A DNA stretch of 64,000 nt, from NCBI GenBank assembly GCA_000965745.1, contig CP009479.1, positions 1,374,457-1,438,456 on the forward strand. The letters run 5' to 3'. The stretch's first letter is position 1, and each line of letters begins with the position of its first letter. A program made the position numbers and the translations under genes. The notes under the pieces are model-generated. The model worked only from the letters and a program-made list of their open reading frames with translations. It was not told the origin of the DNA and made no database searches. This DNA comes from an uncultured archaeon. GTDB taxonomy: Archaea; Thermoplasmatota; Thermoplasmata; Thermoplasmatales; Thermoplasmataceae. Shown here one piece after another: positions 1-64,000 of this stretch.

Positions 1-2
1 AG

Positions 3-776
3 ATCGAGGGAACTCCAATCGAAGTTGATTACACAAAATCAGCCGGTGAAAACGGGAATAGGCTTTTCTCCACCTCCAAAGACTTCAGGAACAAGATCTC
101 GGGGGCCCTGACCGCGATCGAAGACACAAAGAAGAACATCATCCTTGAGCAAGAGAAGCCAAAGAAGAAGAAGAGGATCAAGCAATGGTTCGAGATATAC
201 CACTGGTTCTACTCCTCAGAGGGTTTCCTGGTTATTAGCGGCAGGGATGCCAGGACGAACGAGAAAATTGTGAAGAAGCATCTCAAGGACCACGATCTTT
301 ACATGCATGCAGACTTCTACGGCGCGCCAAGTACTATAATAAAGGTGGAAGGAGAAAGCAAGCCAACTGAAAAAACCCTGCGGGAAGCCGCCTCATTCGC
401 AGTGTCATTCTCCAGGGGCTGGGCTGCAGGAATTGCAAACGGTTCGGCTTACTGGGTGTATCCCTCTCAAGTCAGCAAGACCCCTGAATCCGGAGAATTC
501 ATCGCAACCGGATCATGGGTGATCAGAGGGAAGAGAAACTACGTTCTGGATGTGCCGCTCTCACTTGAAATAGGGCTCATAGAACTCAAGAATGAAAAAG
601 TTCCGATGATCTGCCCGACTGGAGTTTTTGAAGAGGATAGCACAAAAATTGTGCGCATACTGCCAGGAGGGGAGAAAAGGCCAGTCGCAGCCAAGCGGAT
701 ATCAGAAATGCTCGGTGTTCTCCGGGAAGAGATCGAATCCATTCTGCCTCCAGGGAGTACGCGCATTCTGGAGTAA
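3..776 (+). CDS. NFACT-family protein (Rqc2/NEMF-like), C-terminal part
   Basis: The gene is cut by the window start; 257 residues are visible, read in the frame beginning at base 3. They contain the hallmark of the NFACT-R (DUF814) domain: a WF-x-WF-x-SS-x-GFLVISGRDA stretch, then NEKIVKKHL and HAD-x-x-GAPSTIIK. A lysine-rich segment precedes the domain, as expected for the end of the coiled-coil region. Members of this family (Rqc2/NEMF, bacterial RqcH) bind ribosomal large subunits carrying stalled nascent chains and add C-terminal tails. The archaeal role is inferred from the family. The next gene is convergent and begins 5 bases after the stop. Confidence 0.9.
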   Translation: MEGTPIEVDYTKSAGENGNRLFSTSKDFRNKISGALTAIEDTKKNIILEQEKPKKKKRIKQWFEIYHWFYSSEGFLVISGRDARTNEKIVKKHLKDHDLYMHADFYGAPSTIIKVEGESKPTEKTLREAASFAVSFSRGWAAGIANGSAYWVYPSQVSKTPESGEFIATGSWVIRGKRNYVLDVPLSLEIGLIELKNEKVPMICPTGVFEEDSTKIVRILPGGEKRPVAAKRISEMLGVLREEIESILPPGSTRILE

Positions 777-781
777 AGCCT

Positions 782-1705
782 CTATCCTTTCAGAATTTTC
801 TTGAGGTCCTCTATTGCAGACACGTCCATGGGGTCTATCTTTCTGAGATTGGCTAGATGGTAAGTGAGATAGTCCCCATAATGTATGAGGTAGAACATCT
901 TTTCAACAAGGGATTCCCCAGGTGTTTCCACGTGCTCAAGCTCAATACCTGAAACACGGCCTGTTGCATGGATTCTCTTTGTTATCCTGTTGTCGGTTGA
1001 GCAGCCAAAGGTGTAGAACCTGAATTGATCCTTCCTGTAAGTCTGTTTCAACGGGATTATTTCATTATGATCGAGCTCCGGGAAGTAGTTTGAAAAAGCC
1101 ATCACCTTTGCATTCTCGTTGAACTGGGTTTTCCAGCGGTATGCAATTGATCGGTATGGTGAAAATCCATATACGACTGGAATCAGCTCCCGCTCAAAGA
1201 TCTTTTCAGCTTCCTCCTTTATCCATTCATTTCTGCTGTCAAGGTCATCCAGGAGATCTCCAGCCTTCCGAATTGCTTCTGAACTAACCTTCAAGAAGCT
1301 GTTAATCAGCGGCATGAGCATGTATCCCAGCGAAGATCTTGGCTGGAGGCCTGAGGGGACTTTGATTACGTTCTCAACAATACTTTCCAGCTCCCCCCCG
1401 GAAGTCAAGGCGCTGACGCTACAGCCTCTCTGTATGGCCTCTCTGGTCGCCGCAATCACCTCTTCCGTATTCCCGGAGTAACTCATTGCCACAAACATGG
1501 TCTTCTCATCCGCAAACTCAGGAATGTGGTAATCATCAAGTGCGAAAACGGGCTTGTCTGTGTACATCTCCTGAAATATCTTGCCGGCGATGCCGGACCC
1601 TCCCATGCCGGCTATAACGATTTTATCATAATTTCTTGGGATTTCTAGCTTCTCTTCAAAAAAAACCTGTTTTTTCAGATTTTTCAGTTCATTGAGAAAA
1701 TCCAT
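782..1705 (-). CDS. bifunctional phosphoglucose/phosphomannose isomerase
   Basis: The 307-residue protein belongs to the archaeal PGI/PMI family, which interconverts glucose-6-P or mannose-6-P with fructose-6-P. It carries a SIS-type fold with GMGGSGIAGK near the N-terminus, MSYSGNTEE (phosphate-binding serines), SGLQPRSSLGYML and a late ELEHVETPGES segment. I prefer the ATG at 1705 to an upstream TTG at 1714, because a TATA-like AATAAATAATTAAA is centred about 28 nt before it, giving a leaderless transcript. The gene is transcribed alone. Identity is firm; the balance of glucose and mannose activity cannot be read from sequence. Confidence 0.9.
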   Translation of the reverse strand: MDFLNELKNLKKQVFFEEKLEIPRNYDKIVIAGMGGSGIAGKIFQEMYTDKPVFALDDYHIPEFADEKTMFVAMSYSGNTEEVIAATREAIQRGCSVSALTSGGELESIVENVIKVPSGLQPRSSLGYMLMPLINSFLKVSSEAIRKAGDLLDDLDSRNEWIKEEAEKIFERELIPVVYGFSPYRSIAYRWKTQFNENAKVMAFSNYFPELDHNEIIPLKQTYRKDQFRFYTFGCSTDNRITKRIHATGRVSGIELEHVETPGESLVEKMFYLIHYGDYLTYHLANLRKIDPMDVSAIEDLKKILKG

Positions 1706-1814
1706 GGACGACAATATGCATTGCTGTTTAATTATTTATTTCAATATTGCTGCTACTCGCTAAATGACATTACAATGCGGTCTTTCAGCAGTTTCCAAGG
1801 GCTATGAGCGAGAA

Positions 1815-1916
1815 CTACATGAAGAACGTGAATATTACGTAAACAAGGAATGCTGCAACGGGTGTTACAATAGCGGCAATTATGAGTAACAACTTGATCT
1901 TTGTAGAGCGATCCAT
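1815..1916 (-). CDS. small single-span membrane protein, unknown function
   Basis: A 33-residue ORF: MDRSTKIK, then about 22 hydrophobic residues (LLLIIAAIVTPVAAFLVYVIFTFF) and a stop. This is a positively charged N-terminus followed by one membrane helix. An ATG two codons upstream (1922) exists, but the TATA box TTATATATAATAA lies about 27 nt before the ATG at 1916, so a leaderless mRNA starting there is more consistent. The gene lies 46 nt downstream of the MEMO/LigB-like gene on the same strand but has its own promoter. It resembles nothing I can name; it could be a small accessory subunit of a membrane complex. Confidence 0.5.
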   Translation of the reverse strand: MDRSTKIKLLLIIAAIVTPVAAFLVYVIFTFFM

Positions 1917-1925
1917 GGTCATTAT

Positions 1926-1948
1926 TATCTGAGTTTATTATATATAAC
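1926..1948 (-). promoter_or_regulatory. TATA box of the small membrane protein gene
   Basis: On the minus strand GTTATATATAATAAAC is centred near 1943, about 27 nt upstream of the ATG at 1916. This is the usual archaeal TATA-to-start distance for leaderless genes in this window, and it is the main reason for calling the 33-residue ORF a gene. Confidence 0.55.
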
Positions 1949-1962
1949 TATTGTCCGGACTT

Positions 1963-2739
1963 TCAACGATAGCTGTGGGCACAAAGCATCCCAAAGTACT
2001 CTTCTATGTAGCTGTAATCTAATTCCAGCCTCCTTTCACTTTTCTCCAGAAATGACGTGAGCACTAGTAAATTCCAATAGCTATCCGGTTTGGCATTTGA
2101 AATTAATTTATCATCCATCTCGACAAGTGGTGTGAAATCATTGGAAACAATCGCCTCTTTTACTATGTCCTCGTATGTTGAACTTTCTTCCGAATAACCA
2201 TAGGGGCCATTCGGTGAATGCGTATGCGATTGATCTGCACTTATTATCAGTGAAACGGATTTTTCGTACTGATCTATTGAATCGAAGAGTTTCCTGCCAA
2301 ATCTCCGAAGCTTTTTGCGATCGCTTATTCTAGACTGACCTATGTAAACTATCGGCCTGTCCCGAAAGAACTCAAGCGGTATAAGAGTCCCAAAATCCAG
2401 TGGAAATACTGATTTATCGCCCTGAACTGTTACATAGCCGACCTCTTCACAGTCCCCTCTGGAATTTTCAATGATCAGTTCAGTCAATGGCCTTTCGTTG
2501 GGTAAGGCCCTGTGAAGGTTCTTGGTCTTGAGCCCAAACCAGCCTTCGAACCTCTCTGTGTTAACAACAGGGATGCTATTGGAAAGTCTCACGCCGTGTG
2601 GACTTGCAATAACAAGAACATCTGAACCGTCGTTTCCCGTGACTTTTCCGATAGTTTCATTCATTCTTTCAGACCCGGTGCCCGGCCTGTCTAAGATCTC
2701 GTCTCCATGTGGCAGCAAGTATATGTTTTTAAGAGGCAT
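1963..2739 (-). CDS. MEMO/LigB-like (class III extradiol dioxygenase fold) protein
   Basis: The 258-residue protein matches the class III extradiol dioxygenase (LigB) fold: N-terminal LLPHGDE, SPHGVRLS, DFGTLIPLEFF, and SADQSHTHSPNGPYGYSEES near residues 165-185. The histidines and acidic residues are in the positions used for metal binding in LigB-type enzymes. Its substrate is not known, and MEMO-type relatives have lost dioxygenase activity, so no reaction is assigned. The ATG at 2739 is preceded by GAGGTGG and by a weak TATA-like AAATATT about 28 nt upstream. It is followed on the same strand by a small membrane-protein gene. Confidence 0.75.
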   Translation of the reverse strand: MPLKNIYLLPHGDEILDRPGTGSERMNETIGKVTGNDGSDVLVIASPHGVRLSNSIPVVNTERFEGWFGLKTKNLHRALPNERPLTELIIENSRGDCEEVGYVTVQGDKSVFPLDFGTLIPLEFFRDRPIVYIGQSRISDRKKLRRFGRKLFDSIDQYEKSVSLIISADQSHTHSPNGPYGYSEESSTYEDIVKEAIVSNDFTPLVEMDDKLISNAKPDSYWNLLVLTSFLEKSERRLELDYSYIEEYFGMLCAHSYR

Positions 2740-2948
2740 ACCACCTCATCGGGCTTTTCAATATTTCTTTTTCCACATGCTCCCTGCAAGCAATGGGAAA
2801 TAACCCGGGTAGGGGCGCACCTATGGTAATCGCTGAATATTGCTTCAACCTCTCCGTAACGCTGGAAAGGCAGTTCCTACTGATCAAAGTGTTTATATTC
2901 TTTCTTTAATTTACGGGACATCCAAAATAGGATATGGTTAAATAAGTC

Positions 2949-2958
2949 CTTATATTTT
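2949..2958 (+). promoter_or_regulatory. promoter of the EF-1alpha/S10 operon
   Basis: CTTATATTTT forms a TATA box with predicted transcription start near 2976-2980. The short leader carries TTAGGTGA about 7 nt before the ATG at 2998, so this highly expressed operon uses a leadered mRNA with a ribosome-binding site. The preceding gap (2740-2948) shows no gene that I can support. Confidence 0.6.
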
Positions 2959-2997
2959 GGTCTTATCTAGCGATAGCAAACAGTTAGGTGAAACTAA

Positions 2998-4272
2998 ATG
3001 GCAACACAAAAACCACACATAAATCTGGTTACGATCGGTCACGTAGATCACGGAAAGTCTACTCTTGTAGGTAGGTTGCTCTTCGAGCATGGGGAAATTC
3101 CTCAGCACATAATTGATGAGTACCGAAAGCAGGCCGAAGAGAAGGGAAAGGCAACTTTCGAGTTCGCCTGGGTTATGGATAAGTACAAGGAAGAAAGAGA
3201 GAGGGGAGTTACAATAGACCTCGCTCACAGAAAGTTTGAAACTGACAAATACTACTTCACACTTATTGACGCACCTGGCCACAGAGACTTTGTCAAGAAC
3301 ATGATCACTGGAACGAGCCAGGCAGATGCAGCAATTCTTGTTGTTTCATGCAGAGACGGAGAGGGTGTAATGGCCCAGACAAGGGAACACGCCTTCCTTT
3401 CCAGAACCCTCGGTGTTCAGCAGCTTATAGTTGTACTGAACAAGATGGATGCAACTCAGCCGCCGTACAGCCAGGACAGGTACAACAAAGTTAAGGAAGA
3501 TGTAGAAAAGCTCCTGAAGAGTATTGGATACAAGGACGTTCCCATTATACCAATCAGCGGTTATAAGGGGGACAACATCCTGAAGAACACTGACAACCTG
3601 AAATGGTTTTCAGGACCGACACTTATGCAGTCTCTTGATACCCTAAAGGTTCCGGATAAACCCGTTGACAAGCCGCTCAGGCTTCCGATCCAGGATGTAT
3701 ATTCAATCACTGGAATTGGAACTGTTCCTGTAGGCAGAGTTGAGACAGGCATCCTCAAAGTGAATGACAAGGTCACATTCCTTCCTGCAAACAAGCAGGG
3801 AGAGGTAAAGTCTATTGAAATGCACCATGAGAACATTACAAAAGCAGAGCCTGGTGACAACGTTGGATTCAATGTGAGAGGAATAGGAAAGAACGACATC
3901 AGGAGAGGAGATGTTTGTGGGCCTCAGGCCAACCCGCCAACCGTGGCGAAAGAATTCACTGCCCAGATAGTTGTTCTCAACCACCCGAGCGTTATAGCTC
4001 CCGGGTACAAACCGGTATTCCATGTCCATACAACACAGATTGCATGCAGAATAGAACAGATCCTACGGACACTGAACCCCAAGGATGGAACAACTCTCAA
4101 GGAAAACCCCGACTTCATCAAGACGGGAGATATCGCAATCGTAAAGGTAATACCAGATCACCCATTTGTTATAGAGAAGGTCAAGGACATCCCACAGCTT
4201 GGTCGATTTGCCATTAGAGATATGGGCCAGACCGTTGCTGCGGGTCAGTGTGTTGACCTCGTTGCAAAGTAA
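2998..4272 (+). CDS. tuf: translation elongation factor EF-1alpha
   Basis: The 424-residue GTPase delivers aminoacyl-tRNA to the ribosome. G-motifs are intact: GHVDHGKS near residues 14-21, DAPGH, NKMD and the SGYKGDN region. These are followed by the two beta-barrel domains, including RRGDVCG and the conserved HTTQIACRI segment. Length is normal for archaeal EF-1alpha. The gene is followed after 5 nt by S10 on the same strand, the classical archaeal tuf-rpsJ pair. The start is supported by an AGGTGA ribosome site. Nothing unusual is seen. Confidence 0.98.
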
Positions 4273-4277
4273 GGTGA

Positions 4278-4598
4278 ATGGACTTGGCGTCATACAGAGC
4301 AAGAATATCACTGAGCGGCACTGAACACAAGATCGTTGATGTCGTATGCGATGAGATCAAAGGAATAGCTAAGAGAACCGGCGTCGAAGTTCATGGACCT
4401 GTTCCACTCCCTACAAAAAGATTGGTGGTTCCTGTCAGGAAAAGTCCTGACGGCGAAGGATCATCAACCTGGGACAGATGGGAATTGAGAATCCACAAGA
4501 GACTCATTGATGTGGACGCAGATGAAAGAACTCTAAGACAACTCATGAGGATTCCGATCCCTGATGGCGTTCAGATCGAAATCCAGATAAAGAGTTGA
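4278..4598 (+). CDS. rps10: 30S ribosomal protein S10
   Basis: The 106-residue protein aligns along its length with archaeal S10 ([14 protein letters not shown]..., [45 protein letters not shown]). It is a small-subunit head protein. It is cotranscribed with EF-1alpha; AAGGTGAATG places a GGTG site directly before the ATG. A T-rich tract follows the stop. Confidence 0.97.
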
Positions 4599-4641
4599 GC
4601 CAGGCATTCCAGGATATAACCGATACCATATCCTATCATTA

Positions 4642-4669
4642 TTTTTTCAATATAACCGAATTTTTTTTT
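4642..4669 (+). terminator. T-rich terminator after S10
   Basis: Two T-runs (4642-4647 and nine T at 4661-4669) follow the S10 stop without a strong hairpin. This is the usual archaeal termination signal and ends the EF-1alpha operon ahead of a convergent gene. Confidence 0.6.
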
Positions 4670-4683
4670 GGGGCCTAATTGCA

Positions 4684-5649
4684 CTAACTTATTGCTGCAT
4701 ATTCATAATTCGTTTTCGAGGCTCTCAACGAAACAAGTTCAACACAGATCAAGGCAAAAATAGCGACGATACCCAGAGGGTTTCTGGTCAAATCGACAAC
4801 CAGCCCGAATAGCATCATAGGAGCGGTAAGGCCTATGGCCAGCACCGCACTGGCTCTTGGGGATTTTCCGCGAATCCTGGTGATAATGAACCAGTATGCC
4901 ACCACAGAACCCAGGATAAGTTCAACATTTAGTATTACTGGAGGCAGTGCGGTCTGCAGTCTCGGAAGAGCAACGATGAAAGGGAAGAACAGCAACCCCG
5001 CAATCAGGAGCTTGGCGTTGATTCCCCCGCGGTGCAACTTTCCCGGTGCGAACAAATTATTGGGGACCCTGCGGGAAAGATATGTGAGTATCCCTGCCGA
5101 TGCAAACAAGGCCACAGAATATATGAAAGGAGGCCGGTGTGGCAATATCGCGTCAAGGACCGTCAAGGTGAACAGGTACAGCGAGAGAATTGTTATTATC
5201 CCCTTCCTTCCCGTAATTCTGAAGTTGTTCATCCCGGGCCATATAAGCCTGCTGAAAAGAATAGGAAGCGCTATGCTGAAAGCAGCATGGAAGATGCTGA
5301 TCTCTATTGCCCACGTTGTATTGACGCCCAATACCCTCCCATACGATCCAAATACCCCAACAGTTGAATTCACAGGATCAAAGAACGTATGGGCGGCCAC
5401 GCCTTCCTCCAGAATTCCGTAAGCTATTCCAAGCATCAGTATGGTGGGCCACCCTTTTCCCCAAGCAACGGCCGCTTCTCTTATGAGTATTACTCCACAT
5501 CCGTAGATTCCAAAAAGGGTTGGAATACTGAAAAAGAAAAACGATCCCGGGTCCGTGACAATTTTCGTAAGTGGGGTCGCACCAGTCACGAATTCGGCAA
5601 TAGTGATAGAGGTCAGGGCAAGAAAGATCGCCAGTCTTCCCCTATTCAT
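4684..5649 (-). CDS. multi-pass membrane protein, unknown function
   Basis: A 321-residue protein with about nine hydrophobic segments. The most distinctive stretch is ILIREAAVAWGKGWPTILMLGIAYGILEEGVAAHTFFDP (about residues 55-95), with charged IREA and EEG motifs buried in helices. This loosely recalls the EE-motif helices of CPBP/Abi-type intramembrane proteases, but the family's second motif is not clear, so no function is assigned. The ATG at 5649 is preferred over an in-frame GTG at 5664, because a TATA box (TTATAAG, about 5675) is 26 nt upstream. The next same-strand gene upstream is also an unknown membrane protein. Confidence 0.7.
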   Translation of the reverse strand: MNRGRLAIFLALTSITIAEFVTGATPLTKIVTDPGSFFFFSIPTLFGIYGCGVILIREAAVAWGKGWPTILMLGIAYGILEEGVAAHTFFDPVNSTVGVFGSYGRVLGVNTTWAIEISIFHAAFSIALPILFSRLIWPGMNNFRITGRKGIITILSLYLFTLTVLDAILPHRPPFIYSVALFASAGILTYLSRRVPNNLFAPGKLHRGGINAKLLIAGLLFFPFIVALPRLQTALPPVILNVELILGSVVAYWFIITRIRGKSPRASAVLAIGLTAPMMLFGLVVDLTRNPLGIVAIFALICVELVSLRASKTNYEYAAIS

Positions 5650-5713
5650 GGCGGTAAATTCCACATCCTTCTTATAACTCTATGCCGGTTAATAAGGTGC
5701 GAAAATTGCCGCA

Positions 5714-6403
5714 TCATGGAAAGACCGCATAGAGCAGAAGGGCCACTGGAACGGTAAGCAAATACGGAAAAACAGTTGAAACCACATACTTAATCTTCCG
5801 GTCGTTCTCTCCAGTGAATCTGATGAGTTGCATAGGCAATACGAAAATTGCAGCATAGACGATTATGGTGACGGGTATTGAGACGATGAAACCTGGAATG
5901 TTGTGGAGAAACACTAAATTGCCACCGTATTCAAAAAGAAGCCCACCAATCCCTGCAGATACCAGGGCCTGCCCTTCAGTAAAATAAAACCTGCGGGAGA
6001 GAAAAAAGTACCACACAGTGAACCAGACTGCCCACTCGCAGGGAACTATGATTATGTCAAACATCAAGTCGGGAACAGCTATTTTGTTTCCAAGGCTGTA
6101 GACATAGATTTCCTCAAACACAGAAACCAGTAATGCCAAGGTAATGAATACGCCATACCTTCCGAATTTCAAGGGCTCAAAAAAACTCCTGATCTTATTC
6201 TTCTGCACGTAGACAAACCCGCCGTACCCGACCCCATAGGTCAGGGAAAAAACAACGTTACCCCAGTCCCCGGTAATAGATAGTACCAGTATGGAAATTG
6301 AAAACCAGACGAATAGGACTTTCCATCCCAAGCTCAACGTCAAACAAGCAGCACAGGGAATACAGGGATAAAATATAATTCCGGATGGCATGGGCCGAAC
6401 CAT
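5714..6403 (-). CDS. multi-pass membrane protein, unknown function
   Basis: About 229 residues with seven or so hydrophobic segments. Helices contain VSVFEEIYVY and IIVPCEWAVWF, so paired acidic residues again lie within the membrane, as in the neighbouring protein. I do not recognise a family. An in-frame ATG exists at 6436, but a TATA-like GTATAAGG near 6449 would place the transcript start around 6423, making the ATG at 6403 more likely; the start is uncertain. It is transcribed divergently from EF-2. Confidence 0.6.
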   Translation of the reverse strand: MVRPMPSGIIFYPCIPCAACLTLSLGWKVLFVWFSISILVLSITGDWGNVVFSLTYGVGYGGFVYVQKNKIRSFFEPLKFGRYGVFITLALLVSVFEEIYVYSLGNKIAVPDLMFDIIIVPCEWAVWFTVWYFFLSRRFYFTEGQALVSAGIGGLLFEYGGNLVFLHNIPGFIVSIPVTIIVYAAIFVLPMQLIRFTGENDRKIKYVVSTVFPYLLTVPVALLLYAVFP

Positions 6404-6482
6404 GTTTCTGTAAGATCGAGCGGAACACGATTGCATTATTTGTGCCTTATACTACAACCCGGTGCGAAAACTCTGTGGGTAC

Positions 6483-6530
6483 GGTTATATAAGTAATTCT
6501 TATATCCTCTTGTCAAAATCACTAAGGTGT
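6483..6530 (+). promoter_or_regulatory. promoter and ribosome site of EF-2
   Basis: GGTTATATAAG (6483-6493) is a strong TATA box predicting a start near 6514. The roughly 23-nt leader includes CTAAGGTGT (about 6522-6530), an AGGTG site 6 nt before the ATG at 6537. This fixes the EF-2 start and excludes a longer upstream frame. TTATATAA is nearly palindromic and could also serve the divergent membrane-protein gene. Confidence 0.55.
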
Positions 6531-6536
6531 CATACA

Positions 6537-8741
6537 ATGGGTAGAAAAGAAGACAATATCGCTAAGGCACAAAAATTGGTAGAAAGACCTGAACGAATCA
6601 GGAATATGGGTATTGCTGCTCATATAGATCACGGTAAAACGACTCTGAGTGACAACCTGATAGCAGGAGCAGGAATGATGAGCGAAGATCTTGCAGGAAA
6701 ACAGCTTCTGCTGGACTACGACGAGCAGGAACAGGCAAGGGGAATCACAATTAACGCTGCAACCGCATCGATGGTTCACGATTACGACGGAGATGAGTAT
6801 CTCATCAACCTTATAGATACTCCAGGTCACGTAGACTTTGGGGGAGATGTCACCAGGGCAATGAGGGCAGTTGATGGCTGCATTATTGTGGTAGATTCCG
6901 TGGAAGGTGTAATGCCCCAGACCGAGACCGTAATAAGGCAGGCCCTCAGGGAGAGGGTAAAGCCTGTGCTTTTCATTAACAAGGTTGACCGTCTCATAAA
7001 CGAGCTTAAGCTCAACGAAGAGGAAATGCAGAAAAGGTTTGTCAAACTGATCACTGATGTCAACAAACTTCTGGCAAAATACTCTCCGGACGAATTCAAG
7101 CAGTCCTGGCAGTTAAACGTTCAGGACGGAAAAGTCGCTTTTGGATCAGCATACAACAACTGGGCTATTTCGGTCCCTGCCATGAAAACATATGGCGTAA
7201 CGTTCAAGGACATATTCCAGCTTGTCAAGGACGGGAAGCAGAAGGAGCTTGCTAAGAAGGCCCAGCTCCACAGAATTGTCCTGAACATGGTTATCAAGCA
7301 CCTTCCTGACCCGAAGGAATCTCAGAAGTACAGGATACCCCAGATCTGGAGAGGAGATGAAGACACTCCTATTGGAAAATCCATGATGGGGTGCAGCAGG
7401 TCAGGCCCTGTTACTATGATGATAACCAAGATAATTATCGATCCGCATGCAGGGGAGATAGCAGTAGGGAGGATCTTCAGCGGAACCCTCAGAAAAGGTA
7501 GCGAAGTATACGTATCCAGAGGCGGGACGCAAAAATACAAGGTACAGCTCCTTTCCATGATGGTTGGGCCCGACAGGATACAGGTTGAAGAAATGCCGGC
7601 CGGAAATATAGCCGCAGTTGTTGGTATTAAGGCAGCCATTGCAGGATCAACTGTGTCACAGGAGCCAGAAATGGAGCCTTTTGAACCCATGACCCATTAC
7701 ACTGATCCCGTTGTCACACTCGCTATAGAAGCAAAACACACCGCAGATCTTCCGAAGCTCATTGATGTTCTGAGGAACGTTTCAAAAGCAGATCCATCCA
7801 TCCAGGTCGATATCAACCAGGAAACAGGGGAGCACCTTATATCAGGCATGGGAGAACTGCACCTTGAAATCACAATGTACAGGATACAGCACGATTACAA
7901 GGTCGAGGTTCAGACATCAGACCCGATCGTTGTTTACAGGGAAACAATAGAGGGCAGGGGCGGTCCATTCGAAGGAAAATCACCCAACAAGCATAACAGG
8001 TTCTACTTTGAAGTCGAGCCGCTTGATGAGACCCTGGTCCAACAGATAAAGGAAGGGAACGTACCACAGGGCTCCAAGTTCAAGGACAAGAAGGCACTGA
8101 TCGAGCTTCTCCAGGAAAACGGGCTTACCAGGGAAGAGGCGAGGGGTCTGGAGCTTGTAGAGGGCATGAACATCCTCACTGATGTCACGAAAGGTATCCA
8201 GTATCTTGATGAAACCATGGAACTTCTGCTTGAATCATTCAAGGAAGTCGTATCCAAGGGGCCATATGCGAATGAAAGGGTGTATGGAATCAAGGCGAGA
8301 CTTGTCGATGCCAAGCTCCATGAAGATAGCATCCACAGAGGGCCAGCACAGGTTATTCCCGCAGGCAGGAACTCCATATACGGGGCAATGTGCCAGGCAA
8401 GAAGGATTCTCATGGAGCCTGTCCAGAAAGTCTTCATCAACGTTCCACAGGAAATAATGGGCTCTGTGACCAACGAGATACAGCAGAGGCGTGGTGTTGT
8501 TGAGGAAATGAACCAGGATGGGGACGACATTGTCATAATAGCAAGGGTTCCCGTCTCCGGAATGTTTGGATTCGCTTCAGCAATAAGGAGCGCTACTGGA
8601 GGAAAGGTCCTCTGGAACTCTGAAAATGCAGGGTATCAGAAAGTCCCACCTGAACTTCAGAATGAAGTTGCATCAAAGATCAGGGAAAGAAAGGGACTTA
8701 AGCCTGAGCCATACGGTGTGGAATATTACGCCACACTCTAA
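6537..8741 (+). CDS. fusA: translation elongation factor aEF-2
   Basis: The 734-residue GTPase catalyses ribosomal translocation. It has the G-domain motifs AAHIDHGKTT, DTPGHVDFGG and NKVDRL, the archaeal EF-2 domain order, and a domain-IV loop DSIHRGPAQVIPAGR. The histidine of that loop is the one modified to diphthamide in archaea and eukaryotes. Length is standard. The ATG at 6537 is chosen because the AGGTG site and TATA box lie just upstream and the first residues MGRKEDNIAKAQKL match the family N-terminus. T-runs follow the stop. Confidence 0.98.
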   Translation: MGRKEDNIAKAQKLVERPERIRNMGIAAHIDHGKTTLSDNLIAGAGMMSEDLAGKQLLLDYDEQEQARGITINAATASMVHDYDGDEYLINLIDTPGHVDFGGDVTRAMRAVDGCIIVVDSVEGVMPQTETVIRQALRERVKPVLFINKVDRLINELKLNEEEMQKRFVKLITDVNKLLAKYSPDEFKQSWQLNVQDGKVAFGSAYNNWAISVPAMKTYGVTFKDIFQLVKDGKQKELAKKAQLHRIVLNMVIKHLPDPKESQKYRIPQIWRGDEDTPIGKSMMGCSRSGPVTMMITKIIIDPHAGEIAVGRIFSGTLRKGSEVYVSRGGTQKYKVQLLSMMVGPDRIQVEEMPAGNIAAVVGIKAAIAGSTVSQEPEMEPFEPMTHYTDPVVTLAIEAKHTADLPKLIDVLRNVSKADPSIQVDINQETGEHLISGMGELHLEITMYRIQHDYKVEVQTSDPIVVYRETIEGRGGPFEGKSPNKHNRFYFEVEPLDETLVQQIKEGNVPQGSKFKDKKALIELLQENGLTREEARGLELVEGMNILTDVTKGIQYLDETMELLLESFKEVVSKGPYANERVYGIKARLVDAKLHEDSIHRGPAQVIPAGRNSIYGAMCQARRILMEPVQKVFINVPQEIMGSVTNEIQQRRGVVEEMNQDGDDIVIIARVPVSGMFGFASAIRSATGGKVLWNSENAGYQKVPPELQNEVASKIRERKGLKPEPYGVEYYATL

Positions 8742-8756
8742 TTTTTCCCTCTTTTT
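8742..8756 (+). terminator. T-rich terminator after EF-2
   Basis: Two T5 runs separated by CCCTC directly follow the EF-2 stop; there is no stem. This fits the T-tract termination of archaeal RNA polymerase. Confidence 0.5.
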
Positions 8757-8866
8757 CACGATCCAAAACCCCCATTTTATTCCAGTCTTTCTAGCAATCT
8801 TATTTCCGCAGAAATGTTGTCAAGGACATAAAAAACATTAATTACTGGCAATAAGTTGCCAAAACT

Positions 8867-9889
8867 ATGCAAGCTGCCTGTATGGACTGCGGTTCCAAAA
8901 GAAAGAATCTTGAGCATAGGTGCGTTGAATGCGGAGGTCTTTTCGAACTTCTCCCGGATTTTAAATACATGGAGAGAATGGAAAGCAATTTTCCATATAT
9001 CAGTGAGTGGCTATCCATCGGCGAAGTAGTGACTCCAATCGTGTCCAGGGGAGACCTATCATTCAAGCTGGATTATTTCTCACCAACTTACTCTTACAAG
9101 GACCGTGGTGCAAGGTCCCTTCTGTCCTACCTAAGAACAGAATCGAGAAAAAGTGGATTCCACTCAATAAACGAGGACTCCTCCGGGAATGCAGGAGCTG
9201 CTATCTCGGCTTATGGGTCTGTTTCGGGCTTCAATGTCAACATATTTGTACCTGAACGAACGTCACATGCAAAAATTGGCCAGATAGCCTCATATGGTGC
9301 GAATATCGTCAAGGTGCCCGGTTCAAGAGAGGATGTCCAGGCAGCTGCCGAAAGGGCTGAAGGAGTGTATGCGAGCCATGTGCTGATGCCTGAATTCAGG
9401 GACGGGATCAGAACACTTTCGTATGAAATATTCAAACAGTACAGCGGAGACATTCCAGATCATGTTTTTGTTCCGGTTTCGGCCGGAACCTTGCTCTTAG
9501 GGCTTTACTCAGGATTTAAGCACCTTCTGGAGAGCAATGAGATAAAAAGGATGCCGGGAATAGTTGCTGTTCAGACCGAACAGGTTTCACCCCTGTGCTC
9601 ACGGAAATCAGGAACCGATTTTAACCCGGACAGAAAGGTTGACTCCGTGGCTGATGCCCTTGTTTCAATGAAGCCGCCTCTGATTGTCAATATGATGGAA
9701 GCCGTAAGGGAAGGAAGTTGCATCACTGTTTCAGAGGAAGAGATAATTTCAGCTAGAAAAGACCTTTCCGGAATTGGGATGTATGTTGAATACAGCTCGG
9801 CTACAGTTTATGCGGCTTACAAAAAGAAAAACTTTGAGGGGAAATCCCTCCTTGTCCTTACAGGGAACGGGCTTAAGAATGTCCCATGA
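8867..9889 (+). CDS. thrC: threonine synthase (PLP-dependent)
   Basis: The 340-residue fold-type II PLP enzyme would convert O-phosphohomoserine to threonine. A short N-terminal zinc-ribbon-like segment has C5, C8, C19 and C22. The PLP lysine is K78 in SYKDRGA, followed by SSGNAGAAISAYG (phosphate loop neighbourhood) and GNGLK at the end. The N-terminal Cys pairs are typical of archaeal threonine synthases. A TATA-like CATTAATTAC about 26 nt before the ATG suggests a leaderless mRNA. A related PLP lyase acting on another substrate cannot be excluded. Confidence 0.85.
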   Translation: MQAACMDCGSKRKNLEHRCVECGGLFELLPDFKYMERMESNFPYISEWLSIGEVVTPIVSRGDLSFKLDYFSPTYSYKDRGARSLLSYLRTESRKSGFHSINEDSSGNAGAAISAYGSVSGFNVNIFVPERTSHAKIGQIASYGANIVKVPGSREDVQAAAERAEGVYASHVLMPEFRDGIRTLSYEIFKQYSGDIPDHVFVPVSAGTLLLGLYSGFKHLLESNEIKRMPGIVAVQTEQVSPLCSRKSGTDFNPDRKVDSVADALVSMKPPLIVNMMEAVREGSCITVSEEEIISARKDLSGIGMYVEYSSATVYAAYKKKNFEGKSLLVLTGNGLKNVP

Positions 9890-9894
9890 TAAAA

Positions 9895-10344
9895 TTACGC
9901 AGGTATTACAGGGTCCGGACTTTCAACACCATAACTCTTTCCATTGATTGAGAACTCATATGTGATCTCGGCTCCCCCTTTTCTGGCGAGAATAGAAACA
10001 GAACAGTACTTGGAGAGAGACAGGTTGATTGCCTTTCTGACCTTTGCCGGGTCAAGATTTCCAGTGAGCGTGTATTTTATGTTCGCCCTTGTGATCAACT
10101 TGGGAGGCTCCTCGTTTCGGTCAGCCTCGACTTCCACTGAATACGTTTTGAGATCCTCTCTCATTTTTGACAGAATGTTGACAACATCATCGCTGGAGCA
10201 GGCACCCATTGCGAGAAGCACGAACTCTGTCGGTGAAAAATTGCGGGCATTGTCCGAAATTGAGTTCTTGATGTTGACGGCCCCTTTGCCCTCAACAGTG
10301 CTGACAAACCCTTCTTTCTCGTCAAGTCTGAAGGATACTTTCAC
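9895..10344 (-). CDS. OsmC family protein
   Basis: The 149-residue protein has the two OsmC/Ohr cysteines, C49 (MGACSSDDV) and C114 (SKYCSVS), in the family spacing. OsmC/Ohr proteins reduce organic hydroperoxides using these thiols. The first helix region with an ACxxDDV pattern is closer to the OsmC-like branch than to Ohr. The likely start is GTG at 10344, with a GGAGG site about 10 nt upstream. It is the last gene of the tusA / flavoprotein / DUF1641 run (31-nt gap), so a role with reactive sulfur species as well as peroxides is possible; that is inference. Confidence 0.85.
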   Translation of the reverse strand: MKVSFRLDEKEGFVSTVEGKGAVNIKNSISDNARNFSPTEFVLLAMGACSSDDVVNILSKMREDLKTYSVEVEADRNEEPPKLITRANIKYTLTGNLDPAKVRKAINLSLSKYCSVSILARKGGAEITYEFSINGKSYGVESPDPVIPA

Positions 10345-10375
10345 TTAAACCAACCTCCCATGTTGACCGACCTTA

Positions 10376-10966
10376 TCAATCGTTCTGAACCTTTTGCAGA
10401 GATTTCCCCAGTTCCTTGAGCAGATTAAGAACTGCAGTGAGGCCTGATGCAATCTCAGGATCCTTGGTCATTGCCAGCAGTCTCATCATGGACAGTTTTT
10501 CGGGGTTTTTAGCTCCTGTAACCATTGAGTCAACGAGACCCTCTGAATCGAAGAGCAGTGCCTTCAGTGCGTCAGAAGTTGTCTCCCTGGAAAGTGCATA
10601 CATAACTCCCAGTATGGTATTGGCAGATTTCAGAACACCAGTTGTAAACTCCCTTGAGGAGAAGAACTTGCCTATGAATTCCACATCCGAAGGAAGGTAA
10701 TCCCCTGATATCCGGTCGATGAAGTCAACGATTCCGGCCTGCTTCAGCTTTCTGAACATTACAAGCATTGACTGGATCGCATCCCTGCTCTCAACTAACT
10801 CCATGATCAAGGGCTCAAGGTCATCACCATCTTCATCCTCGAACTCTGCAACCTCGTTTTTGGGAGTTTGCTCTACAGCCTGCTTTGGACTCTCCTCACT
10901 GGCAACTTCTTCCTTCTGCTGCTTCTCTTCCTGTATTTTTTCATCAGTTGATTTGTTTTCAGCCAT
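10376..10966 (-). CDS. DUF1641 family protein
   Basis: A 196-residue soluble protein. The first 50 residues are a charged, Glu/Lys/Gln-rich low-complexity tail. The rest (about 50-190) is the helical DUF1641 domain, with SRDAIQSMLVMFRKLKQAGIVDFIDR and a later LLAMTKDPEIASGLTAVLNLLKELG. The family has no established biochemical role; it is found beside flavoprotein or dehydrogenase genes, where a scaffold role is suspected. Here it starts 11 nt after the SQR-like flavoprotein gene, with a GAGGAGA ribosome site. It contains no cysteine. Confidence 0.75.
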   Translation of the reverse strand: MAENKSTDEKIQEEKQQKEEVASEESPKQAVEQTPKNEVAEFEDEDGDDLEPLIMELVESRDAIQSMLVMFRKLKQAGIVDFIDRISGDYLPSDVEFIGKFFSSREFTTGVLKSANTILGVMYALSRETTSDALKALLFDSEGLVDSMVTGAKNPEKLSMMRLLAMTKDPEIASGLTAVLNLLKELGKSLQKVQND

Positions 10967-10977
10967 AATCTATCTCC

Positions 10978-12120
10978 TCACAATATCCCCCTTACAACTC
11001 CAGAGAAGTAGGTATCTGATGATGCCCACTTGAGCAGGTAATCTGCCTTGCTTGCAAAAGAAACTCTCGGCTCCTTCTCGTATGAGAAATAAAGGCTCAA
11101 AGCTCGGTCGTCTCCCACCATGGTCGTCCAGTACACATCCCCGTTGTATTCCTTGTCGTAAGGGTTACCCACAAGCTCGTGGGTTATTCTGCTTGCAAGG
11201 AATTCTGCCTGCGATTTTGCAGAAGCCCCTGATTTTGCCACAGGGATGTTGGCAGTGTCTCCAATTGCGAATACATCGTCATAATCCTTGTAGTTAAGCT
11301 TGTTCTTGTCCACAAGGACAAATCCATCTTCTCCGGCAAGGCCTGAATCTCCAAGGTACCTCTGGCCTTTGTGTGGTGGAACCAGGACAAGAAGGCCGTA
11401 TTTAGCTGAATCCCCGTCCTTTGAAGTGAGCTCTTTGTTCTTTGCGTTTACGGAGCTTACTTTGAAGTTTGTAACCAGGTTGATGCCCTTTTCTTCGAAC
11501 TTGGCCTCTACATGGTCTGAAACGCCTTTAATATCAAAAGCCCTGTCCGAGGGGGACAGAAAGTGAATGTTAGTCTTATCCCTTGTACCGTTTCTTCTCA
11601 AGTATTCATCAAGCATCATGGCAAATTCAAAAGGACCAGGAGGGTATTGGAACGGTCCATCAGGCTGCCCTATGACAATATCCCCTGACCTGAACGTCTT
11701 GAGATGCTCTCTCAGGTTCAGAGAATCCTGAAGACTGTAGAAGTGTTTAGCCTCTCCTTCATATCCTGGGATGTCCTCATAGGCAAAACGGGTACCTGAG
11801 GCAAGGACAAGGTAGTCATAACTGTATGTTCTCCCCGATGTTCCAGTCAGAGAACGCTGCTCTATGTTTACGTTCGCTATTTCATCCTCTATGTAGTCCA
11901 CACCATGGTTGAAGAGGAATCTTGTCTCTTTTACACTATCCTTATATCTTTTCAGACCTACGGGAATGGTTATCCCATCTGACTTGAAATAATGCGTTGT
12001 GGATTTGCCAACAACAGCTATACTTGCTTCTCTAGGTCTCAAAAGGAACCTGAGCTTGTTGGCTAGCATTATCCCAGCGCTTCCGTCTCCGACAATAATT
12101 ATTCTAGTTGGGGCAAACAT
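10978..12120 (-). CDS. SQR-like FAD-dependent oxidoreductase, cysteine-free
   Basis: The 380-residue flavoprotein has an N-terminal dinucleotide fold GDGSAG at residues 11-16, YDYLVLASGTRF, and a late FAD motif DDVFAIGDTANIPV. The overall plan is that of sulfide:quinone oxidoreductase and type II NADH dehydrogenase. True SQRs use redox cysteines; this protein has none anywhere, so sulfide oxidation by the known mechanism is unlikely. The TusA stop and this ATG are adjacent (TGAATG), with GGTGA inside the end of tusA. Neighbours indicate sulfur-carrier or redox work. It could alternatively be an NADH:quinone or ferredoxin-linked enzyme. Confidence 0.8.
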   Translation of the reverse strand: MFAPTRIIIVGDGSAGIMLANKLRFLLRPREASIAVVGKSTTHYFKSDGITIPVGLKRYKDSVKETRFLFNHGVDYIEDEIANVNIEQRSLTGTSGRTYSYDYLVLASGTRFAYEDIPGYEGEAKHFYSLQDSLNLREHLKTFRSGDIVIGQPDGPFQYPPGPFEFAMMLDEYLRRNGTRDKTNIHFLSPSDRAFDIKGVSDHVEAKFEEKGINLVTNFKVSSVNAKNKELTSKDGDSAKYGLLVLVPPHKGQRYLGDSGLAGEDGFVLVDKNKLNYKDYDDVFAIGDTANIPVAKSGASAKSQAEFLASRITHELVGNPYDKEYNGDVYWTTMVGDDRALSLYFSYEKEPRVSFASKADYLLKWASSDTYFSGVVRGIL

Positions 12121-12387
12121 TCACATTTCACCTGCTATTTTTTTCACAGCTACTTCGTAATATCCTTCTCTCTCAAAGTCGCCTAAAAATTCATTTCCCG
12201 ATTTTCTGGCCCAGGCTCTGCAGTCAACCTTCACGCCTTCATCCGTGGAATAGACAGATATGATGTCTCCGGCTGCGAGGTTCTTGAACTCGTCAATCAA
12301 TCTCAAAAGAGGTCCGGGACACGGAATACCCCTGGCATCAACGACTTTGTCGGGCCTGAGAGAAGGGCTACTATCCATCGCACTCAT
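12121..12387 (-). CDS. tusA: TusA/SirA-family sulfur carrier protein
   Basis: The 88-residue protein has the family signature DARGIPCPGPLLRL, with the sulfur-carrying C23 in a CPxP motif, and a second cysteine at C56. TusA-type proteins carry sulfane sulfur as a persulfide in tRNA thiolation, cofactor synthesis or dissimilatory sulfur metabolism. The first gene of the four-gene minus-strand operon, it suggests persulfide transfer to or from the downstream flavoprotein. The ATG at 12387 or the one at 12378 could start the protein; the promoter is weak and does not decide. Confidence 0.9.
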   Translation of the reverse strand: MSAMDSSPSLRPDKVVDARGIPCPGPLLRLIDEFKNLAAGDIISVYSTDEGVKVDCRAWARKSGNEFLGDFEREGYYEVAVKKIAGEM

Positions 12388-12612
12388 ATTATAAACTTAA
12401 TAATAGTATTTTCGGGCTATCTTTATTAAAATCAGCAATAGGGCACAACAGCTTTCGACAGCCATCATGGAGACTAAACATCTTTTCATCTTGTGCCATT
12501 GATAACAGTATAAACTGGCTTAACTACTTCCGCAAATCCGTAAATTTTGACAACTTATACTGCGGCATTCAAACATTTTTGTACGGCCGATCGCAGTTGA
12601 CTCAACCAACCG

Positions 12613-12649
12613 CATGTAAAGAATATATATCGAGTCAAGATTCGGAGAC
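12613..12649 (+). promoter_or_regulatory. promoter of rpoL
   Basis: AAGAATATATATCG places a TATA box about 28 nt before the ATG at 12650, implying a leaderless transcript. The preceding 220 nt (12388-12612) shows no gene or RNA that I can support. Confidence 0.5.
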
Positions 12650-12952
12650 ATGGATTCCCAGTTCAGAGTCGTTTCCAAGGAAAAAAATTCTATCGTATTC
12701 GAAATGTTGAACTACGACAACACATTGTTAAGGCCACTTGTTGAAGAGCTCCTCAGGGACGAACAGGTGGAAGAGTCAAGGTATTATATCAAGCACCCTG
12801 TTATAGATAACCCACAGATTTTCATAAAGGTGAAGACAGGTAAGCCGCAGGCTGCACTCAAGCGTTCACTCAAGAAGCTGAGCAAGATCTATGAGAACCT
12901 GTCTACTGAATTGGCCAAAGAATTAAAGGAACAAAACGGAAAGCAGGCCTAA
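12650..12952 (+). CDS. rpoL: RNA polymerase subunit L (Rpb11-like)
   Basis: The 100-residue protein matches archaeal RpoL. It has the alpha-motif core (SIVFEMLNYDNTLLRPLVEELLRDEQVEESRYYIKHPVIDNPQIFIKVKTG), and a C-terminal helix pairs with subunit D in the polymerase assembly platform. It is slightly longer than some RpoL because of a charged C-terminal tail. It is followed by the tRNA methyltransferase gene after 11 nt, a likely operon. Confidence 0.92.
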   Translation: MDSQFRVVSKEKNSIVFEMLNYDNTLLRPLVEELLRDEQVEESRYYIKHPVIDNPQIFIKVKTGKPQAALKRSLKKLSKIYENLSTELAKELKEQNGKQA

Positions 12953-12963
12953 TCTCGAAAGTG

Positions 12964-13938
12964 ATGAATGATCGTTTTTTTGTAGAATTCAGCCGTGAGA
13001 ATTCAGAAGCGGCAAAATTTGAACTTCTGACTGTTGAAAAGTCATCTCACAGTTTCACAACAGCAGTTCTCGAGGATCAGTTTGCAATAGTCGAGGGACG
13101 TCCTGATTATATTATGGACTGTTCATTCGTAAACTATGTTTCGAAGATTCTAGAACAAAAGGAAAGTTACCATGATTTCACAGATACTTATTTACCCGAG
13201 GGTAGCTTCTTCACACGGGTAAAAGACTTCGATGCATGCCACAACGCCAACTCTGAACCGGAAATAGGAAGGATCATCAAGGGAGACCACACTGTAACCT
13301 TCAAGAATCCCGATTTCAAAGTAAGGGCAATTCATGCAGGGAGCTGGTATCTTTCAGTTGTAGTCTACGAGAAAGACAAAAAATCCATGGAAGCCAGAAG
13401 AGCCCCACTCCGGCCATTCTTCTCACCAATAGCAATTCATCCCAAGTACGCTAGATACCTCGTTAATACAACAGAAACAAAGCCCAAGGACACTATTCTT
13501 GACCCGTTCTGTGGCACAGGAGGCATACTCCTCGAAGCAGGACTGATGGGCAGGAGGATCAAAGGCAACGACTTCTCCTTAAACATGGTGAAGGGTGCAA
13601 GGCTCAACCTGAAATATTTCAATCTCAAGGATTATACAATTCTCAACAGGGACATAGCGGACCTGGAACTCGATACTAGCGTGGACGGTATTGCTACCGA
13701 TCTCCCTTATGGAAGGAATTCCAACATGAAGGCAGAGTCCTTGAGAGACCTCTACAGGACGGCGTTCGCAAAGTTCCATGAATTGCTCAAGCCCGGGGGA
13801 GTGGCGTCCATTATAATTTCGGACACTGATCTGCTCGTGTTTGCAGACGGCTTATTTGAATCTGGCAAGATCGTGGGTGTACCTCAGCACAGGTCACTTA
13901 CAAGATATTTTGTGCATTTGAAAAAGCTAGATACTTAA
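12964..13938 (+). CDS. trmG10: tRNA (guanine10-N2)-methyltransferase
   Basis: The 324-residue protein has an N-terminal THUMP-like half and a C-terminal class I methyltransferase domain. The latter shows DPFCGTGGILLEAGLMG (SAM motif I, about residues 180-196) and TDLPYGRNS (catalytic motif IV, a variant of D/N-PPY in which Leu replaces the first Pro). This matches archaeal Trm-G10 enzymes that make m2G or m2,2G at tRNA position 10. The frame also opens at a GTG (12961) directly before this ATG; I chose the ATG. It is cotranscribed with rpoL. Confidence 0.85.
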   Translation: MNDRFFVEFSRENSEAAKFELLTVEKSSHSFTTAVLEDQFAIVEGRPDYIMDCSFVNYVSKILEQKESYHDFTDTYLPEGSFFTRVKDFDACHNANSEPEIGRIIKGDHTVTFKNPDFKVRAIHAGSWYLSVVVYEKDKKSMEARRAPLRPFFSPIAIHPKYARYLVNTTETKPKDTILDPFCGTGGILLEAGLMGRRIKGNDFSLNMVKGARLNLKYFNLKDYTILNRDIADLELDTSVDGIATDLPYGRNSNMKAESLRDLYRTAFAKFHELLKPGGVASIIISDTDLLVFADGLFESGKIVGVPQHRSLTRYFVHLKKLDT

Positions 13939-13980
13939 TGACCAGTTAAGTTTATGTAGAAGAACAAATATACCAAGCAG

Positions 13981-14517
13981 ATGTCAGAGGAAGCATGCAC
14001 TATGGATTCCTTAACTGATCCTATTTCAGAAGAGTTGAACAACTCAAAAATGAGACAGGCCAAATTCGGCGCAATAATGGCTGAGAAATCTATGAAAACA
14101 ATAGAGTCCCTGCTGTCTGAGGTGTCTTATTACAAAGACCAGGTCATAAGGCAGAGGGCGGAAATTGACAATTATGTAAAAGCCAAAGAAAGGGAGGTAA
14201 AGAACATCCAGGAATATGCCAACAGGGACCTCATAAAAGGTTTGCTTCCGATCCTCGATTCAATTGACTCCGCACTGCTCAACGAGCCCGACTCAAAGGT
14301 TGCCGGGGTTGTGAGAGGACAGATATTAAAAATACTGTCGCAATACGGGTTCAAGCCAATCGAGGCAAAAGGAATGAAATTCGATCCATACTTCCATGAA
14401 GCAATTTCGGTCACCGAGAACGGGGATGACGGAATGATAGTGGAGGAGATACAGAAAGGTTACATGCTAAAGGATAACGTAATAAGGACATCGAAAGTAA
14501 TTGTAGGAAAGAGGTGA
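13981..14517 (+). CDS. grpE: GrpE nucleotide exchange factor
   Basis: The 178-residue protein has the GrpE plan: a long N-terminal coiled coil (about residues 20-85, with [17 protein letters not shown]), [19 protein letters not shown], and a beta domain with [40 protein letters not shown]. It releases ADP from DnaK. It heads a grpE-dnaK-dnaJ operon. Such sets are of bacterial origin and are found in some archaea, including Thermoplasma. Confidence 0.95.
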
Positions 14518-14522
14518 ATATT

Positions 14523-16379
14523 GTGGGAAAAATAATAGGAATTGATCTTGGAACAAGTAATTCAGCAGCAGCGGCTGTTATCTCTGGGAAGCCGACCATA
14601 ATCCCTAGTGCTGAGGGGGTCTCAATTGGCGGAAAGTCATTCCCCAGTTATGTGGCAATGACCAAAGACGGGGACCTTCTGGTCGGTGAGCCTGCCAGGA
14701 GGCAGGCATTACTGAATCCGGAAGGAACAGTATACGCTGCCAAAAGGAAGATGGGGACCGATCATAAGTTCAACATTTTTGGTAAGGAATACACTCCGCA
14801 GCAAATATCTGCATTCATACTGCAGAAGATAAAAAAAGATGCTGAGGCATTTCTTGGGGAGCCTGTCACAGAAGCAGTAATAACCGTGCCAGCTTACTTC
14901 AATGATAACCAGAGGCAGGCCACAAAGGATGCAGGATCAATAGCAGGTCTTGAGGTAAAAAGAATCATAAATGAGCCCACGGCGGCGTCACTCGCTTATG
15001 GGATTGACAAGTCGGACCAGTCGCAGAAGATTCTCGTTTTCGATCTTGGAGGTGGTACGCTTGACGTCACCATAATGGACTTTGGAGAGGGCGTCTTTGA
15101 AGTCGTATCAACATCGGGAGACACAAATCTTGGCGGAACCGACATGGACGAATCAATAATCAAGTTCCTCGCAGAGGATTTCAAGAGCAAGGAAGGAATA
15201 GACCTTCTTAAGGACAGGTCTGCGTATATAAGACTCAAGGACGCAGCTGAAAAGGCTAAGATTGAGCTTTCATCCTCAACAACAACGGAGATCAATATTC
15301 CTTATATCTCGGCTACCCAGGACGGCCCCAAACATCTCCAGTACAATCTTTCCAGAGCCAAGTTCGAGGAACTCATTGCACCGATAATCGAGAAGGCAAA
15401 GGCACCAATAGACGATGCCTTGAAGGCAGGCAATATGGGCAAAGATGACCTGACAAGAGTAATCCTGGTCGGTGGCCCGACGAGAATACCACTCGTGCGC
15501 AAGTTTGTTGAGGACTACATTGGCCAGAAGATTGAGGGCGGTGTCGATCCGATGGAGTGTGTCGCAACGGGGGCAGCTCTGCAGGGAGCAGTAATCTCAG
15601 GAGATATCAAGGACATAGTTCTTCTTGATGTTACACCGCTTACTCTGGGCATAGAGACCCTCGGCGGTGTGGTAACTCCTCTTATTCCAGCCAACACAAC
15701 CATTCCGGCAAAGAAGTCCCAGACATTTACTACAGCGGCTGATATGCAGACAGCAGTGACAGTTCATGTGGTTCAGGGGGAAAGGCCCATGGCAGCAGAT
15801 AACGTATCACTGGGGATGTTTAATCTGACTGGAATTCCTGCGGCCCCAAGGGGCGTTCCACAAATAGAGGTAACATTCGATATAGACTCAAACGGGATTC
15901 TGAACGTGTCTGCTGTTGACAAAGGTACCGGCAAGAAGCAGAGCATATCTATAACTGCCTCTAACAAGCTTTCCCAGGACGAAATAGACAAGATGAAAAA
16001 ACAGGCAGAAGAATACGCAGAGCAGGACAGGAAAAAGAAAGAAGAGATTGAGCAGATTAACAACGCTGAAACACTGGCTTACACTGTTGAAAAGACAGTC
16101 AACGAGGCAGGGGACAAGATAGATGAAGACACAAAAACCAGGATTCAGGGCTCTGTGGCAGACCTAAGGAAAGCGATATCTGTCAATGACCTAAACAAGG
16201 TCAGGGAGCTCAGCGACTCACTTACCAAGGAGATACAGGAAATAGGCTCCAAGATGTACCAGCCTTCAGGAGAAGAGCAGGCGGCATCAGACGAATCGTC
16301 TCAGGAAGCTGCGGGGGACCAGCAGAAAGATGAAGGCGATGAAAAGGTAGTGGACGCTGAGTATCAGGACAAAGAGTAA
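14523..16379 (+). CDS. dnaK: molecular chaperone DnaK (Hsp70)
   Basis: The 618-residue Hsp70 has an ATPase domain with [25 protein letters not shown] and [13 protein letters not shown], then a substrate domain and helical lid, ending in an acidic tail. Like other archaeal and Gram-positive-type DnaKs it lacks the extra loop in the N-terminal lobe. I chose the GTG at 14523 over an in-frame GTG at 14514, because GAGGTGA (14511-14517), which also contains the grpE stop, sits 5 nt before it and the protein then begins [10 protein letters not shown] like its relatives. Confidence 0.96.
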
Positions 16380-16398
16380 ACAAAGATTGATGAATTAA

Positions 16399-17508
16399 AT
16401 GCCAAGGGACTATTACGAAGTACTCGGAGTTTCAAAGGGCGCGTCTCAGGATGAGATAAAGAAGGCTTTCAGAGCCTTGGCTAGAAAATACCATCCTGAC
16501 GCCAACCCGAACAATAAAGAAGCAGCGGAAGAGAAATTCAAGGAGATCGGGGAAGCATACGAAGTACTATCAGACGAAAATAAGAGGCGCATGTATGACC
16601 AGACAGGGTCGGTCGACTTCGGCTCAGGGAGGCAGGATTTCAGATGGGAGGACTTCTCACACTTTAATGACTTCGGTGACCTCGGCGATATATTCAAGAC
16701 TATATTTGGCGGTGGAGGGGGCGGTTTTGGAGACTCCTTTTTCAGTGGTTTCCATGACAGCGGACCGGACCTTGACATGGCCGTCCAGATAAAGGTAAAC
16801 CTTGAGGATGCCTACAAAGGGTCTAAGAAGAGCGTCAAGTACAGGAGAAATGCCAGCTGTGATGCTTGCAAAGGCACAGGAGCCAAGAACCAGAAGCTCA
16901 CAACGTGCAAAACGTGCAATGGATCAGGTCAGCAGAGGGTTGTTCAGGGCCAGGGATTCTTCAGGATGGTATCGGTAACCACTTGCCATGCCTGCAATGG
17001 AAAGGGAAGAATACCTGTAGAGCCGTGTTCCGTATGCAAGGGAAACGGTTCAAACCCAATTACAGAGGACCTCTCCATAAGCATTCCAAAAGGGGCTGTG
17101 GACAACCTCAGGCTTCGTCTCAAAGGGAAGGGGCAGTCACACAACGGAAGGACAGGCGACCTGTATGTGATATTAAGGGTCGAGGAAGACAGATCGATCA
17201 GGCGAAGGAATGACGATATCATAGTTGACAGATCGGTAAGCTTCCCTCAAGCAGCTCTCGGAACTGACATGGATATTGACATATTCGGCAACAGTTACGA
17301 CCTGAATGTTCCGCCCGGAACACAGCCTGGCGAGATTCTGAGGATAAAGGGGGCTGGAATGCCCAGACTTAATTCAAAGGGGTCAGGCGACCTGCTGGTA
17401 CGTGTAAACGTTGAAGTACCAAAGCATCTCAACTCCAAGCAGAAGGATCTTGTCAAGCAGCTCATGGAAGAGTTTGAAAAGAAAAAAGGCTGGTTCCACA
17501 ACAACTGA
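16399..17508 (+). CDS. dnaJ: co-chaperone DnaJ (Hsp40, type I)
   Basis: The 369-residue protein has a full type I layout: J domain (residues 1-68) with the HPD tripeptide in KYHPDANP, a Gly/Phe-rich linker (about 88-120), four CxxCxGxG zinc repeats ([32 protein letters not shown]) and two C-terminal beta domains. It stimulates DnaK ATPase and delivers clients. It lies 19 nt after dnaK in the same operon. T5 at 17516-17520 may end the transcript. Confidence 0.96.
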
Positions 17509-17554
17509 ACTCACCTTTTTGGGCAAGACTCAGTTATGCTCCAGTTCACGGTTA

Positions 17555-17743
17555 TCAACACAATGGGGTAAAAGGAACATCTCCACACACTACAAGGAAA
17601 GCAAGAGATACCAGAATAGCAAAGGGGCTGGTGCCGGAAGTTCCGGGCAAATATCGCTGCTCGACTGCCAGAATCACCAGAGAAATAATGAAAGCTGCAA
17701 TCGTCGCCCTTCTCTCATTCCTCAAGGTAGGGCTTGTTAACAT
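17555..17743 (-). CDS. possible small two-helix membrane protein
   Basis: A 62-residue ORF with two hydrophobic stretches, ATIAAFIISLVILAVEQ (about 13-29) and PFAILVSLAFLVVCG (about 40-54), separated by a short polar loop. A TATA-like GTATAAAAATATAAG near 17790-17805 on the same strand would start a transcript about 27 nt before the ATG. No antisense gene overlaps it. I do not recognise a family. Evidence is composition, hydropathy and promoter only. Confidence 0.4.
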   Translation of the reverse strand: MLTSPTLRNERRATIAAFIISLVILAVEQRYLPGTSGTSPFAILVSLAFLVVCGDVPFTPLC

Positions 17744-17950
17744 TCTTTGAGTGGATTCCTCACACTTCGGGATTCTTTTTACACGCTTCTTATATTTTTA
17801 TACTCAGGTATGTGCTATTCTGACGGTGGTAGAAAGATATTTTGCGGGGGAGCTGTCCCCAGCGGAAGCCCTGACTGATTGCAGGTATCAAAGCCCAATA
17901 ACACCTGCAGCACGGAAAAATATAAATGCATACAAAATAATGGTTTAGCA

Positions 17951-18403
17951 ATGAAAGTACTAATTGCCTTTGACAATTCCCAGGCATCCAAAAACGCGCT
18001 CAACTTCGCCCTTAAAATGAAGCCTGTTGTGGACGAGTACTATATCGCATACGTAACGCCGACAGTAATCGGCGCAGGCCCAACCTTTGATGCGTATGTT
18101 CCCGCGTCAGTTTACCAGAGGCAAGAGCAGACTGCGGATAACGTTCTGAACATGGCTCGTGAACTAATGGAAAGGCGCGGAGTCACCGCAACATTCCTGA
18201 AACTTGATGCTTCGGGAGACCAGGTGGCAAGAGTCATAGTCAACACCGCCAAGGAAAATGGTGTTGACCTTATAATCACAGGAACCAGGAAGCTGGCTGG
18301 CCTCAGTAGGGTTCTTCTCGGATCGGTGAGCACAGAAATAATCAAACTTTCTGAAATTCCAACACTCGTCGCGCCACCCGTGGAGGAAACTGAGAAAGAA
18401 TGA
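17951..18403 (+). CDS. universal stress protein (UspA family)
   Basis: The 150-residue protein has the single-domain Usp fold: MKVLIAFDNSQASKNALNFAL at the N-terminus and IITGTRKLAGLSRVLLGSVSTEII at the C-terminus. The latter is the glycine-rich ATP-binding signature, so an ATP-binding Usp is likely. A TATA box AAAAATATAAATG about 28 nt before the ATG at 17951 supports this start over longer upstream readings. It is transcribed alone. Confidence 0.88.
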   Translation: MKVLIAFDNSQASKNALNFALKMKPVVDEYYIAYVTPTVIGAGPTFDAYVPASVYQRQEQTADNVLNMARELMERRGVTATFLKLDASGDQVARVIVNTAKENGVDLIITGTRKLAGLSRVLLGSVSTEIIKLSEIPTLVAPPVEETEKE

Positions 18404-18443
18404 CACGTTTTTATATCTCTCCAGCATAAAGGGGTAGATTTGG

Positions 18444-18671
18444 ATGGGAAGTATCAGACCTTCAAGCATTAAGAGAATCGCAGAAGAATTTGCCGAAAAA
18501 CACCAGGACAAGTTCAATGAGGACTTCGAGAACAACAAGGAAATCATAAAGCAGTCTATCGGCGGAATCTCCAAAAAAACCGGCAACCTCATAGCTGGGT
18601 ATATCACCAGGTATGTAGTCAAGAAGAAAGAGAAACTGCAGAGAGAAATGGAAGAAAACGTGGTTGCGTAA
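18444..18671 (+). CDS. rps17e: 30S ribosomal protein S17e
   Basis: A 75-residue basic protein with the S17e signature: MGSIRPSSIKRIAEEFAEKHQDKFNEDFENNKEII, then NLIAGYITRYVVKKKEK. It is slightly longer than many archaeal S17e because of a charged C-terminal helix. A TATA-like TTTTTATATCTC lies about 30 nt upstream. A T-rich tract (18690-18702) follows, and then an insertion sequence begins. Confidence 0.9.
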   Translation: MGSIRPSSIKRIAEEFAEKHQDKFNEDFENNKEIIKQSIGGISKKTGNLIAGYITRYVVKKKEKLQREMEENVVA

Positions 18672-18719
18672 GTATTCCACGAGACTGAATTTTTATTGTT
18701 TTAACAAAATTGAGCGGGA

Positions 18720-18745
18720 AATCCCCTTCCGAAAGGGAGGGGATT
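18720..18745 (+). repeat. left-end hairpin of the IS605-family element
   Basis: AATCCCCTTCC pairs with GGGAGGGGATT (one T-G pair) across a GAAA tetraloop. A second perfect stem, TCCTTAT / ATAAGGA with a 5-nt loop, lies at 18755-18773 just before tnpA. IS200/IS605 transposases recognise such subterminal hairpins on single-stranded DNA. Confidence 0.7.
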
Positions 18746-18785
18746 AAAGCGAAATCCTTATGGTTGATAAGGAAATAGTATAACT

Positions 18786-19208
18786 ATGTCCTATGACCTC
18801 GACAGGGGGGCTCATTCGGTTTACTCCCTATATTACCACTTCATTCAGGTGGTGAAGTACCGGAGGGAAGTTTTCGTAAATGATGAGCTTGTGGATTTCC
18901 TCAAAACAAAGGTCAGGGAGATAGCGGATAGATTCAGTGTCGAGGTTGTTTCAATAGAATGCGACAGAGATCATTTCCACATGCTCTTCAAGGGAACGCC
19001 CGTTCTGAGGATCACTGAATTTGTGAATGCAGTGAAGACCATCACATCGAGGGAAATACAGAGAAGATTCCCCGAAGTGAAGAAGGTTCTGTGGAAGGGC
19101 AAAATGTGGTCACCCTCCTACTTTCTGGCGACATCGGGGCAGGTAACATTGCCTGTAATGATGAAGTATGTTGAATCGCAGGAGGCTAAGAGAACTGAAA
19201 GCGTATAG
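18786..19208 (+). CDS. tnpA: IS200/IS605 transposase TnpA (Y1, HUH)
   Basis: The 140-residue Y1 transposase has the HUH pair in CDRDHFHMLF (about residues 59-68), the WKGKMWSPSYFLAT segment, and a late tyrosine in MMKYVESQ that is the expected catalytic nucleophile. It moves the element as single-stranded DNA by cutting and joining next to the end hairpins. The length is typical and no key residue is missing. The end overlaps the start of tnpB. Confidence 0.92.
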   Translation: MSYDLDRGAHSVYSLYYHFIQVVKYRREVFVNDELVDFLKTKVREIADRFSVEVVSIECDRDHFHMLFKGTPVLRITEFVNAVKTITSREIQRRFPEVKKVLWKGKMWSPSYFLATSGQVTLPVMMKYVESQEAKRTESV

Positions 19209-20400
19209 GTTCAGGCTGTACCCGTCTGCGGAGCAGGAAGAAATGCACAACGAACAGCTGGAACTCTGCAGACAGTTGTACAACTCATTCCTGCTGGAAC
19301 GAAGATACGCATACAGGGGATCAAGGAAATCCCTCACGTACAACCGTCAGCAGAACGAGATACCTGAACTGAAGAATGCTTTTGAAGAATACAAAGAGAT
19401 TCACTCACAGGTACTGCAGGATGTTGCCAGAAGGGCGGATCGTGCATACCAGAACTTTTACCGAAGAGTGAAGGAGAAGAAGCAGGGAATCAAAAAGAAG
19501 GCCGGATTCCCAAGACTGAAAGGAATGGGAAGGTACAGATCACTGACCTATCCACAATCAGGTTTCAGGATCATTGAGAACGGCCATCTCAAGATCTCAA
19601 AGATCGGAAGAGTGAGAATGTTCATGCACCGTGAGATTGAGGGCGAGATCAGGACACTCAACATCTCACGTGACAGCACAGGAAAATGGTATGCTTCATT
19701 CTCGGTGAAGCAGGAGATTGTTGCCTTCCAGCCAGAGAAGACGGGCAACAGCATCGGGATCGATGCTGGGCTGTTGCATCTTGCAACGATGAGTGACGGC
19801 ACCGTGATCGATCATCCAAAATTCCTGAAGAAGGGAGAGAAGAGGATCAAAAAGGCACAGAGAAAACTGTCACGCAGGAAGAAAGGTTCAAACAACAGAC
19901 GGAAGGCAAGGATGAATCTCTCGAAACAAAATCAAAAAGTGAAAAATCAGAGAGAGGACTTTGCACACAAGCTGTCAAGCCAGATCGTGAAGAACAATGA
20001 TCTGATCGCCTTCGAGAACCTGAACATAACAGGAATGATGAAGAACCATCATCTGGCAAAGGGCATAGCGGATGCTTCATGGAGCACCATCGTACAGTAC
20101 ACAACCTACAAGGCTGGGAGTGCCGGTAAGAGTGTGGTGATGGTTGATCCAGGAAACACGTCAAGAGAATGCTCGAATTGCGGATACGGTAAGGAATCGA
20201 TGAAACTATCTGAAAGGACGTTTCACTGTGATTCCTGCGGCTATGAGATCGACAGGGATCTCAATGCAGCGATCAACATCCATAACAGAGGATTGGAAAA
20301 GGTAGGGAGGGGCACTCCCGAAGTTACGCCTGTGGAGACTGGAGTCCAACTATCCTTCCGGATGGTTCAGCCGGTCAGGGAAGCAGGAAGCCCCGTCTGA
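19168..20400 (+). CDS. tnpB: RNA-guided nuclease TnpB (IS605 OrfB)
   Basis: The protein has about 410 residues. The RuvC-like catalytic acids are present: D in GIDAGLLHL, E in IAFENLNI and D in DRDLNAAINI. The zinc finger CSNCG...CDSCG precedes the last motif. TnpB cuts DNA guided by an omega RNA made from the right end of the element and promotes retention of the IS. The start is uncertain: TTG at 19168 is the only upstream start in frame before KAYRFRLYPS, the normal family N-terminus. The stop codon lies in the right-end hairpin, as expected if the 3' end of the gene also encodes guide-RNA scaffold. Confidence 0.92.
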   Translation: MLNRRRLRELKAYRFRLYPSAEQEEMHNEQLELCRQLYNSFLLERRYAYRGSRKSLTYNRQQNEIPELKNAFEEYKEIHSQVLQDVARRADRAYQNFYRRVKEKKQGIKKKAGFPRLKGMGRYRSLTYPQSGFRIIENGHLKISKIGRVRMFMHREIEGEIRTLNISRDSTGKWYASFSVKQEIVAFQPEKTGNSIGIDAGLLHLATMSDGTVIDHPKFLKKGEKRIKKAQRKLSRRKKGSNNRRKARMNLSKQNQKVKNQREDFAHKLSSQIVKNNDLIAFENLNITGMMKNHHLAKGIADASWSTIVQYTTYKAGSAGKSVVMVDPGNTSRECSNCGYGKESMKLSERTFHCDSCGYEIDRDLNAAINIHNRGLEKVGRGTPEVTPVETGVQLSFRMVQPVREAGSPV

Positions 20401-20421
20401 TAGGGCGGGGAGGATGTCACC
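20391..20421 (+). repeat. right-end hairpin and end of the IS605-family element
   Basis: CCCCGTCT pairs with GGGCGGGG (two T-G pairs) around GATA, then AGGATGTCACC leads to the boundary. The tnpB stop codon is at 20398-20400, straddling stem and loop. This segment would form the 3' part of the omega RNA scaffold, with the guide taken from the flanking DNA after 20421. Confidence 0.65.
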
Positions 20422-20453
20422 AGCTGGGGACAGCATCAGCTTTTAATAAAATG

Positions 20454-20480
20454 GCGGGAAAAAATAATAACGCCTCCCGC
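20454..20480 (+). promoter_or_regulatory. inverted repeat in the thiolase promoter region
   Basis: GCGGGA (20454-20459) and TCCCGC (20475-20480) form 6-bp arms around an AT-rich spacer, 19 nt before the ATG at 20499. TATA-like TTTTAATAAAAT (about 20440-20451) lies just before it, so the repeat would cover the transcription start. It could be an operator for the fatty-acid operon or chance; no second copy was seen. Confidence 0.3.
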
Positions 20481-20498
20481 AATATACGAGTGATTGTC

Positions 20499-21665
20499 AT
20501 GGAGGATGTTTATATTGTATCCGCCAAAAGAACGCCGATCGGAAAGTTCGGCAAATCCTTATCCCGCCTCACTGCACCGGAACTTGGAGCCAAAGCAATA
20601 TCCGGTGCGATAAAAAGCACACAGTTGCCTTACGAAAATGTTGATGAGGTGATAATGGGGAACGTTATACAAGCCGGAGTAGGCCAGAATCCTGCAGGCC
20701 AGGCATCCCGGCTGGCGGGTCTTAGTGATGTAGTTACAAAATTCACTGTCAATGCAGTATGTGCTTCCGGTATGCTTGCAATTGAGTCGGCAAGCAGGGA
20801 AATAGCACTCGGGGAGAGAAACATAGTGGTAGCCGGAGGAATGGAAAGCATGAGCAATGCACCGTTTCTTCTGCCACCCTACCTAAGGTGGGGTCCGAGG
20901 CAACTGTTTAACAAGAATTACAAGATCGATGATGCCATGCTTACCGATGGTCTCATGGACGCATTCTATTTTGAGCATATGGGTCTTTCAGCAGAAAAAA
21001 CCGCTGCCAAGTACGACCTTACAAGAGAGCAGGCTGACCAGTTCTCTGTTGAAAGCCAGGAGAAAGCTCTCAAGGCGACACAGAACGGAACTCTGAAAAA
21101 AGAACTTGTTGAAATGGAGGAGCTGCAGCAGGATGAGGGGATTAGGGAAACCACGACTGAATCGCTTGGAAAACTGGTCCCTGCATTTGAAAGAAAGGGC
21201 ATTCTTACAGCAGGGAATTCTTCTCAACTTTCAGACGGCGCTTCCGCACTTGTGCTTGCTTCGGGAAGGGCGGTGGAAGAGAATAACCTGAAGCCGATCG
21301 CCAGAATTCTGGGCTATGAATCTGCTTCTCTTGACCCCAGGGACTATGTCATTGCACCCATCCCGGCAACAAAGAAACTCATGAGCAAACTGGGCAAGGA
21401 TGTCAGTTATTTCGACCTTGTGGAGCACAACGAGGCTTTTTCTGTAGCATCAATTATTGTCAGGGACGAATTAAAAATACCAAAGGAGATATTCAATGTG
21501 AATGGGGACGCTATCGCTTTGGGCCATCCGCTCGGGAACAGCGGATCGAGAGTTGTTGTAACTCTGCTGAATGCCCTGAGGGAGAAGAAGCTTTCCAGGG
21601 GGTTGGCAACACTCTGCCACGGAGGGGGCGGAGCCCATTCCATGGCTATTGAGGTGATTGAATGA
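20499..21665 (+). CDS. thiolase (acetyl-CoA C-acetyltransferase)
   Basis: The 388-residue thiolase catalyses thiolytic cleavage or condensation of 3-ketoacyl-CoA. The acyl-binding cysteine is C88 in NAVCASGML. HNEAFSVA carries the active-site histidine, and CHGGGGAHSMA carries the second cysteine. The ATG at 20499 (MEDVYIVSAKRTPIG) is chosen because it matches the family N-terminus; the frame extends 16 codons upstream to an ATG with no homologous sequence. It overlaps the next gene by 4 nt (ATGA). Together the operon encodes three steps of beta-oxidation or of its reverse; no acyl-CoA dehydrogenase is present here. Confidence 0.92.
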   Translation: MEDVYIVSAKRTPIGKFGKSLSRLTAPELGAKAISGAIKSTQLPYENVDEVIMGNVIQAGVGQNPAGQASRLAGLSDVVTKFTVNAVCASGMLAIESASREIALGERNIVVAGGMESMSNAPFLLPPYLRWGPRQLFNKNYKIDDAMLTDGLMDAFYFEHMGLSAEKTAAKYDLTREQADQFSVESQEKALKATQNGTLKKELVEMEELQQDEGIRETTTESLGKLVPAFERKGILTAGNSSQLSDGASALVLASGRAVEENNLKPIARILGYESASLDPRDYVIAPIPATKKLMSKLGKDVSYFDLVEHNEAFSVASIIVRDELKIPKEIFNVNGDAIALGHPLGNSGSRVVVTLLNALREKKLSRGLATLCHGGGGAHSMAIEVIE

Positions 21666-22498
21666 AAGTAACCGTAATAGGAGCAGGAACAATGGGAAAT
21701 GGTATAGCACAGGTCTTTGCACAGGGTGGAAACGAAGTAGTGCTTACAGATATTGTAGAGCCGGTACTGGAAAAGGCCAGGGACACAATAGCAAACTCCC
21801 TTGAACGGCTTTCAAAAAAGGGTCTGATCAGTGAGACCCCGGACCAGGTGAAGAGGAGGATAACCTTCACAAAGTCAATTGATGACGGAGCGGGATCAGA
21901 CATCTACGTTGAGGCAATAGTCGAGAAGGTGGAACTCAAGAAGGACATACTTCAGAAGATAAATGAGATGGCAAATGAAGATTCAATCATAGCCACAAAC
22001 ACCTCTTCGATCTCAATAAACTATCTGTCCGGTTTCGTGAAGCATCCAGAGAATTTTCTGGGCATGCACTTCTTCAACCCTCCTCCGGTCATGAAACTCA
22101 TTGAAATAGTAACGGGCGTAAGGACCTCAAAGAAAGCGGTTGAAAAAATTCAGGAGATCTCAAAGGACCTGGGGAAAGAACCTGTTGTCGTGAAAGACTA
22201 CCCGGGATTTGTTGCAAACAGGGTCCTCATGCCTTTGCTCAGGGAAGCCATAGTTGCCTATGAGGAAGGTGTTGCCTCCAAAGAGGACATAGACAAAACC
22301 GTGAAGTTGGGGCTGAACCACCCCATGGGCCCGCTTGAGCTGGCTGATTTTGTGGGTCTTGATGTGACCTACGATGTAATGAAGGTGCTATACGACGAAT
22401 TCGGTGACCCAAGGTACAAGCCGCCGATCACACTCAGAAACATGGTAAACGCGGGTCTCCTCGGAAGAAAGACAGGGGAAGGCTTCTACAAATACTGA
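21662..22498 (+). CDS. 3-hydroxyacyl-CoA dehydrogenase
   Basis: The 278-residue NAD-dependent enzyme oxidises 3-hydroxyacyl-CoA. It has the Rossmann motif GAGTMGNGIAQVFAQGG at residues 7-23, NTSSISI, GMHFFNPPPVMKLIEIV with the catalytic histidine, and a C-terminal dimerisation domain (DYPGFVANRVLMPLL..., NHPMGPLELADFVGLD). The size fits the stand-alone short form. Its start overlaps the thiolase stop as ATGA, so translation is probably coupled. Confidence 0.94.
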   Translation: MKVTVIGAGTMGNGIAQVFAQGGNEVVLTDIVEPVLEKARDTIANSLERLSKKGLISETPDQVKRRITFTKSIDDGAGSDIYVEAIVEKVELKKDILQKINEMANEDSIIATNTSSISINYLSGFVKHPENFLGMHFFNPPPVMKLIEIVTGVRTSKKAVEKIQEISKDLGKEPVVVKDYPGFVANRVLMPLLREAIVAYEEGVASKEDIDKTVKLGLNHPMGPLELADFVGLDVTYDVMKVLYDEFGDPRYKPPITLRNMVNAGLLGRKTGEGFYKY

Positions 22499-22508
22499 AG
22501 GTGTCAAA

Positions 22509-23249
22509 ATGAAGTACATTACAGTTGAAGATATGGGAAAAATAACTCTGGCAACGTTGAAAACCGACAATCCTCTTAACCCTTTGAACATAGAGATTCT
22601 CAGGGAGATTGGAGAGGCTGTCAGTAACTCCAGGAATGTCGTGGTCCTGAACAGTGAAGGCCGGGCATTCTCGGCCGGAGCCGACATCAAAAACTTTACA
22701 AAAATGAACGCCAATATGGCCCACAGGTTTGCAAGCGAAGGCCATGACATCATGAACGGCATAGCCTCTGCAGACGTGCCAGTGATAGCTGCGATACATG
22801 GATACGCTCTCGGTGGCGGTTTCGAGCTCGCACTGGCATGCGACTTCAGGGTTTCGACCCCGGATGCAAAGCTGGCTCTTCCCGAGATAACTCTCGGAAT
22901 ACTCCCTGGATTTGGTGGAACCCAAAGGCTTAAGGCAATTGCGGGTGAGGGAAGGGCGCTCGAACTAGTCTCAACAGGCAGGACGTTTACCGGACAGGAA
23001 GCCAAGGAAATGGGGATCGTGAACAGGATCTCGACTGACCACATGGAAGAAGCCATGGAGCTTGCTGAAGAACTTTCTGAGAAACCCCCGCTCTCTCTTA
23101 AATATGCGAAGGCTCTGATAAGGGCGCCTCCAGATGAGTTCTACGAAGATGAGAAAGAGAAATTTGGAGTGCTGTTTGAATCAAAAGACAGCAAGGAAGG
23201 ATTTGATGCTTTCCTGAACAAGAGAAAGCCCAAGTTTAAAGGAGAATAA
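22509..23249 (+). CDS. enoyl-CoA hydratase
   Basis: The 246-residue crotonase-fold enzyme hydrates 2-enoyl-CoA. The oxyanion-hole region is RAFSAGADIKNF. The two catalytic glutamates are in GGGFELALACD and PEITLGILPGFGGTQRL. It begins 10 nt after the dehydrogenase gene and completes the three-enzyme operon. The stop is followed by AAAAAAGT and a convergent gene. Confidence 0.93.
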   Translation: MKYITVEDMGKITLATLKTDNPLNPLNIEILREIGEAVSNSRNVVVLNSEGRAFSAGADIKNFTKMNANMAHRFASEGHDIMNGIASADVPVIAAIHGYALGGGFELALACDFRVSTPDAKLALPEITLGILPGFGGTQRLKAIAGEGRALELVSTGRTFTGQEAKEMGIVNRISTDHMEEAMELAEELSEKPPLSLKYAKALIRAPPDEFYEDEKEKFGVLFESKDSKEGFDAFLNKRKPKFKGE

Positions 23250-23262
23250 AAAAAGTCTCTGA

Positions 23263-24285
23263 TCACACAAGAGTAATGGCAGCTTCAGGGACCTCAATAA
23301 AATATCTCATATTTTCCTCAAATTCCTCTTCTGTGAATAGTCCCTTTTCCTTATACACCTTTTCATATTTTTCGGCGCTGTCCGGGAATACTGTAAGTAT
23401 GTTTCCCTTCTCGACAGTTTCGGCCAACTTTCTTGCGCCTGCAAGGTTTGCCCCGGATGAGGTTCCAACAAACACTTTATGGTTACGCAGAAGGTACCTC
23501 ACTTCCCTGTATGACTCTTCTTCTGTTACCGTTATGAAATCGTCTATAAGATCGAGGTGCTCATCAATAAGTTTCCTCTCCTTTGCCTTTTCGTAGTTCC
23601 TTATGCCCTGTATGTAGCTGTCAGGATGACTCTGAACTGCATACACCTTTGCCTCATGATTCCTGCTTTTGAGGTAAAAGGAAAGGCCGGTGAGCGTTCC
23701 TCCAGTGCCCATTCCGATTGCAGCATACTCTGGCACAAGCCCCGTCGCCTCCTCGACTTCAGGACCGGTGGTATAGAAGTGGGCGAGCATATTGGACACA
23801 TTTCCGTGCTGAAACAGGTTGAAATATATTTCAGGATTTTGCCTTGCCTTCTCCCTCGCCTCATGAATTGCGTTTCCTGTGCTGCTTCTTGACTCTGGAG
23901 TCCCGTCATCAAGGGTTTCTATGACAGTGGCACCGGTATCCTTCAGCCTGTTCTTTGTTCCCTCACTTATTCCCGGTGGTATTATTATTTCAGCCTCAAT
24001 GCCCAGGTCCTTGGCTATGCTGGCTATGGCTATCCCTGTATTGCCTGAGGTCCCCTCGACAACGATCCCATCGTCTTTGAGGAAGCCATCATATTGAGCT
24101 TTCTTTAGCATGAAAAATGCTGCCCTGTCTTTTACGGATTTGTATTTGTTAAAGTATTCAAGCTTGGCATAGATTGAAACATTCTCCTTTACCGGAATTT
24201 TGAGAATGGGCGTTCTTCCTATGCCCATTGAATAAGCTTCCTCTCTGATTCTCTTGTACACAGCTTCTTCAGCAGGATTGAGCAT
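23263..24285 (-). CDS. cysteine synthase / cystathionine beta-synthase-like PLP enzyme
   Basis: The 340-residue fold-type II PLP enzyme has the PLP lysine in KSVKDRAA, the substrate loop GTSGNTG, GMGTGGTLTG for phosphate binding, and a C-terminal HKVFVGTSSGANLAGA region. Cysteine formation from activated serine and sulfide, or cystathionine formation, is likely; substrate choice is not certain. The ATG at 24285 is chosen over a TTG at 24330 because a TATA-like AAGAATAATAAG lies about 29 nt upstream and family members begin near this point. It is transcribed alone. Confidence 0.85.
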   Translation of the reverse strand: MLNPAEEAVYKRIREEAYSMGIGRTPILKIPVKENVSIYAKLEYFNKYKSVKDRAAFFMLKKAQYDGFLKDDGIVVEGTSGNTGIAIASIAKDLGIEAEIIIPPGISEGTKNRLKDTGATVIETLDDGTPESRSSTGNAIHEAREKARQNPEIYFNLFQHGNVSNMLAHFYTTGPEVEEATGLVPEYAAIGMGTGGTLTGLSFYLKSRNHEAKVYAVQSHPDSYIQGIRNYEKAKERKLIDEHLDLIDDFITVTEEESYREVRYLLRNHKVFVGTSSGANLAGARKLAETVEKGNILTVFPDSAEKYEKVYKEKGLFTEEEFEENMRYFIEVPEAAITLV

Positions 24286-24446
24286 TCTGATGGGATATGA
24301 TCGCGCACTTATTATTCTTATTGAAGTCAAAATTGTTAAATCAGGCTAGCAACCGGCGGTAGATGAATTCAGATTTTTTAGTAATAGATTTAAGAGATGA
24401 CTTATTAGATATGTACTGGGGCCTATGAATTTGCATATTATAAAAA

Positions 24447-24488
24447 TACTTATATATATGAATTCGCCTTATAGACATGACAATTGTC
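24447..24488 (+). promoter_or_regulatory. smc promoter with palindrome
   Basis: Two TATA-like elements precede smc: CTTATATATATG (about 24449-24460) and CCTTATAGAC (about 24467-24476). A perfect 10-bp palindrome GACAATTGTC (24479-24488) covers the predicted transcription start for the first. It may be a regulator site for the smc operon. Confidence 0.35.
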
Positions 24489-24494
24489 TGACAA

Positions 24495-27400
24495 ATGATT
24501 GATATGATGATTGAAAGCCTTGAACTGGATAACTTCAAATCGTTCGGAAATAAAAGGAAGATTCTTTTCCGGAAAGGATTCACCGTCATAAGCGGTCCGA
24601 ATGGAAGCGGCAAGAGCAATATAGGCGACTCAATGCTCTTTGTCCTCGGAGTCCGCTCTTCAAAGGCTGTAAGGGCAGACAGGCTTGCTGACCTGATACA
24701 CAAGGCTTCCAGCCCTAACAGGCAGAGGGATACCTGCAAGGTCACAATCACATTCAACAGTGAAAACCCGGAACTTTCAGAGGATGAAAAGAGGATCAGG
24801 CTCACGAGGGAATTGATTTCCGATACCGAAAGTTATCATTCAAATTATTACATCAACGGGGAGAGGGTCAGGCACTCCGACGTTGAAAGGCTACTAGACT
24901 CACTGCACATATATCTTGACTCATACAGCTTTGTGCTGCAGGGTGACATCAACAACATAATAAAAATGAGCGGGATCGAAAGAAGAAAACTTCTTGAATC
25001 CATCTCCGGCATCGAGAGTTTCGACGTGCAAATAGACAAAGCAAAATCCGACATCGAAGCGATATCCGGAAACCTGACAAAACTCGAAATTATGCACGAA
25101 GAAGCCCAGCGACGACTGGAAGAACTCAGGATAGACAAGGAAAATGCTGAAACTTTTAACTCCTATTCACAGAGAATAAAGGACATGAGGGCCACCCTTC
25201 TTGGATATGACCTGAACAGGCTGAACAGGGACGTTGAGTCAGTTGAGACTCAGATTTCCAGCCTTACCTCAGAGATTGACACTTTAAACCTTGAGAACTC
25301 AGGCCTCCAGGAAGATGTGGAATCAAAAAGGTCCACACTCAAAAAGCTCGAGGAGGAAAGAGAAGCGATCTCCGGTTCTGAGCTAGGGGAGATAAGGCAG
25401 CACATTGCGGATCTGAGGGTAAAAATCGCTGAGTTCAGGATGAAGAAGGATGACAGGGGCGAGCAGATCCACAATCTTCAGGAAGAGGTATCCAGCAGGG
25501 ATAGCCAGTCCGAGGAGATCAGGAAAACAATTTCGTCCAAGAGTGATGCACTGGAATCCAGGGAGTCGGAACTCATGAGAATTCAGGACGAAATGAGGCG
25601 CATAGAAGAACAACTTTCCAAAATGAGGATAGAGTTCAGCGATTCCACAAAATCAGCAAAGAAGTTTCAGGAGAGGCTTGTGGAGATTGATGCAAGCATA
25701 GACAACATCAATTCACAGAACGATGCTGTCAGGGAGAAATATAACGAACTAATCCAGGAAAAATCAAAGATCATGACTGAACTGGTCTCCCGTGAGGAAA
25801 AGAGAAAAGATCTCGAATTCCAGATTAAGGATGCCCAGTGGAGGCTTAAGGACATATCGGGAACCGACCAGACCAAGAGGAAGACGCTCCAGGACCTGAG
25901 AAAGCAGTACTATGAAGTCAAGAATGAGCTGGAGGAAAACCAGAAAGCAAAGGAAGCTGCCAAAGACAGGCTTTCTATCCTTTCAAGGGAATATGACAAA
26001 CTTACCATGAGCATGCAGGGGTCAAGAGGCGCAGGATCGAGAACCCTCTCATCAATCATAAACGCCAGAAACCAGAACATGATTGATGGCATTCATGGCC
26101 CCATCAGGGACCTCATAAGCTTTGATGAGAAGTACAGAAGTGCCGTAGAATCAACTGCAGGAGGCAGGCTTAACGCTGTTGTTGTTGAGAATGACCAGGT
26201 GGCCCAGGAATGCCTGGAATATCTGAGGAAAGAGAAGATAGGCAAACTTACATTTCTGCCGCTTAACAAGTTAAGTACAGGCCGGCCAAGGGGAAAGGCA
26301 ATCATTGTGCATGGGTCAGACGGCTCACTTGGCTATGTGTTTGAGCATATATCATATGAGAGCGTATATGAGGCTGCTGTCTGGTACGCTTTTCAGGATA
26401 CGGTTATAGTTGACACTGTCCAGACTGCAAGAAAGTACATGGTCGGTGTAAGGCTTGTTACCCTTGGAGGGGATATTTTTGAGGCAAGCGGCGCCATCAC
26501 AGGTGGTTATAATGAAGCACGGAAGAGCAATGCCGCCACGGAATCCAAATTATCACAGCTTTCCTCCGAAATTAACGGCCTCAATGAAGAATTAAGCATT
26601 CTGAACCCTAAAATAGAGGATGGCAAACACCTTGTGGACCAGCTTACCACAGAAATGACGGAACTTTCAAAGGAAGAAGGGTCAAAGACCAAAGAGATAG
26701 ATCAACTCAGGGAGATAGCGGAGAAGGCGGAAAGACAGATCGAGGGGGTTGACTCACAGGTTGCAGAGTCTGAGGAATCCCTTCGAAAAACTGAAAACCA
26801 CCTCAAGGCGCTCAATGAAGAAATGCTGGAGAACGGCGACAAAATAGACCAGCTTTCAAAGGAGAAATCAGAAATCCATGAGAAGTTGAAATCCCTGTCT
26901 CCCGAAACCGTAGAGCTCCAGAGCGACCTGGAGAGGACTTATGCCTCACTAAGAACCGACGAGCAAAGCATGCTGGATGGTATTTCATCAACAAGATCAG
27001 ACTTGAAACATATGGAGGGGGACCTCCAGGAAAATGCGAAGCTGATAGGTAACAGCACCAATCAGATCGTCCAGCTGAAAGATGAAGTCAATGTCCTGCA
27101 GGATCGGATCTCTGAACAGAATACTGAACTTGAAAAATACAGGAAGATCGAAGAGGAAATGGACCAGAAGACAAAAGAGCAGACAGAGAAGATCCATGCA
27201 ATAGAGAATGAGGTCGAAAGGATAAGCGGCAGGATGGAGGGAAACAAGTCCCTGGTTTCAACAAAGCATGATGTCATTATCACTCTAAGCTCAAGGCTTG
27301 AAACTTACAGGACCAAAATTACGGAAATAGAGGAGCAACTGGCCGAGACCGGTGGAACTGCAATTCAGGAGAAACTTTCAATTACGGAAATAAAAGGCAC

Positions 27401-28043
27401 GATAAGCGATCTTGAGAACAGGATTGAGCAGCTCGGGCCGATAAACCACAAAGCGATTACTGAGTTTGATGAGGTTAGTGTTGAATGTTCAAACATTTCA
27501 GAGGAGATGACCAGGCTGAAGGAAGAAAAGAAAAGCCTTGAGGATTTGACCGAGAAGCTAAACGAGCAGAAGAAGACAATTTTCCTCAATCTATATCACG
27601 CCATAAACCAGCACATGAACGAGATATACGCAACACTTTCGGCAGGCGGCGAAGCACAGCTGGTACTTTCTGATGAGCTTGACCCGCTGAACGCAGAAGT
27701 TTCTATCAGGGCAAGGCCGAAAGGGAGAAACTTCAGCAAGCTCCACTCACTTAGTGGCGGGGAAAAGAGCCTGACTGCTCTTTCGTTTATAATGGCTGTT
27801 CAGAGAATAAACCCGTCCCCGATATACTATCTTGACGAGGTGGACATGTTCCTTGACGGAGCAAACGTGGAAAGGATCGGCAAGATGTTCAAGAGCAACT
27901 CCTCAACTTCGCAGATTCTTGTTGTATCGCTGAGGAAAGCGATGCTGAAATATGCTGAAAACATCATCGGTGTCACAAGTTTCGACGAGGAAAACACTGA
28001 AGTATTCGAGAAATCTCTCGGGACTGAACCGGAGGTGTTCTGA
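24495..28043 (+). CDS. smc: chromosome segregation protein SMC
   Basis: The 1182-residue condensin ATPase has an N-terminal Walker A GPNGSGKSN (about residues 34-42), a long coiled coil, a hinge near 510-640 (HGPIRDLISFDEKYRSAVESTAGGRLNAVVVEN), a second coiled coil, ABC signature LHSLSGGEKSLTALSF and Walker B PIYYLDEVDMFLD. Length is full. Methionines at codons 1, 4 and 5 could all start; the first ATG is listed. It overlaps scpA by one base (TGATG), so the two partners are made from one mRNA. Confidence 0.97.
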   Translation: MIDMMIESLELDNFKSFGNKRKILFRKGFTVISGPNGSGKSNIGDSMLFVLGVRSSKAVRADRLADLIHKASSPNRQRDTCKVTITFNSENPELSEDEKRIRLTRELISDTESYHSNYYINGERVRHSDVERLLDSLHIYLDSYSFVLQGDINNIIKMSGIERRKLLESISGIESFDVQIDKAKSDIEAISGNLTKLEIMHEEAQRRLEELRIDKENAETFNSYSQRIKDMRATLLGYDLNRLNRDVESVETQISSLTSEIDTLNLENSGLQEDVESKRSTLKKLEEEREAISGSELGEIRQHIADLRVKIAEFRMKKDDRGEQIHNLQEEVSSRDSQSEEIRKTISSKSDALESRESELMRIQDEMRRIEEQLSKMRIEFSDSTKSAKKFQERLVEIDASIDNINSQNDAVREKYNELIQEKSKIMTELVSREEKRKDLEFQIKDAQWRLKDISGTDQTKRKTLQDLRKQYYEVKNELEENQKAKEAAKDRLSILSREYDKLTMSMQGSRGAGSRTLSSIINARNQNMIDGIHGPIRDLISFDEKYRSAVESTAGGRLNAVVVENDQVAQECLEYLRKEKIGKLTFLPLNKLSTGRPRGKAIIVHGSDGSLGYVFEHISYESVYEAAVWYAFQDTVIVDTVQTARKYMVGVRLVTLGGDIFEASGAITGGYNEARKSNAATESKLSQLSSEINGLNEELSILNPKIEDGKHLVDQLTTEMTELSKEEGSKTKEIDQLREIAEKAERQIEGVDSQVAESEESLRKTENHLKALNEEMLENGDKIDQLSKEKSEIHEKLKSLSPETVELQSDLERTYASLRTDEQSMLDGISSTRSDLKHMEGDLQENAKLIGNSTNQIVQLKDEVNVLQDRISEQNTELEKYRKIEEEMDQKTKEQTEKIHAIENEVERISGRMEGNKSLVSTKHDVIITLSSRLETYRTKITEIEEQLAETGGTAIQEKLSITEIKGTISDLENRIEQLGPINHKAITEFDEVSVECSNISEEMTRLKEEKKSLEDLTEKLNEQKKTIFLNLYHAINQHMNEIYATLSAGGEAQLVLSDELDPLNAEVSIRARPKGRNFSKLHSLSGGEKSLTALSFIMAVQRINPSPIYYLDEVDMFLDGANVERIGKMFKSNSSTSQILVVSLRKAMLKYAENIIGVTSFDEENTEVFEKSLGTEPEVF

Positions 28044-28861
28044 TGGAAACGGATCAGGTGCTGAGAGATATAGTGGTCCAGGGAACCTTGCTTGATTACA
28101 ACACCGATGTGTATGCATCCATAATGAAGAAAACCAAGGATTCACGGGAATTCTCGGACCCTTTCGCCAGGCTTGTGGCCTCTACATTCAAGCTATGCGA
28201 GGAGGGTGTCATAGATCCGTGGAATGTTGATCTTCGAGGTTTTTCCAAAATATTCATATCAATAATTGACGAGACGTTCGATCGGTTTGGCATGGCTGGG
28301 TACCTGATAGGTCAGGCATGGCACATTCTTCTTGAAAAAACGGAAAGGTCCGTTATGAAGAGGCAGCAGCTGGAGGTCCCGGAAACCTACGTTGAAGAGG
28401 GCCCGGATGATGGGATGGAGTCTCCCGTGCTTGAATTTGAGCCGCGAGCCCTTGAGCTTTCTGAACCGGTCAAGCACAGGGAAAAGAGGCAGGTAATGCT
28501 TGTGGAACTGCTTGAGGCAATGCGTGTTGCGGTAAGGAAGGAGAGGAAGAGAGTTCACACAACCCGGCAGGAAAAGGAAGAATTTGACGCCACAGCCATG
28601 GAGGAGATAATATTCGAACTTCACGCCGAAGAACCTGAGAAGGAAATTGATAACACCTACGAAAAAATACTCTCGCAGTTCGCAGATCAGTTCTACATTG
28701 AAGAAATATGGGGAAGCAGCGTGGAGGACAGGTGGGGCTTTTTTGTATATTGCCTGTTTCTCATGAGGGAGAAGAGGATCATCCTGAAACAGGAAGGCGC
28801 TTTTGGGAAAATCTCCATCCAGCGTATCGCGAGGCCGGATGGGCAGGTCATCAACATTTGA
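28043..28861 (+). CDS. scpA: segregation and condensation protein ScpA (kleisin)
   Basis: The 272-residue kleisin bridges the SMC heads. The N-terminal part has DPFARLVASTFKLCEEGVIDPWNVDLRGFSKIFISIID. The middle is a charged linker (about 115-190). The C-terminal winged helix ends with DRWGFFVYCLFLMREKRIILKQEGAFGKISIQ, the SMC-binding end. It is translationally coupled to smc. No scpB-like gene is seen in the window. A Cas4-like gene follows after 34 nt. Confidence 0.88.
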   Translation: METDQVLRDIVVQGTLLDYNTDVYASIMKKTKDSREFSDPFARLVASTFKLCEEGVIDPWNVDLRGFSKIFISIIDETFDRFGMAGYLIGQAWHILLEKTERSVMKRQQLEVPETYVEEGPDDGMESPVLEFEPRALELSEPVKHREKRQVMLVELLEAMRVAVRKERKRVHTTRQEKEEFDATAMEEIIFELHAEEPEKEIDNTYEKILSQFADQFYIEEIWGSSVEDRWGFFVYCLFLMREKRIILKQEGAFGKISIQRIARPDGQVINI

Positions 28862-28895
28862 GCCTGCTAGGTTGCCAGGAGGAAATCTGCTTTCC

Positions 28896-29144
28896 ATGAA
28901 AGATGACGGCACCCTCAGTGCATCTGAAATATCCGAGTACTCATTTTGCAGTGTGGCTTGGTACATGGATTCAAACGGCTATCCAAGGAGCACAATATCT
29001 TCCAAAAGGATGGAGAATGGCAGGAAAATGCACAAGAAGCTTGAGCCGAGGTACAAAAGGGTAAGCATTGCTGCCAGACTGTCGATTGCTGCCATTGTTC
29101 TACTTTCAATAATATTGGTGGCCTTTGCCGCAGGGCTGATCTGA
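28896..29144 (+). CDS. Cas4-like nuclease, N-terminal half with C-terminal membrane helix
   Basis: An 82-residue product. SASEISEYSFCSVAWYMDSNGYPR has the first cysteine of the Cas4 Fe-S cluster region, and MENGRKMHKKLEP has the G-x-x-x-H nuclease motif I. Residues about 57-82 are a membrane helix (LSIAAIVLLSIILVAFAAGLI) ending at TGA (29142-29144). The next codon, GTG, continues the same frame into the rest of a Cas4-like protein, so this half lacks the catalytic D and E-x-K. AGGAGG (about 28876-28882) precedes the ATG. It is either one subunit of a split enzyme, one half of a recoded protein, or a nonsense mutant. Confidence 0.7.
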   Translation: MKDDGTLSASEISEYSFCSVAWYMDSNGYPRSTISSKRMENGRKMHKKLEPRYKRVSIAARLSIAAIVLLSIILVAFAAGLI

Positions 29145-29660
29145 GTGGATGCTTATGAGATATACGCGATCCTCTTTCTTCTCATAATGCTCTTTGTGAT
29201 AATGTCAGCCGTCCTTTCCCGCTCCAGAAAGAAATTTGCAATGCCCGATGGAAAGGCAGTATATGGAGACCTCATGGCTGAGGGGAAAATCCTGAGATCA
29301 CGAAGGTACGGCCTAACGGGAAAGCCTGACAAGATTGTGCAGAACGGGAAAGAAGTGGTGCCCTACGAGTACAAGTCAACAGATGCTGTAAGGCCCAGGG
29401 AGGGGCACATGCTCCAGATGGCCGCATACTTTGTGATACTGGAGGAGAACTTCCCGGGCTCAAAGGTTGAATACGGCATACTGAAGTACAAGAATTATGC
29501 ATTCAGGATTGAAAACAGCCAGCGGCTCCGGGAAGAGCTCTTCAATGTAATGGGCAGGATAAGGGGGAACCTTGGGATGCCTGAACCCAACCATAATAAT
29601 CCGGGAAGGTGCGTATATTGCAGTTTCCGTGGAACCTGTTCAAAAAAGTTAATTAAATGA
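29145..29660 (+). CDS. Cas4-like (PD-(D/E)XK) nuclease, C-terminal half with N-terminal membrane helix
   Basis: 171 residues starting with GTG immediately after the TGA of the preceding half, in the same frame. It opens with a membrane helix (IYAILFLLIMLFVIMSAVL). LTGKPDKIV (catalytic Asp), VPYEYKST (E-x-K) and HMLQMAAYFVILEE (motif III Gln/Tyr) follow. The end has GRCVYCSFRGTCSKK, three cysteines that with the one in the first half would make the usual Fe-S set. The two membrane helices would form a hairpin anchoring the nuclease. No ribosome site is evident before the GTG; reinitiation or readthrough is needed. It overlaps tyrS as ATGA. Confidence 0.72.
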   Translation: MDAYEIYAILFLLIMLFVIMSAVLSRSRKKFAMPDGKAVYGDLMAEGKILRSRRYGLTGKPDKIVQNGKEVVPYEYKSTDAVRPREGHMLQMAAYFVILEENFPGSKVEYGILKYKNYAFRIENSQRLREELFNVMGRIRGNLGMPEPNHNNPGRCVYCSFRGTCSKKLIK

Positions 29661-30703
29661 GACAGTATGTGCGCTGGTTCATGGATAAACTAGAACTCCT
29701 AGCCAGAAACATGGTGGAAGTGATCACGGAAGCTGAAGCCAAGGACGCACTGGAATCAGGGAGGAACAAGGCATACATTGGTTTTGAGCCTTCAGGTCTG
29801 CCGCACATCGCCACGGGGCTCCTCTGGCCAAGAAAACTTAACGATCTTATAGAGCTTGGGCTGGACACCACCGTACTCCTTGCTGACTGGCATGCCAAGG
29901 TGAACGACAAGCTCGGCGGAGACCTTTCCAGGATTCAGGAGAGTGGCCGCCTTCTCCTGAAGAGCATGAAGGTTATGGGCCTCAGCGACAAGGTCAAGTT
30001 TCTCTGGACAAGTGACATGGTTTCGGACCCGGAATACTGGAGCACACTCCTAAACGTGGCAAAAACGGCCAATCTTTCACGCATAAGGCGCGCCCTGCCA
30101 ATAATGGGAAGAACCGAGGAGGATGCGGACAAAGATTTCAGCAAGTACATCTATCCTCTAATGCAGGTTACAGACATTTTCTACATGGACCTGGATTTTG
30201 CTTTTGGCGGAATGGACCAGAGGCACGCGCACATGCTCGCCAGGGACGTGGCAGAAAAAATGGGCAGAAAGAAAGTTATATCTGTGCACGGCCCCCTCCT
30301 TGGAAGCCTTACCGGGACGGGCAGGATGGATTCATTCAAGAAGATGTCAAAGAGCGACCCTAACTCAGCAATATTCCTTTTTGATCCTCCTGAAAAGGTG
30401 AGGTCCAAGATAAAGAAGGCATACTGTCCAATCAAGGAGGTAGAAGGGAACCCCGTAATGGACATAATACGACACATAATAATGCCGTATTATGGGGAGA
30501 ACTTTTTGATACGTAGGCCTCCGCAGAAAGGTGGTGAAATTTCCCCAGAAACATATGGCGAGCTTGAGAAGCTATATGTCAATGGCGACATCCATCCGGT
30601 TGATCTCAAGAACGCGGTCTCTGACGCACTAAACGAAATGATAGCCCCGGCTAACAGGCTCGTCGAAAGAGAAGAGATTGATCTGAGCAATTTCCAGGTC
30701 TAG
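29657..30703 (+). CDS. tyrS: tyrosyl-tRNA synthetase (archaeal type)
   Basis: The 348-residue class I synthetase charges tRNA-Tyr. It has GFEPSGLPHIATG (HIGH-type motif in the family form), LLADWHAKVNDKLGG, the tyrosine-pocket segment YPLMQVTDIF, and KKMSKSDPNSA (KMSKS). It lacks the bacterial S4 domain, as archaeal enzymes do. The ATG at 29657 overlaps the stop of the nuclease gene; an ATG at 29681 (MDKLELLARN) is nearer the usual family start and is an alternative. Confidence 0.94.
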   Translation: MRQYVRWFMDKLELLARNMVEVITEAEAKDALESGRNKAYIGFEPSGLPHIATGLLWPRKLNDLIELGLDTTVLLADWHAKVNDKLGGDLSRIQESGRLLLKSMKVMGLSDKVKFLWTSDMVSDPEYWSTLLNVAKTANLSRIRRALPIMGRTEEDADKDFSKYIYPLMQVTDIFYMDLDFAFGGMDQRHAHMLARDVAEKMGRKKVISVHGPLLGSLTGTGRMDSFKKMSKSDPNSAIFLFDPPEKVRSKIKKAYCPIKEVEGNPVMDIIRHIIMPYYGENFLIRRPPQKGGEISPETYGELEKLYVNGDIHPVDLKNAVSDALNEMIAPANRLVEREEIDLSNFQV

Positions 30704-30714
30704 TGTGCCTCATA

Positions 30715-30864
30715 CTACTTGATTTTTTCAAGTACTATTGATTCACCATCAAAATAGAATCCCAGAATGTCTTCAGGCTTGACGTTCAATTTCTCTGTTA
30801 CTTTCTTTGGAAGCGTTATCCTAAGAGAACTACCCCTTTTTGAAACGTGTGATACATCCAGCAA
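30715..30864 (-). CDS. AbrB/MazE-type swapped-hairpin DNA-binding protein, 49 residues
   Basis: A short ORF with a TTG start at 30864: after MLD come VSHVSKRGSSLRITLPKKV, TEKLNVKPEDILGFYFDGE and SIVLEKIK. This is the SpoVT/AbrB pattern (V-x-x-RGxSLRITLPKxV...L-x-v-k-x-GD) seen in archaeal chromatin-like regulators and antitoxins. No ATG or GTG lies between the upstream stop and the domain. AAATATATATTT, centred about 25 nt before the TTG, supports a leaderless TTG start. No toxin gene adjoins it, so a small transcription factor is the simpler reading. Confidence 0.65.
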   Translation of the reverse strand: MLDVSHVSKRGSSLRITLPKKVTEKLNVKPEDILGFYFDGESIVLEKIK

Positions 30865-30880
30865 TACTTTTTCTTCGTTC

Positions 30881-30897
30881 GTAAATATATATTTGAT
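30881..30897 (-). promoter_or_regulatory. TATA box of the AbrB-like gene
   Basis: On the minus strand CAAATATATATTTAC is centred near 30889, about 25 nt from the TTG at 30864, and so decides in favour of that unusual start. The rest of the gap up to the fen stop (30898-30979) is AT-rich with no gene seen. Confidence 0.5.
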
Positions 30898-30979
30898 ATT
30901 AACTACTTAAATGAATCGCATTACTTTTAAGATTCAAAAAAGTTGCAATATTTCTTAAACTGCTATTATTTCGGAGTTG

Positions 30980-31999
30980 TCAAAAGAATGAGTCAAGATT
31001 GGCCTGCGAAGTTTTCCCGAATGCCTTCTCAAGAGTATCAAGATAAGGTGTTACACGCCCCTCAGAGAAGTTGTGCTCTTCACACAGGAACCTCAGTATC
31101 CCTTCTCTGTCCGGTTTATTAAAGGTGAGGTCAAAGTCTGTTTTTACATCGGGGTTCATGAAAATTTCTATGATTCTGTCCTGGTTCTCTATCTCCTGAT
31201 CCTTCTCCTTCAGCACAGTTGCAATGTCTCCATGCTTCTTTATCAGCTTGAGTGCAGTCTTGGGGCCTATACCCTTGATCCCCCTGTTGAAATCTGTCCC
31301 AACCAGGATACCTATGTGAATAAGCTGCTCCAGAGTCACTTCATTCTTTTTCAGCGTCTCTTCGAGCTCAATGTATTCTGGCTGAACATTGACGTAAATA
31401 TTCCTTCCGGGCACTTTTCTCCTGCCAAAAACAGCAAAGTTTCTGAGAATACGTGCTGCACCGAACAGCAGGCAGTCATAATCCTGAGATATGACGCCAT
31501 TGACCTTTCCTACCTTGCTCATGTACGAAGCCTGTGCTTCCCCTTCGGAAGGCGCTTCAACATAGGGGAGCCCCATCAGTGACAGAAGTTCCATAGTCTC
31601 TGAAACGATCTCGCCGCTTACGTAATTTATACGCGATGAAAGCGATCTCACACGGGCCGAATCTCCTTCTTCCCTTGCCTGGGCTAGCTCAATCCTTGCT
31701 TTCTCCTTGGCAAGTTTTCTTTCCTCGATTGTTCTGTTCTTCAGAACCGCAGGTTTTCCGTCAAAAACATAGACAGGCCTTATCCCGCTGTCGAGCATGT
31801 TTATGGTTCTATAGAAAAGGCCAGATAGATGTGAAGTTACTCTCCCCTGACTGTCCATCAATGGAGTTCCATCCGGCTGCCTTATGCTGCTCAAAAACTG
31901 GTAAAGTATATTGTAGGCATCAACTGAAAAGGTTGAGCCGGAATGTTCCCTGAGTGATGTTTGATGTTTGACCACTAGATCTGATATGTCTACGCCCAT
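30980..31999 (-). CDS. fen: flap endonuclease FEN-1
   Basis: The 339-residue structure-specific nuclease trims 5' flaps in replication and repair. The N and I domains carry the acidic active site ([52 protein letters not shown] with the helix-hairpin-helix). The last residues QANLDSFF are a PIP box for PCNA binding. The start is not MGV-Q-x but MGVDISDL, close to the family's conserved N-terminus that enters the active site. It is 2 nt downstream of radB, a clear operon. Confidence 0.96.
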
Positions 32000-32001
32000 G
32001 T

Positions 32002-32700
32002 TTATCCCTCACAGTTTACTCCATAATCCACTATCCTGTATTCCGAACTGTTGCCTTCAGGTATGGACCTGTGCTTTGATACTGAAATTCTTCTTTTCCC
32101 TCCCGGAAGTTTCTCGAGCTGGTATATGGCCTTCATTGAATGGTCTATGAGGAAGCCCCCGAAAGGATGGAGCAGTTTTGAATCCATGTCCTGGTAAATC
32201 TGGTTGGTGATAAGTACCGGGACATTTCCCCTTAGGGCGATGGATGAAAGGAGGCCCAACTGTTTCTGGAATCCCGCTGATCTGGAAGCAGCATCCGCCG
32301 TCTTTTCCAGCCTGAAATATTCAGTGAACGAATCCACGATCACAATGCCTATCTTCCTGCTCTTTTCGAGCATTTTAAGTACCCTCATTATCGAGAGTTC
32401 CTGGTCATCAAGTGAGGAGACTCTGTAAAGCATAAGGCTCTCCGACGGCTCACTTGAACCACCGCAGATCTGCATGAACCTGTCCGCGGAAAAACCTTCA
32501 GTGTCCAGAAAGACAGCAGTCTTGTCGTTCTTTATGGCTGCAAGCGCGAAAAGCATTGACATATTGCTCTTGCCTGATCCACCTTCACCGTAGAGTTCCG
32601 TTATTACCCCGCTTTCGAGGCCACCATTCATGAGTGAGTCAATGCAGCTGACTCCCACTGGTAGCTTCTCCAATTTCTGTGCGGGGTCTATTTTCTCCAT
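32002..32700 (-). CDS. radB: RadB recombinase paralogue
   Basis: The 232-residue RecA-core protein has Walker [10 protein letters not shown] (about residues 39-47), [25 protein letters not shown] and Walker [17 protein letters not shown]. It lacks the N-terminal HhH domain of RadA, which defines RadB. RadB assists RadA in homologous recombination. TTTTATATATC, about 24 nt before the ATG, gives it a leaderless promoter just after the HAD gene. It is cotranscribed with fen. Confidence 0.92.
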
Positions 32701-32734
32701 ATTATCGTAATGTTACTGATATATAAAACCAGTT

Positions 32735-33430
32735 TCAGGTCATGTCCAGGTAAGCTTTGACGATCAGCCCGGCAAGGGCTTGAAGGTCATTTGACTGCAG
32801 TGTTGCTGTGGCATGACGCCCTACTTCTTCCTCTGTGGGGTTGAACCCAACCGAAAAGGCAGAATTGTTGAACATCGGCACGTCATGGATGGAATCTCCA
32901 ACGCTAACTGTCCTTTCACTACTTATTTTGAGCTCTTTCTGCAATTTCCGGACAGCCAGATCTTTTCTGAGTGGATCCACAACTGCAACTCCTTTTGGCT
33001 GTATAATTCCCTCTGAATCGGTATTCAGATAATTCACGTATGTGAAATCGAAATGAAAGGTTCCGTTTATCCTGTCGGAAAGCCATGAAATGCCACCAGA
33101 GATTATCGCCAGGGTTGACCCATAGCCACGGAGGGTCTCCATGGATTCTCGAAGATTGTCTCTCAAAGGGATGGTGTTGAGTATATTCACTATGTCCTCT
33201 CTCCTTATCCTTCCCAGCTTTCGGTTCCAGAGGCGGACATCGCTCTCAAGAAATGTCTCATAACTTATCTCCCTGTTTTTGAAAAGCTCGTAATTCTTCC
33301 TGTTATTGACCCCTATCCTGTCGTGGACATACTGCCAGCTGCTCGAGTGCTGAGTCAATACGCCATCCATGTCGAAAATGATAAGGGTCCTCTCCTGTCT
33401 ACTCACTTTTGAGGTATATTCATAACGCAT
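32735..33430 (-). CDS. HAD-family phosphatase, phosphoserine phosphatase-like
   Basis: The 231-residue HAD hydrolase has motif I IIFDMDGVLT (nucleophile Asp about residue 20), motif II ISGGISWL, lysine motif IIQPKGVAVV and motif III VGDSIHDVPMF. The cap between motifs I and II and the D-x-D-G-V-L-T form resemble SerB-like enzymes. The substrate is not certain: phosphoserine or another small phosphate ester is possible. An in-frame GTG at 33406 is an alternative start. Confidence 0.8.
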   Translation of the reverse strand: MRYEYTSKVSRQERTLIIFDMDGVLTQHSSSWQYVHDRIGVNNRKNYELFKNREISYETFLESDVRLWNRKLGRIRREDIVNILNTIPLRDNLRESMETLRGYGSTLAIISGGISWLSDRINGTFHFDFTYVNYLNTDSEGIIQPKGVAVVDPLRKDLAVRKLQKELKISSERTVSVGDSIHDVPMFNNSAFSVGFNPTEEEVGRHATATLQSNDLQALAGLIVKAYLDMT

Positions 33431-33482
33431 TAATCAGCCTTTTTGATATTTTGGAGTTGGGACAGGCAGGCATTCTGCTTTA

Positions 33483-33504
33483 ATAGGGCGGGGAGGATGT
33501 CACC
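33483..33504 (+). repeat. solo copy of the IS605 right end
   Basis: These 22 bases are identical to 20400-20421, the last 22 bases of the complete IS605-family element (the 3' arm of the right-end hairpin plus AGGATGTCACC). Identity stops exactly at the inferred element boundary on the right. The 5' arm of the hairpin, the left end and tnp genes are absent. It lies between the HAD gene and the 3' end of proS, 2 nt from the proS stop. It is best read as a leftover of a past insertion. Confidence 0.7.
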
Positions 33505-33506
33505 GA

Positions 33507-34904
33507 TCAATAGGACTTGGAGAAAACCGACTTCTTCCCGTCAGTGCCGCAAACGATGCATTTTCCGACATCTTCTGTACCGTTGACGAATCCCAGGGGG
33601 TCAAGATCAGCTTCAGCTTCTATATGGTCTGCACACTCCTTGGACCCGCACCAGTAAGCTGCTGTGGCTCCAATTGCTTTTTTCATGTCGTCAAGGCTTG
33701 AAGAATCTGTAAGAAGGGATAGGAACAACTTATCTGCTGATTCTTTCATGCTCGCTTTCACTTCACCAAGTAAGCCTGTCACTCCTGAAACAAAATCCCC
33801 CCTGCTCATGACTTTTTTGCCTTTCTTGCTTCTGAGGGCGACCGTCACATTTCCGGATCCGACTTCCCTTACTCCAATCTCGACCCTGACTGGAACGCCC
33901 CTCATTTCCCAGTCGTTATACTTGTACCCCGGGGTGTAGTTGTCCCGGTCATCAACTCTCACCCTGAAACCCATTTTCAGAAGGTCATCTCCGATCTTCC
34001 GGGAATATCCGATCGTGTCCTCCGACTCAGAGGGTATTGGAACAATTATGACCTGTACCGGGGCAATTCCCGGTGGAAGAATGAGCCCCTTGTCGTCGCC
34101 GTGCACACCTATTACCGCCGCAAGCAGCCTTTCGCTCATACCAAATGTCGTCTGAGAAACAAAATGATGCTCTCCATCGTCATCCGCATATTTAATATCG
34201 TAATTTTCCGAGAAATTAGTGCCATATTGGTGGATCGTGCCTATCTGGAGAGACCTGCTGCTTGGAAGCAGGGTATCAAAAGCAAGAGTGTATCTTGCAC
34301 CCGGGAATTTGTCCCAATCAGGCCTTCTGTTGGTTATGTAAGGAAGGCAAAGCTCGTCGGCAAGGCGTTCCCAGATCTCCTTGTACTGTACCATCTGTTT
34401 TTCAGCATCTTCATACGTCGCATGGGCTGTATGTGCTTCAAAGAAGTGTATTTCCCTTATCCTGATGAATGACCTGGTGTGTTTTGTCTCATGCCTGTAG
34501 ACACTGACAATCTGGTACAACTTCATTGGAAGGTCTGCATGGGAGCGTATCCAGAGTGAAAACATCGGGTACATTGCAGCTTCGCTTGTTGGTCTCAGGG
34601 CCAGCTCCACATCCAGGTTTTCATGGCCTCCTCTTGTGATCCAGTAAAGTTCACCCTCAAAACCTTTTACATGCTCAAATTCCACCATGAGCTGGTCTTT
34701 GGTGACTGGAACAGGAAAACTTACCTCATCAAAATCACGGGAGTCGACAAGTCTTCTTATTATGCCATCTATGCCTTGCATTATTTTGAGACCATACGGC
34801 CTCCATACATTCATCCCTTTTACATGGTATCGTTTGTCGCTCAACTCAGCAGTCTCAACTATCTCATTGTACCACTCGCTGAAGTTTTTTTTCCTGTTCT
34901 CCAT
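33507..34904 (-). CDS. proS: prolyl-tRNA synthetase (archaeal/eukaryotic type)
   Basis: The 465-residue class II synthetase has motif 2 region VYRHETKHTRSFIRIREIHFFEAHTAH, motif 3 with GMSERLLAAVIGVHGDDKGLILPP, an anticodon-binding domain, and a C-terminal zinc-binding part with C-x4-C and C-x2-C (WCGSKEC..., CIVCG) ending in a tyrosine (FSKSY). The C-terminal Tyr is typical of this ProRS type. ATG 34904 is preferred over TTG 34913 because TTAATTAAAA lies about 28 nt upstream. The stop is 2 nt from an IS end remnant but the C-terminus is intact. Confidence 0.95.
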   Translation of the reverse strand: MENRKKNFSEWYNEIVETAELSDKRYHVKGMNVWRPYGLKIMQGIDGIIRRLVDSRDFDEVSFPVPVTKDQLMVEFEHVKGFEGELYWITRGGHENLDVELALRPTSEAAMYPMFSLWIRSHADLPMKLYQIVSVYRHETKHTRSFIRIREIHFFEAHTAHATYEDAEKQMVQYKEIWERLADELCLPYITNRRPDWDKFPGARYTLAFDTLLPSSRSLQIGTIHQYGTNFSENYDIKYADDDGEHHFVSQTTFGMSERLLAAVIGVHGDDKGLILPPGIAPVQVIIVPIPSESEDTIGYSRKIGDDLLKMGFRVRVDDRDNYTPGYKYNDWEMRGVPVRVEIGVREVGSGNVTVALRSKKGKKVMSRGDFVSGVTGLLGEVKASMKESADKLFLSLLTDSSSLDDMKKAIGATAAYWCGSKECADHIEAEADLDPLGFVNGTEDVGKCIVCGTDGKKSVFSKSY

Positions 34905-35018
34905 CTGATGCAACAGATTATCAAGGTTTTAATTAACTTTCCTTATCTTACTGTTTGAGTCAGAGGACGAGTATGGCCTACAAAAAAAGAGATATATTCA
35001 TTGATCATTTGTCTGGTT

Positions 35019-36245
35019 GTGATAACAGACTCCCTTCAGGATAAGGAAAAGAAATTTATTGTCGATATCGCGCGCAGAATTATCCCGATAAGGTCCATCT
35101 CTCCGGAATCCGGTGGAAAGGGCGAATCTGAAAGGGCTGATGAACTGTGCAAAATTCTAGATGAAATGGGGTTTAAGGGCTACTCAAGATACGACGTGGA
35201 AGACAAGGGCGGATTTAGAAGGTCCAGTGTCGTTCTCAAATCTGGGCGCAAGGAGAAAACTCTATGGATTGTGGCCCACATTGATACGGTTCCGGAAGGT
35301 GATCTGTCGCTATGGACCAGGAGTCCCTTTACAGTGACACTTGAGAAGGACCGAATTTATGGCAGAGGGACTTCAGACAACGGCCAAGCCATACTACTTT
35401 CAATGCTCCTCCTTAAGAATCTCAGGAAGGACGAGCTCAACTACAATCTGGGGATTGCATTTGTGGCAGATGAAGAGATGGGCAGCAACTATGGGATTCA
35501 GCACCTGCTTGAGAAAGATATCTTCCGGGAGGGAGACTTGATAATTGTTCCAGACGCAGGTACTGAAGAAGGCAATGAGGTCGAAGTGGCTGAAAAAAGT
35601 ATTCTGTGGCTGAAAATAAAGACCACGGGAAAGCAGTATCACGCCAGTATGCCGTTCAATGCAATCAACGCATCAAGGGAAGGCATGAAATTCGTACTTG
35701 AACTGGACAGGCACCTTCATGAAAAATTCAAGGATAGTGTGGATATATTTTCACCGCCATACTCTACCTTCGAGCCCACAAAGCACGAAAAGAACGTTGA
35801 TAACATCAACACGATACCCGGCGTCGATGTACAGTATATGGACTGCAGGATTCTGCCAGGATACGATTTGGTCGTCGTCATGGACCAGATTGAATTGAAA
35901 ATGAGGGAGTTCGAGAAAGACAGCAAAGCAAAAATTTCGTATGAGGTGATCCAGAAGGAACAGGCACCCGCCCGGACTCCTGAAAACGCAGAGATTGTCG
36001 AAAGGCTGATCAAGTCGATAAGGAAAACCAGAAATATCGAGCCTAAAGTTATTGGGATAGGCGGCGGAACCTGTGCAGCATATTTCAGGAAAAAAGGTTT
36101 CGATGCTGCAGTCTGGTGCACAACTGTAGCAGAAAGCGCCCATAAGCCGGACGAGTACATGATACTCGATCATGTCCTAAAAGACAGGGATGTAATCGAA
36201 GACATACTCTATGGCAGAGGGGATCAGCCTATTAATGCCGACTAG
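35019..36245 (+). CDS. M20-family metallopeptidase / deacylase (ArgE/DapE-like)
   Basis: The 408-residue zinc hydrolase has the metal ligands in VAHIDTVPEG, GRGTSDNGQ, VADEEMGSN and IVPDAG, then a dimerisation domain and a last histidine in AESAHKPDE. Family members remove acyl groups or cleave dipeptides; the substrate is open (acetyl-ornithine, succinyl-diaminopimelate or dipeptide type). GTG 35019 is chosen because GATATATTC is centred 26 nt upstream; an upstream TTG at 35001 would precede the transcript. The stop overlaps the convergent nadM stop by 4 bases. Confidence 0.85.
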   Translation: MITDSLQDKEKKFIVDIARRIIPIRSISPESGGKGESERADELCKILDEMGFKGYSRYDVEDKGGFRRSSVVLKSGRKEKTLWIVAHIDTVPEGDLSLWTRSPFTVTLEKDRIYGRGTSDNGQAILLSMLLLKNLRKDELNYNLGIAFVADEEMGSNYGIQHLLEKDIFREGDLIIVPDAGTEEGNEVEVAEKSILWLKIKTTGKQYHASMPFNAINASREGMKFVLELDRHLHEKFKDSVDIFSPPYSTFEPTKHEKNVDNINTIPGVDVQYMDCRILPGYDLVVVMDQIELKMREFEKDSKAKISYEVIQKEQAPARTPENAEIVERLIKSIRKTRNIEPKVIGIGGGTCAAYFRKKGFDAAVWCTTVAESAHKPDEYMILDHVLKDRDVIEDILYGRGDQPINAD

Positions 36246-36766
36246 TCCAGCCCATCGTCCTCGTCGGTCTTGGACAGGTCGATCAGCCTGTTTACCCCGT
36301 CCACTTCCTTTATTATGTCAGCGACGGTCTGTGGGACAGCAGGTTCCCATTCTCCGCCATTAAGTATCTTTTCCCTTATCTTCGTTCCAGACCAGAATTT
36401 TCTGTTTATAAGCTTGAATGATCTGGCATCATATCCTTTTTCATAAAACAATCTTCCCACAAGGGGGTTATTTGTGTAAACAGTCCTGAATTTCGGTGTC
36501 AGGGACTCAACGTGGGCAACCCACAAAGGGTTGGAATTGACATCCTCAATAGGCACGATGTAGAAATTTCTGATTCCCTCGTTTTCCAGAGTCGAAGAAA
36601 TCATCAGATATCTTTCCCCTGCTGTAAACGGGTCCTTCAAAGTGTGTGAGTACTGTGCGCTTCCTATTCCTATAATTACGGAGGGGCTGTCCCTGAGAAC
36701 TTCCTTGATGATTTCGAGATGGCCTTTATGGAATGGCTGGAAACGACCGACAATGAATGATCTCAT
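36242..36766 (-). CDS. nadM: nicotinamide-nucleotide adenylyltransferase (archaeal NMNAT)
   Basis: The 174-residue nucleotidyltransferase makes NAD from NMN and ATP. It has GRFQPFHKGH with HxGH at residues 13-16, GIGSAQYSHTLKDPFTAGER, and the second ATP motif region RKFWSGTKIRE. The C-terminal acidic tail is longer than usual. A TATA box (GGATTTATTTAACC, about 36791) is 25 nt before the ATG, and an inverted repeat lies between them. The 3' end overlaps the M20 gene by 4 bases. Confidence 0.92.
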   Translation of the reverse strand: MRSFIVGRFQPFHKGHLEIIKEVLRDSPSVIIGIGSAQYSHTLKDPFTAGERYLMISSTLENEGIRNFYIVPIEDVNSNPLWVAHVESLTPKFRTVYTNNPLVGRLFYEKGYDARSFKLINRKFWSGTKIREKILNGGEWEPAVPQTVADIIKEVDGVNRLIDLSKTDEDDGLD

Positions 36767-36771
36767 GTAAT

Positions 36772-36784
36772 GTTGTATTACAAC
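36772..36784 (-). promoter_or_regulatory. inverted repeat between the nadM TATA box and start codon
   Basis: GTTGT-att-ACAAC (5-bp arms, 3-nt spacer) lies between the TATA box (36785-36798) and the ATG at 36766, covering the region just upstream of the predicted transcription start. Binding here would block the polymerase, so it is a candidate operator for NAD synthesis. Evidence is position and symmetry only. Confidence 0.35.
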
Positions 36785-36861
36785 GGTTAAATAAATCCTT
36801 CACAGTTTTTTGAAAAAACTCCGATCTATGGATTTTCGCCGATCCTCATTACAGATTCTTT

Positions 36862-39800
36862 TCAAACGGGTTGGATGCTAATTACTACCTTTTCTCCGTT
36901 GATGTCCCAGTCCCTGCCTTTTTCTTGTGCGTCTTCAACTATCTCTTCGCTGAGAGTCTCTTCCATTATCCAGTTCTTGAATTTTCCAAGCGCTTTTGGT
37001 ATCACGCCACTCCCTGAAATTCCAGTCCTTATCTTCTGGTCATACTCAAGATTAAGGTCCTTCCTCATGACCTGTATTCTTCTTATCAGTTCTCTAGCGG
37101 CTCCCTCCAATTGGAGGCCTTCGTCGATTCTGCTGTTTACAAATACCTCTATTTCCGTTCTACTGTCCTGCGTATAACCGTAGTTCTCATCGGGAGTTTC
37201 TTCGATCTTGACAAGGCTGGAATCTACATCCACCCCTTCTGCTGATATCTTCCCGTGCCTTTCAAGCTCATTTATGAGCTCTGCCTGGTCTGCATTCTTT
37301 ATGTATTCCTGGACTTTCCTGAGATTGCTTCGGAGAATTGGTGCTGCTTCAGACAGAACTATCTCTACTCTTCGGATCACTGGCCTCTCGCTTGAGGCGA
37401 TGAATGTTAAATCTCTCGAGTTGACTTCCGGTTTTACAAGATCAACGAGGTCTTTTTCAAGTGCTTCTGTTCCTGAGACCAGTATTTCAGTTACCGGCTG
37501 CCTTCCTTTTATGCCTGTCAACTGTCTGACTCTTCTTACGGACTCTATGATGGAAGCGGCTTTTGAAAACGACCTCTCAAGCTCCGTATCGACTGTGGAC
37601 TCATCAGTTACCGGAAAATCTGTCTCATGTACACTCCCCTTTCCTTTAGTTAGTTTCTGGTAGAGGTAATCTGTGGTAAACGGAGCAATCGGCGCAAGAA
37701 GCCTGAGTGTAGAATCTATTGTATAATACAGTGTGCTGTAGGCCTGCCTCTTCTCATCATTCATGGACTCCGCCCAAAACCTCCTTCTTGAGAGTCTCAG
37801 GTAAAAGTTGGATATGCTGTCAATGAGCTCCTGTACATCTCGAAGTGCCAGATGCAGTTGAAGTGCGTCCATTTTGGCTCCCACGCTCTTGATTGTCGAA
37901 TTGACTTTTGATATTATCCAGCGATCCAGCAGGTTGGCTGATTTTTCGAGGCCTTTGTATTCATAGCTGTCCAGGTTCGCATTGGACGCAAAGAATGAGT
38001 ACACGTTTGTGAGAGTGCCAAGCGTCTTGCTCGTGACCTCAGAGATTAGCTTCTTATCCAGAGATTTAACCTTCCATGGCGCCCCTGTGAGGAAGAATAA
38101 TCTCATTGGATCCGGACCGACTTCATGGACAAAATCAAGAGCAAAGACAGAATTTCCCTTGCTCTTGCTCATTTTTCTCCCCTGTTCATCGAGGATGAAA
38201 TTTATGGTCAGTGCATTCTTGTATGCATTCTGCCCGAACAGAAGCGAGGAAATCACGTGAAGTGTGTAATACCATCCTCTTGTCTGGTCTATTGCCTCAG
38301 TTATGAAGTCTATGGGGAAATTGACATCCGGTGAGAAGGCGTCCTCGAATGGATAGTGCAAAGCAGCGTAAGTGGCGCTTCCTGAATCAAACCACGTATC
38401 AATCACGTAGGGTTCCCTTGACATTTCAAGGCCACATTCCCTGCATTTGAGTTTTATATTGTCTACAAAGGGCCTGTGAAGGTCATCTGGAACTTCACCG
38501 CCATTTTCTCTAATCTCCTTTCTGCTTCCAACCACGAAATAATGTTCGTTTGAGCATTTCCAGACGGGAAGAGGGGTGCCCCAATACCTGTTTCTGCTTA
38601 GGGCCCAGTCTTTTGCCTCTGAAAGGAAATTCCCAAATCTGCCTTCCTTAAGGTGCTCGGGAAGCCAGTTTATCTTCTCGTTGTTCTCCATCAATTCCTT
38701 CCTTATGGTGGATACGCGGATGAACCAGGCCTCTAGGGGGTAATACAGTAGCGGAGAACTGCACCGGTAACAGAACGGGTATGTATGCTCTATCTTCTCG
38801 CTCTTGAACACCAGTCCTTTCGACTTGAGGTACTTCAATATGTCTAAGTCTGCATCCTTAACAAATTGGCCATTCCACGGAAGTCTTTCATCCGCAAATT
38901 TTCCTGAAAGGTTAACCGGATTCAGTATCTCGACATTTTCATTTTTCCCTATGTCAAAATCATCGGCTCCGAATGCTGGTGAAGTATGAACCACACCCGT
39001 ACCTTCTGTGACGGTGACATGATTCCCGGTCACGATTTTCATTGTCCCAACGGGTTTTCCCAGAAATGGTATGAGTTGTTCATATTCTTTTCCGGATAGA
39101 TCCGATCCCTTGAAAGTCTCAATCGTCTCATACTCTCCTTTGAACAGCTTCGGTACTATTTCAGTTGCAAGGTAAAGTTCTTCACCCTCGTGGCGTATCA
39201 GGGAGTATTCTATGTCGGGATTAACCGCCAGAAACTCATTTGATGGAAGAGTCCAGGGGGTAGTAGTCCATGCCAGGAAATATCTGTTTTCAGTACCTTT
39301 TTCCTTGAACCTGATATATAGTGAGGGGTCCTTGACATCCTCATATCCCTGTGAAACTTCGTGGGAACTAAGGGAGGTTTCGCATCTGGGGCAATAAGGC
39401 ACGATCTTGTAGTCCTTAACTAGAAGTCCCCGTTCAAACATGGTTTTGAGTGCCCACCACTCACTCTCGATGTAGTCATTCCTTAGAGTTATGTACGCTT
39501 TTTCATGATCTATCCAGAATCCAAGCAGATCATCAACTTTCATCCATTCGTCGATGTACCTGAATATGCTTTCACGGCAATACGCATTGAATTTGTCAAT
39601 TCCAAAATCTTCAATCTGTTTCTTGGTGGTGAAACCAAAGTGCTTTTCTGCCTCCAGTTCAACAGGGAGTCCGTGGCAATCCCATCCTGCAGTTCTTCTG
39701 AGGACGTTAAACCCCTTCATGTATTTGTATCTCAAAACGGTATCTTTGACCGTCCTGGTCATTGCATGTCCAACATGCGGCCTGCCATTTGCAGTTGGAG

Positions 39801-39951
39801 GCCCTTCTAGGAAAACAAAATTCCCTCTGTCCTTCTGGGGCTGAAAGATCTTTTCTTTCAGCTTATTATCCTTCCAGTTTTCAAGTACTTCCTCAGCTAT
39901 CGAATAGTATGATCTCCCTGTATCCGGTTTTTCGTACAATTCTCCCGTCAT
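36862..39951 (-). CDS. ileS: isoleucyl-tRNA synthetase
   Basis: The 1029-residue class I synthetase has GPPTANGRPHVGHAMTR (HIGH motif), an editing domain, a WFDSGSATYAALHYP region, EAIDQTRGWYYTLHVIS, and KMSKSKGNSV (KMSKS), followed by the anticodon-binding helices and a C-terminal domain of the eukaryote-like type. The ATG at 39951 is preferred over TTG 39966, because the TATA-like TGATAAATAG near 39983 puts the transcript start within a few bases of it. It is transcribed alone. Confidence 0.96.
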   Translation of the reverse strand: MTGELYEKPDTGRSYYSIAEEVLENWKDNKLKEKIFQPQKDRGNFVFLEGPPTANGRPHVGHAMTRTVKDTVLRYKYMKGFNVLRRTAGWDCHGLPVELEAEKHFGFTTKKQIEDFGIDKFNAYCRESIFRYIDEWMKVDDLLGFWIDHEKAYITLRNDYIESEWWALKTMFERGLLVKDYKIVPYCPRCETSLSSHEVSQGYEDVKDPSLYIRFKEKGTENRYFLAWTTTPWTLPSNEFLAVNPDIEYSLIRHEGEELYLATEIVPKLFKGEYETIETFKGSDLSGKEYEQLIPFLGKPVGTMKIVTGNHVTVTEGTGVVHTSPAFGADDFDIGKNENVEILNPVNLSGKFADERLPWNGQFVKDADLDILKYLKSKGLVFKSEKIEHTYPFCYRCSSPLLYYPLEAWFIRVSTIRKELMENNEKINWLPEHLKEGRFGNFLSEAKDWALSRNRYWGTPLPVWKCSNEHYFVVGSRKEIRENGGEVPDDLHRPFVDNIKLKCRECGLEMSREPYVIDTWFDSGSATYAALHYPFEDAFSPDVNFPIDFITEAIDQTRGWYYTLHVISSLLFGQNAYKNALTINFILDEQGRKMSKSKGNSVFALDFVHEVGPDPMRLFFLTGAPWKVKSLDKKLISEVTSKTLGTLTNVYSFFASNANLDSYEYKGLEKSANLLDRWIISKVNSTIKSVGAKMDALQLHLALRDVQELIDSISNFYLRLSRRRFWAESMNDEKRQAYSTLYYTIDSTLRLLAPIAPFTTDYLYQKLTKGKGSVHETDFPVTDESTVDTELERSFSKAASIIESVRRVRQLTGIKGRQPVTEILVSGTEALEKDLVDLVKPEVNSRDLTFIASSERPVIRRVEIVLSEAAPILRSNLRKVQEYIKNADQAELINELERHGKISAEGVDVDSSLVKIEETPDENYGYTQDSRTEIEVFVNSRIDEGLQLEGAARELIRRIQVMRKDLNLEYDQKIRTGISGSGVIPKALGKFKNWIMEETLSEEIVEDAQEKGRDWDINGEKVVISIQPV

Positions 39952-40083
39952 GTGATAATGTTCCAAAAGGTTACAAGACTATTTATCAGTTTCTTGAAAG
40001 AACATCTGTAACATACACTGTGTAGTTTTGACTCAGAAGAGTAAAGGTTTCAAGGATTTTTAAAGTGGTTATAAGTCTGGTGT

Positions 40084-40284
40084 TCAAATCGTTGCGACTG
40101 TTACCTTCGGCAACTGACCGTACTTCTTCCTGTATTTTCGCAGAAGCTTCTGCTCTTTCCTGACGAGCCAGTCAAGGTAGTAGCCATAAAGGTCTGGGTT
40201 TTCCTTTCTAAGCTTCATTATGCCTATCCTCTCCTGGGTAACCGTATCTATATCCTCCAAAAGCCTGAATTTGTCTGACATCAT
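40084..40284 (-). CDS. small basic protein, unknown function
   Basis: A 66-residue product rich in Lys/Arg and aromatic residues: DKFRLLEDIDTVTQERIGIMKLRKENPDLYGYYLDWLVRKEQKLLRKYRKKYGQLP. It is predicted to be two charged helices, with no cysteines or membrane segment. TTAATAGTAAT about 26 nt upstream of the ATG suggests a leaderless mRNA; ATG codons at 40284 and 40281 are both possible. The family is not recognised; nucleic-acid binding would fit the charge but is only a guess. Confidence 0.55.
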   Translation of the reverse strand: MMSDKFRLLEDIDTVTQERIGIMKLRKENPDLYGYYLDWLVRKEQKLLRKYRKKYGQLPKVTVATI

Positions 40285-40619
40285 ATCTATCGAACTTCCT
40301 CTTAATTACTATTAATTTCGCATGATATGATAATTTTTTCATAAAAGAGGAAAATGAGAAAATGAGTGCGAACCCACTTAATACGGAGTTTACGTTATAA
40401 GGAATTTTTGCGAAATTTCTTTTTCATGTTGACCGTGGTCAACTTATTCCCTGCAATGGCAATTACTCAACGTATCGGTTTGGAAAAAACCCCATGTTCG
40501 CTGGGTTTCCTTACAAAATACCTACATTGGCAGACATTGGCTGAACTATAATTTCTTTCACATACTTGTTCTTGTATAAAAGTAAAAATATTTATTAACC
40601 AGAACTGATTATATTTTTT
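40285..40619 (+). other. AT-rich gap with two hairpins, no supported gene
   Basis: About 335 nt separate two small genes. A perfect GTTGAC-cgtg-GTCAAC inverted repeat is at 40428-40443, and AAACCC / GGGTTT with a 10-nt loop is at 40487-40508. A 61-codon frame (40366-40551) with a GTG start runs through the region but has no family resemblance. The end of the gap (40570-40600) has TATA-like sequence serving the next small gene. The hairpins could mark a small RNA. Confidence 0.35.
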
Positions 40620-40751
40620 ATGTTCAAAAATTTCTTCCACAAGGTATCAGTTTCCATCAAGGAAGAAACGGCCAGGCTGCGATCAGTGATTCATGAACAG
40701 TTTGATTTACCGCAGATTGACCCTGAACAAGTAAAAAATCATCACAAATAA
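40620..40751 (+). CDS. small protein of 43 residues, unknown function
   Basis: The ATG at 40620 opens MFKNFFHKVSVSIKEETARLRSVIHEQFDLPQIDPEQVKNHHK, then TAA. It is a basic, probably helical peptide with a short acidic middle. AAAAATATTTATTAA centred about 29 nt upstream is a plausible TATA element for a leaderless mRNA. It ends 13 nt before the convergent thiL stop. No family is recognised; it is listed because promoter, start and codon use look natural. Confidence 0.4.
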   Translation: MFKNFFHKVSVSIKEETARLRSVIHEQFDLPQIDPEQVKNHHK

Positions 40752-40764
40752 TATAATGATTTTA

Positions 40765-41790
40765 TTATTTTATTCTTCCAAGAGTCGGTTTCTCAGTAAA
40801 ATGCTCATAACCAAGTCCGGTTATGGCTTCCCATCTTTCCCCGTCGAAGATTATGTTATTCTCTTCCCAAACCTGCCCAATTATTGAAACATCCACATTG
40901 TTGGATTCCATGTTCTCAAGGAAATCTCCGTAATTTTCATTTTCTATGGTGAAGAGAATCTCGTAGTCCCCTCCGAAAGAGAAGAGAAGGTCACGCACAG
41001 ATGCCCCGGAAAGTTCTGATGCCTTATCCACATTCCTGTCTTGCTGGACAGAGTCCTCCACAATCTTGAACCCTATGCCATAATCATTCTTCATCTGCGC
41101 AACAGATGAAAAGATCCCGTCAGAAAGATCCATCATGAACTTTCCGCCATGACGGCTTATTATGTCAGCTTCCCTTATTCTGGCCTGGACCCCCATCATA
41201 AGGTTTATTCCAAGGTCTTTCTTGTAACCTGTCTTGTAGAAAACATAACCTGATGCAGATCTTCCCAACCTGTTGGTCACACCGAGAAGCTGGCCAGGCT
41301 TGATATCCCCTCTCTTTCTCGTATACTCCTTTTTTTGCCTGCCCACTGCTATGCCCGTCAAGGTCAGGGAAGCGCCTTCCTTCATGTCTCCCCCGAGGTG
41401 CTCTACTTCATATTGATCCAGCACTTTGCTCACGCCCGTTTCCAGGCCCTCGAAAAACTCTATATCGGTATCCGGCGAGGCTGAATAGGCAGACATAAAG
41501 CCAATAGGTTCACCTGCCATTCCTGCTATGTCGCTTAGGTTTATGTTTGCAAAAAAGCTCCCTATCTGTTCAGGGCTTGCACCCTTTGGCGCGTGGGTGA
41601 GTGGAGTTATAACATCGGTGGAGAGTAACAGGTAGTCTTCCCCATCTTCAATCAGAGCACAGTCATCCTTAGGAACCTGCTTTGAGTGCATAGACATAAG
41701 TCTGTCTATAATTCTCCGTTCTCCTATGTCCTTCAATTTCAATACTTCAGCATTGAAGGTAATCTGATTAATCTTTCTCCACCCGATCAA
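40765..41790 (-). CDS. thiL: thiamine-monophosphate kinase
   Basis: The 341-residue AIR synthase-like ATP-dependent kinase makes thiamine diphosphate from the monophosphate. Signatures: LKDIGERRIIDRL at the usual N-terminal position, KDDCALIEDGEDYLLLSTDVIT with metal-binding Asp residues, NLSDIAGMAGEPIGFMSA, GGDMKEG, MDLSDGIFSS and FGGDYEILFTI. The listed TTG start gives about 18 residues before LKDIGER; a start at an internal TTG nearer that motif is possible. It follows the radical SAM gene by 9 nt and is probably cotranscribed. Confidence 0.92.
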   Translation of the reverse strand: MIGWRKINQITFNAEVLKLKDIGERRIIDRLMSMHSKQVPKDDCALIEDGEDYLLLSTDVITPLTHAPKGASPEQIGSFFANINLSDIAGMAGEPIGFMSAYSASPDTDIEFFEGLETGVSKVLDQYEVEHLGGDMKEGASLTLTGIAVGRQKKEYTRKRGDIKPGQLLGVTNRLGRSASGYVFYKTGYKKDLGINLMMGVQARIREADIISRHGGKFMMDLSDGIFSSVAQMKNDYGIGFKIVEDSVQQDRNVDKASELSGASVRDLLFSFGGDYEILFTIENENYGDFLENMESNNVDVSIIGQVWEENNIIFDGERWEAITGLGYEHFTEKPTLGRIK

Positions 41791-41799
41791 AAAGGAGAG

Positions 41800-42858
41800 T
41801 CAGAGGTAGGAACATGAGGATGATATTCTTGTGACCAGCCTGTTATAATCTGACTGAAAAATTAGAACATCTTCGGAATCAAGCCTTCGGTCAAACGATT
41901 CCCTGCTGCCCCTGCTGTAGTATTCCTCCAAGGGTGAGAAATCCTGCGAAAGCGAGGATTCAAAGATCAGATTGAGAAGCGTTCTGTCGCGTTCTTCATT
42001 ATGAACTCCTCTTAGCTTGTCTCCACCTGTTGGGTAAGAGACGACTGAAGTTCCACAACCTTTGCTTCTCAGCAGGACCTCTGCCAGGCTCCACAGCCTT
42101 GGAGGCCTGTACAGCCCAGCTTTCCAGAGCTTCTCTACCATTGTATTCTTCTGTATATTCATGGGATTCACTGACACATCGTCTGAGAAGTGTGCAACAG
42201 CATTGATGGAGTAAAGCGCATCTTCTACTGCTTCTCTTTCTGATATGAAGGGCGGCTTGAAAAGTAGGTATGTTCTGAGCTCTAGCTTCAACTTTTTCAG
42301 CACTTCTGCCGATTCCTTGAACTTGCTGAATGTGCTGCCTTTGTTTACAGAATATTTCATTATGTAGTCATTGGCGCTTTCCAGGCCTATTGCAACTCTT
42401 GTAGGAACCTTGTAGTCTCCAATTTTCTGCAGGTTCTTTTCTGTAATGTATTCTGTCCTCGACTCGACCAGCGCCTTCTCAATCTTGCCCTCAATCGATT
42501 CGTAGAAATAGTCCCTTACCTCAAGCGGGACTTCTCTGGGGTCTAGAAAACTTCCAGAGGTGAACACTTTCAGCACCTTCGAATCCGAAAGGGATGATGC
42601 CATCAGGTCGATCTGCCTGTACAGGTTTTCTGGCTCGATCTTGCTTGAAACATCATTAAAGTATCCGCACATCGAACATGAAGAAAAATTGAACCATGAG
42701 CATCCCTTTGTCTTGAATATTACCACAGTTGTCTGTTCAGGGTAGCCTCTGATCCTATCAAGCTCTTTCCATAGTGAAACGGGTTTGTCAAGCTCCTCAT
42801 CCCGGTCTCTGTCTGGCATGAGATGTTTAATTGCAGTTGCATATTCTCGGTTGATCAT
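41800..42858 (-). CDS. archaeosine synthase radical SAM subunit (RaSEA-like, TIGR01210 type)
   Basis: The 352-residue radical SAM protein has an atypical cluster motif C53-x7-C61-x2-C64 (KGCSWFNFSSCSMCGYFND), typical of the TIGR01210 family. It also has KVFTSGSFLDPREVP, SRTEYITEKNL and VAIGLESANDYIMKYSVNKG. The archaeal member RaSEA acts with ArcS to turn the preQ0-lysine adduct at tRNA position 15 into archaeosine; assignment is by family. thiL follows closely. ArcS is not in the window. Confidence 0.82.
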   Translation of the reverse strand: MINREYATAIKHLMPDRDRDEELDKPVSLWKELDRIRGYPEQTTVVIFKTKGCSWFNFSSCSMCGYFNDVSSKIEPENLYRQIDLMASSLSDSKVLKVFTSGSFLDPREVPLEVRDYFYESIEGKIEKALVESRTEYITEKNLQKIGDYKVPTRVAIGLESANDYIMKYSVNKGSTFSKFKESAEVLKKLKLELRTYLLFKPPFISEREAVEDALYSINAVAHFSDDVSVNPMNIQKNTMVEKLWKAGLYRPPRLWSLAEVLLRSKGCGTSVVSYPTGGDKLRGVHNEERDRTLLNLIFESSLSQDFSPLEEYYSRGSRESFDRRLDSEDVLIFQSDYNRLVTRISSSCSYL

Positions 42859-42948
42859 ATCTCGTATCTTGGAGGATAATTCCGACTCAATTTATTATGT
42901 TGATCATTCCTGCTTACATCAAAAAATGGGTACGCACAGGTTGAAATT

Positions 42949-44250
42949 CTAGTTTCCAGGCTTGCCTTTATCATCAGGCCCAATCTTGGAAGTGCCATCC
43001 CGAAAGACCACTTCCCTCCTTGGGACTGCGATCTTGATTCCATTTTTGTCGAACTCTTTTTTAATGTTGTACAGTGATTCCTTCTCAAGTGTCCAGTTAT
43101 CATTCTGGTTCCTCGCCCTTCCCAGCGCCCGCAGCTGGACTCCGTATTCCGTATAGTCCATTACAAGCACGCTTGGCATACCTTCTGTCGGGTAGAAAAG
43201 CGGGTGTTTTCTGATCACATCCTTCATAATCTCCATTGCTTTGTCAAGGTCACTCTCAAGAGTGATCTGCATATAGATAACAGCCAGTTTTGTCTCGTCC
43301 ACTGCGTTGTAGTTAACCACAATTGTATTCAGGAACATGTTGTTGGGCACCATCAGCCTGCGCCCGTCCCAGGTTCTTAAAACAGTGAATATCAGCTTGA
43401 TATCCTCCACGAAGCAATAGTTGCTGTCGAAAATTATGGCGTCCCCGATTCTGAAGGGCTGGGCGATGGAAACAACACCGCCGGCAATGAGGTTGGAAAG
43501 GCTGGATTGTGCAGCAAGACCGATCACTATCGATGTGAACCCTGCCGCCACGAAGAGAGATGCGATTGCACCCGAAGCGCTCGGGAATGCACTGAATCCT
43601 GCTGCCGCTGCTCCCACGAGTGCTATTATGCCTATTAGAACACGCCTTCCGAAGGTAATGGTTGTGTGAAGCTGTGGCTGTTTTCCCTTTATTGTGCTCT
43701 GGTATCGCAGTATTATGAGGTTTATGATATATACAATAATGTATGTGAGGATAAGTCCCGTTATGAAACTTACAACCTGGAATGCACTCGCCGCTATGAT
43801 GGGGCTTATTGGCGATGTGAAGATGATGTAGAACAGGGCTATGAGCCCGATGGAGTATATCCCCAGAAGAAGGAGGCGCCTCCCTCCGTTTCTAATGTTG
43901 AAGAAGTCCCTTATGACAATTGTGCTGATTTTTCTGGCCGCATTTATAGATACGAGGAGAAGAACCAGCTCAAAAATGAAAATGATGGTCCCCTCACTCA
44001 GATAATCTGGAAAGAGATGGGGATGTATTCTGCCAACTATTACCAGAACAATTCCGAGTACTACAACTGGAACAGGCCCCCTGATGACAACCATTATTGA
44101 TTTTTTGAACTCTTTCGCCCTGTTGGACCTGCTCAGCGAAATCCTGACCGCAACGTAAATTGTTATGATCACCCCCAGGGCAAGGACCAGGGGTAGGACA
44201 AGTGACACGAAGTAGTCAGAAAGGTACCTGAAGAATACAATTACGTCCAT
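42949..44250 (-). CDS. MscS-type mechanosensitive ion channel
   Basis: The 433-residue membrane protein has six or so hydrophobic segments. The last is the pore helix SAFPSASGAIASLFVAAGFTSIVIGLAAQSSLSNLIAGGVVSIAQPFRIGD, the MscS core, followed by the soluble beta domain (RTWDGRRLMVPNNMFLNTIVVNY) and the vestibule. It would release solutes on osmotic down-shock. A TATA box GGAATATAAAG lies near 44299 on the opposite orientation's complement; starts at 44259 (GTG) and 44250 (ATG) are possible and I chose the ATG. Confidence 0.9.
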   Translation of the reverse strand: MDVIVFFRYLSDYFVSLVLPLVLALGVIITIYVAVRISLSRSNRAKEFKKSIMVVIRGPVPVVVLGIVLVIVGRIHPHLFPDYLSEGTIIFIFELVLLLVSINAARKISTIVIRDFFNIRNGGRRLLLLGIYSIGLIALFYIIFTSPISPIIAASAFQVVSFITGLILTYIIVYIINLIILRYQSTIKGKQPQLHTTITFGRRVLIGIIALVGAAAAGFSAFPSASGAIASLFVAAGFTSIVIGLAAQSSLSNLIAGGVVSIAQPFRIGDAIIFDSNYCFVEDIKLIFTVLRTWDGRRLMVPNNMFLNTIVVNYNAVDETKLAVIYMQITLESDLDKAMEIMKDVIRKHPLFYPTEGMPSVLVMDYTEYGVQLRALGRARNQNDNWTLEKESLYNIKKEFDKNGIKIAVPRREVVFRDGTSKIGPDDKGKPGN

Positions 44251-44443
44251 GGGCCTCACATTTCGGCTTGCTTTTCAGATCGATCAGTTGTTTGGAATAT
44301 AAAGGCTAATCGTCTATGGTATAAATGATTTATTTGCAATTTTTGCATCAAATTTACGAGAAAGTGCTCGTTTTGTCTACGAGTTCCGTTGGAGACGCAA
44401 GAATTGAACCATATTTATTATAAGTGGTAAGTAATAGCACCCG

Positions 44444-45583
44444 ATGGTTTCCTCTAGACTTGACAGCATAAGCGCGTCTCCAACTATCAGCCTTTCCAAC
44501 AGGGCAGCAGAGTTGCAGAGAAAGGGAATGAAAGTATACAATTTTGGTGTTGGGGAGCCTGATTTCACGACTCCGGAGAACGTCATCGACTACGCATTCG
44601 AATGGGCAAAAAAAGGCAAAACGCACTACACACCTTCCAGAGGAATAATGGAACTGAGGGAAAAGATAGTTGAGGAGGCAAAAGCAGCCAACAACATTGA
44701 CGTAACATCCAAGAATGTACTGGTTTCTTCTGCAAAATTTGCGATCAACATGGGACTTATGTGCATCCTTGAAGCGGGAGAAGAAGTGCTTCTTCCTGAG
44801 CCTTACTATTCATCATATCCCGATATTGTGAAACTTGCGGGAGGCAAGCCGATTCCGGTCCAGACCGACGAGGAGTATGATTTTGACTTTGACGCTATGT
44901 CAAAGCTTGTTGGCCCAAACACCAGGGCAATAATAATCAGCAATCCTACCAACCCCACAGGGAAGGTCTATTCTGAAAAAACTTTGAGGAAGCTCACTGA
45001 CTTTCTTCTTGAGAATGACCTGCACCTAATTTCTGACGAGATATATTCAGAGCTCATTTACGAGGGCAAGATGTTTTCCCCCGCATCCATCGACGAAGCG
45101 AGTGACAGGGTGATCACTATTGGCGGATTCTCCAAGAGCCACGCCATGACAGGCTGGAGGATCGGGTACATGCTTGCATCATCAGACATCATTGACGCAT
45201 CAGACAAAATCCAGCAGCAGACTGTTACATGTGCACCATCTATTTCTCAATACGCAGCACTCGAGGCACTGAGAGACAAGGAAAGCCCGAAGCGAATGAA
45301 GGAGGAGTTCAGAAGAAGAAGGGACATGGTATCCAAACTGCTTTCCGAAACCGGGAAACTTAAATTCAGGATGCCCGAAGGAACCTTCTATTTCTTCCCG
45401 TCCTATGAATCCGACATTCCTTCCAAGACTTTCAGTGAGAACCTGCTAAATGAGAAGCAGGTAATAACTACGCCTGGAATTGCCTTTGGCGGTCAGGGGG
45501 AACGGCACTTCAGGGCTTCCTTTGCTGCATCCGATGAAGTGATAAATGAAGGCTTGAGCAGGCTTAACGACTTCATTTCATAA
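44444..45583 (+). CDS. aspartate aminotransferase-like PLP enzyme (class I)
   Basis: The 379-residue fold-type I aminotransferase has FGVGEPDFTTP, the substrate/PLP segment ISNPTNPTGKVY, LISDEIYSELIYEG, the PLP lysine in IGGFSKSHAMTGWRIGY, and the C-terminal Arg in RHFRASFA. An aspartate or broad-range amino acid to 2-oxoglutarate transfer is likely. The ATG at 44444 has CATATTTATTATAAG about 27 nt upstream, consistent with a leaderless mRNA. The stop is 16 nt from a convergent gene. Confidence 0.9.
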   Translation: MVSSRLDSISASPTISLSNRAAELQRKGMKVYNFGVGEPDFTTPENVIDYAFEWAKKGKTHYTPSRGIMELREKIVEEAKAANNIDVTSKNVLVSSAKFAINMGLMCILEAGEEVLLPEPYYSSYPDIVKLAGGKPIPVQTDEEYDFDFDAMSKLVGPNTRAIIISNPTNPTGKVYSEKTLRKLTDFLLENDLHLISDEIYSELIYEGKMFSPASIDEASDRVITIGGFSKSHAMTGWRIGYMLASSDIIDASDKIQQQTVTCAPSISQYAALEALRDKESPKRMKEEFRRRRDMVSKLLSETGKLKFRMPEGTFYFFPSYESDIPSKTFSENLLNEKQVITTPGIAFGGQGERHFRASFAASDEVINEGLSRLNDFIS

Positions 45584-45598
45584 TTTTACGCTAAGAAT

Positions 45599-46612
45599 TC
45601 AACTTCTTCTCTTCAGGATTATTATGCTATGGTTCTCCACGCTGCTATCTGGCGAAATGGTTGAAACTACTCTTCCACCTTTCCTGAATCCGAGTATGAA
45701 TGTACCCGGAACTTCATACTCGTTGTATACCAATGAAAATGGCTTTCCCGAATACTTTTTCAGGTCTATCTCCTTAAGCTCGGTATCTCCCTTTCCATAG
45801 ATCAGGTCTTTGAGGATCTTGGACAGCCCGGGATGATCAATAGAGTTCGAAATAAGCTGTGAGGACAATTTCCCCTTGACAATTATTTCGTCTATACCTA
45901 CATTGACTGCATGAACTTCGTTGGCCGAATCTAGAATTTCGGCTACCACATACGTGTCAGGATTGCTCTTTCTGACAGTCATGCCCATCAGGATGGTTCT
46001 GGCATCTACTTCCGAGTACTCTTCATCGCTTGCAGATCTTCCAGATAATATGATCACAGTATCTGATTTTGAAATTCCTGCATTTTTGAGGGACTCCTCT
46101 TCAAGGCAGCTTCCTTTCACATACCTGAACTCAATCCCTTCTTCCTTAATTTCAGACCTTGCCACTACCACTACCGGGACAGATTTTCTGTTCAGTTCGC
46201 TTATTATATCCTTTCCAGTTGAATCAAAGTTGCATATGATTACATGCTCTCTCAATCTTAGCCTCACTCTCCCTATTCTCTGTGATATCTTGGAATTAAC
46301 TATATTTGCAGACACAGATGCAAGCAGGTAGCCTAAGCTCCCAATTCCCACCACCATTATTAGCATTGCATTCAGCCTTCCAAGATACCCTATGACTGCG
46401 GTATCTCCGTAACCAACGGTTGTCAGTGTCTGCATTGTCCACCAGAGACTTGTGAACAGGCTGTGTATTCCAGAAGAAGGTATGCTGTTTTCAAGGTAGT
46501 ACTCTGACAGTGTACCGTAAATTATCACAGTTATTGTACTGAGGGATGACCCTACAACCCCTTTCTTTATGGTTTTGCCAATTTTCCTTAGGAATATCCA
46601 TATGGGAATCAT
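45599..46612 (-). CDS. two-helix potassium channel with RCK (TrkA-N/C) domain
   Basis: About 337 residues. Two membrane helices (about 20-36 and 75-100) flank a pore loop with the K+ filter TTVGYGD. Next come an RCK N-lobe (HVIICNFDSTGKDIISELNRK, with a Rossmann-like start in which the usual GxGxxG is altered to NFDSTG) and a TrkA-C domain at the end. It is an MthK-like ligand-gated channel. ATG 46612 is preferred over a TTG at 46624. Confidence 0.9.
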   Translation of the reverse strand: MIPIWIFLRKIGKTIKKGVVGSSLSTITVIIYGTLSEYYLENSIPSSGIHSLFTSLWWTMQTLTTVGYGDTAVIGYLGRLNAMLIMVVGIGSLGYLLASVSANIVNSKISQRIGRVRLRLREHVIICNFDSTGKDIISELNRKSVPVVVVARSEIKEEGIEFRYVKGSCLEEESLKNAGISKSDTVIILSGRSASDEEYSEVDARTILMGMTVRKSNPDTYVVAEILDSANEVHAVNVGIDEIIVKGKLSSQLISNSIDHPGLSKILKDLIYGKGDTELKEIDLKKYSGKPFSLVYNEYEVPGTFILGFRKGGRVVSTISPDSSVENHSIIILKRRS

Positions 46613-46702
46613 TTGCAGCCTCAAATAATCACTAATTCTTTAGTGTTGTTGCCCTCCTCAATATGTCATTGATCATATTTTAAACCTCATTCAGGTTGCC
46701 CA

Positions 46703-47180
46703 TCACTTTCGAGCGTCTTTCCTTCCAGCTGGCCTGAAGGGATCTGAGTGCCTCAGTACAGAGAATGTAAGGCCAATTATCGGGCTGGTTGAGATGAACG
46801 CTTCAACCTGGACAAGGAAAGGTACTGAATTGTCCGGAATTATTCCTTTGGCAAAATCGGTGACCATTAATCTTATGCCGATGAAAATAGTAAATAGAAA
46901 AAGCCTGTTGACCCGGCCAAGAATTGGATGCTGAAGGCTTTCACCGGAGATATTCGGTATAAGACCAACCAGAACCGGATACGCGGCAAGAAGAAGTCCT
47001 GAAATGTGTCATAAAGCGACAGGAGCGCCTGGTTTGAAAAGAAAACGACAATTTGGGCCCAACATTAGGAAGATAGGCTGGAACATAGCTGTTTCTCAGA
47101 TAGTTTCTAGCGAGAAGTAAGGTGATTGCAGGAGGTAATATCACTATCGTCCCGACCCTGTGCAGGCTTCTACCATCCAT
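46703..47180 (-). pseudogene. frameshifted membrane-protein gene
   Basis: Three reading-frame segments on the minus strand join into one protein-like sequence. The ATG at 47180 gives MDGRSLHRVGTIVILPPAITLLLARNYL. After a shift near 47030-47040 another frame reads SNQALLSLYDTFQDF. After a second shift near 46990 a third frame reads LLAAYPVLVGLIPNISGES, HPILGRVNRLFLFTIFIGIRLMV and VPFLVQVEAFISTSPIIGLTFSVLRHSDPFRPAGRKDARK before TGA. The parts have membrane-helix character and natural codon use. It is a decayed gene or has two base errors; the family is not recognised. Confidence 0.6.
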
Positions 47181-47217
47181 ATGGCCCTGACTCCTGCCAT
47201 ATTACGATCACACGGGC

Positions 47218-47255
47218 AGAAAGCCCACATGCTTTAGCCATGTGAGCATGTCCGG
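47218..47255 (+). repeat. IS605-type right-end-like hairpin
   Basis: AAGCCCACATGCTTTAGCCATGTGAGCATGTC contains CACATG (47226-47231) and CATGTG (47239-47244) around CTTTAGC, and an outer GCCC-ACATGCT / AGCATGT-CC-GGGC symmetry. The pattern AAGCCC-stem-CTTTAG-stem-GAG-ATGTC resembles right ends of IS200/IS605 elements, and the tail is like GAGGATGTC in the complete element of this window. No tnp gene adjoins it. It is distinct in sequence from the 33483 remnant. The rest of 47181-47349 shows only the promoter region of the next gene. Confidence 0.4.
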
Positions 47256-47349
47256 GCACCCATAACGGTAGGCAGATAAAATTATCTATCATTTCCCTGC
47301 AATAATTTTTATCCTAACAATGCCCTAATGGAAGTAGACTGGTGATTAA

Positions 47350-48291
47350 TTGTCTATTGCAGTATTACTTGAAGCGGGGGTTATTTCAGCCATTGTTGCC
47401 TTTATTGTATCTTTCTTCACAGTGAAGTTTCTCGCCATAAAAGGGAGGAGACGCCTTCCAGTCAATAAACTCGCAAAACCAGAAAGGAAATACGAGGATC
47501 CACGACGGCAGAAACCGATTAACAAGAAGGTGAAGGAGAAAGAAAAATCCAGGAAAATGGAGTATGAGACTAGCCCGGATCATAGCGCAGTCCTCCGAAA
47601 GATAGCATCGGACATGAGATCGCAGCTTAAGGGCTTCAGCGATTCCATCTCCAGGGTGCCCGTTCCTGTCGTTGTTCCAGAGATTTCTACGATGGCTCTG
47701 TGGTCAGACCTTATCCGCAACCATCTTCAGGAGAATGAATTTGACTTTGAATCCGGCTGGTACAGGTACATAGAACTCTTAAGGGAGCATTCAAGGCTGG
47801 AGGCAAACCTGTTCATAGATATCGAGGCACTTATAAAGGAGAAAATGGTTGGGTACGCTGCAGTAAATAATGACAATGTGAACATTGCCCCTCCGGAGAA
47901 CACTGTTTATTACAATTCTGAGCTAATAGGATCTATAATGAGGAACTGGCTGGACTCAATACGCGGTTCTGATCTTCATTATCCTCTTGATAACGGAACA
48001 GACTTGGGCATGGAGGATGCCAAGAAGTATCTCAAGATACCGGATGCAAGGTTCCTTACACTATATAACAAGAAAATAGGGTCAGGGCCCGAGGTGATTG
48101 TAGAAGAACTGGAGACCATAGCTAGAGAACTTCTGTTGAACTTTCACGACACCCCTTCATTCGTGAAATACAGATCGAACCTGACTGAAAATGAAACCGA
48201 GGTAACGACGCTTCAAACCAGGCTGAAGGGCATTCTCAGCAACCTTGAGGCTTTGCCAGTCTTCAAGGGGCTCTGCGAATATTCGCATTGA
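47350..48291 (+). CDS. membrane-anchored protein of unknown function
   Basis: 313 residues. An N-terminal membrane helix (VLLEAGVISAIVAFIVSFFTVKFLAI, about 5-30) is followed by a very basic linker (about 32-70) and a soluble, mostly helical domain (about 75-313) with WYRYIELLREHSRLEANLFIDIEALIKEKM and a C-terminal coiled-coil-like stretch. No family is recognised. The TTG start at 47350 is supported by GGTGA (47341-47345) four bases upstream. An inside-facing soluble domain is predicted from the basic residues after the helix. Confidence 0.7.
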   Translation: MSIAVLLEAGVISAIVAFIVSFFTVKFLAIKGRRRLPVNKLAKPERKYEDPRRQKPINKKVKEKEKSRKMEYETSPDHSAVLRKIASDMRSQLKGFSDSISRVPVPVVVPEISTMALWSDLIRNHLQENEFDFESGWYRYIELLREHSRLEANLFIDIEALIKEKMVGYAAVNNDNVNIAPPENTVYYNSELIGSIMRNWLDSIRGSDLHYPLDNGTDLGMEDAKKYLKIPDARFLTLYNKKIGSGPEVIVEELETIARELLLNFHDTPSFVKYRSNLTENETEVTTLQTRLKGILSNLEALPVFKGLCEYSH

Positions 48292-48318
48292 ACACCCTAC
48301 AAAGAGGATATGTCAGGT

Positions 48319-48537
48319 TCAACGGCCCCTAAGCCACTGGCCTATGAGTATCGAAAGAACAATGAGCCCCGCAGCCAGCAAAACTAGGCCGGAAATCAGC
48401 ACCGTTCTGTGAATGCTGGATACAACCTCCGATATAACAACGCCGATCAAGTACCCGCCAACAACCGTTATCACTATACCTACGATGAATGTAATCAGTT
48501 TGTATGGTATCTCCCCATTCTTGCTGCCTTCTGCCAT
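48319..48537 (-). CDS. small two-helix membrane protein
   Basis: 72 residues with two hydrophobic helices, KLITFIVGIVITVVGGYLIGVVI (about 13-36) and VLISGLVLLAAGLIVLSILIG (about 46-66), a short loop, and a basic end QWLRGR. No family is recognised. ATATTTAAAATATAA centred 26 nt before the ATG supports a leaderless mRNA. It is convergent with the preceding unknown gene. Confidence 0.6.
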   Translation of the reverse strand: MAEGSKNGEIPYKLITFIVGIVITVVGGYLIGVVISEVVSSIHRTVLISGLVLLAAGLIVLSILIGQWLRGR

Positions 48538-48623
48538 ATTGATCAGTTAATATTATTATATTTTAAATATTAACATTTTGTATAATTATTGTAACATGTA
48601 TACCATGCGCCTGCTGCATCATC

Positions 48624-49724
48624 CTAACTTCTTGGCTCTATGTGTGTGAGAAGCCTGTAACCAGGGAATTTCTGGCGAAATCTTTCATCAAGTTTGTGGG
48701 CTACATCATGAGCCTTCTCAAGTGTAATATTCCTTTCAAACACAAGATGCAACTCTGCAATTGATGTACCGAGAGACTCTCTGATCTCCAGCCCATGAAA
48801 GCCAACAATCTCCTCTTCCTGGTTTATCAGGTCCTTGATAGATTTCTCTATATCTTCTATTAAGGCAGTTCTACGTGTATCGACATGAACATGCGCAGAA
48901 TAAAAGCCGTTATTCGTCAGCTCATCCTGCACCATGTGGGAAATTGCGTGAGCCGAAGAGGCATCCAGATTGCCTGAGAGCACAATTGTGATATTGACAA
49001 CAACCCTTTCCCCGTATTCATGGACTTCTATTTTTCCTATGTCTCTCACTCCTTTGATTCCCAGGGAAATCAGCCTGGCCTTGTCTATCAGGTCCTTGCT
49101 CTGGAAGCCTCCCATTAGCTGATTTATGCTCTTCCTGCCGTAAGAAAATCCAAGGTAAATCAAGAACAATGCAATTGCCGCACCGATCGCAGGATCAACG
49201 AAATTATACCCCTGCCCACTCAATATGAGTCCGACAATAACTGCTCCGGTAACGAGGTTGTCTGATTGTTCATGCCAGTAATCGGCCGACATGAATTCTG
49301 CTGACTTCTCCTTGCCCAGCCTTGAAACATAGACGCCAAGGAAGAACTTGACCGGTATCGTGATAGCAATCAGGATCACGTAAAGAGTGGAATATCTTAT
49401 GACAGCAAGATGCCGTATGTCGAAGTATTCCCCTCCGAGTATAGCTGCACCGGTGGCTATCAACGTAGCCGCAAGGACAAAGAGAACCACGTACTCGGCA
49501 CGTCCATGCCCGAATGTGTGCTCCTCGTCAGGAGGCATGTAGGCATATGTTATCCCTGCGAACATTGACAATCCAACCAGAGCATCCGTCAAGGAATTGA
49601 AAGAATCTGAAACAAGAGCGTAACTGTGGATATACACGCCAATGATAAGCTTGTATACAAACAAGGCCACGTTCACGGATAGAACAACAATTGAACCTGT
49701 TTTCAGTACGGCTCCCCTGTCCAA
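48624..49724 (-). CDS. cation diffusion facilitator transporter
   Basis: The 366-residue CDF protein would export divalent metal ions in exchange for protons. Six membrane helices carry the metal-site motifs ALVSDSFNSLTDALVG and YWHEQSDNLV, and the HTFGHGRAEY loop that marks the family. Two cytosolic CDF-type domains appear after residue 210, one with HVHVDTRRTALIEDI. The second tail domain makes it longer than the E. coli proteins. Metal specificity (Zn, Fe, Mn) cannot be decided. The TTG start is supported by ATTTAAATC about 28 nt upstream. Confidence 0.9.
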   Translation of the reverse strand: MDRGAVLKTGSIVVLSVNVALFVYKLIIGVYIHSYALVSDSFNSLTDALVGLSMFAGITYAYMPPDEEHTFGHGRAEYVVLFVLAATLIATGAAILGGEYFDIRHLAVIRYSTLYVILIAITIPVKFFLGVYVSRLGKEKSAEFMSADYWHEQSDNLVTGAVIVGLILSGQGYNFVDPAIGAAIALFLIYLGFSYGRKSINQLMGGFQSKDLIDKARLISLGIKGVRDIGKIEVHEYGERVVVNITIVLSGNLDASSAHAISHMVQDELTNNGFYSAHVHVDTRRTALIEDIEKSIKDLINQEEEIVGFHGLEIRESLGTSIAELHLVFERNITLEKAHDVAHKLDERFRQKFPGYRLLTHIEPRS

Positions 49725-49870
49725 GGTTTTTGATCATAGTCATCTGATTTAAATTTGCTTTGGATCTGCAAGCTCTAATTCCCACTGTCAGGCTTGAAAG
49801 TCGGGAGTATCATGTCAAAAACATTTATCCGGAAATGTATCATGTGCACCTGTCTGATTGGGGTAGCAAT

Positions 49871-50701
49871 ATGAGTTTGACAAACAGGACGATCGTTGAA
49901 ACCGGATGGCTCGCTAAGCATCTGCGCGAAGATGACATTGTAGTTGCAGATTGCAGGTACAACCTTATGGATTCCTCCGAAGGCCGGAAGAAGTACCTTT
50001 CTGGACACATACCCGGAGCCTATTTTGTCGACATGGAAACTGACCTCACTGGTGAAAAAAAGGAACATGGCGGCAGGCATCCAATTCCCGACAAGGATGA
50101 CTTTTCCAAAAAAATGTCAGCCATCGGAGTTGAAAAAGGGAAAACGGTAGTTGCGTATGATGACGACCTGTCTGGTGCGTCCAGACTGTGGTGGCTGCTG
50201 AATTATTTCGGCCATGATCATGTGTACGTGCTGAACGGCGGCATAGGAAAGTGGATGGAGGAGGGTCGTGAGATATCTCTGGAACTCCCGGTTGAAATGA
50301 ACAGCCGTTTTGAGCCCGCAGTCAACCACGATCTGCTCTTCGATGTTCACACTGTCAGGAGCAGCCGATCAAACGTTATTGTCGATTCCCGCGCACCGGA
50401 AAGGTATGCGGGCAAACACGAGCCAATAGATTTTAAAGCAGGGCACATACCGGGTGCTGTAAACATATTCTACAGGGATGCTATGAATCCAGAGGGGAAG
50501 ATAAAGGAGCGCGATGACCTGAGGAAGCTCTATAAAAACACGGGCCCATCCCCCGTTATATATTGTGGTTCGGGCATAACTTCCTGTGTAAACATTCTTG
50601 GAATGGCTGTGATCGGAATAGAAGCCAAATTGTATCCTGGCAGCTGGAGTGACTGGATAAGTTACCCTGAAAACGATGTTGAAACAGAAGCTGGCTCATA
50701 G
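49871..50701 (+). CDS. two-domain rhodanese-like sulfurtransferase
   Basis: The 276-residue protein has two rhodanese domains. The N-terminal domain (1-125) has DCRYNLMDSSEGRKKYLSGHIPGAYFVDMETDLTG but no active cysteine. The C-terminal domain has C232 in VIYCGSGITSC, the loop type of thiosulfate or mercaptopyruvate sulfurtransferases. ATG 49871 begins MSLTNRTIVETGWLAKHL, the typical start. The leader carries GGGGTAG before it. It could supply sulfane sulfur to thiolation pathways or detoxify cyanide. Confidence 0.9.
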   Translation: MSLTNRTIVETGWLAKHLREDDIVVADCRYNLMDSSEGRKKYLSGHIPGAYFVDMETDLTGEKKEHGGRHPIPDKDDFSKKMSAIGVEKGKTVVAYDDDLSGASRLWWLLNYFGHDHVYVLNGGIGKWMEEGREISLELPVEMNSRFEPAVNHDLLFDVHTVRSSRSNVIVDSRAPERYAGKHEPIDFKAGHIPGAVNIFYRDAMNPEGKIKERDDLRKLYKNTGPSPVIYCGSGITSCVNILGMAVIGIEAKLYPGSWSDWISYPENDVETEAGS

Positions 50702-50712
50702 ATGAGAGGAAA

Positions 50713-51219
50713 TCAAGCCCCAATAAATGGGAGCTCCCTCATGGAAACCCCAACCATCAGCCTGTCCCAGTCACCCAATGGGATTTTTCTGCACACCAGA
50801 TAACATCCGCCCTCTTCTTTTGAATCCATTCTGCAGAACTTTCCGAAGTGGCCATTCTCATTGCTGTTGACCTCGGTGTAGAAGTTCATTTCCTTCCCAT
50901 GCAGGTAAACTGCCTTATAATCTGTTCGCCGGAAAACAGTATCATCATCGTTTTCCTCATCAGGGGCCTCATCCCATTCCCAGAATATCCTCACGTTTCT
51001 GATGGAGATGGATCTTCCCATGATTTTTCTAACATGGACCCGGATAATCATTTCAACTTCTTCTTCAGCTTTTCCCCATATGACATCCCTTCCGTTTTCT
51101 TCAATAATGGACCTGCAGATGGATGGCGCAAATCTTGAGCCGAGGAGAAAATTTCCACCTTCAAGATCATCCGAAAAGATTCGGATACTCTTCAAGAGCG
51201 AACAGTTTTGGACAGGCAC
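50713..51219 (-). CDS. protein of unknown function, 168 residues
   Basis: A soluble protein with five cysteines (NCSLL, ICRS, FCRM, GCYL, VCRK), alternating beta-strand-like segments (EEEVEMIIRVHVRKIMGRSISIRNVRIFWEWDE) and an acidic loop DEENDDDT. No family is recognised. The start is GTG at 51219: TTTAACTAG, centred about 27 nt upstream, fits a leaderless mRNA. It ends 11 nt after the convergent rhodanese gene. The 211-nt gap up to the MFS gene (51220-51430) shows no other gene. Confidence 0.6.
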   Translation of the reverse strand: MPVQNCSLLKSIRIFSDDLEGGNFLLGSRFAPSICRSIIEENGRDVIWGKAEEEVEMIIRVHVRKIMGRSISIRNVRIFWEWDEAPDEENDDDTVFRRTDYKAVYLHGKEMNFYTEVNSNENGHFGKFCRMDSKEEGGCYLVCRKIPLGDWDRLMVGVSMRELPFIGA

Positions 51220-51430
51220 ACAGGAATAAACATGAGGCCTAGTTAAATGTTGCCACAGAATATCGTATCATCAGCTTGCTATTCTGGTCTGGCTGTTAAT
51301 GCACGCGCTTTGTAGTTGGAACGATTATGGGCAGATGATGAACCTGGAAACCAATATCCCATGAAGCTTGCTAATGAACTGTGCGAATGTCCATGGCCGT
51401 ACTTGAAATAATAATCAGTTTCAGAAGTCA

Positions 51431-52705
51431 TTACTTCCGGCTTGGCCCCTGTATGTCTGCTCCGCTGTTGATGGTATTGTATTCTTTTTCAATGACAGGG
51501 GAGAGTGCGTAGTACCCGAGAGCTGAGATCAGGGAAACTGCTGCTATTACGTACCAGCCAAGGAATGCGCGCGATATGAGCAGACCGAACAGAAGCGGCC
51601 CTATATACGAGGAAAGTGAAATGCCGGCTCTTGAGAAGGCAAAGTAAAACCCCTGGTACCTCCCCCTATTGTGCTCTCTTGAGAACAGTGTGGCTACTAC
51701 CTGGGTGGGCACTGCCACCATTATTTCTCCCAGCGTTGTCAGAGTAATTGCTATCAGCAGCGGTATGAGCCCATCAGCCCTTCCTATGGCAACAAACCCT
51801 GCTGCCATGAGGACAGAGCCAAGAGCAATGGGAAACAACCTCATTCTTCTCTCTATGCCCATGGCTCTGGAGATCGGGACCTGCAGAACTGTTATAAGAA
51901 GGCCGTTTGTCGTGAGGACTATTCCTATTTTCACGCTGGAAAGCGAAAGGAACTGGGACTCGAAAACGGATAGGGGAATAGCCTGGTACCCTATGGCAAG
52001 CCAGGAGATGAAAATGAGCACGAAGAACGGGAAAAGGCCCCGTTCAAGCCCAAGTGAGAATTTTCCCGGACGTTTGTCATCTTTGAATCTTAGGGCGTAT
52101 TTCGGGTTAATTTTGATCTTCATCAGGGCCACTACTGCTGAAACGAGGGTTACGACAGCCCCGAAAACAAAAATTGAACTGTATCCGTAGTAGGCTATGA
52201 GAAACCCTCCTGAAACCGGCCCTATAGTGAAACCCAAATTAACGCCTACGTAAAGAAGAGACATCCCGCTGGCCATCTGCCCTTTCTGCCTGTCCGATAC
52301 ATGGGAGGAAAGGGCAAGCTGCGAAAGGTTGTTGAACAAGCTGAGGACGGGGTACGAGATCATGTAAAGAAAAACGGGGCTGTCCTCCACCACAAAAAGT
52401 GCCAGCAGTGCATAAAATACAGTGGATACGGACAACCCAATAACAGTCAGCGTCTTGGTTCCAAGAACATCTGACAGCCTCCCCCCGACTATCTGGCCTG
52501 CAATACCCAACACTCCTGAGGCAAGGTATATTATCCCTACCTGTGTCACCGGGACACCTTTTACCTGGAGAAGGAAAACAGCAATAAACGGGAAGCTTGT
52601 GCTGAACCCTGTATAGGCAAGCGTAACAGCAGTGAAAATGGTGTAGTTTTCCCTGGCAACATCATTCGGGTCTGCCAAAGGCTGGAGCTGTCCCTTAACG
52701 GTCAC
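51431..52705 (-). CDS. MFS transporter (drug/solute exporter-like)
   Basis: The 424-residue protein has twelve predicted membrane helices. GGRLSDVLGTKTL, the MFS loop 2-3 motif, is at about residues 74-86, and the central loop (about 195-215) is basic. A general drug-efflux or sugar-type carrier is plausible; the substrate cannot be named. The GTG start at 52705 has GTATAAAC about 28 nt upstream. It is transcribed divergently from the ABC exporter. Confidence 0.88.
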   Translation of the reverse strand: MTVKGQLQPLADPNDVARENYTIFTAVTLAYTGFSTSFPFIAVFLLQVKGVPVTQVGIIYLASGVLGIAGQIVGGRLSDVLGTKTLTVIGLSVSTVFYALLALFVVEDSPVFLYMISYPVLSLFNNLSQLALSSHVSDRQKGQMASGMSLLYVGVNLGFTIGPVSGGFLIAYYGYSSIFVFGAVVTLVSAVVALMKIKINPKYALRFKDDKRPGKFSLGLERGLFPFFVLIFISWLAIGYQAIPLSVFESQFLSLSSVKIGIVLTTNGLLITVLQVPISRAMGIERRMRLFPIALGSVLMAAGFVAIGRADGLIPLLIAITLTTLGEIMVAVPTQVVATLFSREHNRGRYQGFYFAFSRAGISLSSYIGPLLFGLLISRAFLGWYVIAAVSLISALGYYALSPVIEKEYNTINSGADIQGPSRK

Positions 52706-52920
52706 AGGCCACTCCGAAAGAAGTACTCATTGTATAAACAGGCTGGAACACTGACATTAGCCATCTAACAATCTCAGAGGTATAATTCATCCCCGGTATG
52801 AACCTTTCTTGGAACAGGGTCGACTTTTCCCATCTCGAATATATAACCGCTTGGCATGCGATATTTCCGTGAAACCTGACCAAAAATCTCGCCACAGCCT
52901 TACATGTACGTCATAACGGT

Positions 52921-52945
52921 TTAATTCAACCTTCAATTGAATTAA
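52921..52945 (+). promoter_or_regulatory. perfect 9-bp inverted repeat over the ABC exporter promoter
   Basis: TTAATTCAA (52921-52929) and TTGAATTAA (52937-52945) are exact inverted repeats with a 7-nt spacer, ending 2 nt before the ATG at 52948. The left arm overlaps the TATA-like TTTAATTC about 25 nt upstream, and the right arm covers the transcription start. A dimeric repressor bound here would block both. The likely ligand-linked regulator is not encoded beside it. Confidence 0.55.
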
Positions 52946-52947
52946 TT

Positions 52948-53706
52948 ATGGTGCTGGTTGAGGAAGAAACTCTTTCCGGAACACATACGAACTGCATAAG
53001 CGTAAACGACGTTACCAAATCCTACGGAAAGAACCCGGCACTCAGCGGATTGAGTTTTTCCATCCCATGCGGAGAGAAATATTCCCTGATTGGTCCAAAT
53101 GGCGCAGGGAAATCCACGACTCTAAAGCTCCTTGTAGGGCTGCTTGTTCCTGACAGGGGGTCTGTATCTATTGACGGCATTGACCCTACAACAAAGAGGG
53201 CCAAGAAACTCATTGGATACCTTCCAGAAGACGCGTCCCCGTACAATACTCTTTCAGTGAGGGAGAACCTGGAATACATTGGTGCGATAAGGGAAGTCCA
53301 GAATCTGAGGGAGCGGGTTGATCAGCTCATTTACGAAATGGGCCTTTCTGAATATGAAAAATCCAAGGTAAGCAAACTCTCAAGGGGGAACAGGCAGAAA
53401 CTTGCAGTTGCACTGTCGGTGATCCATGAACCGGACATACTGCTTCTCGATGAACCGCTGAATTACCTCGATATTCCCACCCAGGAAAAGACGATCTCCA
53501 TCTTTGACAGGCTTAATGCAACCGTTCTCGTATCAACGCACATAATGTCAATTGCTGAAAGGCTTACTCACGGGGCAATTGTGATATCCAGGGGAAGAAC
53601 AATCTGGGACGGCACTATGGAACAGCTTAAACAGCTTGGGGACCCGACGGAAGCCATTGAAAAAATTGTAATGAGGTTGATGACTGGTGCAGCCCCGACT
53701 CATTAG
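52948..53706 (+). CDS. ABC transporter ATP-binding protein
   Basis: The 252-residue ATPase has Walker A GPNGAGKSTT (about residues 49-58), the Q-loop region replaced by YLPEDASPYNTLSVREN as in export-type ATPases, signature LSRGNRQKLAVALS and Walker B ILLLDEPLNYLD with the H-loop STHI. Signature Ser-Arg-Gly-Asn rather than Ser-Gly-Gly-Gln is common in this export subfamily. It overlaps the permease gene by 20 nt. Sequence near the start has an inverted repeat. Confidence 0.94.
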   Translation: MVLVEEETLSGTHTNCISVNDVTKSYGKNPALSGLSFSIPCGEKYSLIGPNGAGKSTTLKLLVGLLVPDRGSVSIDGIDPTTKRAKKLIGYLPEDASPYNTLSVRENLEYIGAIREVQNLRERVDQLIYEMGLSEYEKSKVSKLSRGNRQKLAVALSVIHEPDILLLDEPLNYLDIPTQEKTISIFDRLNATVLVSTHIMSIAERLTHGAIVISRGRTIWDGTMEQLKQLGDPTEAIEKIVMRLMTGAAPTH

Positions 53707-55099
53707 GCTCCTGATAGCCTCCCGCTTTTCCAGGCCATTGATAGGGGTTATGATATTCGTTCTTGTTTACTCTGTTCTCATGGGCTTCTTTGTTCCGCCG
53801 GAAGCTGTGCAGATGGGGGAGTTCTGGACATATTATATCATAGGAATCACTGCGTTTTTCCTCATACTGATGACCATGATCGGTGGAATCGCGATAATGA
53901 AATCGGACCTCGATTATCTCTTCACTCTGCCCCTTAGCAGGAGGGAACTTGCAGTCAGCTTCTATATAACACAGTTCCTTGCGACAGGAATATCATACGT
54001 TCTGCTTTTTGGGTACGTTTTCATCTTCATCCAGGGAACCTCTGCTGAAAAATTGATGCTGGCAGGCGACATGGTTCTGATCGGGCTTTTGCAGACAGCT
54101 TTGAGCATAGTTTCATTCAGGCTCGAAACGAGACAGAAGGCACTTCTTGCCGGAGCTATGGGAGTATATGCTCTTCTGCCACTTGCCGGTTTTAGCTACT
54201 CGTTCACTTCGATTTTTACTGGGCACATACTGGAGGGAACAATAGTAATCGTGATCCTGAATGTTATTTTCAATTACCTCGCGCTGACCCAGCTGAGCAC
54301 CATCGAACTTGGCTTTACAAAAATCACATCAATAAGGTCATCCGCAGAATACAAAACCACTGAGAAATTCGTAGGGCTTTCCCAGAGGGCGGCAATTGTA
54401 AGAAGGTACCTTTCAGAAATCAGTTTTACCGGAAGGTTCAACCTGGGAGGAAGCGTCAGCGTTAGAGTATCCCGAATCAGGCTCAGGACACTTCTCATTC
54501 CGGTAGCTGCAATTGCAGTTGTTTACGGATACTTTGCACTCATTTTTAATCCTGCTGACGGTTCTCCCGGAGTGGCAGTAGTCCTTTCCATGATGTACCT
54601 CGGGATATTCATTCCAATGTTCTTCCCCGAAGTATTCTCGCATGAGAGGGCATGGCTTGCGTTTTCTTCAATGACTGCTAAAAACTACTGGACTTACATT
54701 GTTTATGCAAAGGTGATACAGACATTCGCCATGATGCTGCCATTCATAGGGGTGAATATTGTTCTCGCTATCATTGGAGTATCGGGTGCAGTAAATGCAA
54801 TAATATATCTTGGTATGGTGCTGCCAACTTCCCCGTTGATATCACTTTACTTCTCAGGCAAATACTCCCCGGCCCAGGTGATTGACATGGAGACCCTTCC
54901 TGCCGAGTTCAGCCTCAGGCAACTCGCAACCCTGGTTCCGGTCATATTTTTCACTGCAGCGGCAATCGTCTCGATGTTTTCCATCATCCTTGCATTGGTG
55001 TGTGGTGCATTCTTTATCACGATTGCTCTTGCAATTCTAATGGGGAACAAGAGATGGAACAGAATAGTTTACAGGCTTACAGAGAAAGGATTCGTTTAG
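53687..55099 (+). CDS. ABC exporter permease
   Basis: A 470-residue membrane protein with about eleven or twelve hydrophobic helices in two groups, separated by a soluble stretch near residues 205-265 (TKITSIRSSAEYKTTEKF...). The GTG start lies inside the ATPase gene, so translation is coupled. No substrate-binding protein is encoded, so export is more likely than uptake. The family looks like the ABC-2 type, but I cannot name a substrate. Confidence 0.85.
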   Translation: MQPRLIRLLIASRFSRPLIGVMIFVLVYSVLMGFFVPPEAVQMGEFWTYYIIGITAFFLILMTMIGGIAIMKSDLDYLFTLPLSRRELAVSFYITQFLATGISYVLLFGYVFIFIQGTSAEKLMLAGDMVLIGLLQTALSIVSFRLETRQKALLAGAMGVYALLPLAGFSYSFTSIFTGHILEGTIVIVILNVIFNYLALTQLSTIELGFTKITSIRSSAEYKTTEKFVGLSQRAAIVRRYLSEISFTGRFNLGGSVSVRVSRIRLRTLLIPVAAIAVVYGYFALIFNPADGSPGVAVVLSMMYLGIFIPMFFPEVFSHERAWLAFSSMTAKNYWTYIVYAKVIQTFAMMLPFIGVNIVLAIIGVSGAVNAIIYLGMVLPTSPLISLYFSGKYSPAQVIDMETLPAEFSLRQLATLVPVIFFTAAAIVSMFSIILALVCGAFFITIALAILMGNKRWNRIVYRLTEKGFV

Positions 55100-55164
55100 A
55101 TGGAAGAAAAAAGTAAAGAGATGGTTACAAAAAGCTGAAACATCATCAGGTATAAAATGGAAGT

Positions 55165-57114
55165 TCAGTTTGACGCTTCCCGCCTGAACCCCTCAATGGC
55201 ATCTTTTATTTCTTCTACCGATGCAGAATTTTCCAAGGTGCTGATATCGCCCGGCACTTCGTTAAGGGCCACAGCTTTGACAACACGCCTCATTATCTTT
55301 CCGCTTCTGGTCTTGGGAAGCCCCTTCACCACATGTATTTCTTCCGGAACATATATTGGGCCAAGATCCGCCCTTATTTTCTTCCTGAGTTTTCCTACAA
55401 TCTCCCCATCCTGTTCGTACTGGTCCTTTACGACAATGAAAGCTACGATAACCTCTCCCTTGACCTTGTCCGGCCTGCCGAACACTGCTGCCTCGGCAAC
55501 CTCATGGGATGCTATGAGTGCGTCCTCGATCTCTATGGTCCCTAGTCTGTGGCCGGATATGTTCAGTACTTCGTCAGCCCTGCCTAGCAGCCAGAAGTAT
55601 CCGTCATTATCCTTTATTGCATAGTCTCCGCAGTAATACATTCCATTGAACTTCTCGAAATAAGTCCTCTTGAACCTTTCAGGATCGTTATTGAGGGTCA
55701 TGAACATCCCGGGCCACGGCCTCTTATACGCAATAAACCCTTTTTCTCCCGGTGCCACCTCAATCCCATTCTCATCCAGTATTACCGGGTCCACTCCGGG
55801 CATTGGAAAAGTGCCCGATCCAGGCTTCAGAGGAGGGAGCCCCAGGCCAAGTGGCGGTGCAATCATGAAGCCTCCCGTTTCAGTCTGCCAGTAAGTATCA
55901 ATGATAGGGCTGTTGGATTTTCCTATAATGTCATAATACCACTTCCATGCTGCTGGATTTATCGGCTCCCCAACCGTCCCCAGAACTCTGAGGGAACTCA
56001 GGTCATGCATTTCGGGGTATTTCTCGCCGTATCTCATCAGCGTCCTGATTGCCGTGGGTGAGGTGTAGAGCAGATTCACCCTGTACCTCTCTATGAGCTC
56101 CCACATTCTGTCGGGACCCGGGTAAGTTATGGCCCCTTCGTACATTATCGAAGTGAGGCCAAGGAAAAGTGGGGCAAACACAATGTAGCTATGGCCGGTA
56201 ACCCAGCCTATGTCTGCCGCACACCACCACCTGTCATCCTCCTGGGGGTTGAACGCCCATTTCATGGTGTTTGCCACCCAAACAGAATAGCCGCCATTTC
56301 CATGGACGGCGCCTTTGGGCTTTCCAGTTGTTCCTGAGGTATAAAGGATGTAAAGGGGATCATTGGCGTCCATCCACTCCGGCTCAACATAAATCTGTTT
56401 TCTGCTTACGATATCGTGCCACCAAATGTCTCTCCCCTCCTGCATCTGGATGTCGTTTCTCCCCCTCCTGACGACAACAACGGACTCCACTGATGACACC
56501 TGGACAAGTGCCTCATCCACAATGTCCTTAAGCTTGACCATTTTTCCTCCACGTTGGAATCCGTCAGCAGTAATGACCAGCTTTGCCTTTGAATCATTCA
56601 TTCTCTCTGCAAGTGCTCCGGCACCAAATCCAGCAAAGACAAAAGAGAATACGGCCCCAATCCTGGCCGCGGCAAGCATGGCTACGGGAGCTTCCAGGAT
56701 CATCGGGAGATAGATTATGATCCGATCACCTTTCTTTATGCCAAGGTCTTTTAAGGACTTGGCAAAATTATTTACACGGAGATAAAGGCCATCGTATGTT
56801 ACAATTTTCTCCTCGTCGTTTTCACTTATCCAGATAAAAGCCGCTTTGTTCCTCCTGTTTCTATTAACATGCCTGTCAAGGGCATTGTACGAGGCGTTAA
56901 TCTTGCCGTTTGGAAACCACTTGTAGAACGGGGCTTCAGATTCGTCAAGGACCTTGTCCCATTTCTGAAACCAGTCAAGGACTTGAGCTTGTTTCTCCCA
57001 GAATGCATCTGGTTTTTCCAATGACTCATTGTAAACCTGCTTGTAGGTTTCAATACCGGGATGAAAAACCTCGCTCATAGGAAGAACGTTACTCTGTGTT
57101 TTGCTTTTGGCCAT
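55165..57114 (-). CDS. acs: acetyl-CoA synthetase (AMP-forming)
   Basis: The 649-residue adenylate-forming enzyme makes acetyl-CoA from acetate, ATP and CoA. It has the P-loop-like TSGTTGKPKGAVHGNGGY (about residues 265-282), WWCAADIGWVTGHSY, DTYWQTETGGFM, YCGDYAIKDNDGYFWLLGRADEVLNISGHRLG, and the C-terminal lysine motif KTRSGKIMRR. Length and motifs fit a functional Acs. TAGATTAATC near 57140 is 26 nt before the ATG. Together with the thiolase operon it could feed acetyl-CoA metabolism; that link is inferred. Confidence 0.95.
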   Translation of the reverse strand: MAKSKTQSNVLPMSEVFHPGIETYKQVYNESLEKPDAFWEKQAQVLDWFQKWDKVLDESEAPFYKWFPNGKINASYNALDRHVNRNRRNKAAFIWISENDEEKIVTYDGLYLRVNNFAKSLKDLGIKKGDRIIIYLPMILEAPVAMLAAARIGAVFSFVFAGFGAGALAERMNDSKAKLVITADGFQRGGKMVKLKDIVDEALVQVSSVESVVVVRRGRNDIQMQEGRDIWWHDIVSRKQIYVEPEWMDANDPLYILYTSGTTGKPKGAVHGNGGYSVWVANTMKWAFNPQEDDRWWCAADIGWVTGHSYIVFAPLFLGLTSIMYEGAITYPGPDRMWELIERYRVNLLYTSPTAIRTLMRYGEKYPEMHDLSSLRVLGTVGEPINPAAWKWYYDIIGKSNSPIIDTYWQTETGGFMIAPPLGLGLPPLKPGSGTFPMPGVDPVILDENGIEVAPGEKGFIAYKRPWPGMFMTLNNDPERFKRTYFEKFNGMYYCGDYAIKDNDGYFWLLGRADEVLNISGHRLGTIEIEDALIASHEVAEAAVFGRPDKVKGEVIVAFIVVKDQYEQDGEIVGKLRKKIRADLGPIYVPEEIHVVKGLPKTRSGKIMRRVVKAVALNEVPGDISTLENSASVEEIKDAIEGFRREASN

Positions 57115-57284
57115 ACAGGAAACAAAGGAATTGTTGTAGATTAATCTTATGAATTACTTAATATTTAAAGCGATACATTAAATTACTACGATCCACAATA
57201 TGTAAAAATCTTAAGGAACACGCTAAATGAATTGCGCATGCTTAACCTCTGACACCCATATTCCGCATGGGAGTTCTGGATAGA

Positions 57285-57357
57285 CGCCCCGGCCGGGATT
57301 TGGACCCGGGTCACGGGCTCGACAGGCCCGTATGATAGGCCGCTACACTACCGGGGC
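57285..57357 (-). tRNA. tRNA-Asp (anticodon GTC)
   Basis: 73 nt on the minus strand fold as a cloverleaf. The acceptor stem is GCCCCGG / CCGGGGC with discriminator G at 57285. The D arm is GTAGTGTAGCGGCCTATCAT-like. The anticodon stem CGGGC / GCCCG carries loop CTGTCGA (anticodon GTC at 57321-57323). The T arm has CCGGG-TCCAAAT-CCCGG. CCA is not encoded. TATAAATAAATCC about 28 nt upstream (57379-57390) is the promoter. The rest of 57115-57515 has no further gene. Confidence 0.92.
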
Positions 57358-57521
57358 TGATAGGTAAATAGGAAGGATTTATTTATAGGTTAGCTGATTC
57401 AGAATAGAATTAGACGAATGCTGTGCAGAAAAGAGGCATGTATTTAGACAACTTTAAATACGTATAAGTTTGCTTAAATAATATGGAAGCATTCTCAAAC
57501 ATAAACCCCTGACGAGTGATA

Positions 57522-58799
57522 ATGATGCTTGACGGAATGATTAGGCTTGTGGCTTGGACGCAGAACGACTCCTACAAATCACTCGAAGAAGTGCTCTCCA
57601 TACCCGAAGAAAAGTGGAAAGAGAAACTTCAGGAGTACGGAGTCACGAATTATGTTCTGATATCAACGTGCAACAGGTTTGAAATATATTATAGTTCACC
57701 AGCTGATTTGAATGGGATTTTTAAGGAAGAAAGCGCGTTGAAAATGTCAGGGTCGCAGGCACTTGAACATCTTTTCAGGGTTACTGCCGGCCTCGAATCC
57801 ATGTCTGTTGGAGAACATGAGATTCTCCACCAGGTCAAAGAGGCTTTTGACAAAGCTACTTCCGAAAAACACGCACACGATCCACTGGCATTCATATTCA
57901 GAAGGGCCCTAAGCTCAGGAAAACTAGTCAGGAAAGATACAGACATTTCAAAGGGAAAGGTCTCAATTCCGGCTCTTTCAATGGATATTCTCCAAAAGAA
58001 GTTTGGCGTTTCGGGCAGAAGGGTCGCTGTTGTGGGCACAGGAAAGATGGCCTCAGACATCCTCAAGTATATACAGAAGCTGGGTCCAAAACAAATAATC
58101 GTTCTTGGAAGATCAGACGACAAAACAGCCGCTTTTGCAAAGGCATTCAAGGTCAGGTGGAAAAACATATCCTCCATCGGGAACGTTATCAATGAAAACG
58201 ATGTGGTTGTAACCGCGACCTCGTCCAAGGACTTGCTTGTCAAAAGGGGAATGATTTCCGGGAAAGAACAGAGGAAGGTATTCCTTGACATATCAAATCC
58301 AAGAAATGTTGAAGCCCCGGAGGAAAGTGATTTTTACGACCTCATTGATCTAGCATCGCTTAAGCCGATACTGGAGCGCAACAGATCAAATAAGGTGAAG
58401 GAGATAAGTCACGCAAAAGAGATCGTAGACTTACAGACTGAGTCGATTATATCGAAGCTTTCCAAACTCGAAATGGAGAATTTGATCGCAAGCCTTTACA
58501 AACGTGCCGAAGAATTGAAGGAGCACGAAATTTCAAAACTGAAGAGGGCACTTGCCTCCGGAGTTGATTTTGAGGATGCGCTAGAAGCCATGTCCTCCGC
58601 ACTGGTAAAGAAACTGCTGGCATCTCAGACTGAGGTTTTAAGAAACGTGCATGGCACAAGGGTAACTGGAGATATAAGAGAAGCCATAGAAGGTGCCTAT
58701 TTTGGTAAACCCACTAAAACTTCCTCGAAGAAATCTCGAGGTCGCCGAGATAACCAAAATCAACAAGACCAAACTCCTCAGTTATCCCGAACACCCTGA
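57522..58799 (+). CDS. hemA: glutamyl-tRNA reductase
   Basis: The 425-residue enzyme makes glutamate-1-semialdehyde, the first step of tetrapyrrole synthesis. It has the catalytic C50 in LISTCNRFEIY, GLESMSVGEHEILHQVKEAF, a NADPH domain with VAVVGTGKMASDILKYIQ, and a long C-terminal dimerisation helix. The start is ambiguous (GTG 57516, ATG 57522 or 57525). The last 28 residues are a Lys/Arg/Gln-rich tail (KSRGRRDNQNQQDQTPQ) encoded opposite the 3' end of the metallophosphoesterase gene. Confidence 0.93.
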   Translation: MMLDGMIRLVAWTQNDSYKSLEEVLSIPEEKWKEKLQEYGVTNYVLISTCNRFEIYYSSPADLNGIFKEESALKMSGSQALEHLFRVTAGLESMSVGEHEILHQVKEAFDKATSEKHAHDPLAFIFRRALSSGKLVRKDTDISKGKVSIPALSMDILQKKFGVSGRRVAVVGTGKMASDILKYIQKLGPKQIIVLGRSDDKTAAFAKAFKVRWKNISSIGNVINENDVVVTATSSKDLLVKRGMISGKEQRKVFLDISNPRNVEAPEESDFYDLIDLASLKPILERNRSNKVKEISHAKEIVDLQTESIISKLSKLEMENLIASLYKRAEELKEHEISKLKRALASGVDFEDALEAMSSALVKKLLASQTEVLRNVHGTRVTGDIREAIEGAYFGKPTKTSSKKSRGRRDNQNQQDQTPQLSRTP

Positions 58800-59454
58800 A
58801 TTTCTTGGCATCGGTGTGCTTTAGTACAGGCGTGAAGTGCTCTTCGCTGAGCAAGGATTCTGTTACGTCAGTTCCCGATGAGAAAAAGCTCATTGCAGGG
58901 GTGATTAGAACATTGGAATTTTCATTGTAGATGAAGGCAGGTACCTTGAAGATCCCTCCTATCCGGTCTCTCAAAACAAAGGACGGGTGCTCGTGGCCGA
59001 TTATTGTCAACTTCTTCAGTGACCTGTCCTTATCCCCATGGTAGATGTAATACCGGTCCGTTTCATAGGTCTCGTACAGATCTATGTCCCTGTTCTTCAG
59101 AATGGTCATCAGGTAGTTGTCATGGTTTCCCCTTACGAAGATCAGTTTCACCTGCTTCCTGTAGCGGTCAATGAAGTGTTTTATGTCGGTCCATTCCTGA
59201 GGAAGATTCTTTGAAAACTCATGCTTGAAATCGCCGTTTATTATCAGTTTGTCAATCTTGTACCGATCAACTATCCTGTCCACCATCGACTCAACATGGT
59301 CCCTTTGCAACTTTGGCAAAAAAAGTCCATGGAGGTTCATCTCCTCCTCAAAGCCCAGATGCAGGTCAGAAATAACAGCTGCATTCTCATCCCTGAGGTA
59401 TACGCAATGTAGGTCTGAAATGAATACGTCCCTGGCAACCTGAATGTCCTGCAA
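58714..59454 (-). CDS. calcineurin-like metallophosphoesterase
   Basis: The 246-residue protein has the ordered two-metal motifs SDLHLGFE, NGDFKHEF, VRGNHDNYL, IYHGDKD and IGHEHPS. This arrangement is the archaeal YfcE/YmdB-like or Mre11-related small phosphoesterase; substrate unknown. The listed TTG at 59454 is preceded by CAGGGG but the TATA-like TTTATAC sits only about 20 nt upstream, so the start is weakly supported. Its last 29 codons overlap the hemA coding tail on the other strand by 86 bp. Confidence 0.82.
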   Translation of the reverse strand: MQDIQVARDVFISDLHCVYLRDENAAVISDLHLGFEEEMNLHGLFLPKLQRDHVESMVDRIVDRYKIDKLIINGDFKHEFSKNLPQEWTDIKHFIDRYRKQVKLIFVRGNHDNYLMTILKNRDIDLYETYETDRYYIYHGDKDRSLKKLTIIGHEHPSFVLRDRIGGIFKVPAFIYNENSNVLITPAMSFFSSGTDVTESLLSEEHFTPVLKHTDAKKFRVFGITEEFGLVDFGYLGDLEISSRKF

Positions 59455-59537
59455 TTCCCCTGGTCATTCCAGTATAAAGCTTAACCTTTTTCAGATCGAA
59501 AAGGCAATCTCAAAATACAGATTTCGTATGGTCGATC

Positions 59538-60356
59538 ATGATCCAAATTTCAAGCTCATCAGGAAAGGCTGCTCTCGAAGAAAAAGGTGCATATCTTAGA
59601 TCACTTGCTCTAGGAGGGCAGGACATCATTAAAGGGTCCGCCGATGGAAAACCCACTCACGGGGGGTCAGCGGTCCTCATCCCTTACGCTGGAAGGGTGA
59701 AGAACGCAACTTACACTTTCGAAGGAAAGAAATACGACCTTCCTGAAAATAACGGAGAACACAGCATACATGGATACCTCAAGGACGTATTGTGGAGCGT
59801 GAAGGAGAAGAGCGAGGACAGCGTCACCTTTTCATCAGACTTCTCTGATACAGGCTATCCATCTTCAATACACACAGAGATTGAATACAGGATTGGTGGC
59901 CAGGATCTAACTGTGATCACTTCTGTTAGGAACTCAGGCACTGAAGATATTCCATTGCTCATAGGCTTTCACCCATATTTCATCACAGGAGTTGCATGGG
60001 CGCTGTCGCATACGGAACCATTGCGCAAACTGAACTTTGAGGAGGGATTCTTTCCCGACGGAACATATGAAGACATTGATTTCAACAGAATGAAAAATCC
60101 TCAGGATATGAGCTTTGACAACTCTTATGTAGGGGGTGGTGAGATAACACTCTCAAGAAAAGGGGGAAGTATAGTCATAAGGAGGACAAACATGCCATAT
60201 CTTGTAATTTACAATGGCACTTATTCCGAGGGGAAGTCAGTTGCCATTGAACCTATGACCGGTGCACCCGATGCTTTCAATAATGGCATCGGCCTTATCA
60301 CGGTTGAGCCCGGGAAATCCTTCAACTGCACTTTCAGTGTGGAATTCAAGTTATGA
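59538..60356 (+). CDS. aldose 1-epimerase-like protein
   Basis: The 272-residue galactose-mutarotase fold has the catalytic pair in NNGEHSIHGYL (first His) and IGFHPYF (second His), the glutamate in VAIEPMTGAPDAFNNG, and RVKNATYTFEGKKYDL. It interconverts alpha and beta anomers of sugars or sugar phosphates. The ATG at 59538 is supported by AAAATACAG near 59515, consistent with a leaderless mRNA. The amidohydrolase gene follows after about 40 nt with its own promoter. Confidence 0.85.
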   Translation: MIQISSSSGKAALEEKGAYLRSLALGGQDIIKGSADGKPTHGGSAVLIPYAGRVKNATYTFEGKKYDLPENNGEHSIHGYLKDVLWSVKEKSEDSVTFSSDFSDTGYPSSIHTEIEYRIGGQDLTVITSVRNSGTEDIPLLIGFHPYFITGVAWALSHTEPLRKLNFEEGFFPDGTYEDIDFNRMKNPQDMSFDNSYVGGGEITLSRKGGSIVIRRTNMPYLVIYNGTYSEGKSVAIEPMTGAPDAFNNGIGLITVEPGKSFNCTFSVEFKL

Positions 60357-60375
60357 GGCCGCAAAAAAATTAATC

Positions 60376-60391
60376 GCTAAACCTGTTTAGC
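60376..60391 (+). promoter_or_regulatory. perfect inverted repeat in the amidohydrolase promoter
   Basis: GCTAAAC-ct-GTTTAGC has 7-bp arms and a 2-nt centre. It lies between the TATA-like AAAATTAATCG (centred about 60371) and the ATG at 60397, 5 nt before it, so it covers the predicted transcription start. It is a candidate repressor site. Confidence 0.45.
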
Positions 60392-60396
60392 TATCC

Positions 60397-61524
60397 ATGA
60401 AGATTGTAAGGGCATCAACACTTTACAACGGTGAGTCTCTGCTTAAGGATGTTTATGTGGGGTTTGACGAAACCATCGAGTACGTTGGCAAGGAGAAACC
60501 TGAAGGGGAAATGATCGGCGAAGGTGTTGTCACCCCTGCTTTTGTGGACGGGCACAGCCATATAGGAATGGCCAGGGCAGGAGAACCGAGTGGCGAGGAT
60601 GAGTCAAACGAACAGATGGATTCGCTATTTCCCCTGGTCAATGCACTTCATTCCATATACATGGATGACAGTGCCTTTGCAGAATCAGTGGAGTCCGGGG
60701 TGCTCTATTCAACAATTCTTCCCGGGAGCGGTAACCCCATCGGGGGAAGAGCGGTCCTGGTGAGGAATTTCGGCAGAAACATCCGCGAATCCTATATCAA
60801 AGACATAGGGGTCAAGGCGGCACTCGGCTACAACCCAAGAAGCACAACTGAATGGAAAGGCAGGCGGCCTACAACGAGAATGGGTGCGGTTGCACTTCTT
60901 CGAGAGGGGTTTACAAAAGCGCAGAAAGCGATGGCACTTGTAAAACTCGGTAAGAAACTTCCCGAAGAGATTGAGCCAGTGGATGAAGTATTTATGGACA
61001 TTCTCAGTGGAAAACTGAAAATGATGGTTCACCTTCACAGGGAGGATGACGCTTTCGTCCTTCTCGACCTGATCAGGGAGTTCAAGATAAGGGCAGTTCT
61101 CAACCATGGGATGGACATCTACAGGGAAGAGACATTCACCTTCCTTAAGGAGAATGGGGTGGATCTTATATATGGCCCGCTCGACTCACACCCGTACAAA
61201 GTGGAACTCAAACATGAAACCTGGAGGAATACGGAGAAGGTCCTGAAGTCCGGAATTAACTTCGGTCTTATGAGCGACCACCCCGTTATCCTTCAGAGAA
61301 ACATGTTCTACACCTTGAGGCACTTCATGAGGTTTGGACTCACCCGTGAGAATGCAATATCAAAAGTCACATCGGAAACTGCGAGAATTATAGGTGCAGA
61401 CGGCATAGGCTCAGTGAAGAACGGATTCAAGGCTTCGCTGGTGCTATGGAACGGCGATCCCTTCTCCCTAGACGGGCACCCTTCCCTGGTGGTGGGTGAG
61501 GGAAATGTGGTGTATGAAGATTGA
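60397..61524 (+). CDS. amidohydrolase (imidazolonepropionase/dihydroorotase-like fold)
   Basis: The 375-residue metal-dependent hydrolase has metal-ligand motifs in order: DGHSHIGMA (HxH, about 51-59), MVHLHRED, LNHGMD, and LMSDHPVI (last Asp), inside a composite-domain protein ending in VLWNGDPFSLDGHPSLVVGEGNVVYED. The product of the family depends on subgroup; no substrate is assigned. The gene has its own promoter with an operator-like repeat. Confidence 0.85.
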   Translation: MKIVRASTLYNGESLLKDVYVGFDETIEYVGKEKPEGEMIGEGVVTPAFVDGHSHIGMARAGEPSGEDESNEQMDSLFPLVNALHSIYMDDSAFAESVESGVLYSTILPGSGNPIGGRAVLVRNFGRNIRESYIKDIGVKAALGYNPRSTTEWKGRRPTTRMGAVALLREGFTKAQKAMALVKLGKKLPEEIEPVDEVFMDILSGKLKMMVHLHREDDAFVLLDLIREFKIRAVLNHGMDIYREETFTFLKENGVDLIYGPLDSHPYKVELKHETWRNTEKVLKSGINFGLMSDHPVILQRNMFYTLRHFMRFGLTRENAISKVTSETARIIGADGIGSVKNGFKASLVLWNGDPFSLDGHPSLVVGEGNVVYED

Positions 61525-61604
61525 TGTCTTTTGACCACTCCAATCTAAAATAGCTATATCTATTCAGACGTAACCATTAAAAGAGCAACTATCATTACTG
61601 ATCT

Positions 61605-61880
61605 ATGCCCAAAGATGACAGGGTATGCACAGAAGTACTGAATGAAATTATCAGCAGGTACAGCAGAATAGCCTTCGAGAAAGGAGGCGAAGAGAAGGAA
61701 GAAGCCACCCTAGGAGTCGTGGAGCAGAAAAACGGGACTGAAGAAGAATTCTGGGCATGGTTTTGCAAAGAGATGAAAAACAAAAGCTTCAGGGACTGTT
61801 TTGAAAAGAGTGAAAGGGAAGACTTTTACGGCTCTCTTTCCGCTGTCAGGAAAGAATACGATTCAAGGTGCAAGGATTAG
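61605..61880 (+). CDS. small acidic protein, unknown function
   Basis: 91 residues with three helical-looking segments: VCTEVLNEIISRYSRIAFEKGGEEKEEATLG, EEEFWAWFCKEMKNKSFRDCFEKSEREDFYGSLSAVRKEYDSRCKD. Four cysteines are spread along the chain, without a metal-binding pattern. CATTAAAAGA about 28 nt upstream supports the ATG at 61605. No family is recognised. Confidence 0.6.
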   Translation: MPKDDRVCTEVLNEIISRYSRIAFEKGGEEKEEATLGVVEQKNGTEEEFWAWFCKEMKNKSFRDCFEKSEREDFYGSLSAVRKEYDSRCKD

Positions 61881-62002
61881 CCTTCTGGCCGAATAACAGA
61901 AAACACAACTGGTTTCCTTCTCTCTTCATAGCTTCATCTTGCCTTGGCGCAGGGAACCACTACCGTTTAATACGAAGATTTTATGTTTAAAGCTAGAGAC
62001 TG

Positions 62003-62902
62003 ATGAAGTGCACCGTCTGTAATTACAACTCCAGCAGCATGGATTATGCGGACCTCGGTGGCCATTTCATTGACATGGCATCAGAAAGTGATGCCGATCA
62101 CATAATGTGGCTGAACCGTTTTATAACTAAATCAAAAACAGGGAGGCAGGACCTTGCCAATATGCTCAGGGAGTTCTTTGAGCTTAATGAATCTGGCCTC
62201 AAGAGGTGGATCATAAACAGATTTGTGTCAAACTTCTTCTCTGAACCACCGCACCTGTTCATAGGGGCCATGCAATCACCTGAAAGAAAGGTGCTCCTGG
62301 GGTATGTGGTGGAGCATCACCACTTTCTGAAGCAATGGATCAAATCATGCGCTTACGTCATAGCAAAGACGGATAATGAGGATGTGCAGATGTACGAAAT
62401 GGAAAACATAATGGCTGAAATGCACGGTTTCGGATCAAAAACACCATCACATCATGAACTTCTACTCAGAATGGGGGAATCACTCGGACTGCCGCGAGAA
62501 ACGGTTCTAATGTCCGAACCCCTGCCCGCAACAAGAAAGGCTATTGAACTCTGGGGAAATTTATCCAGAAACTCTCACTGGATAGAAATAATGGCAGCAA
62601 TGCACTCTCTGGAACTCATAGCAACAAGGGGGCTTGAAAAATATGGTGCGAAATACTCTTACTTCGACCCAGCCATCTTCCAGAGGTCCGATATTCCAAA
62701 TGAAGTTAAAGATTTCTTGAGAGAGGGCTACGACGCCGACGCTTCCCATTCGGATGAGGCTTTGAACCTTATTGAAAAATATTCAGATGAGTATGGGGAC
62801 ATCCAGGCCATACAGGCAACATTCATCAGGTCGATGGTGGCTTTTGACAGCTACCTTAACGCAAGGCTGGAAAGGGGCGAGCAATATGAAAACGAATTAT
62901 GA
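62003..62902 (+). CDS. zinc-finger plus TenA/heme-oxygenase-fold-like protein
   Basis: 299 residues. The N-terminus has a C2H2-type finger C3-x2-C6-x14-H21-x11-H33. The remaining helical part resembles the TenA/PqqC/heme-oxygenase fold: VVEHHHFLKQW, EMENIMAEMH (E-x6-H, a di-iron pattern) and YDADASHSDEA (D-x2-H). The third ligand position expected from CADD-type di-iron enzymes is not clear, so redox activity is uncertain. It overlaps the following Ta0938-like gene by 17 nt, so the two are probably made together. Confidence 0.7.
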   Translation: MKCTVCNYNSSSMDYADLGGHFIDMASESDADHIMWLNRFITKSKTGRQDLANMLREFFELNESGLKRWIINRFVSNFFSEPPHLFIGAMQSPERKVLLGYVVEHHHFLKQWIKSCAYVIAKTDNEDVQMYEMENIMAEMHGFGSKTPSHHELLLRMGESLGLPRETVLMSEPLPATRKAIELWGNLSRNSHWIEIMAAMHSLELIATRGLEKYGAKYSYFDPAIFQRSDIPNEVKDFLREGYDADASHSDEALNLIEKYSDEYGDIQAIQATFIRSMVAFDSYLNARLERGEQYENEL

Positions 62903-63173
62903 AGGGTGTGCCCTGTGTGATGCAACATGGGGAGAATACTGGAGAGAGATTGAAGGGCAGAACATGTTTTTCTGCTGCAATATCTGCGCTGATGCGTACG
63001 AGAACATGATAGGGGAGGTCAAAAAAAAAACAGGCTGGGAAGAACTGGACTATGTCGAAATAACCGGCAACTACCGGCTTGGCAGAACCTGCAGAGCCAC
63101 CAAAGGAGACAGTGAATACAAGTACTTCTTCAGGCACGAGAACGGGAATATTACCCAGTTTGAGGAAAGATAG
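62886..63173 (+). CDS. Ta0938-like zinc-binding protein
   Basis: 95 residues starting MKTNYEGCALCDATWGEYWREIEGQNMFFCCNICADAYENMI. C8, C11, C31 and C34 (C30 is a second candidate) form a treble-clef-type site like that of the Thermoplasma protein Ta0938, which I recall from memory as a structurally solved zinc protein of unknown role. A fifth cysteine is in GRTCRATKGD. Its start lies inside the upstream TenA-like gene, implying coupled synthesis and perhaps a complex. Confidence 0.65.
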   Translation: MKTNYEGCALCDATWGEYWREIEGQNMFFCCNICADAYENMIGEVKKKTGWEELDYVEITGNYRLGRTCRATKGDSEYKYFFRHENGNITQFEER

Positions 63174-63174
63174 C

Positions 63175-64000
63175 CTAAAAGATTATTCCCTTGGACGCAA
63201 GCTTCTTCCTGATGAAATCGAACGCTTCCTCATTGTATCCTATATTTTCAGGTGGCAGGACACCTTTACCATCCACTTTCCCTTCAATGACCGCTTCGGC
63301 GATCACTGAAGCTGTGTATCCTGTCATGCGGCTCATGGAGCTAACCCCATTCTTATCGTCGTAACGGTCAATACAGAAGAATTCCCTGTTTTCCTTTCCT
63401 ATTCCTCTAACTATGAGGATGCAAACATCCTTTTCTCCCGTTCTCAGTTTTTCGAAAACCTGCTCAGAAACCTTTCTGACAGTGGTACCGGATACCTTCT
63501 TGTCAGAAAAGAAACCCATCTCCCTCAGAAATCTTATTTTTGCGAGGTGTCCCGGGTATCTGAGAGTCTTTTCGAACATGTTTACAACCCTGTCAGAATC
63601 CAGAAGTGTTCTCAGGCCGTCAGAGTAGAAAGCCTCGAAGTCACCCAGCCCCTCGACGTGAAAGCAGGATATGTCATCAAGGGGATCGACTTCCCTCAAT
63701 TTCCTCTCTGCTATTATTCTGGCAGGTCGGGTATACTCGTCTATCAACCCCTCAACAGACCAGGTTACAGCGTAGTCAAGAGGTGGTTTCTTTTCCTGAG
63801 GCAGCCCTGCTACGTACATCTCAACAGAATGGTATCTGCCCTCTTTCAACAGGTTCCCGGCCAGGATGTTGGAAAGGCCAGGTGCAAATCCTGCGTCAGG
63901 TATGAGGAGGGCATTGTTATCCTCGGCAAGGTCTTGAAGCTCCATTGGATCATTCTCCGAAAAAGATATGTCTACAACTTTTAACCCGTGCGATACAAGT
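63175..64000 (-). CDS. saccharopine dehydrogenase-like oxidoreductase, C-terminal part
   Basis: The gene enters from the right edge, so its N-terminus is missing; about 275 residues are visible. LIPDAGFAPGLSNILAGNL, SWSVEGLIDEYTRPA-like text (VTWSVEGLIDEY) and CFHVEGLGDFEAFYSDGLRTLL are typical of the Lys9/saccharopine dehydrogenase-like family's substrate domain. The Rossmann start lies outside the window. It might act on an amino acid such as lysine biosynthesis intermediates or carboxynorspermidine; the substrate is open. It ends 1 nt from the convergent Ta0938-like gene. Confidence 0.8.
   Translation of the reverse strand, partial: LVSHGLKVVDISFSENDPMELQDLAEDNNALLIPDAGFAPGLSNILAGNLLKEGRYHSVEMYVAGLPQEKKPPLDYAVTWSVEGLIDEYTRPARIIAERKLREVDPLDDISCFHVEGLGDFEAFYSDGLRTLLDSDRVVNMFEKTLRYPGHLAKIRFLREMGFFSDKKVSGTTVRKVSEQVFEKLRTGEKDVCILIVRGIGKENREFFCIDRYDDKNGVSSMSRMTGYTASVIAEAVIEGKVDGKGVLPPENIGYNEEAFDFIRKKLASKGIIF

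Follow-up and report, generated by a model that had tools for sequence, protein, structure and literature searches.

The closest described relatives of the locus analysed here are the nucleases of the Cas4 family (PF01930/TIGR00372), which includes the solo-Cas4 proteins. Among RecB-type nucleases, an Fe–S 'iron staple' also occurs in Dna2 and AdnAB, which carry no membrane anchor and have their nuclease domain within one polypeptide. In Cas4, the four conserved cysteines hold one Fe–S cluster, and the iron-staple class is named in the same study (PMC4176176). The Cas4 proteins in the literature examined are each one soluble chain; a search reaching little of the subscription literature turned up no paper on a Cas4 that is split or membrane-spanning, and the words transmembrane, split and fission are absent from a survey of the family (PMC5704561). 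A second type of described system is the coupled overlapping gene pair, spaced at −4, −1, 0 or +1 nt and often encoding subunits of a complex (PMC6728339, PMC10666635). In archaea, termination–reinitiation requires overlaps or very short gaps, and coupled pairs are enriched for complex subunits (PMC10666635).

The locus lies in a window (the whole 64,000-nucleotide stretch of DNA analysed) from an archaeon of the Thermoplasmataceae. With the Cas4 family it shares PD-(D/E)XK motifs II and III, QxxxY, GxxxH and an arrangement of 1+3 cysteines, as well as a fold match to SSO0001, type I-C Cas4 and Cas4/Cas1 structures; unlike the soluble Cas4 chains, it is split between two membrane helices and has no cas neighbours. 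With the nuclease domains of Dna2 and AdnAB it shares the RecB-like nuclease fold, as judged by structure search. Its spacing is that of coupled gene pairs, from which it differs in being homologous to a single protein, in having halves that share one predicted active site and in a second start that, across the split pairs, is often non-AUG. We read positions 28896–29660 as a two-gene module whose products are the two subunits of a Cas4-like nuclease (RecB-type, PD-(D/E)XK, Fe–S) anchored in the membrane, at a probability of about 0.86; the complex, its activity and its role are what we infer.

The split frame and its Cas4-like parts

The frame 28896–29660 (+) is open on either side of a single in-frame TGA (29142–29144), directly followed by GTG (29145–29147), and the junction reads GGGCTGATC TGA GTG GATGCT. 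The features of the locus and its neighbours are as follows.

24495–28043, + strand: smc, first gene of the conserved cluster (TIGR02169, 920 bits; synteny)
28043–28861, + strand: scpA-like kleisin gene, ATGA overlap with smc (profile of relatives matches ScpA structure 6ivh, 3.5e-05; synteny)
28877–28882, + strand: Shine–Dalgarno-like AGGAGG upstream of the N-half ATG (sequence)
28896–29144, + strand: N-half gene, 82 aa plus TGA, with an Fe–S cysteine, the GxxxH motif and membrane helix 1 (ORF; present in all family genomes with the C-half)
28947–28949, + strand: predicted Fe–S cysteine 1, N-half Cys18 (invariant in 67/67 split pairs)
29031–29033, + strand: GxxxH histidine, N-half His46, predicted metal ligand (alignment; presumed counterpart of Cas4 His62 in SSO0001 and His94 in Pcal_0546, PMC4176176)
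29085–29141, + strand: membrane helix 1, N-half residues 64–82, reaching the stop (hydropathy; model helix 33–83)
29132–29141, + strand: Shine–Dalgarno-like AGGGCTGATC upstream of the C-half GTG (−9.1 kcal/mol duplex with the anti-Shine–Dalgarno)
29142–29147, + strand: stop–start junction TGAGTG, offset 0 nt (homologous junctions at −7 to +4 nt in 47/47 family loci)
29145–29660, + strand: C-half gene, 171 aa, GTG start, with membrane helix 2, GKPD, ExK, QxxxY and three Fe–S cysteines (Cas_Cas4 and TIGR00372 matches)
29160–29216, + strand: membrane helix 2, C-half residues 6–24 (hydropathy; helix 86–112 of the joined model)
29328–29375, + strand: predicted catalytic Asp (C-half D62) and E75-x-K77 (alignment of split pairs)
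29610–29639, + strand: predicted Fe–S cysteines 2–4, C-half Cys156, Cys159 and Cys165 (invariant in 67/67 split pairs)
29657–30703, + strand: tyrS, ATGA overlap with the C-half stop (synteny)

Located before the stop are Cys18, Trp22 and G42xxxH46, and after it GKPD, ExK, QxxxY and CxxC...C. Each half bears one hydrophobic segment, the TGA falling between the two by hydropathy and in the model. TGA serves as a normal stop codon in this operon, where it also ends smc, the scpA-like gene and the C-half gene.

The joined frame matches PDDEXK_1 (6e-13) and Cas_Cas4 (2.9e-10) in Pfam and scores 85.2 bits with NCBIfam TIGR00372 cas4 (cut-off 65), the C-half by itself reaching 68.1; the PADLOC Cas4 match is at 9.4e-26, and a profile built from C-halves matched Cas4 in the PDB. 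The PD-(D/E)XK-type motifs of Cas4 are complete in the window pair. The Cas4-like cysteine layout, one N-terminal and three C-terminal, is present in all 67 split pairs, spread over two polypeptides. By homology the window pair is assigned to the Cas4 nuclease family, with DNA exonuclease activity and a bound cluster predicted. A phmmer search of the PDB with the joined frame gave chance-level matches only (viral NS1), which were disregarded, as was a weak Pfam NS1 match.

These results bear out much of a preliminary description of this DNA. It had placed the TGA and the GTG in one frame that jointly spells a Cas4-like protein, as the Pfam and TIGR00372 matches confirm; the alignment agrees with its placement of the first cysteine and GxxxH before the stop and of the Asp, ExK, QxxxY and three cysteines after it; and its location of the stop between two hydrophobic helices matches both the hydropathy profile and a helix break at residues 84–85 of an AlphaFold model.

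Conservation of the gene boundary

Strong matches to the C-half were obtained in 48 of 77 genomes of the family, and a one-piece version in none. The N-half is present in every family genome having the C-half (in G080 the halves sit at contig ends), and when 41 related genomes were searched with the joined protein, most of those belonging to the family matched the two halves separately. All 47 family junctions that could be parsed consist of two ORFs divided at the same site between two membrane helices, with the C-half starting −7 to +4 nt relative to the N-half stop in all three relative frames; the stops are TGA, TAA or TAG and the starts ATG, GTG, TTG or CTG. At locus L104 of the draft genome G045, ATC occupies the C-half start position, and in genus g3 (L072, L073 and L076) the C-half apparently starts at CTG (CTGA overlap) behind a G-rich Shine–Dalgarno.

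Stop and start frames agree in only 4 of 67 split pairs (the window, G014, G068 and G069), each with abutting stop and start codons, and stand in a +1 or +2 relation in the other 63; frames 0, 1 and 2 number 4, 22 and 35 in a reduced set of 61 pairs. In-frame abutting codons are also seen in genus g15 (TAAATG, TGAATG). With so few pairs in frame, the TGAGTG of the window is one variant of stop–start coupling, and because relatives use other frames, stops and starts, its TGA merely happens to be in frame through the spacing, and what is conserved is the gene boundary. The nearest split pair to that of the window is ~54% identical, the comparison set containing no near-identical genome.

Inspection of the scpA region in 11 family genomes without the C-half found no intact N-half there either. 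In G007, scpA directly adjoins tyrS and the pair is absent. A gap of ~360 bp between the scpA-like gene and tyrS of G004 (L132) holds an N-half-like hydrophobic remnant and no C-half, and the pair appears to have decayed there.

Beyond the family, the same split architecture is found in three genomes (G027, G348 and G349) from two other families of the order. A class-wide search of 349 genomes revealed a one-piece relative of ~330 aa in many families, and these three genomes hold the one-piece gene as well as the split pair, in different neighbourhoods. This Thermoplasmata membrane protein, for which no description was found in the literature searched (for example, for loci L126 and L130), shares with the split pairs the order of N-domain, membrane part and C-domain, the motifs and the cysteines, and provides their closest homologues in the tree; it differs in being a single ORF, mostly with four membrane segments (26 of 33 proteins). 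In a phylum-wide search, short C-half ORFs were found in family f42 of another class, where 17 loci were verified to hold an N-half and a C-half, again divided between these two helices. An alignment-based scan of genome contigs returned 34 loci, all labelled as Thermoplasmata-related archaea, and a genome titled Cuniculiplasma, for which a mass-spectrometry study exists (PMC7285479), carries the pair; a single-protein scan of genome contigs with the C-half gave no match, and an alignment-based scan of viral contigs no relative.

In trees built on N-domain and C-domain columns and unrooted with respect to outside Cas4, a single branch parts the 61 split from the 33 one-piece sequences (SH-aLRT 98; 99/99 in the first tree), and among the split pairs the relative frame has switched at least eight times. 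All split pairs fall on one side of this branch of the unrooted tree; a single fission, later inherited, is the simplest reading of their origin.

Two halves of one predicted enzyme

The His of the N-half GxxxH and the ExK of the C-half are missing together from the same 5 of 67 pairs and kept in the other 62. The five are G070 (L112) and a clade of G049, G054, G053 and G048 (L114–L117), in which all four cysteines are kept; a misaligned His column in G048 was scored as a loss. The association has a Fisher P of 1e-7 ignoring phylogeny, the real count being two events. In all usable pairs dN/dS is below 0.25 in both halves (mostly 0.02–0.13), and purifying selection extends to the clade without the catalytic residues. 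As these five pairs are catalytically depleted and nevertheless conserved, selection does not in every case act to keep nuclease activity. The pairs of G070, G048, G049, G053 and G054 look like pseudo-nucleases.

AlphaFold, given one joined chain with W replacing the stop, returned a model with a pLDDT of 89.6 and a pTM of 0.82, in which two long helices break at residues 84–85 beside the stop. Being a single-chain run, it speaks for a good Cas4 fold of the joined sequence and not for a two-chain assembly. The best PDB matches to the model were Cas4 structures (7mi4, 8d3l and 4ic1), followed by Dna2 and AdnAB. Both halves probably form one active site and one Fe–S site, and the earlier proposal that co-inserted halves rebuild the active site gains support from the invariant cysteines on both, the joint loss of catalytic residues and the joint presence or absence of the halves.

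A hydrophobic segment is found in every N-half, ending about at the stop, and at the start of 65 of 67 C-halves. The 15-residue flanks on the inner side carry a mean net charge of +2.2 (N-half) and +4.0 (C-half), as would be expected if helix 1 were N-in and helix 2 C-in, leaving the soluble parts in the cytoplasm and almost nothing outside. The two products would accordingly insert in opposite orientation, the N-half N-in and the C-half C-in, with both soluble parts facing the cytoplasm. Paired there, they would build one PD-(D/E)XK site, with His supplied by the N-half and Asp, Glu, Lys, Gln and Tyr by the C-half, and one Fe–S cluster would be held by one N-half and three C-half cysteines.

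We infer that translation of the C-half is coupled to that of the N-half: ribosomes would terminate at TGA and then restart at the abutting GTG, aided by the Shine–Dalgarno-like stretch within the N-half. Set against its own coding background, the duplex energy of AGGGCTGATC falls in the top 7%, and the spacing (0 nt in the window and −7 to +4 nt across the 47 family loci) is that of a coupled gene pair. Family-wide, the Shine–Dalgarno signal before the C-half is modest (median rank 0.25). It is very strong in f42 (mean −11.7 kcal/mol, median rank 0.00). The expected C-half start codon of f42 (L217–L233) is ATA in 11 of 17 loci, overlapping the N-half stop by 4 nt (ATAG/ATAA) and sitting behind a near-perfect Shine–Dalgarno, GAGGTGATC; in some relatives ATG, TTG or CTG takes that position. 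Natural AUA initiation in f42 is a possibility raised by these sequences. The three f3/f4 pairs have a larger ORF overlap, with an ATG at −43 nt in G027; at the G348 and G349 junctions (L119 and L120, overlap ~20 nt or more), no ATG, GTG or TTG was seen near the expected C-half start.

Alternative readings, genomic context and meaning

Taken by itself, the window would suit a one-piece gene struck by a recent nonsense mutation or by a sequencing or assembly error, the TGA being the lone in-frame stop with clean coding sequence on both sides and no near-identical genome being available for comparison. All family relatives, however, are split at the same place, an in-frame abutting stop–start recurs in genus g15, and in relatives purifying selection acts on both halves. 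Mutation and base error, two options in the preliminary description, are refuted because relatives of ~50% identity share the split point with other stops, starts and frames and none is one-piece, leaving this reading extremely unlikely. A full-length protein could physically be made in the window, where the frames match, by UGA readthrough (or elsewhere by programmed frameshifting), and the joined frame folds confidently as a single chain; yet the +1 or +2 relation in 63 of 67 pairs, the repeated frame switches on the tree, the differing stop codons and the start codon at nearly all junctions speak against it, and inspection of the split-pair junctions by eye revealed no conserved slippery site. 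As most relatives are out of frame, UGA readthrough is refuted as a conserved mechanism, and full-length synthesis by either route is very improbable. The site as read in related genomes, a check proposed at the outset, offered no one-piece form and the same split in 47 of 47 parsed junctions, so what had been called a gene interrupted by TGA is instead a conserved two-gene arrangement; the remaining option, two subunits made by stop–start reinitiation, fits all comparative data.

The halves might also be separate proteins, the C-half working alone and the N-half a remnant or regulator, since the C-half bears most of the catalytic residues and clears the Cas4 cut-off unaided. Against this, the C-half is never without an N-half, which retains the fourth Fe–S cysteine in 67 of 67 pairs; the N-half His is lost in the same pairs as the C-half ExK, and dN/dS is similarly low in the two halves; we consider separate functions unlikely. 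A Cas4 for CRISPR adaptation, incidentally split, would accord with the nearest matches of the pair in sequence and fold and with Cas1 homologues elsewhere in the genome of the window, but the same non-cas neighbours recur in 47 loci. The conserved neighbourhood of these loci showed no cas gene, and Cas1 was undetected in 30 of 48 genomes with the pair, several of them 96–98% complete. Cas1 is present in 18 of 48 genomes with the pair versus 18 of 29 without it (Fisher P = 0.06, uncorrected for phylogeny or completeness), an association that is if anything negative. With no cas gene in the conserved neighbourhood and no Cas1 match in those 30 genomes, a role in CRISPR adaptation is highly unlikely. 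The three Cas1-family matches in the genome of the window lie outside the window (G000:C1:1251493-1252362, 2223667-2224611 and 1601730-1601993), and the weakest of them carries an internal stop.

The gene order smc, scpA-like gene, N-half, C-half, tyrS is found in 47 of 47 family loci; the scpA-like gene (28043–28861) has no Pfam or NCBIfam match. Other genes flank the f3, f4, f42 and one-piece loci, so the smc linkage is family-specific and SMC is not an obligate neighbour. Our best guess, held with low confidence, is that the pair processes DNA ends at the membrane as part of maintaining the chromosome, repairing DNA or defending the cell, and not in acquiring CRISPR spacers.

What is new here is that a Cas4-type nuclease apparently persists as two chains, each anchored in the membrane, with the break running through its active site and its Fe–S site. 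For a small single-domain enzyme to be split through both its active and metal sites, and to be held so over class-level divergence, is unusual. The chances seem to us evenly balanced for a bolder reading: an ancient, obligately split Fe–S nuclease in two archaeal classes, in which a single Fe–S cluster would bridge and lock two membrane chains, catalysis-less descendants would retain the bridge structurally, and the second subunit in f42 would start at AUA behind a near-perfect Shine–Dalgarno within the end of the first gene. As a caution for annotation, an in-frame stop in a lone genome may be a true gene boundary. The pseudo-nuclease descendants and putative AUA starts are open to direct testing, and the pair adds a membrane-anchored relative with a concrete SMC–kleisin operon context to the solo-Cas4 proteins. 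It also lends itself, as a natural system, to the question of why selection would maintain a gene in two pieces, be it for membrane orientation, for activity only when the chains meet or for an Fe–S-locked assembly.
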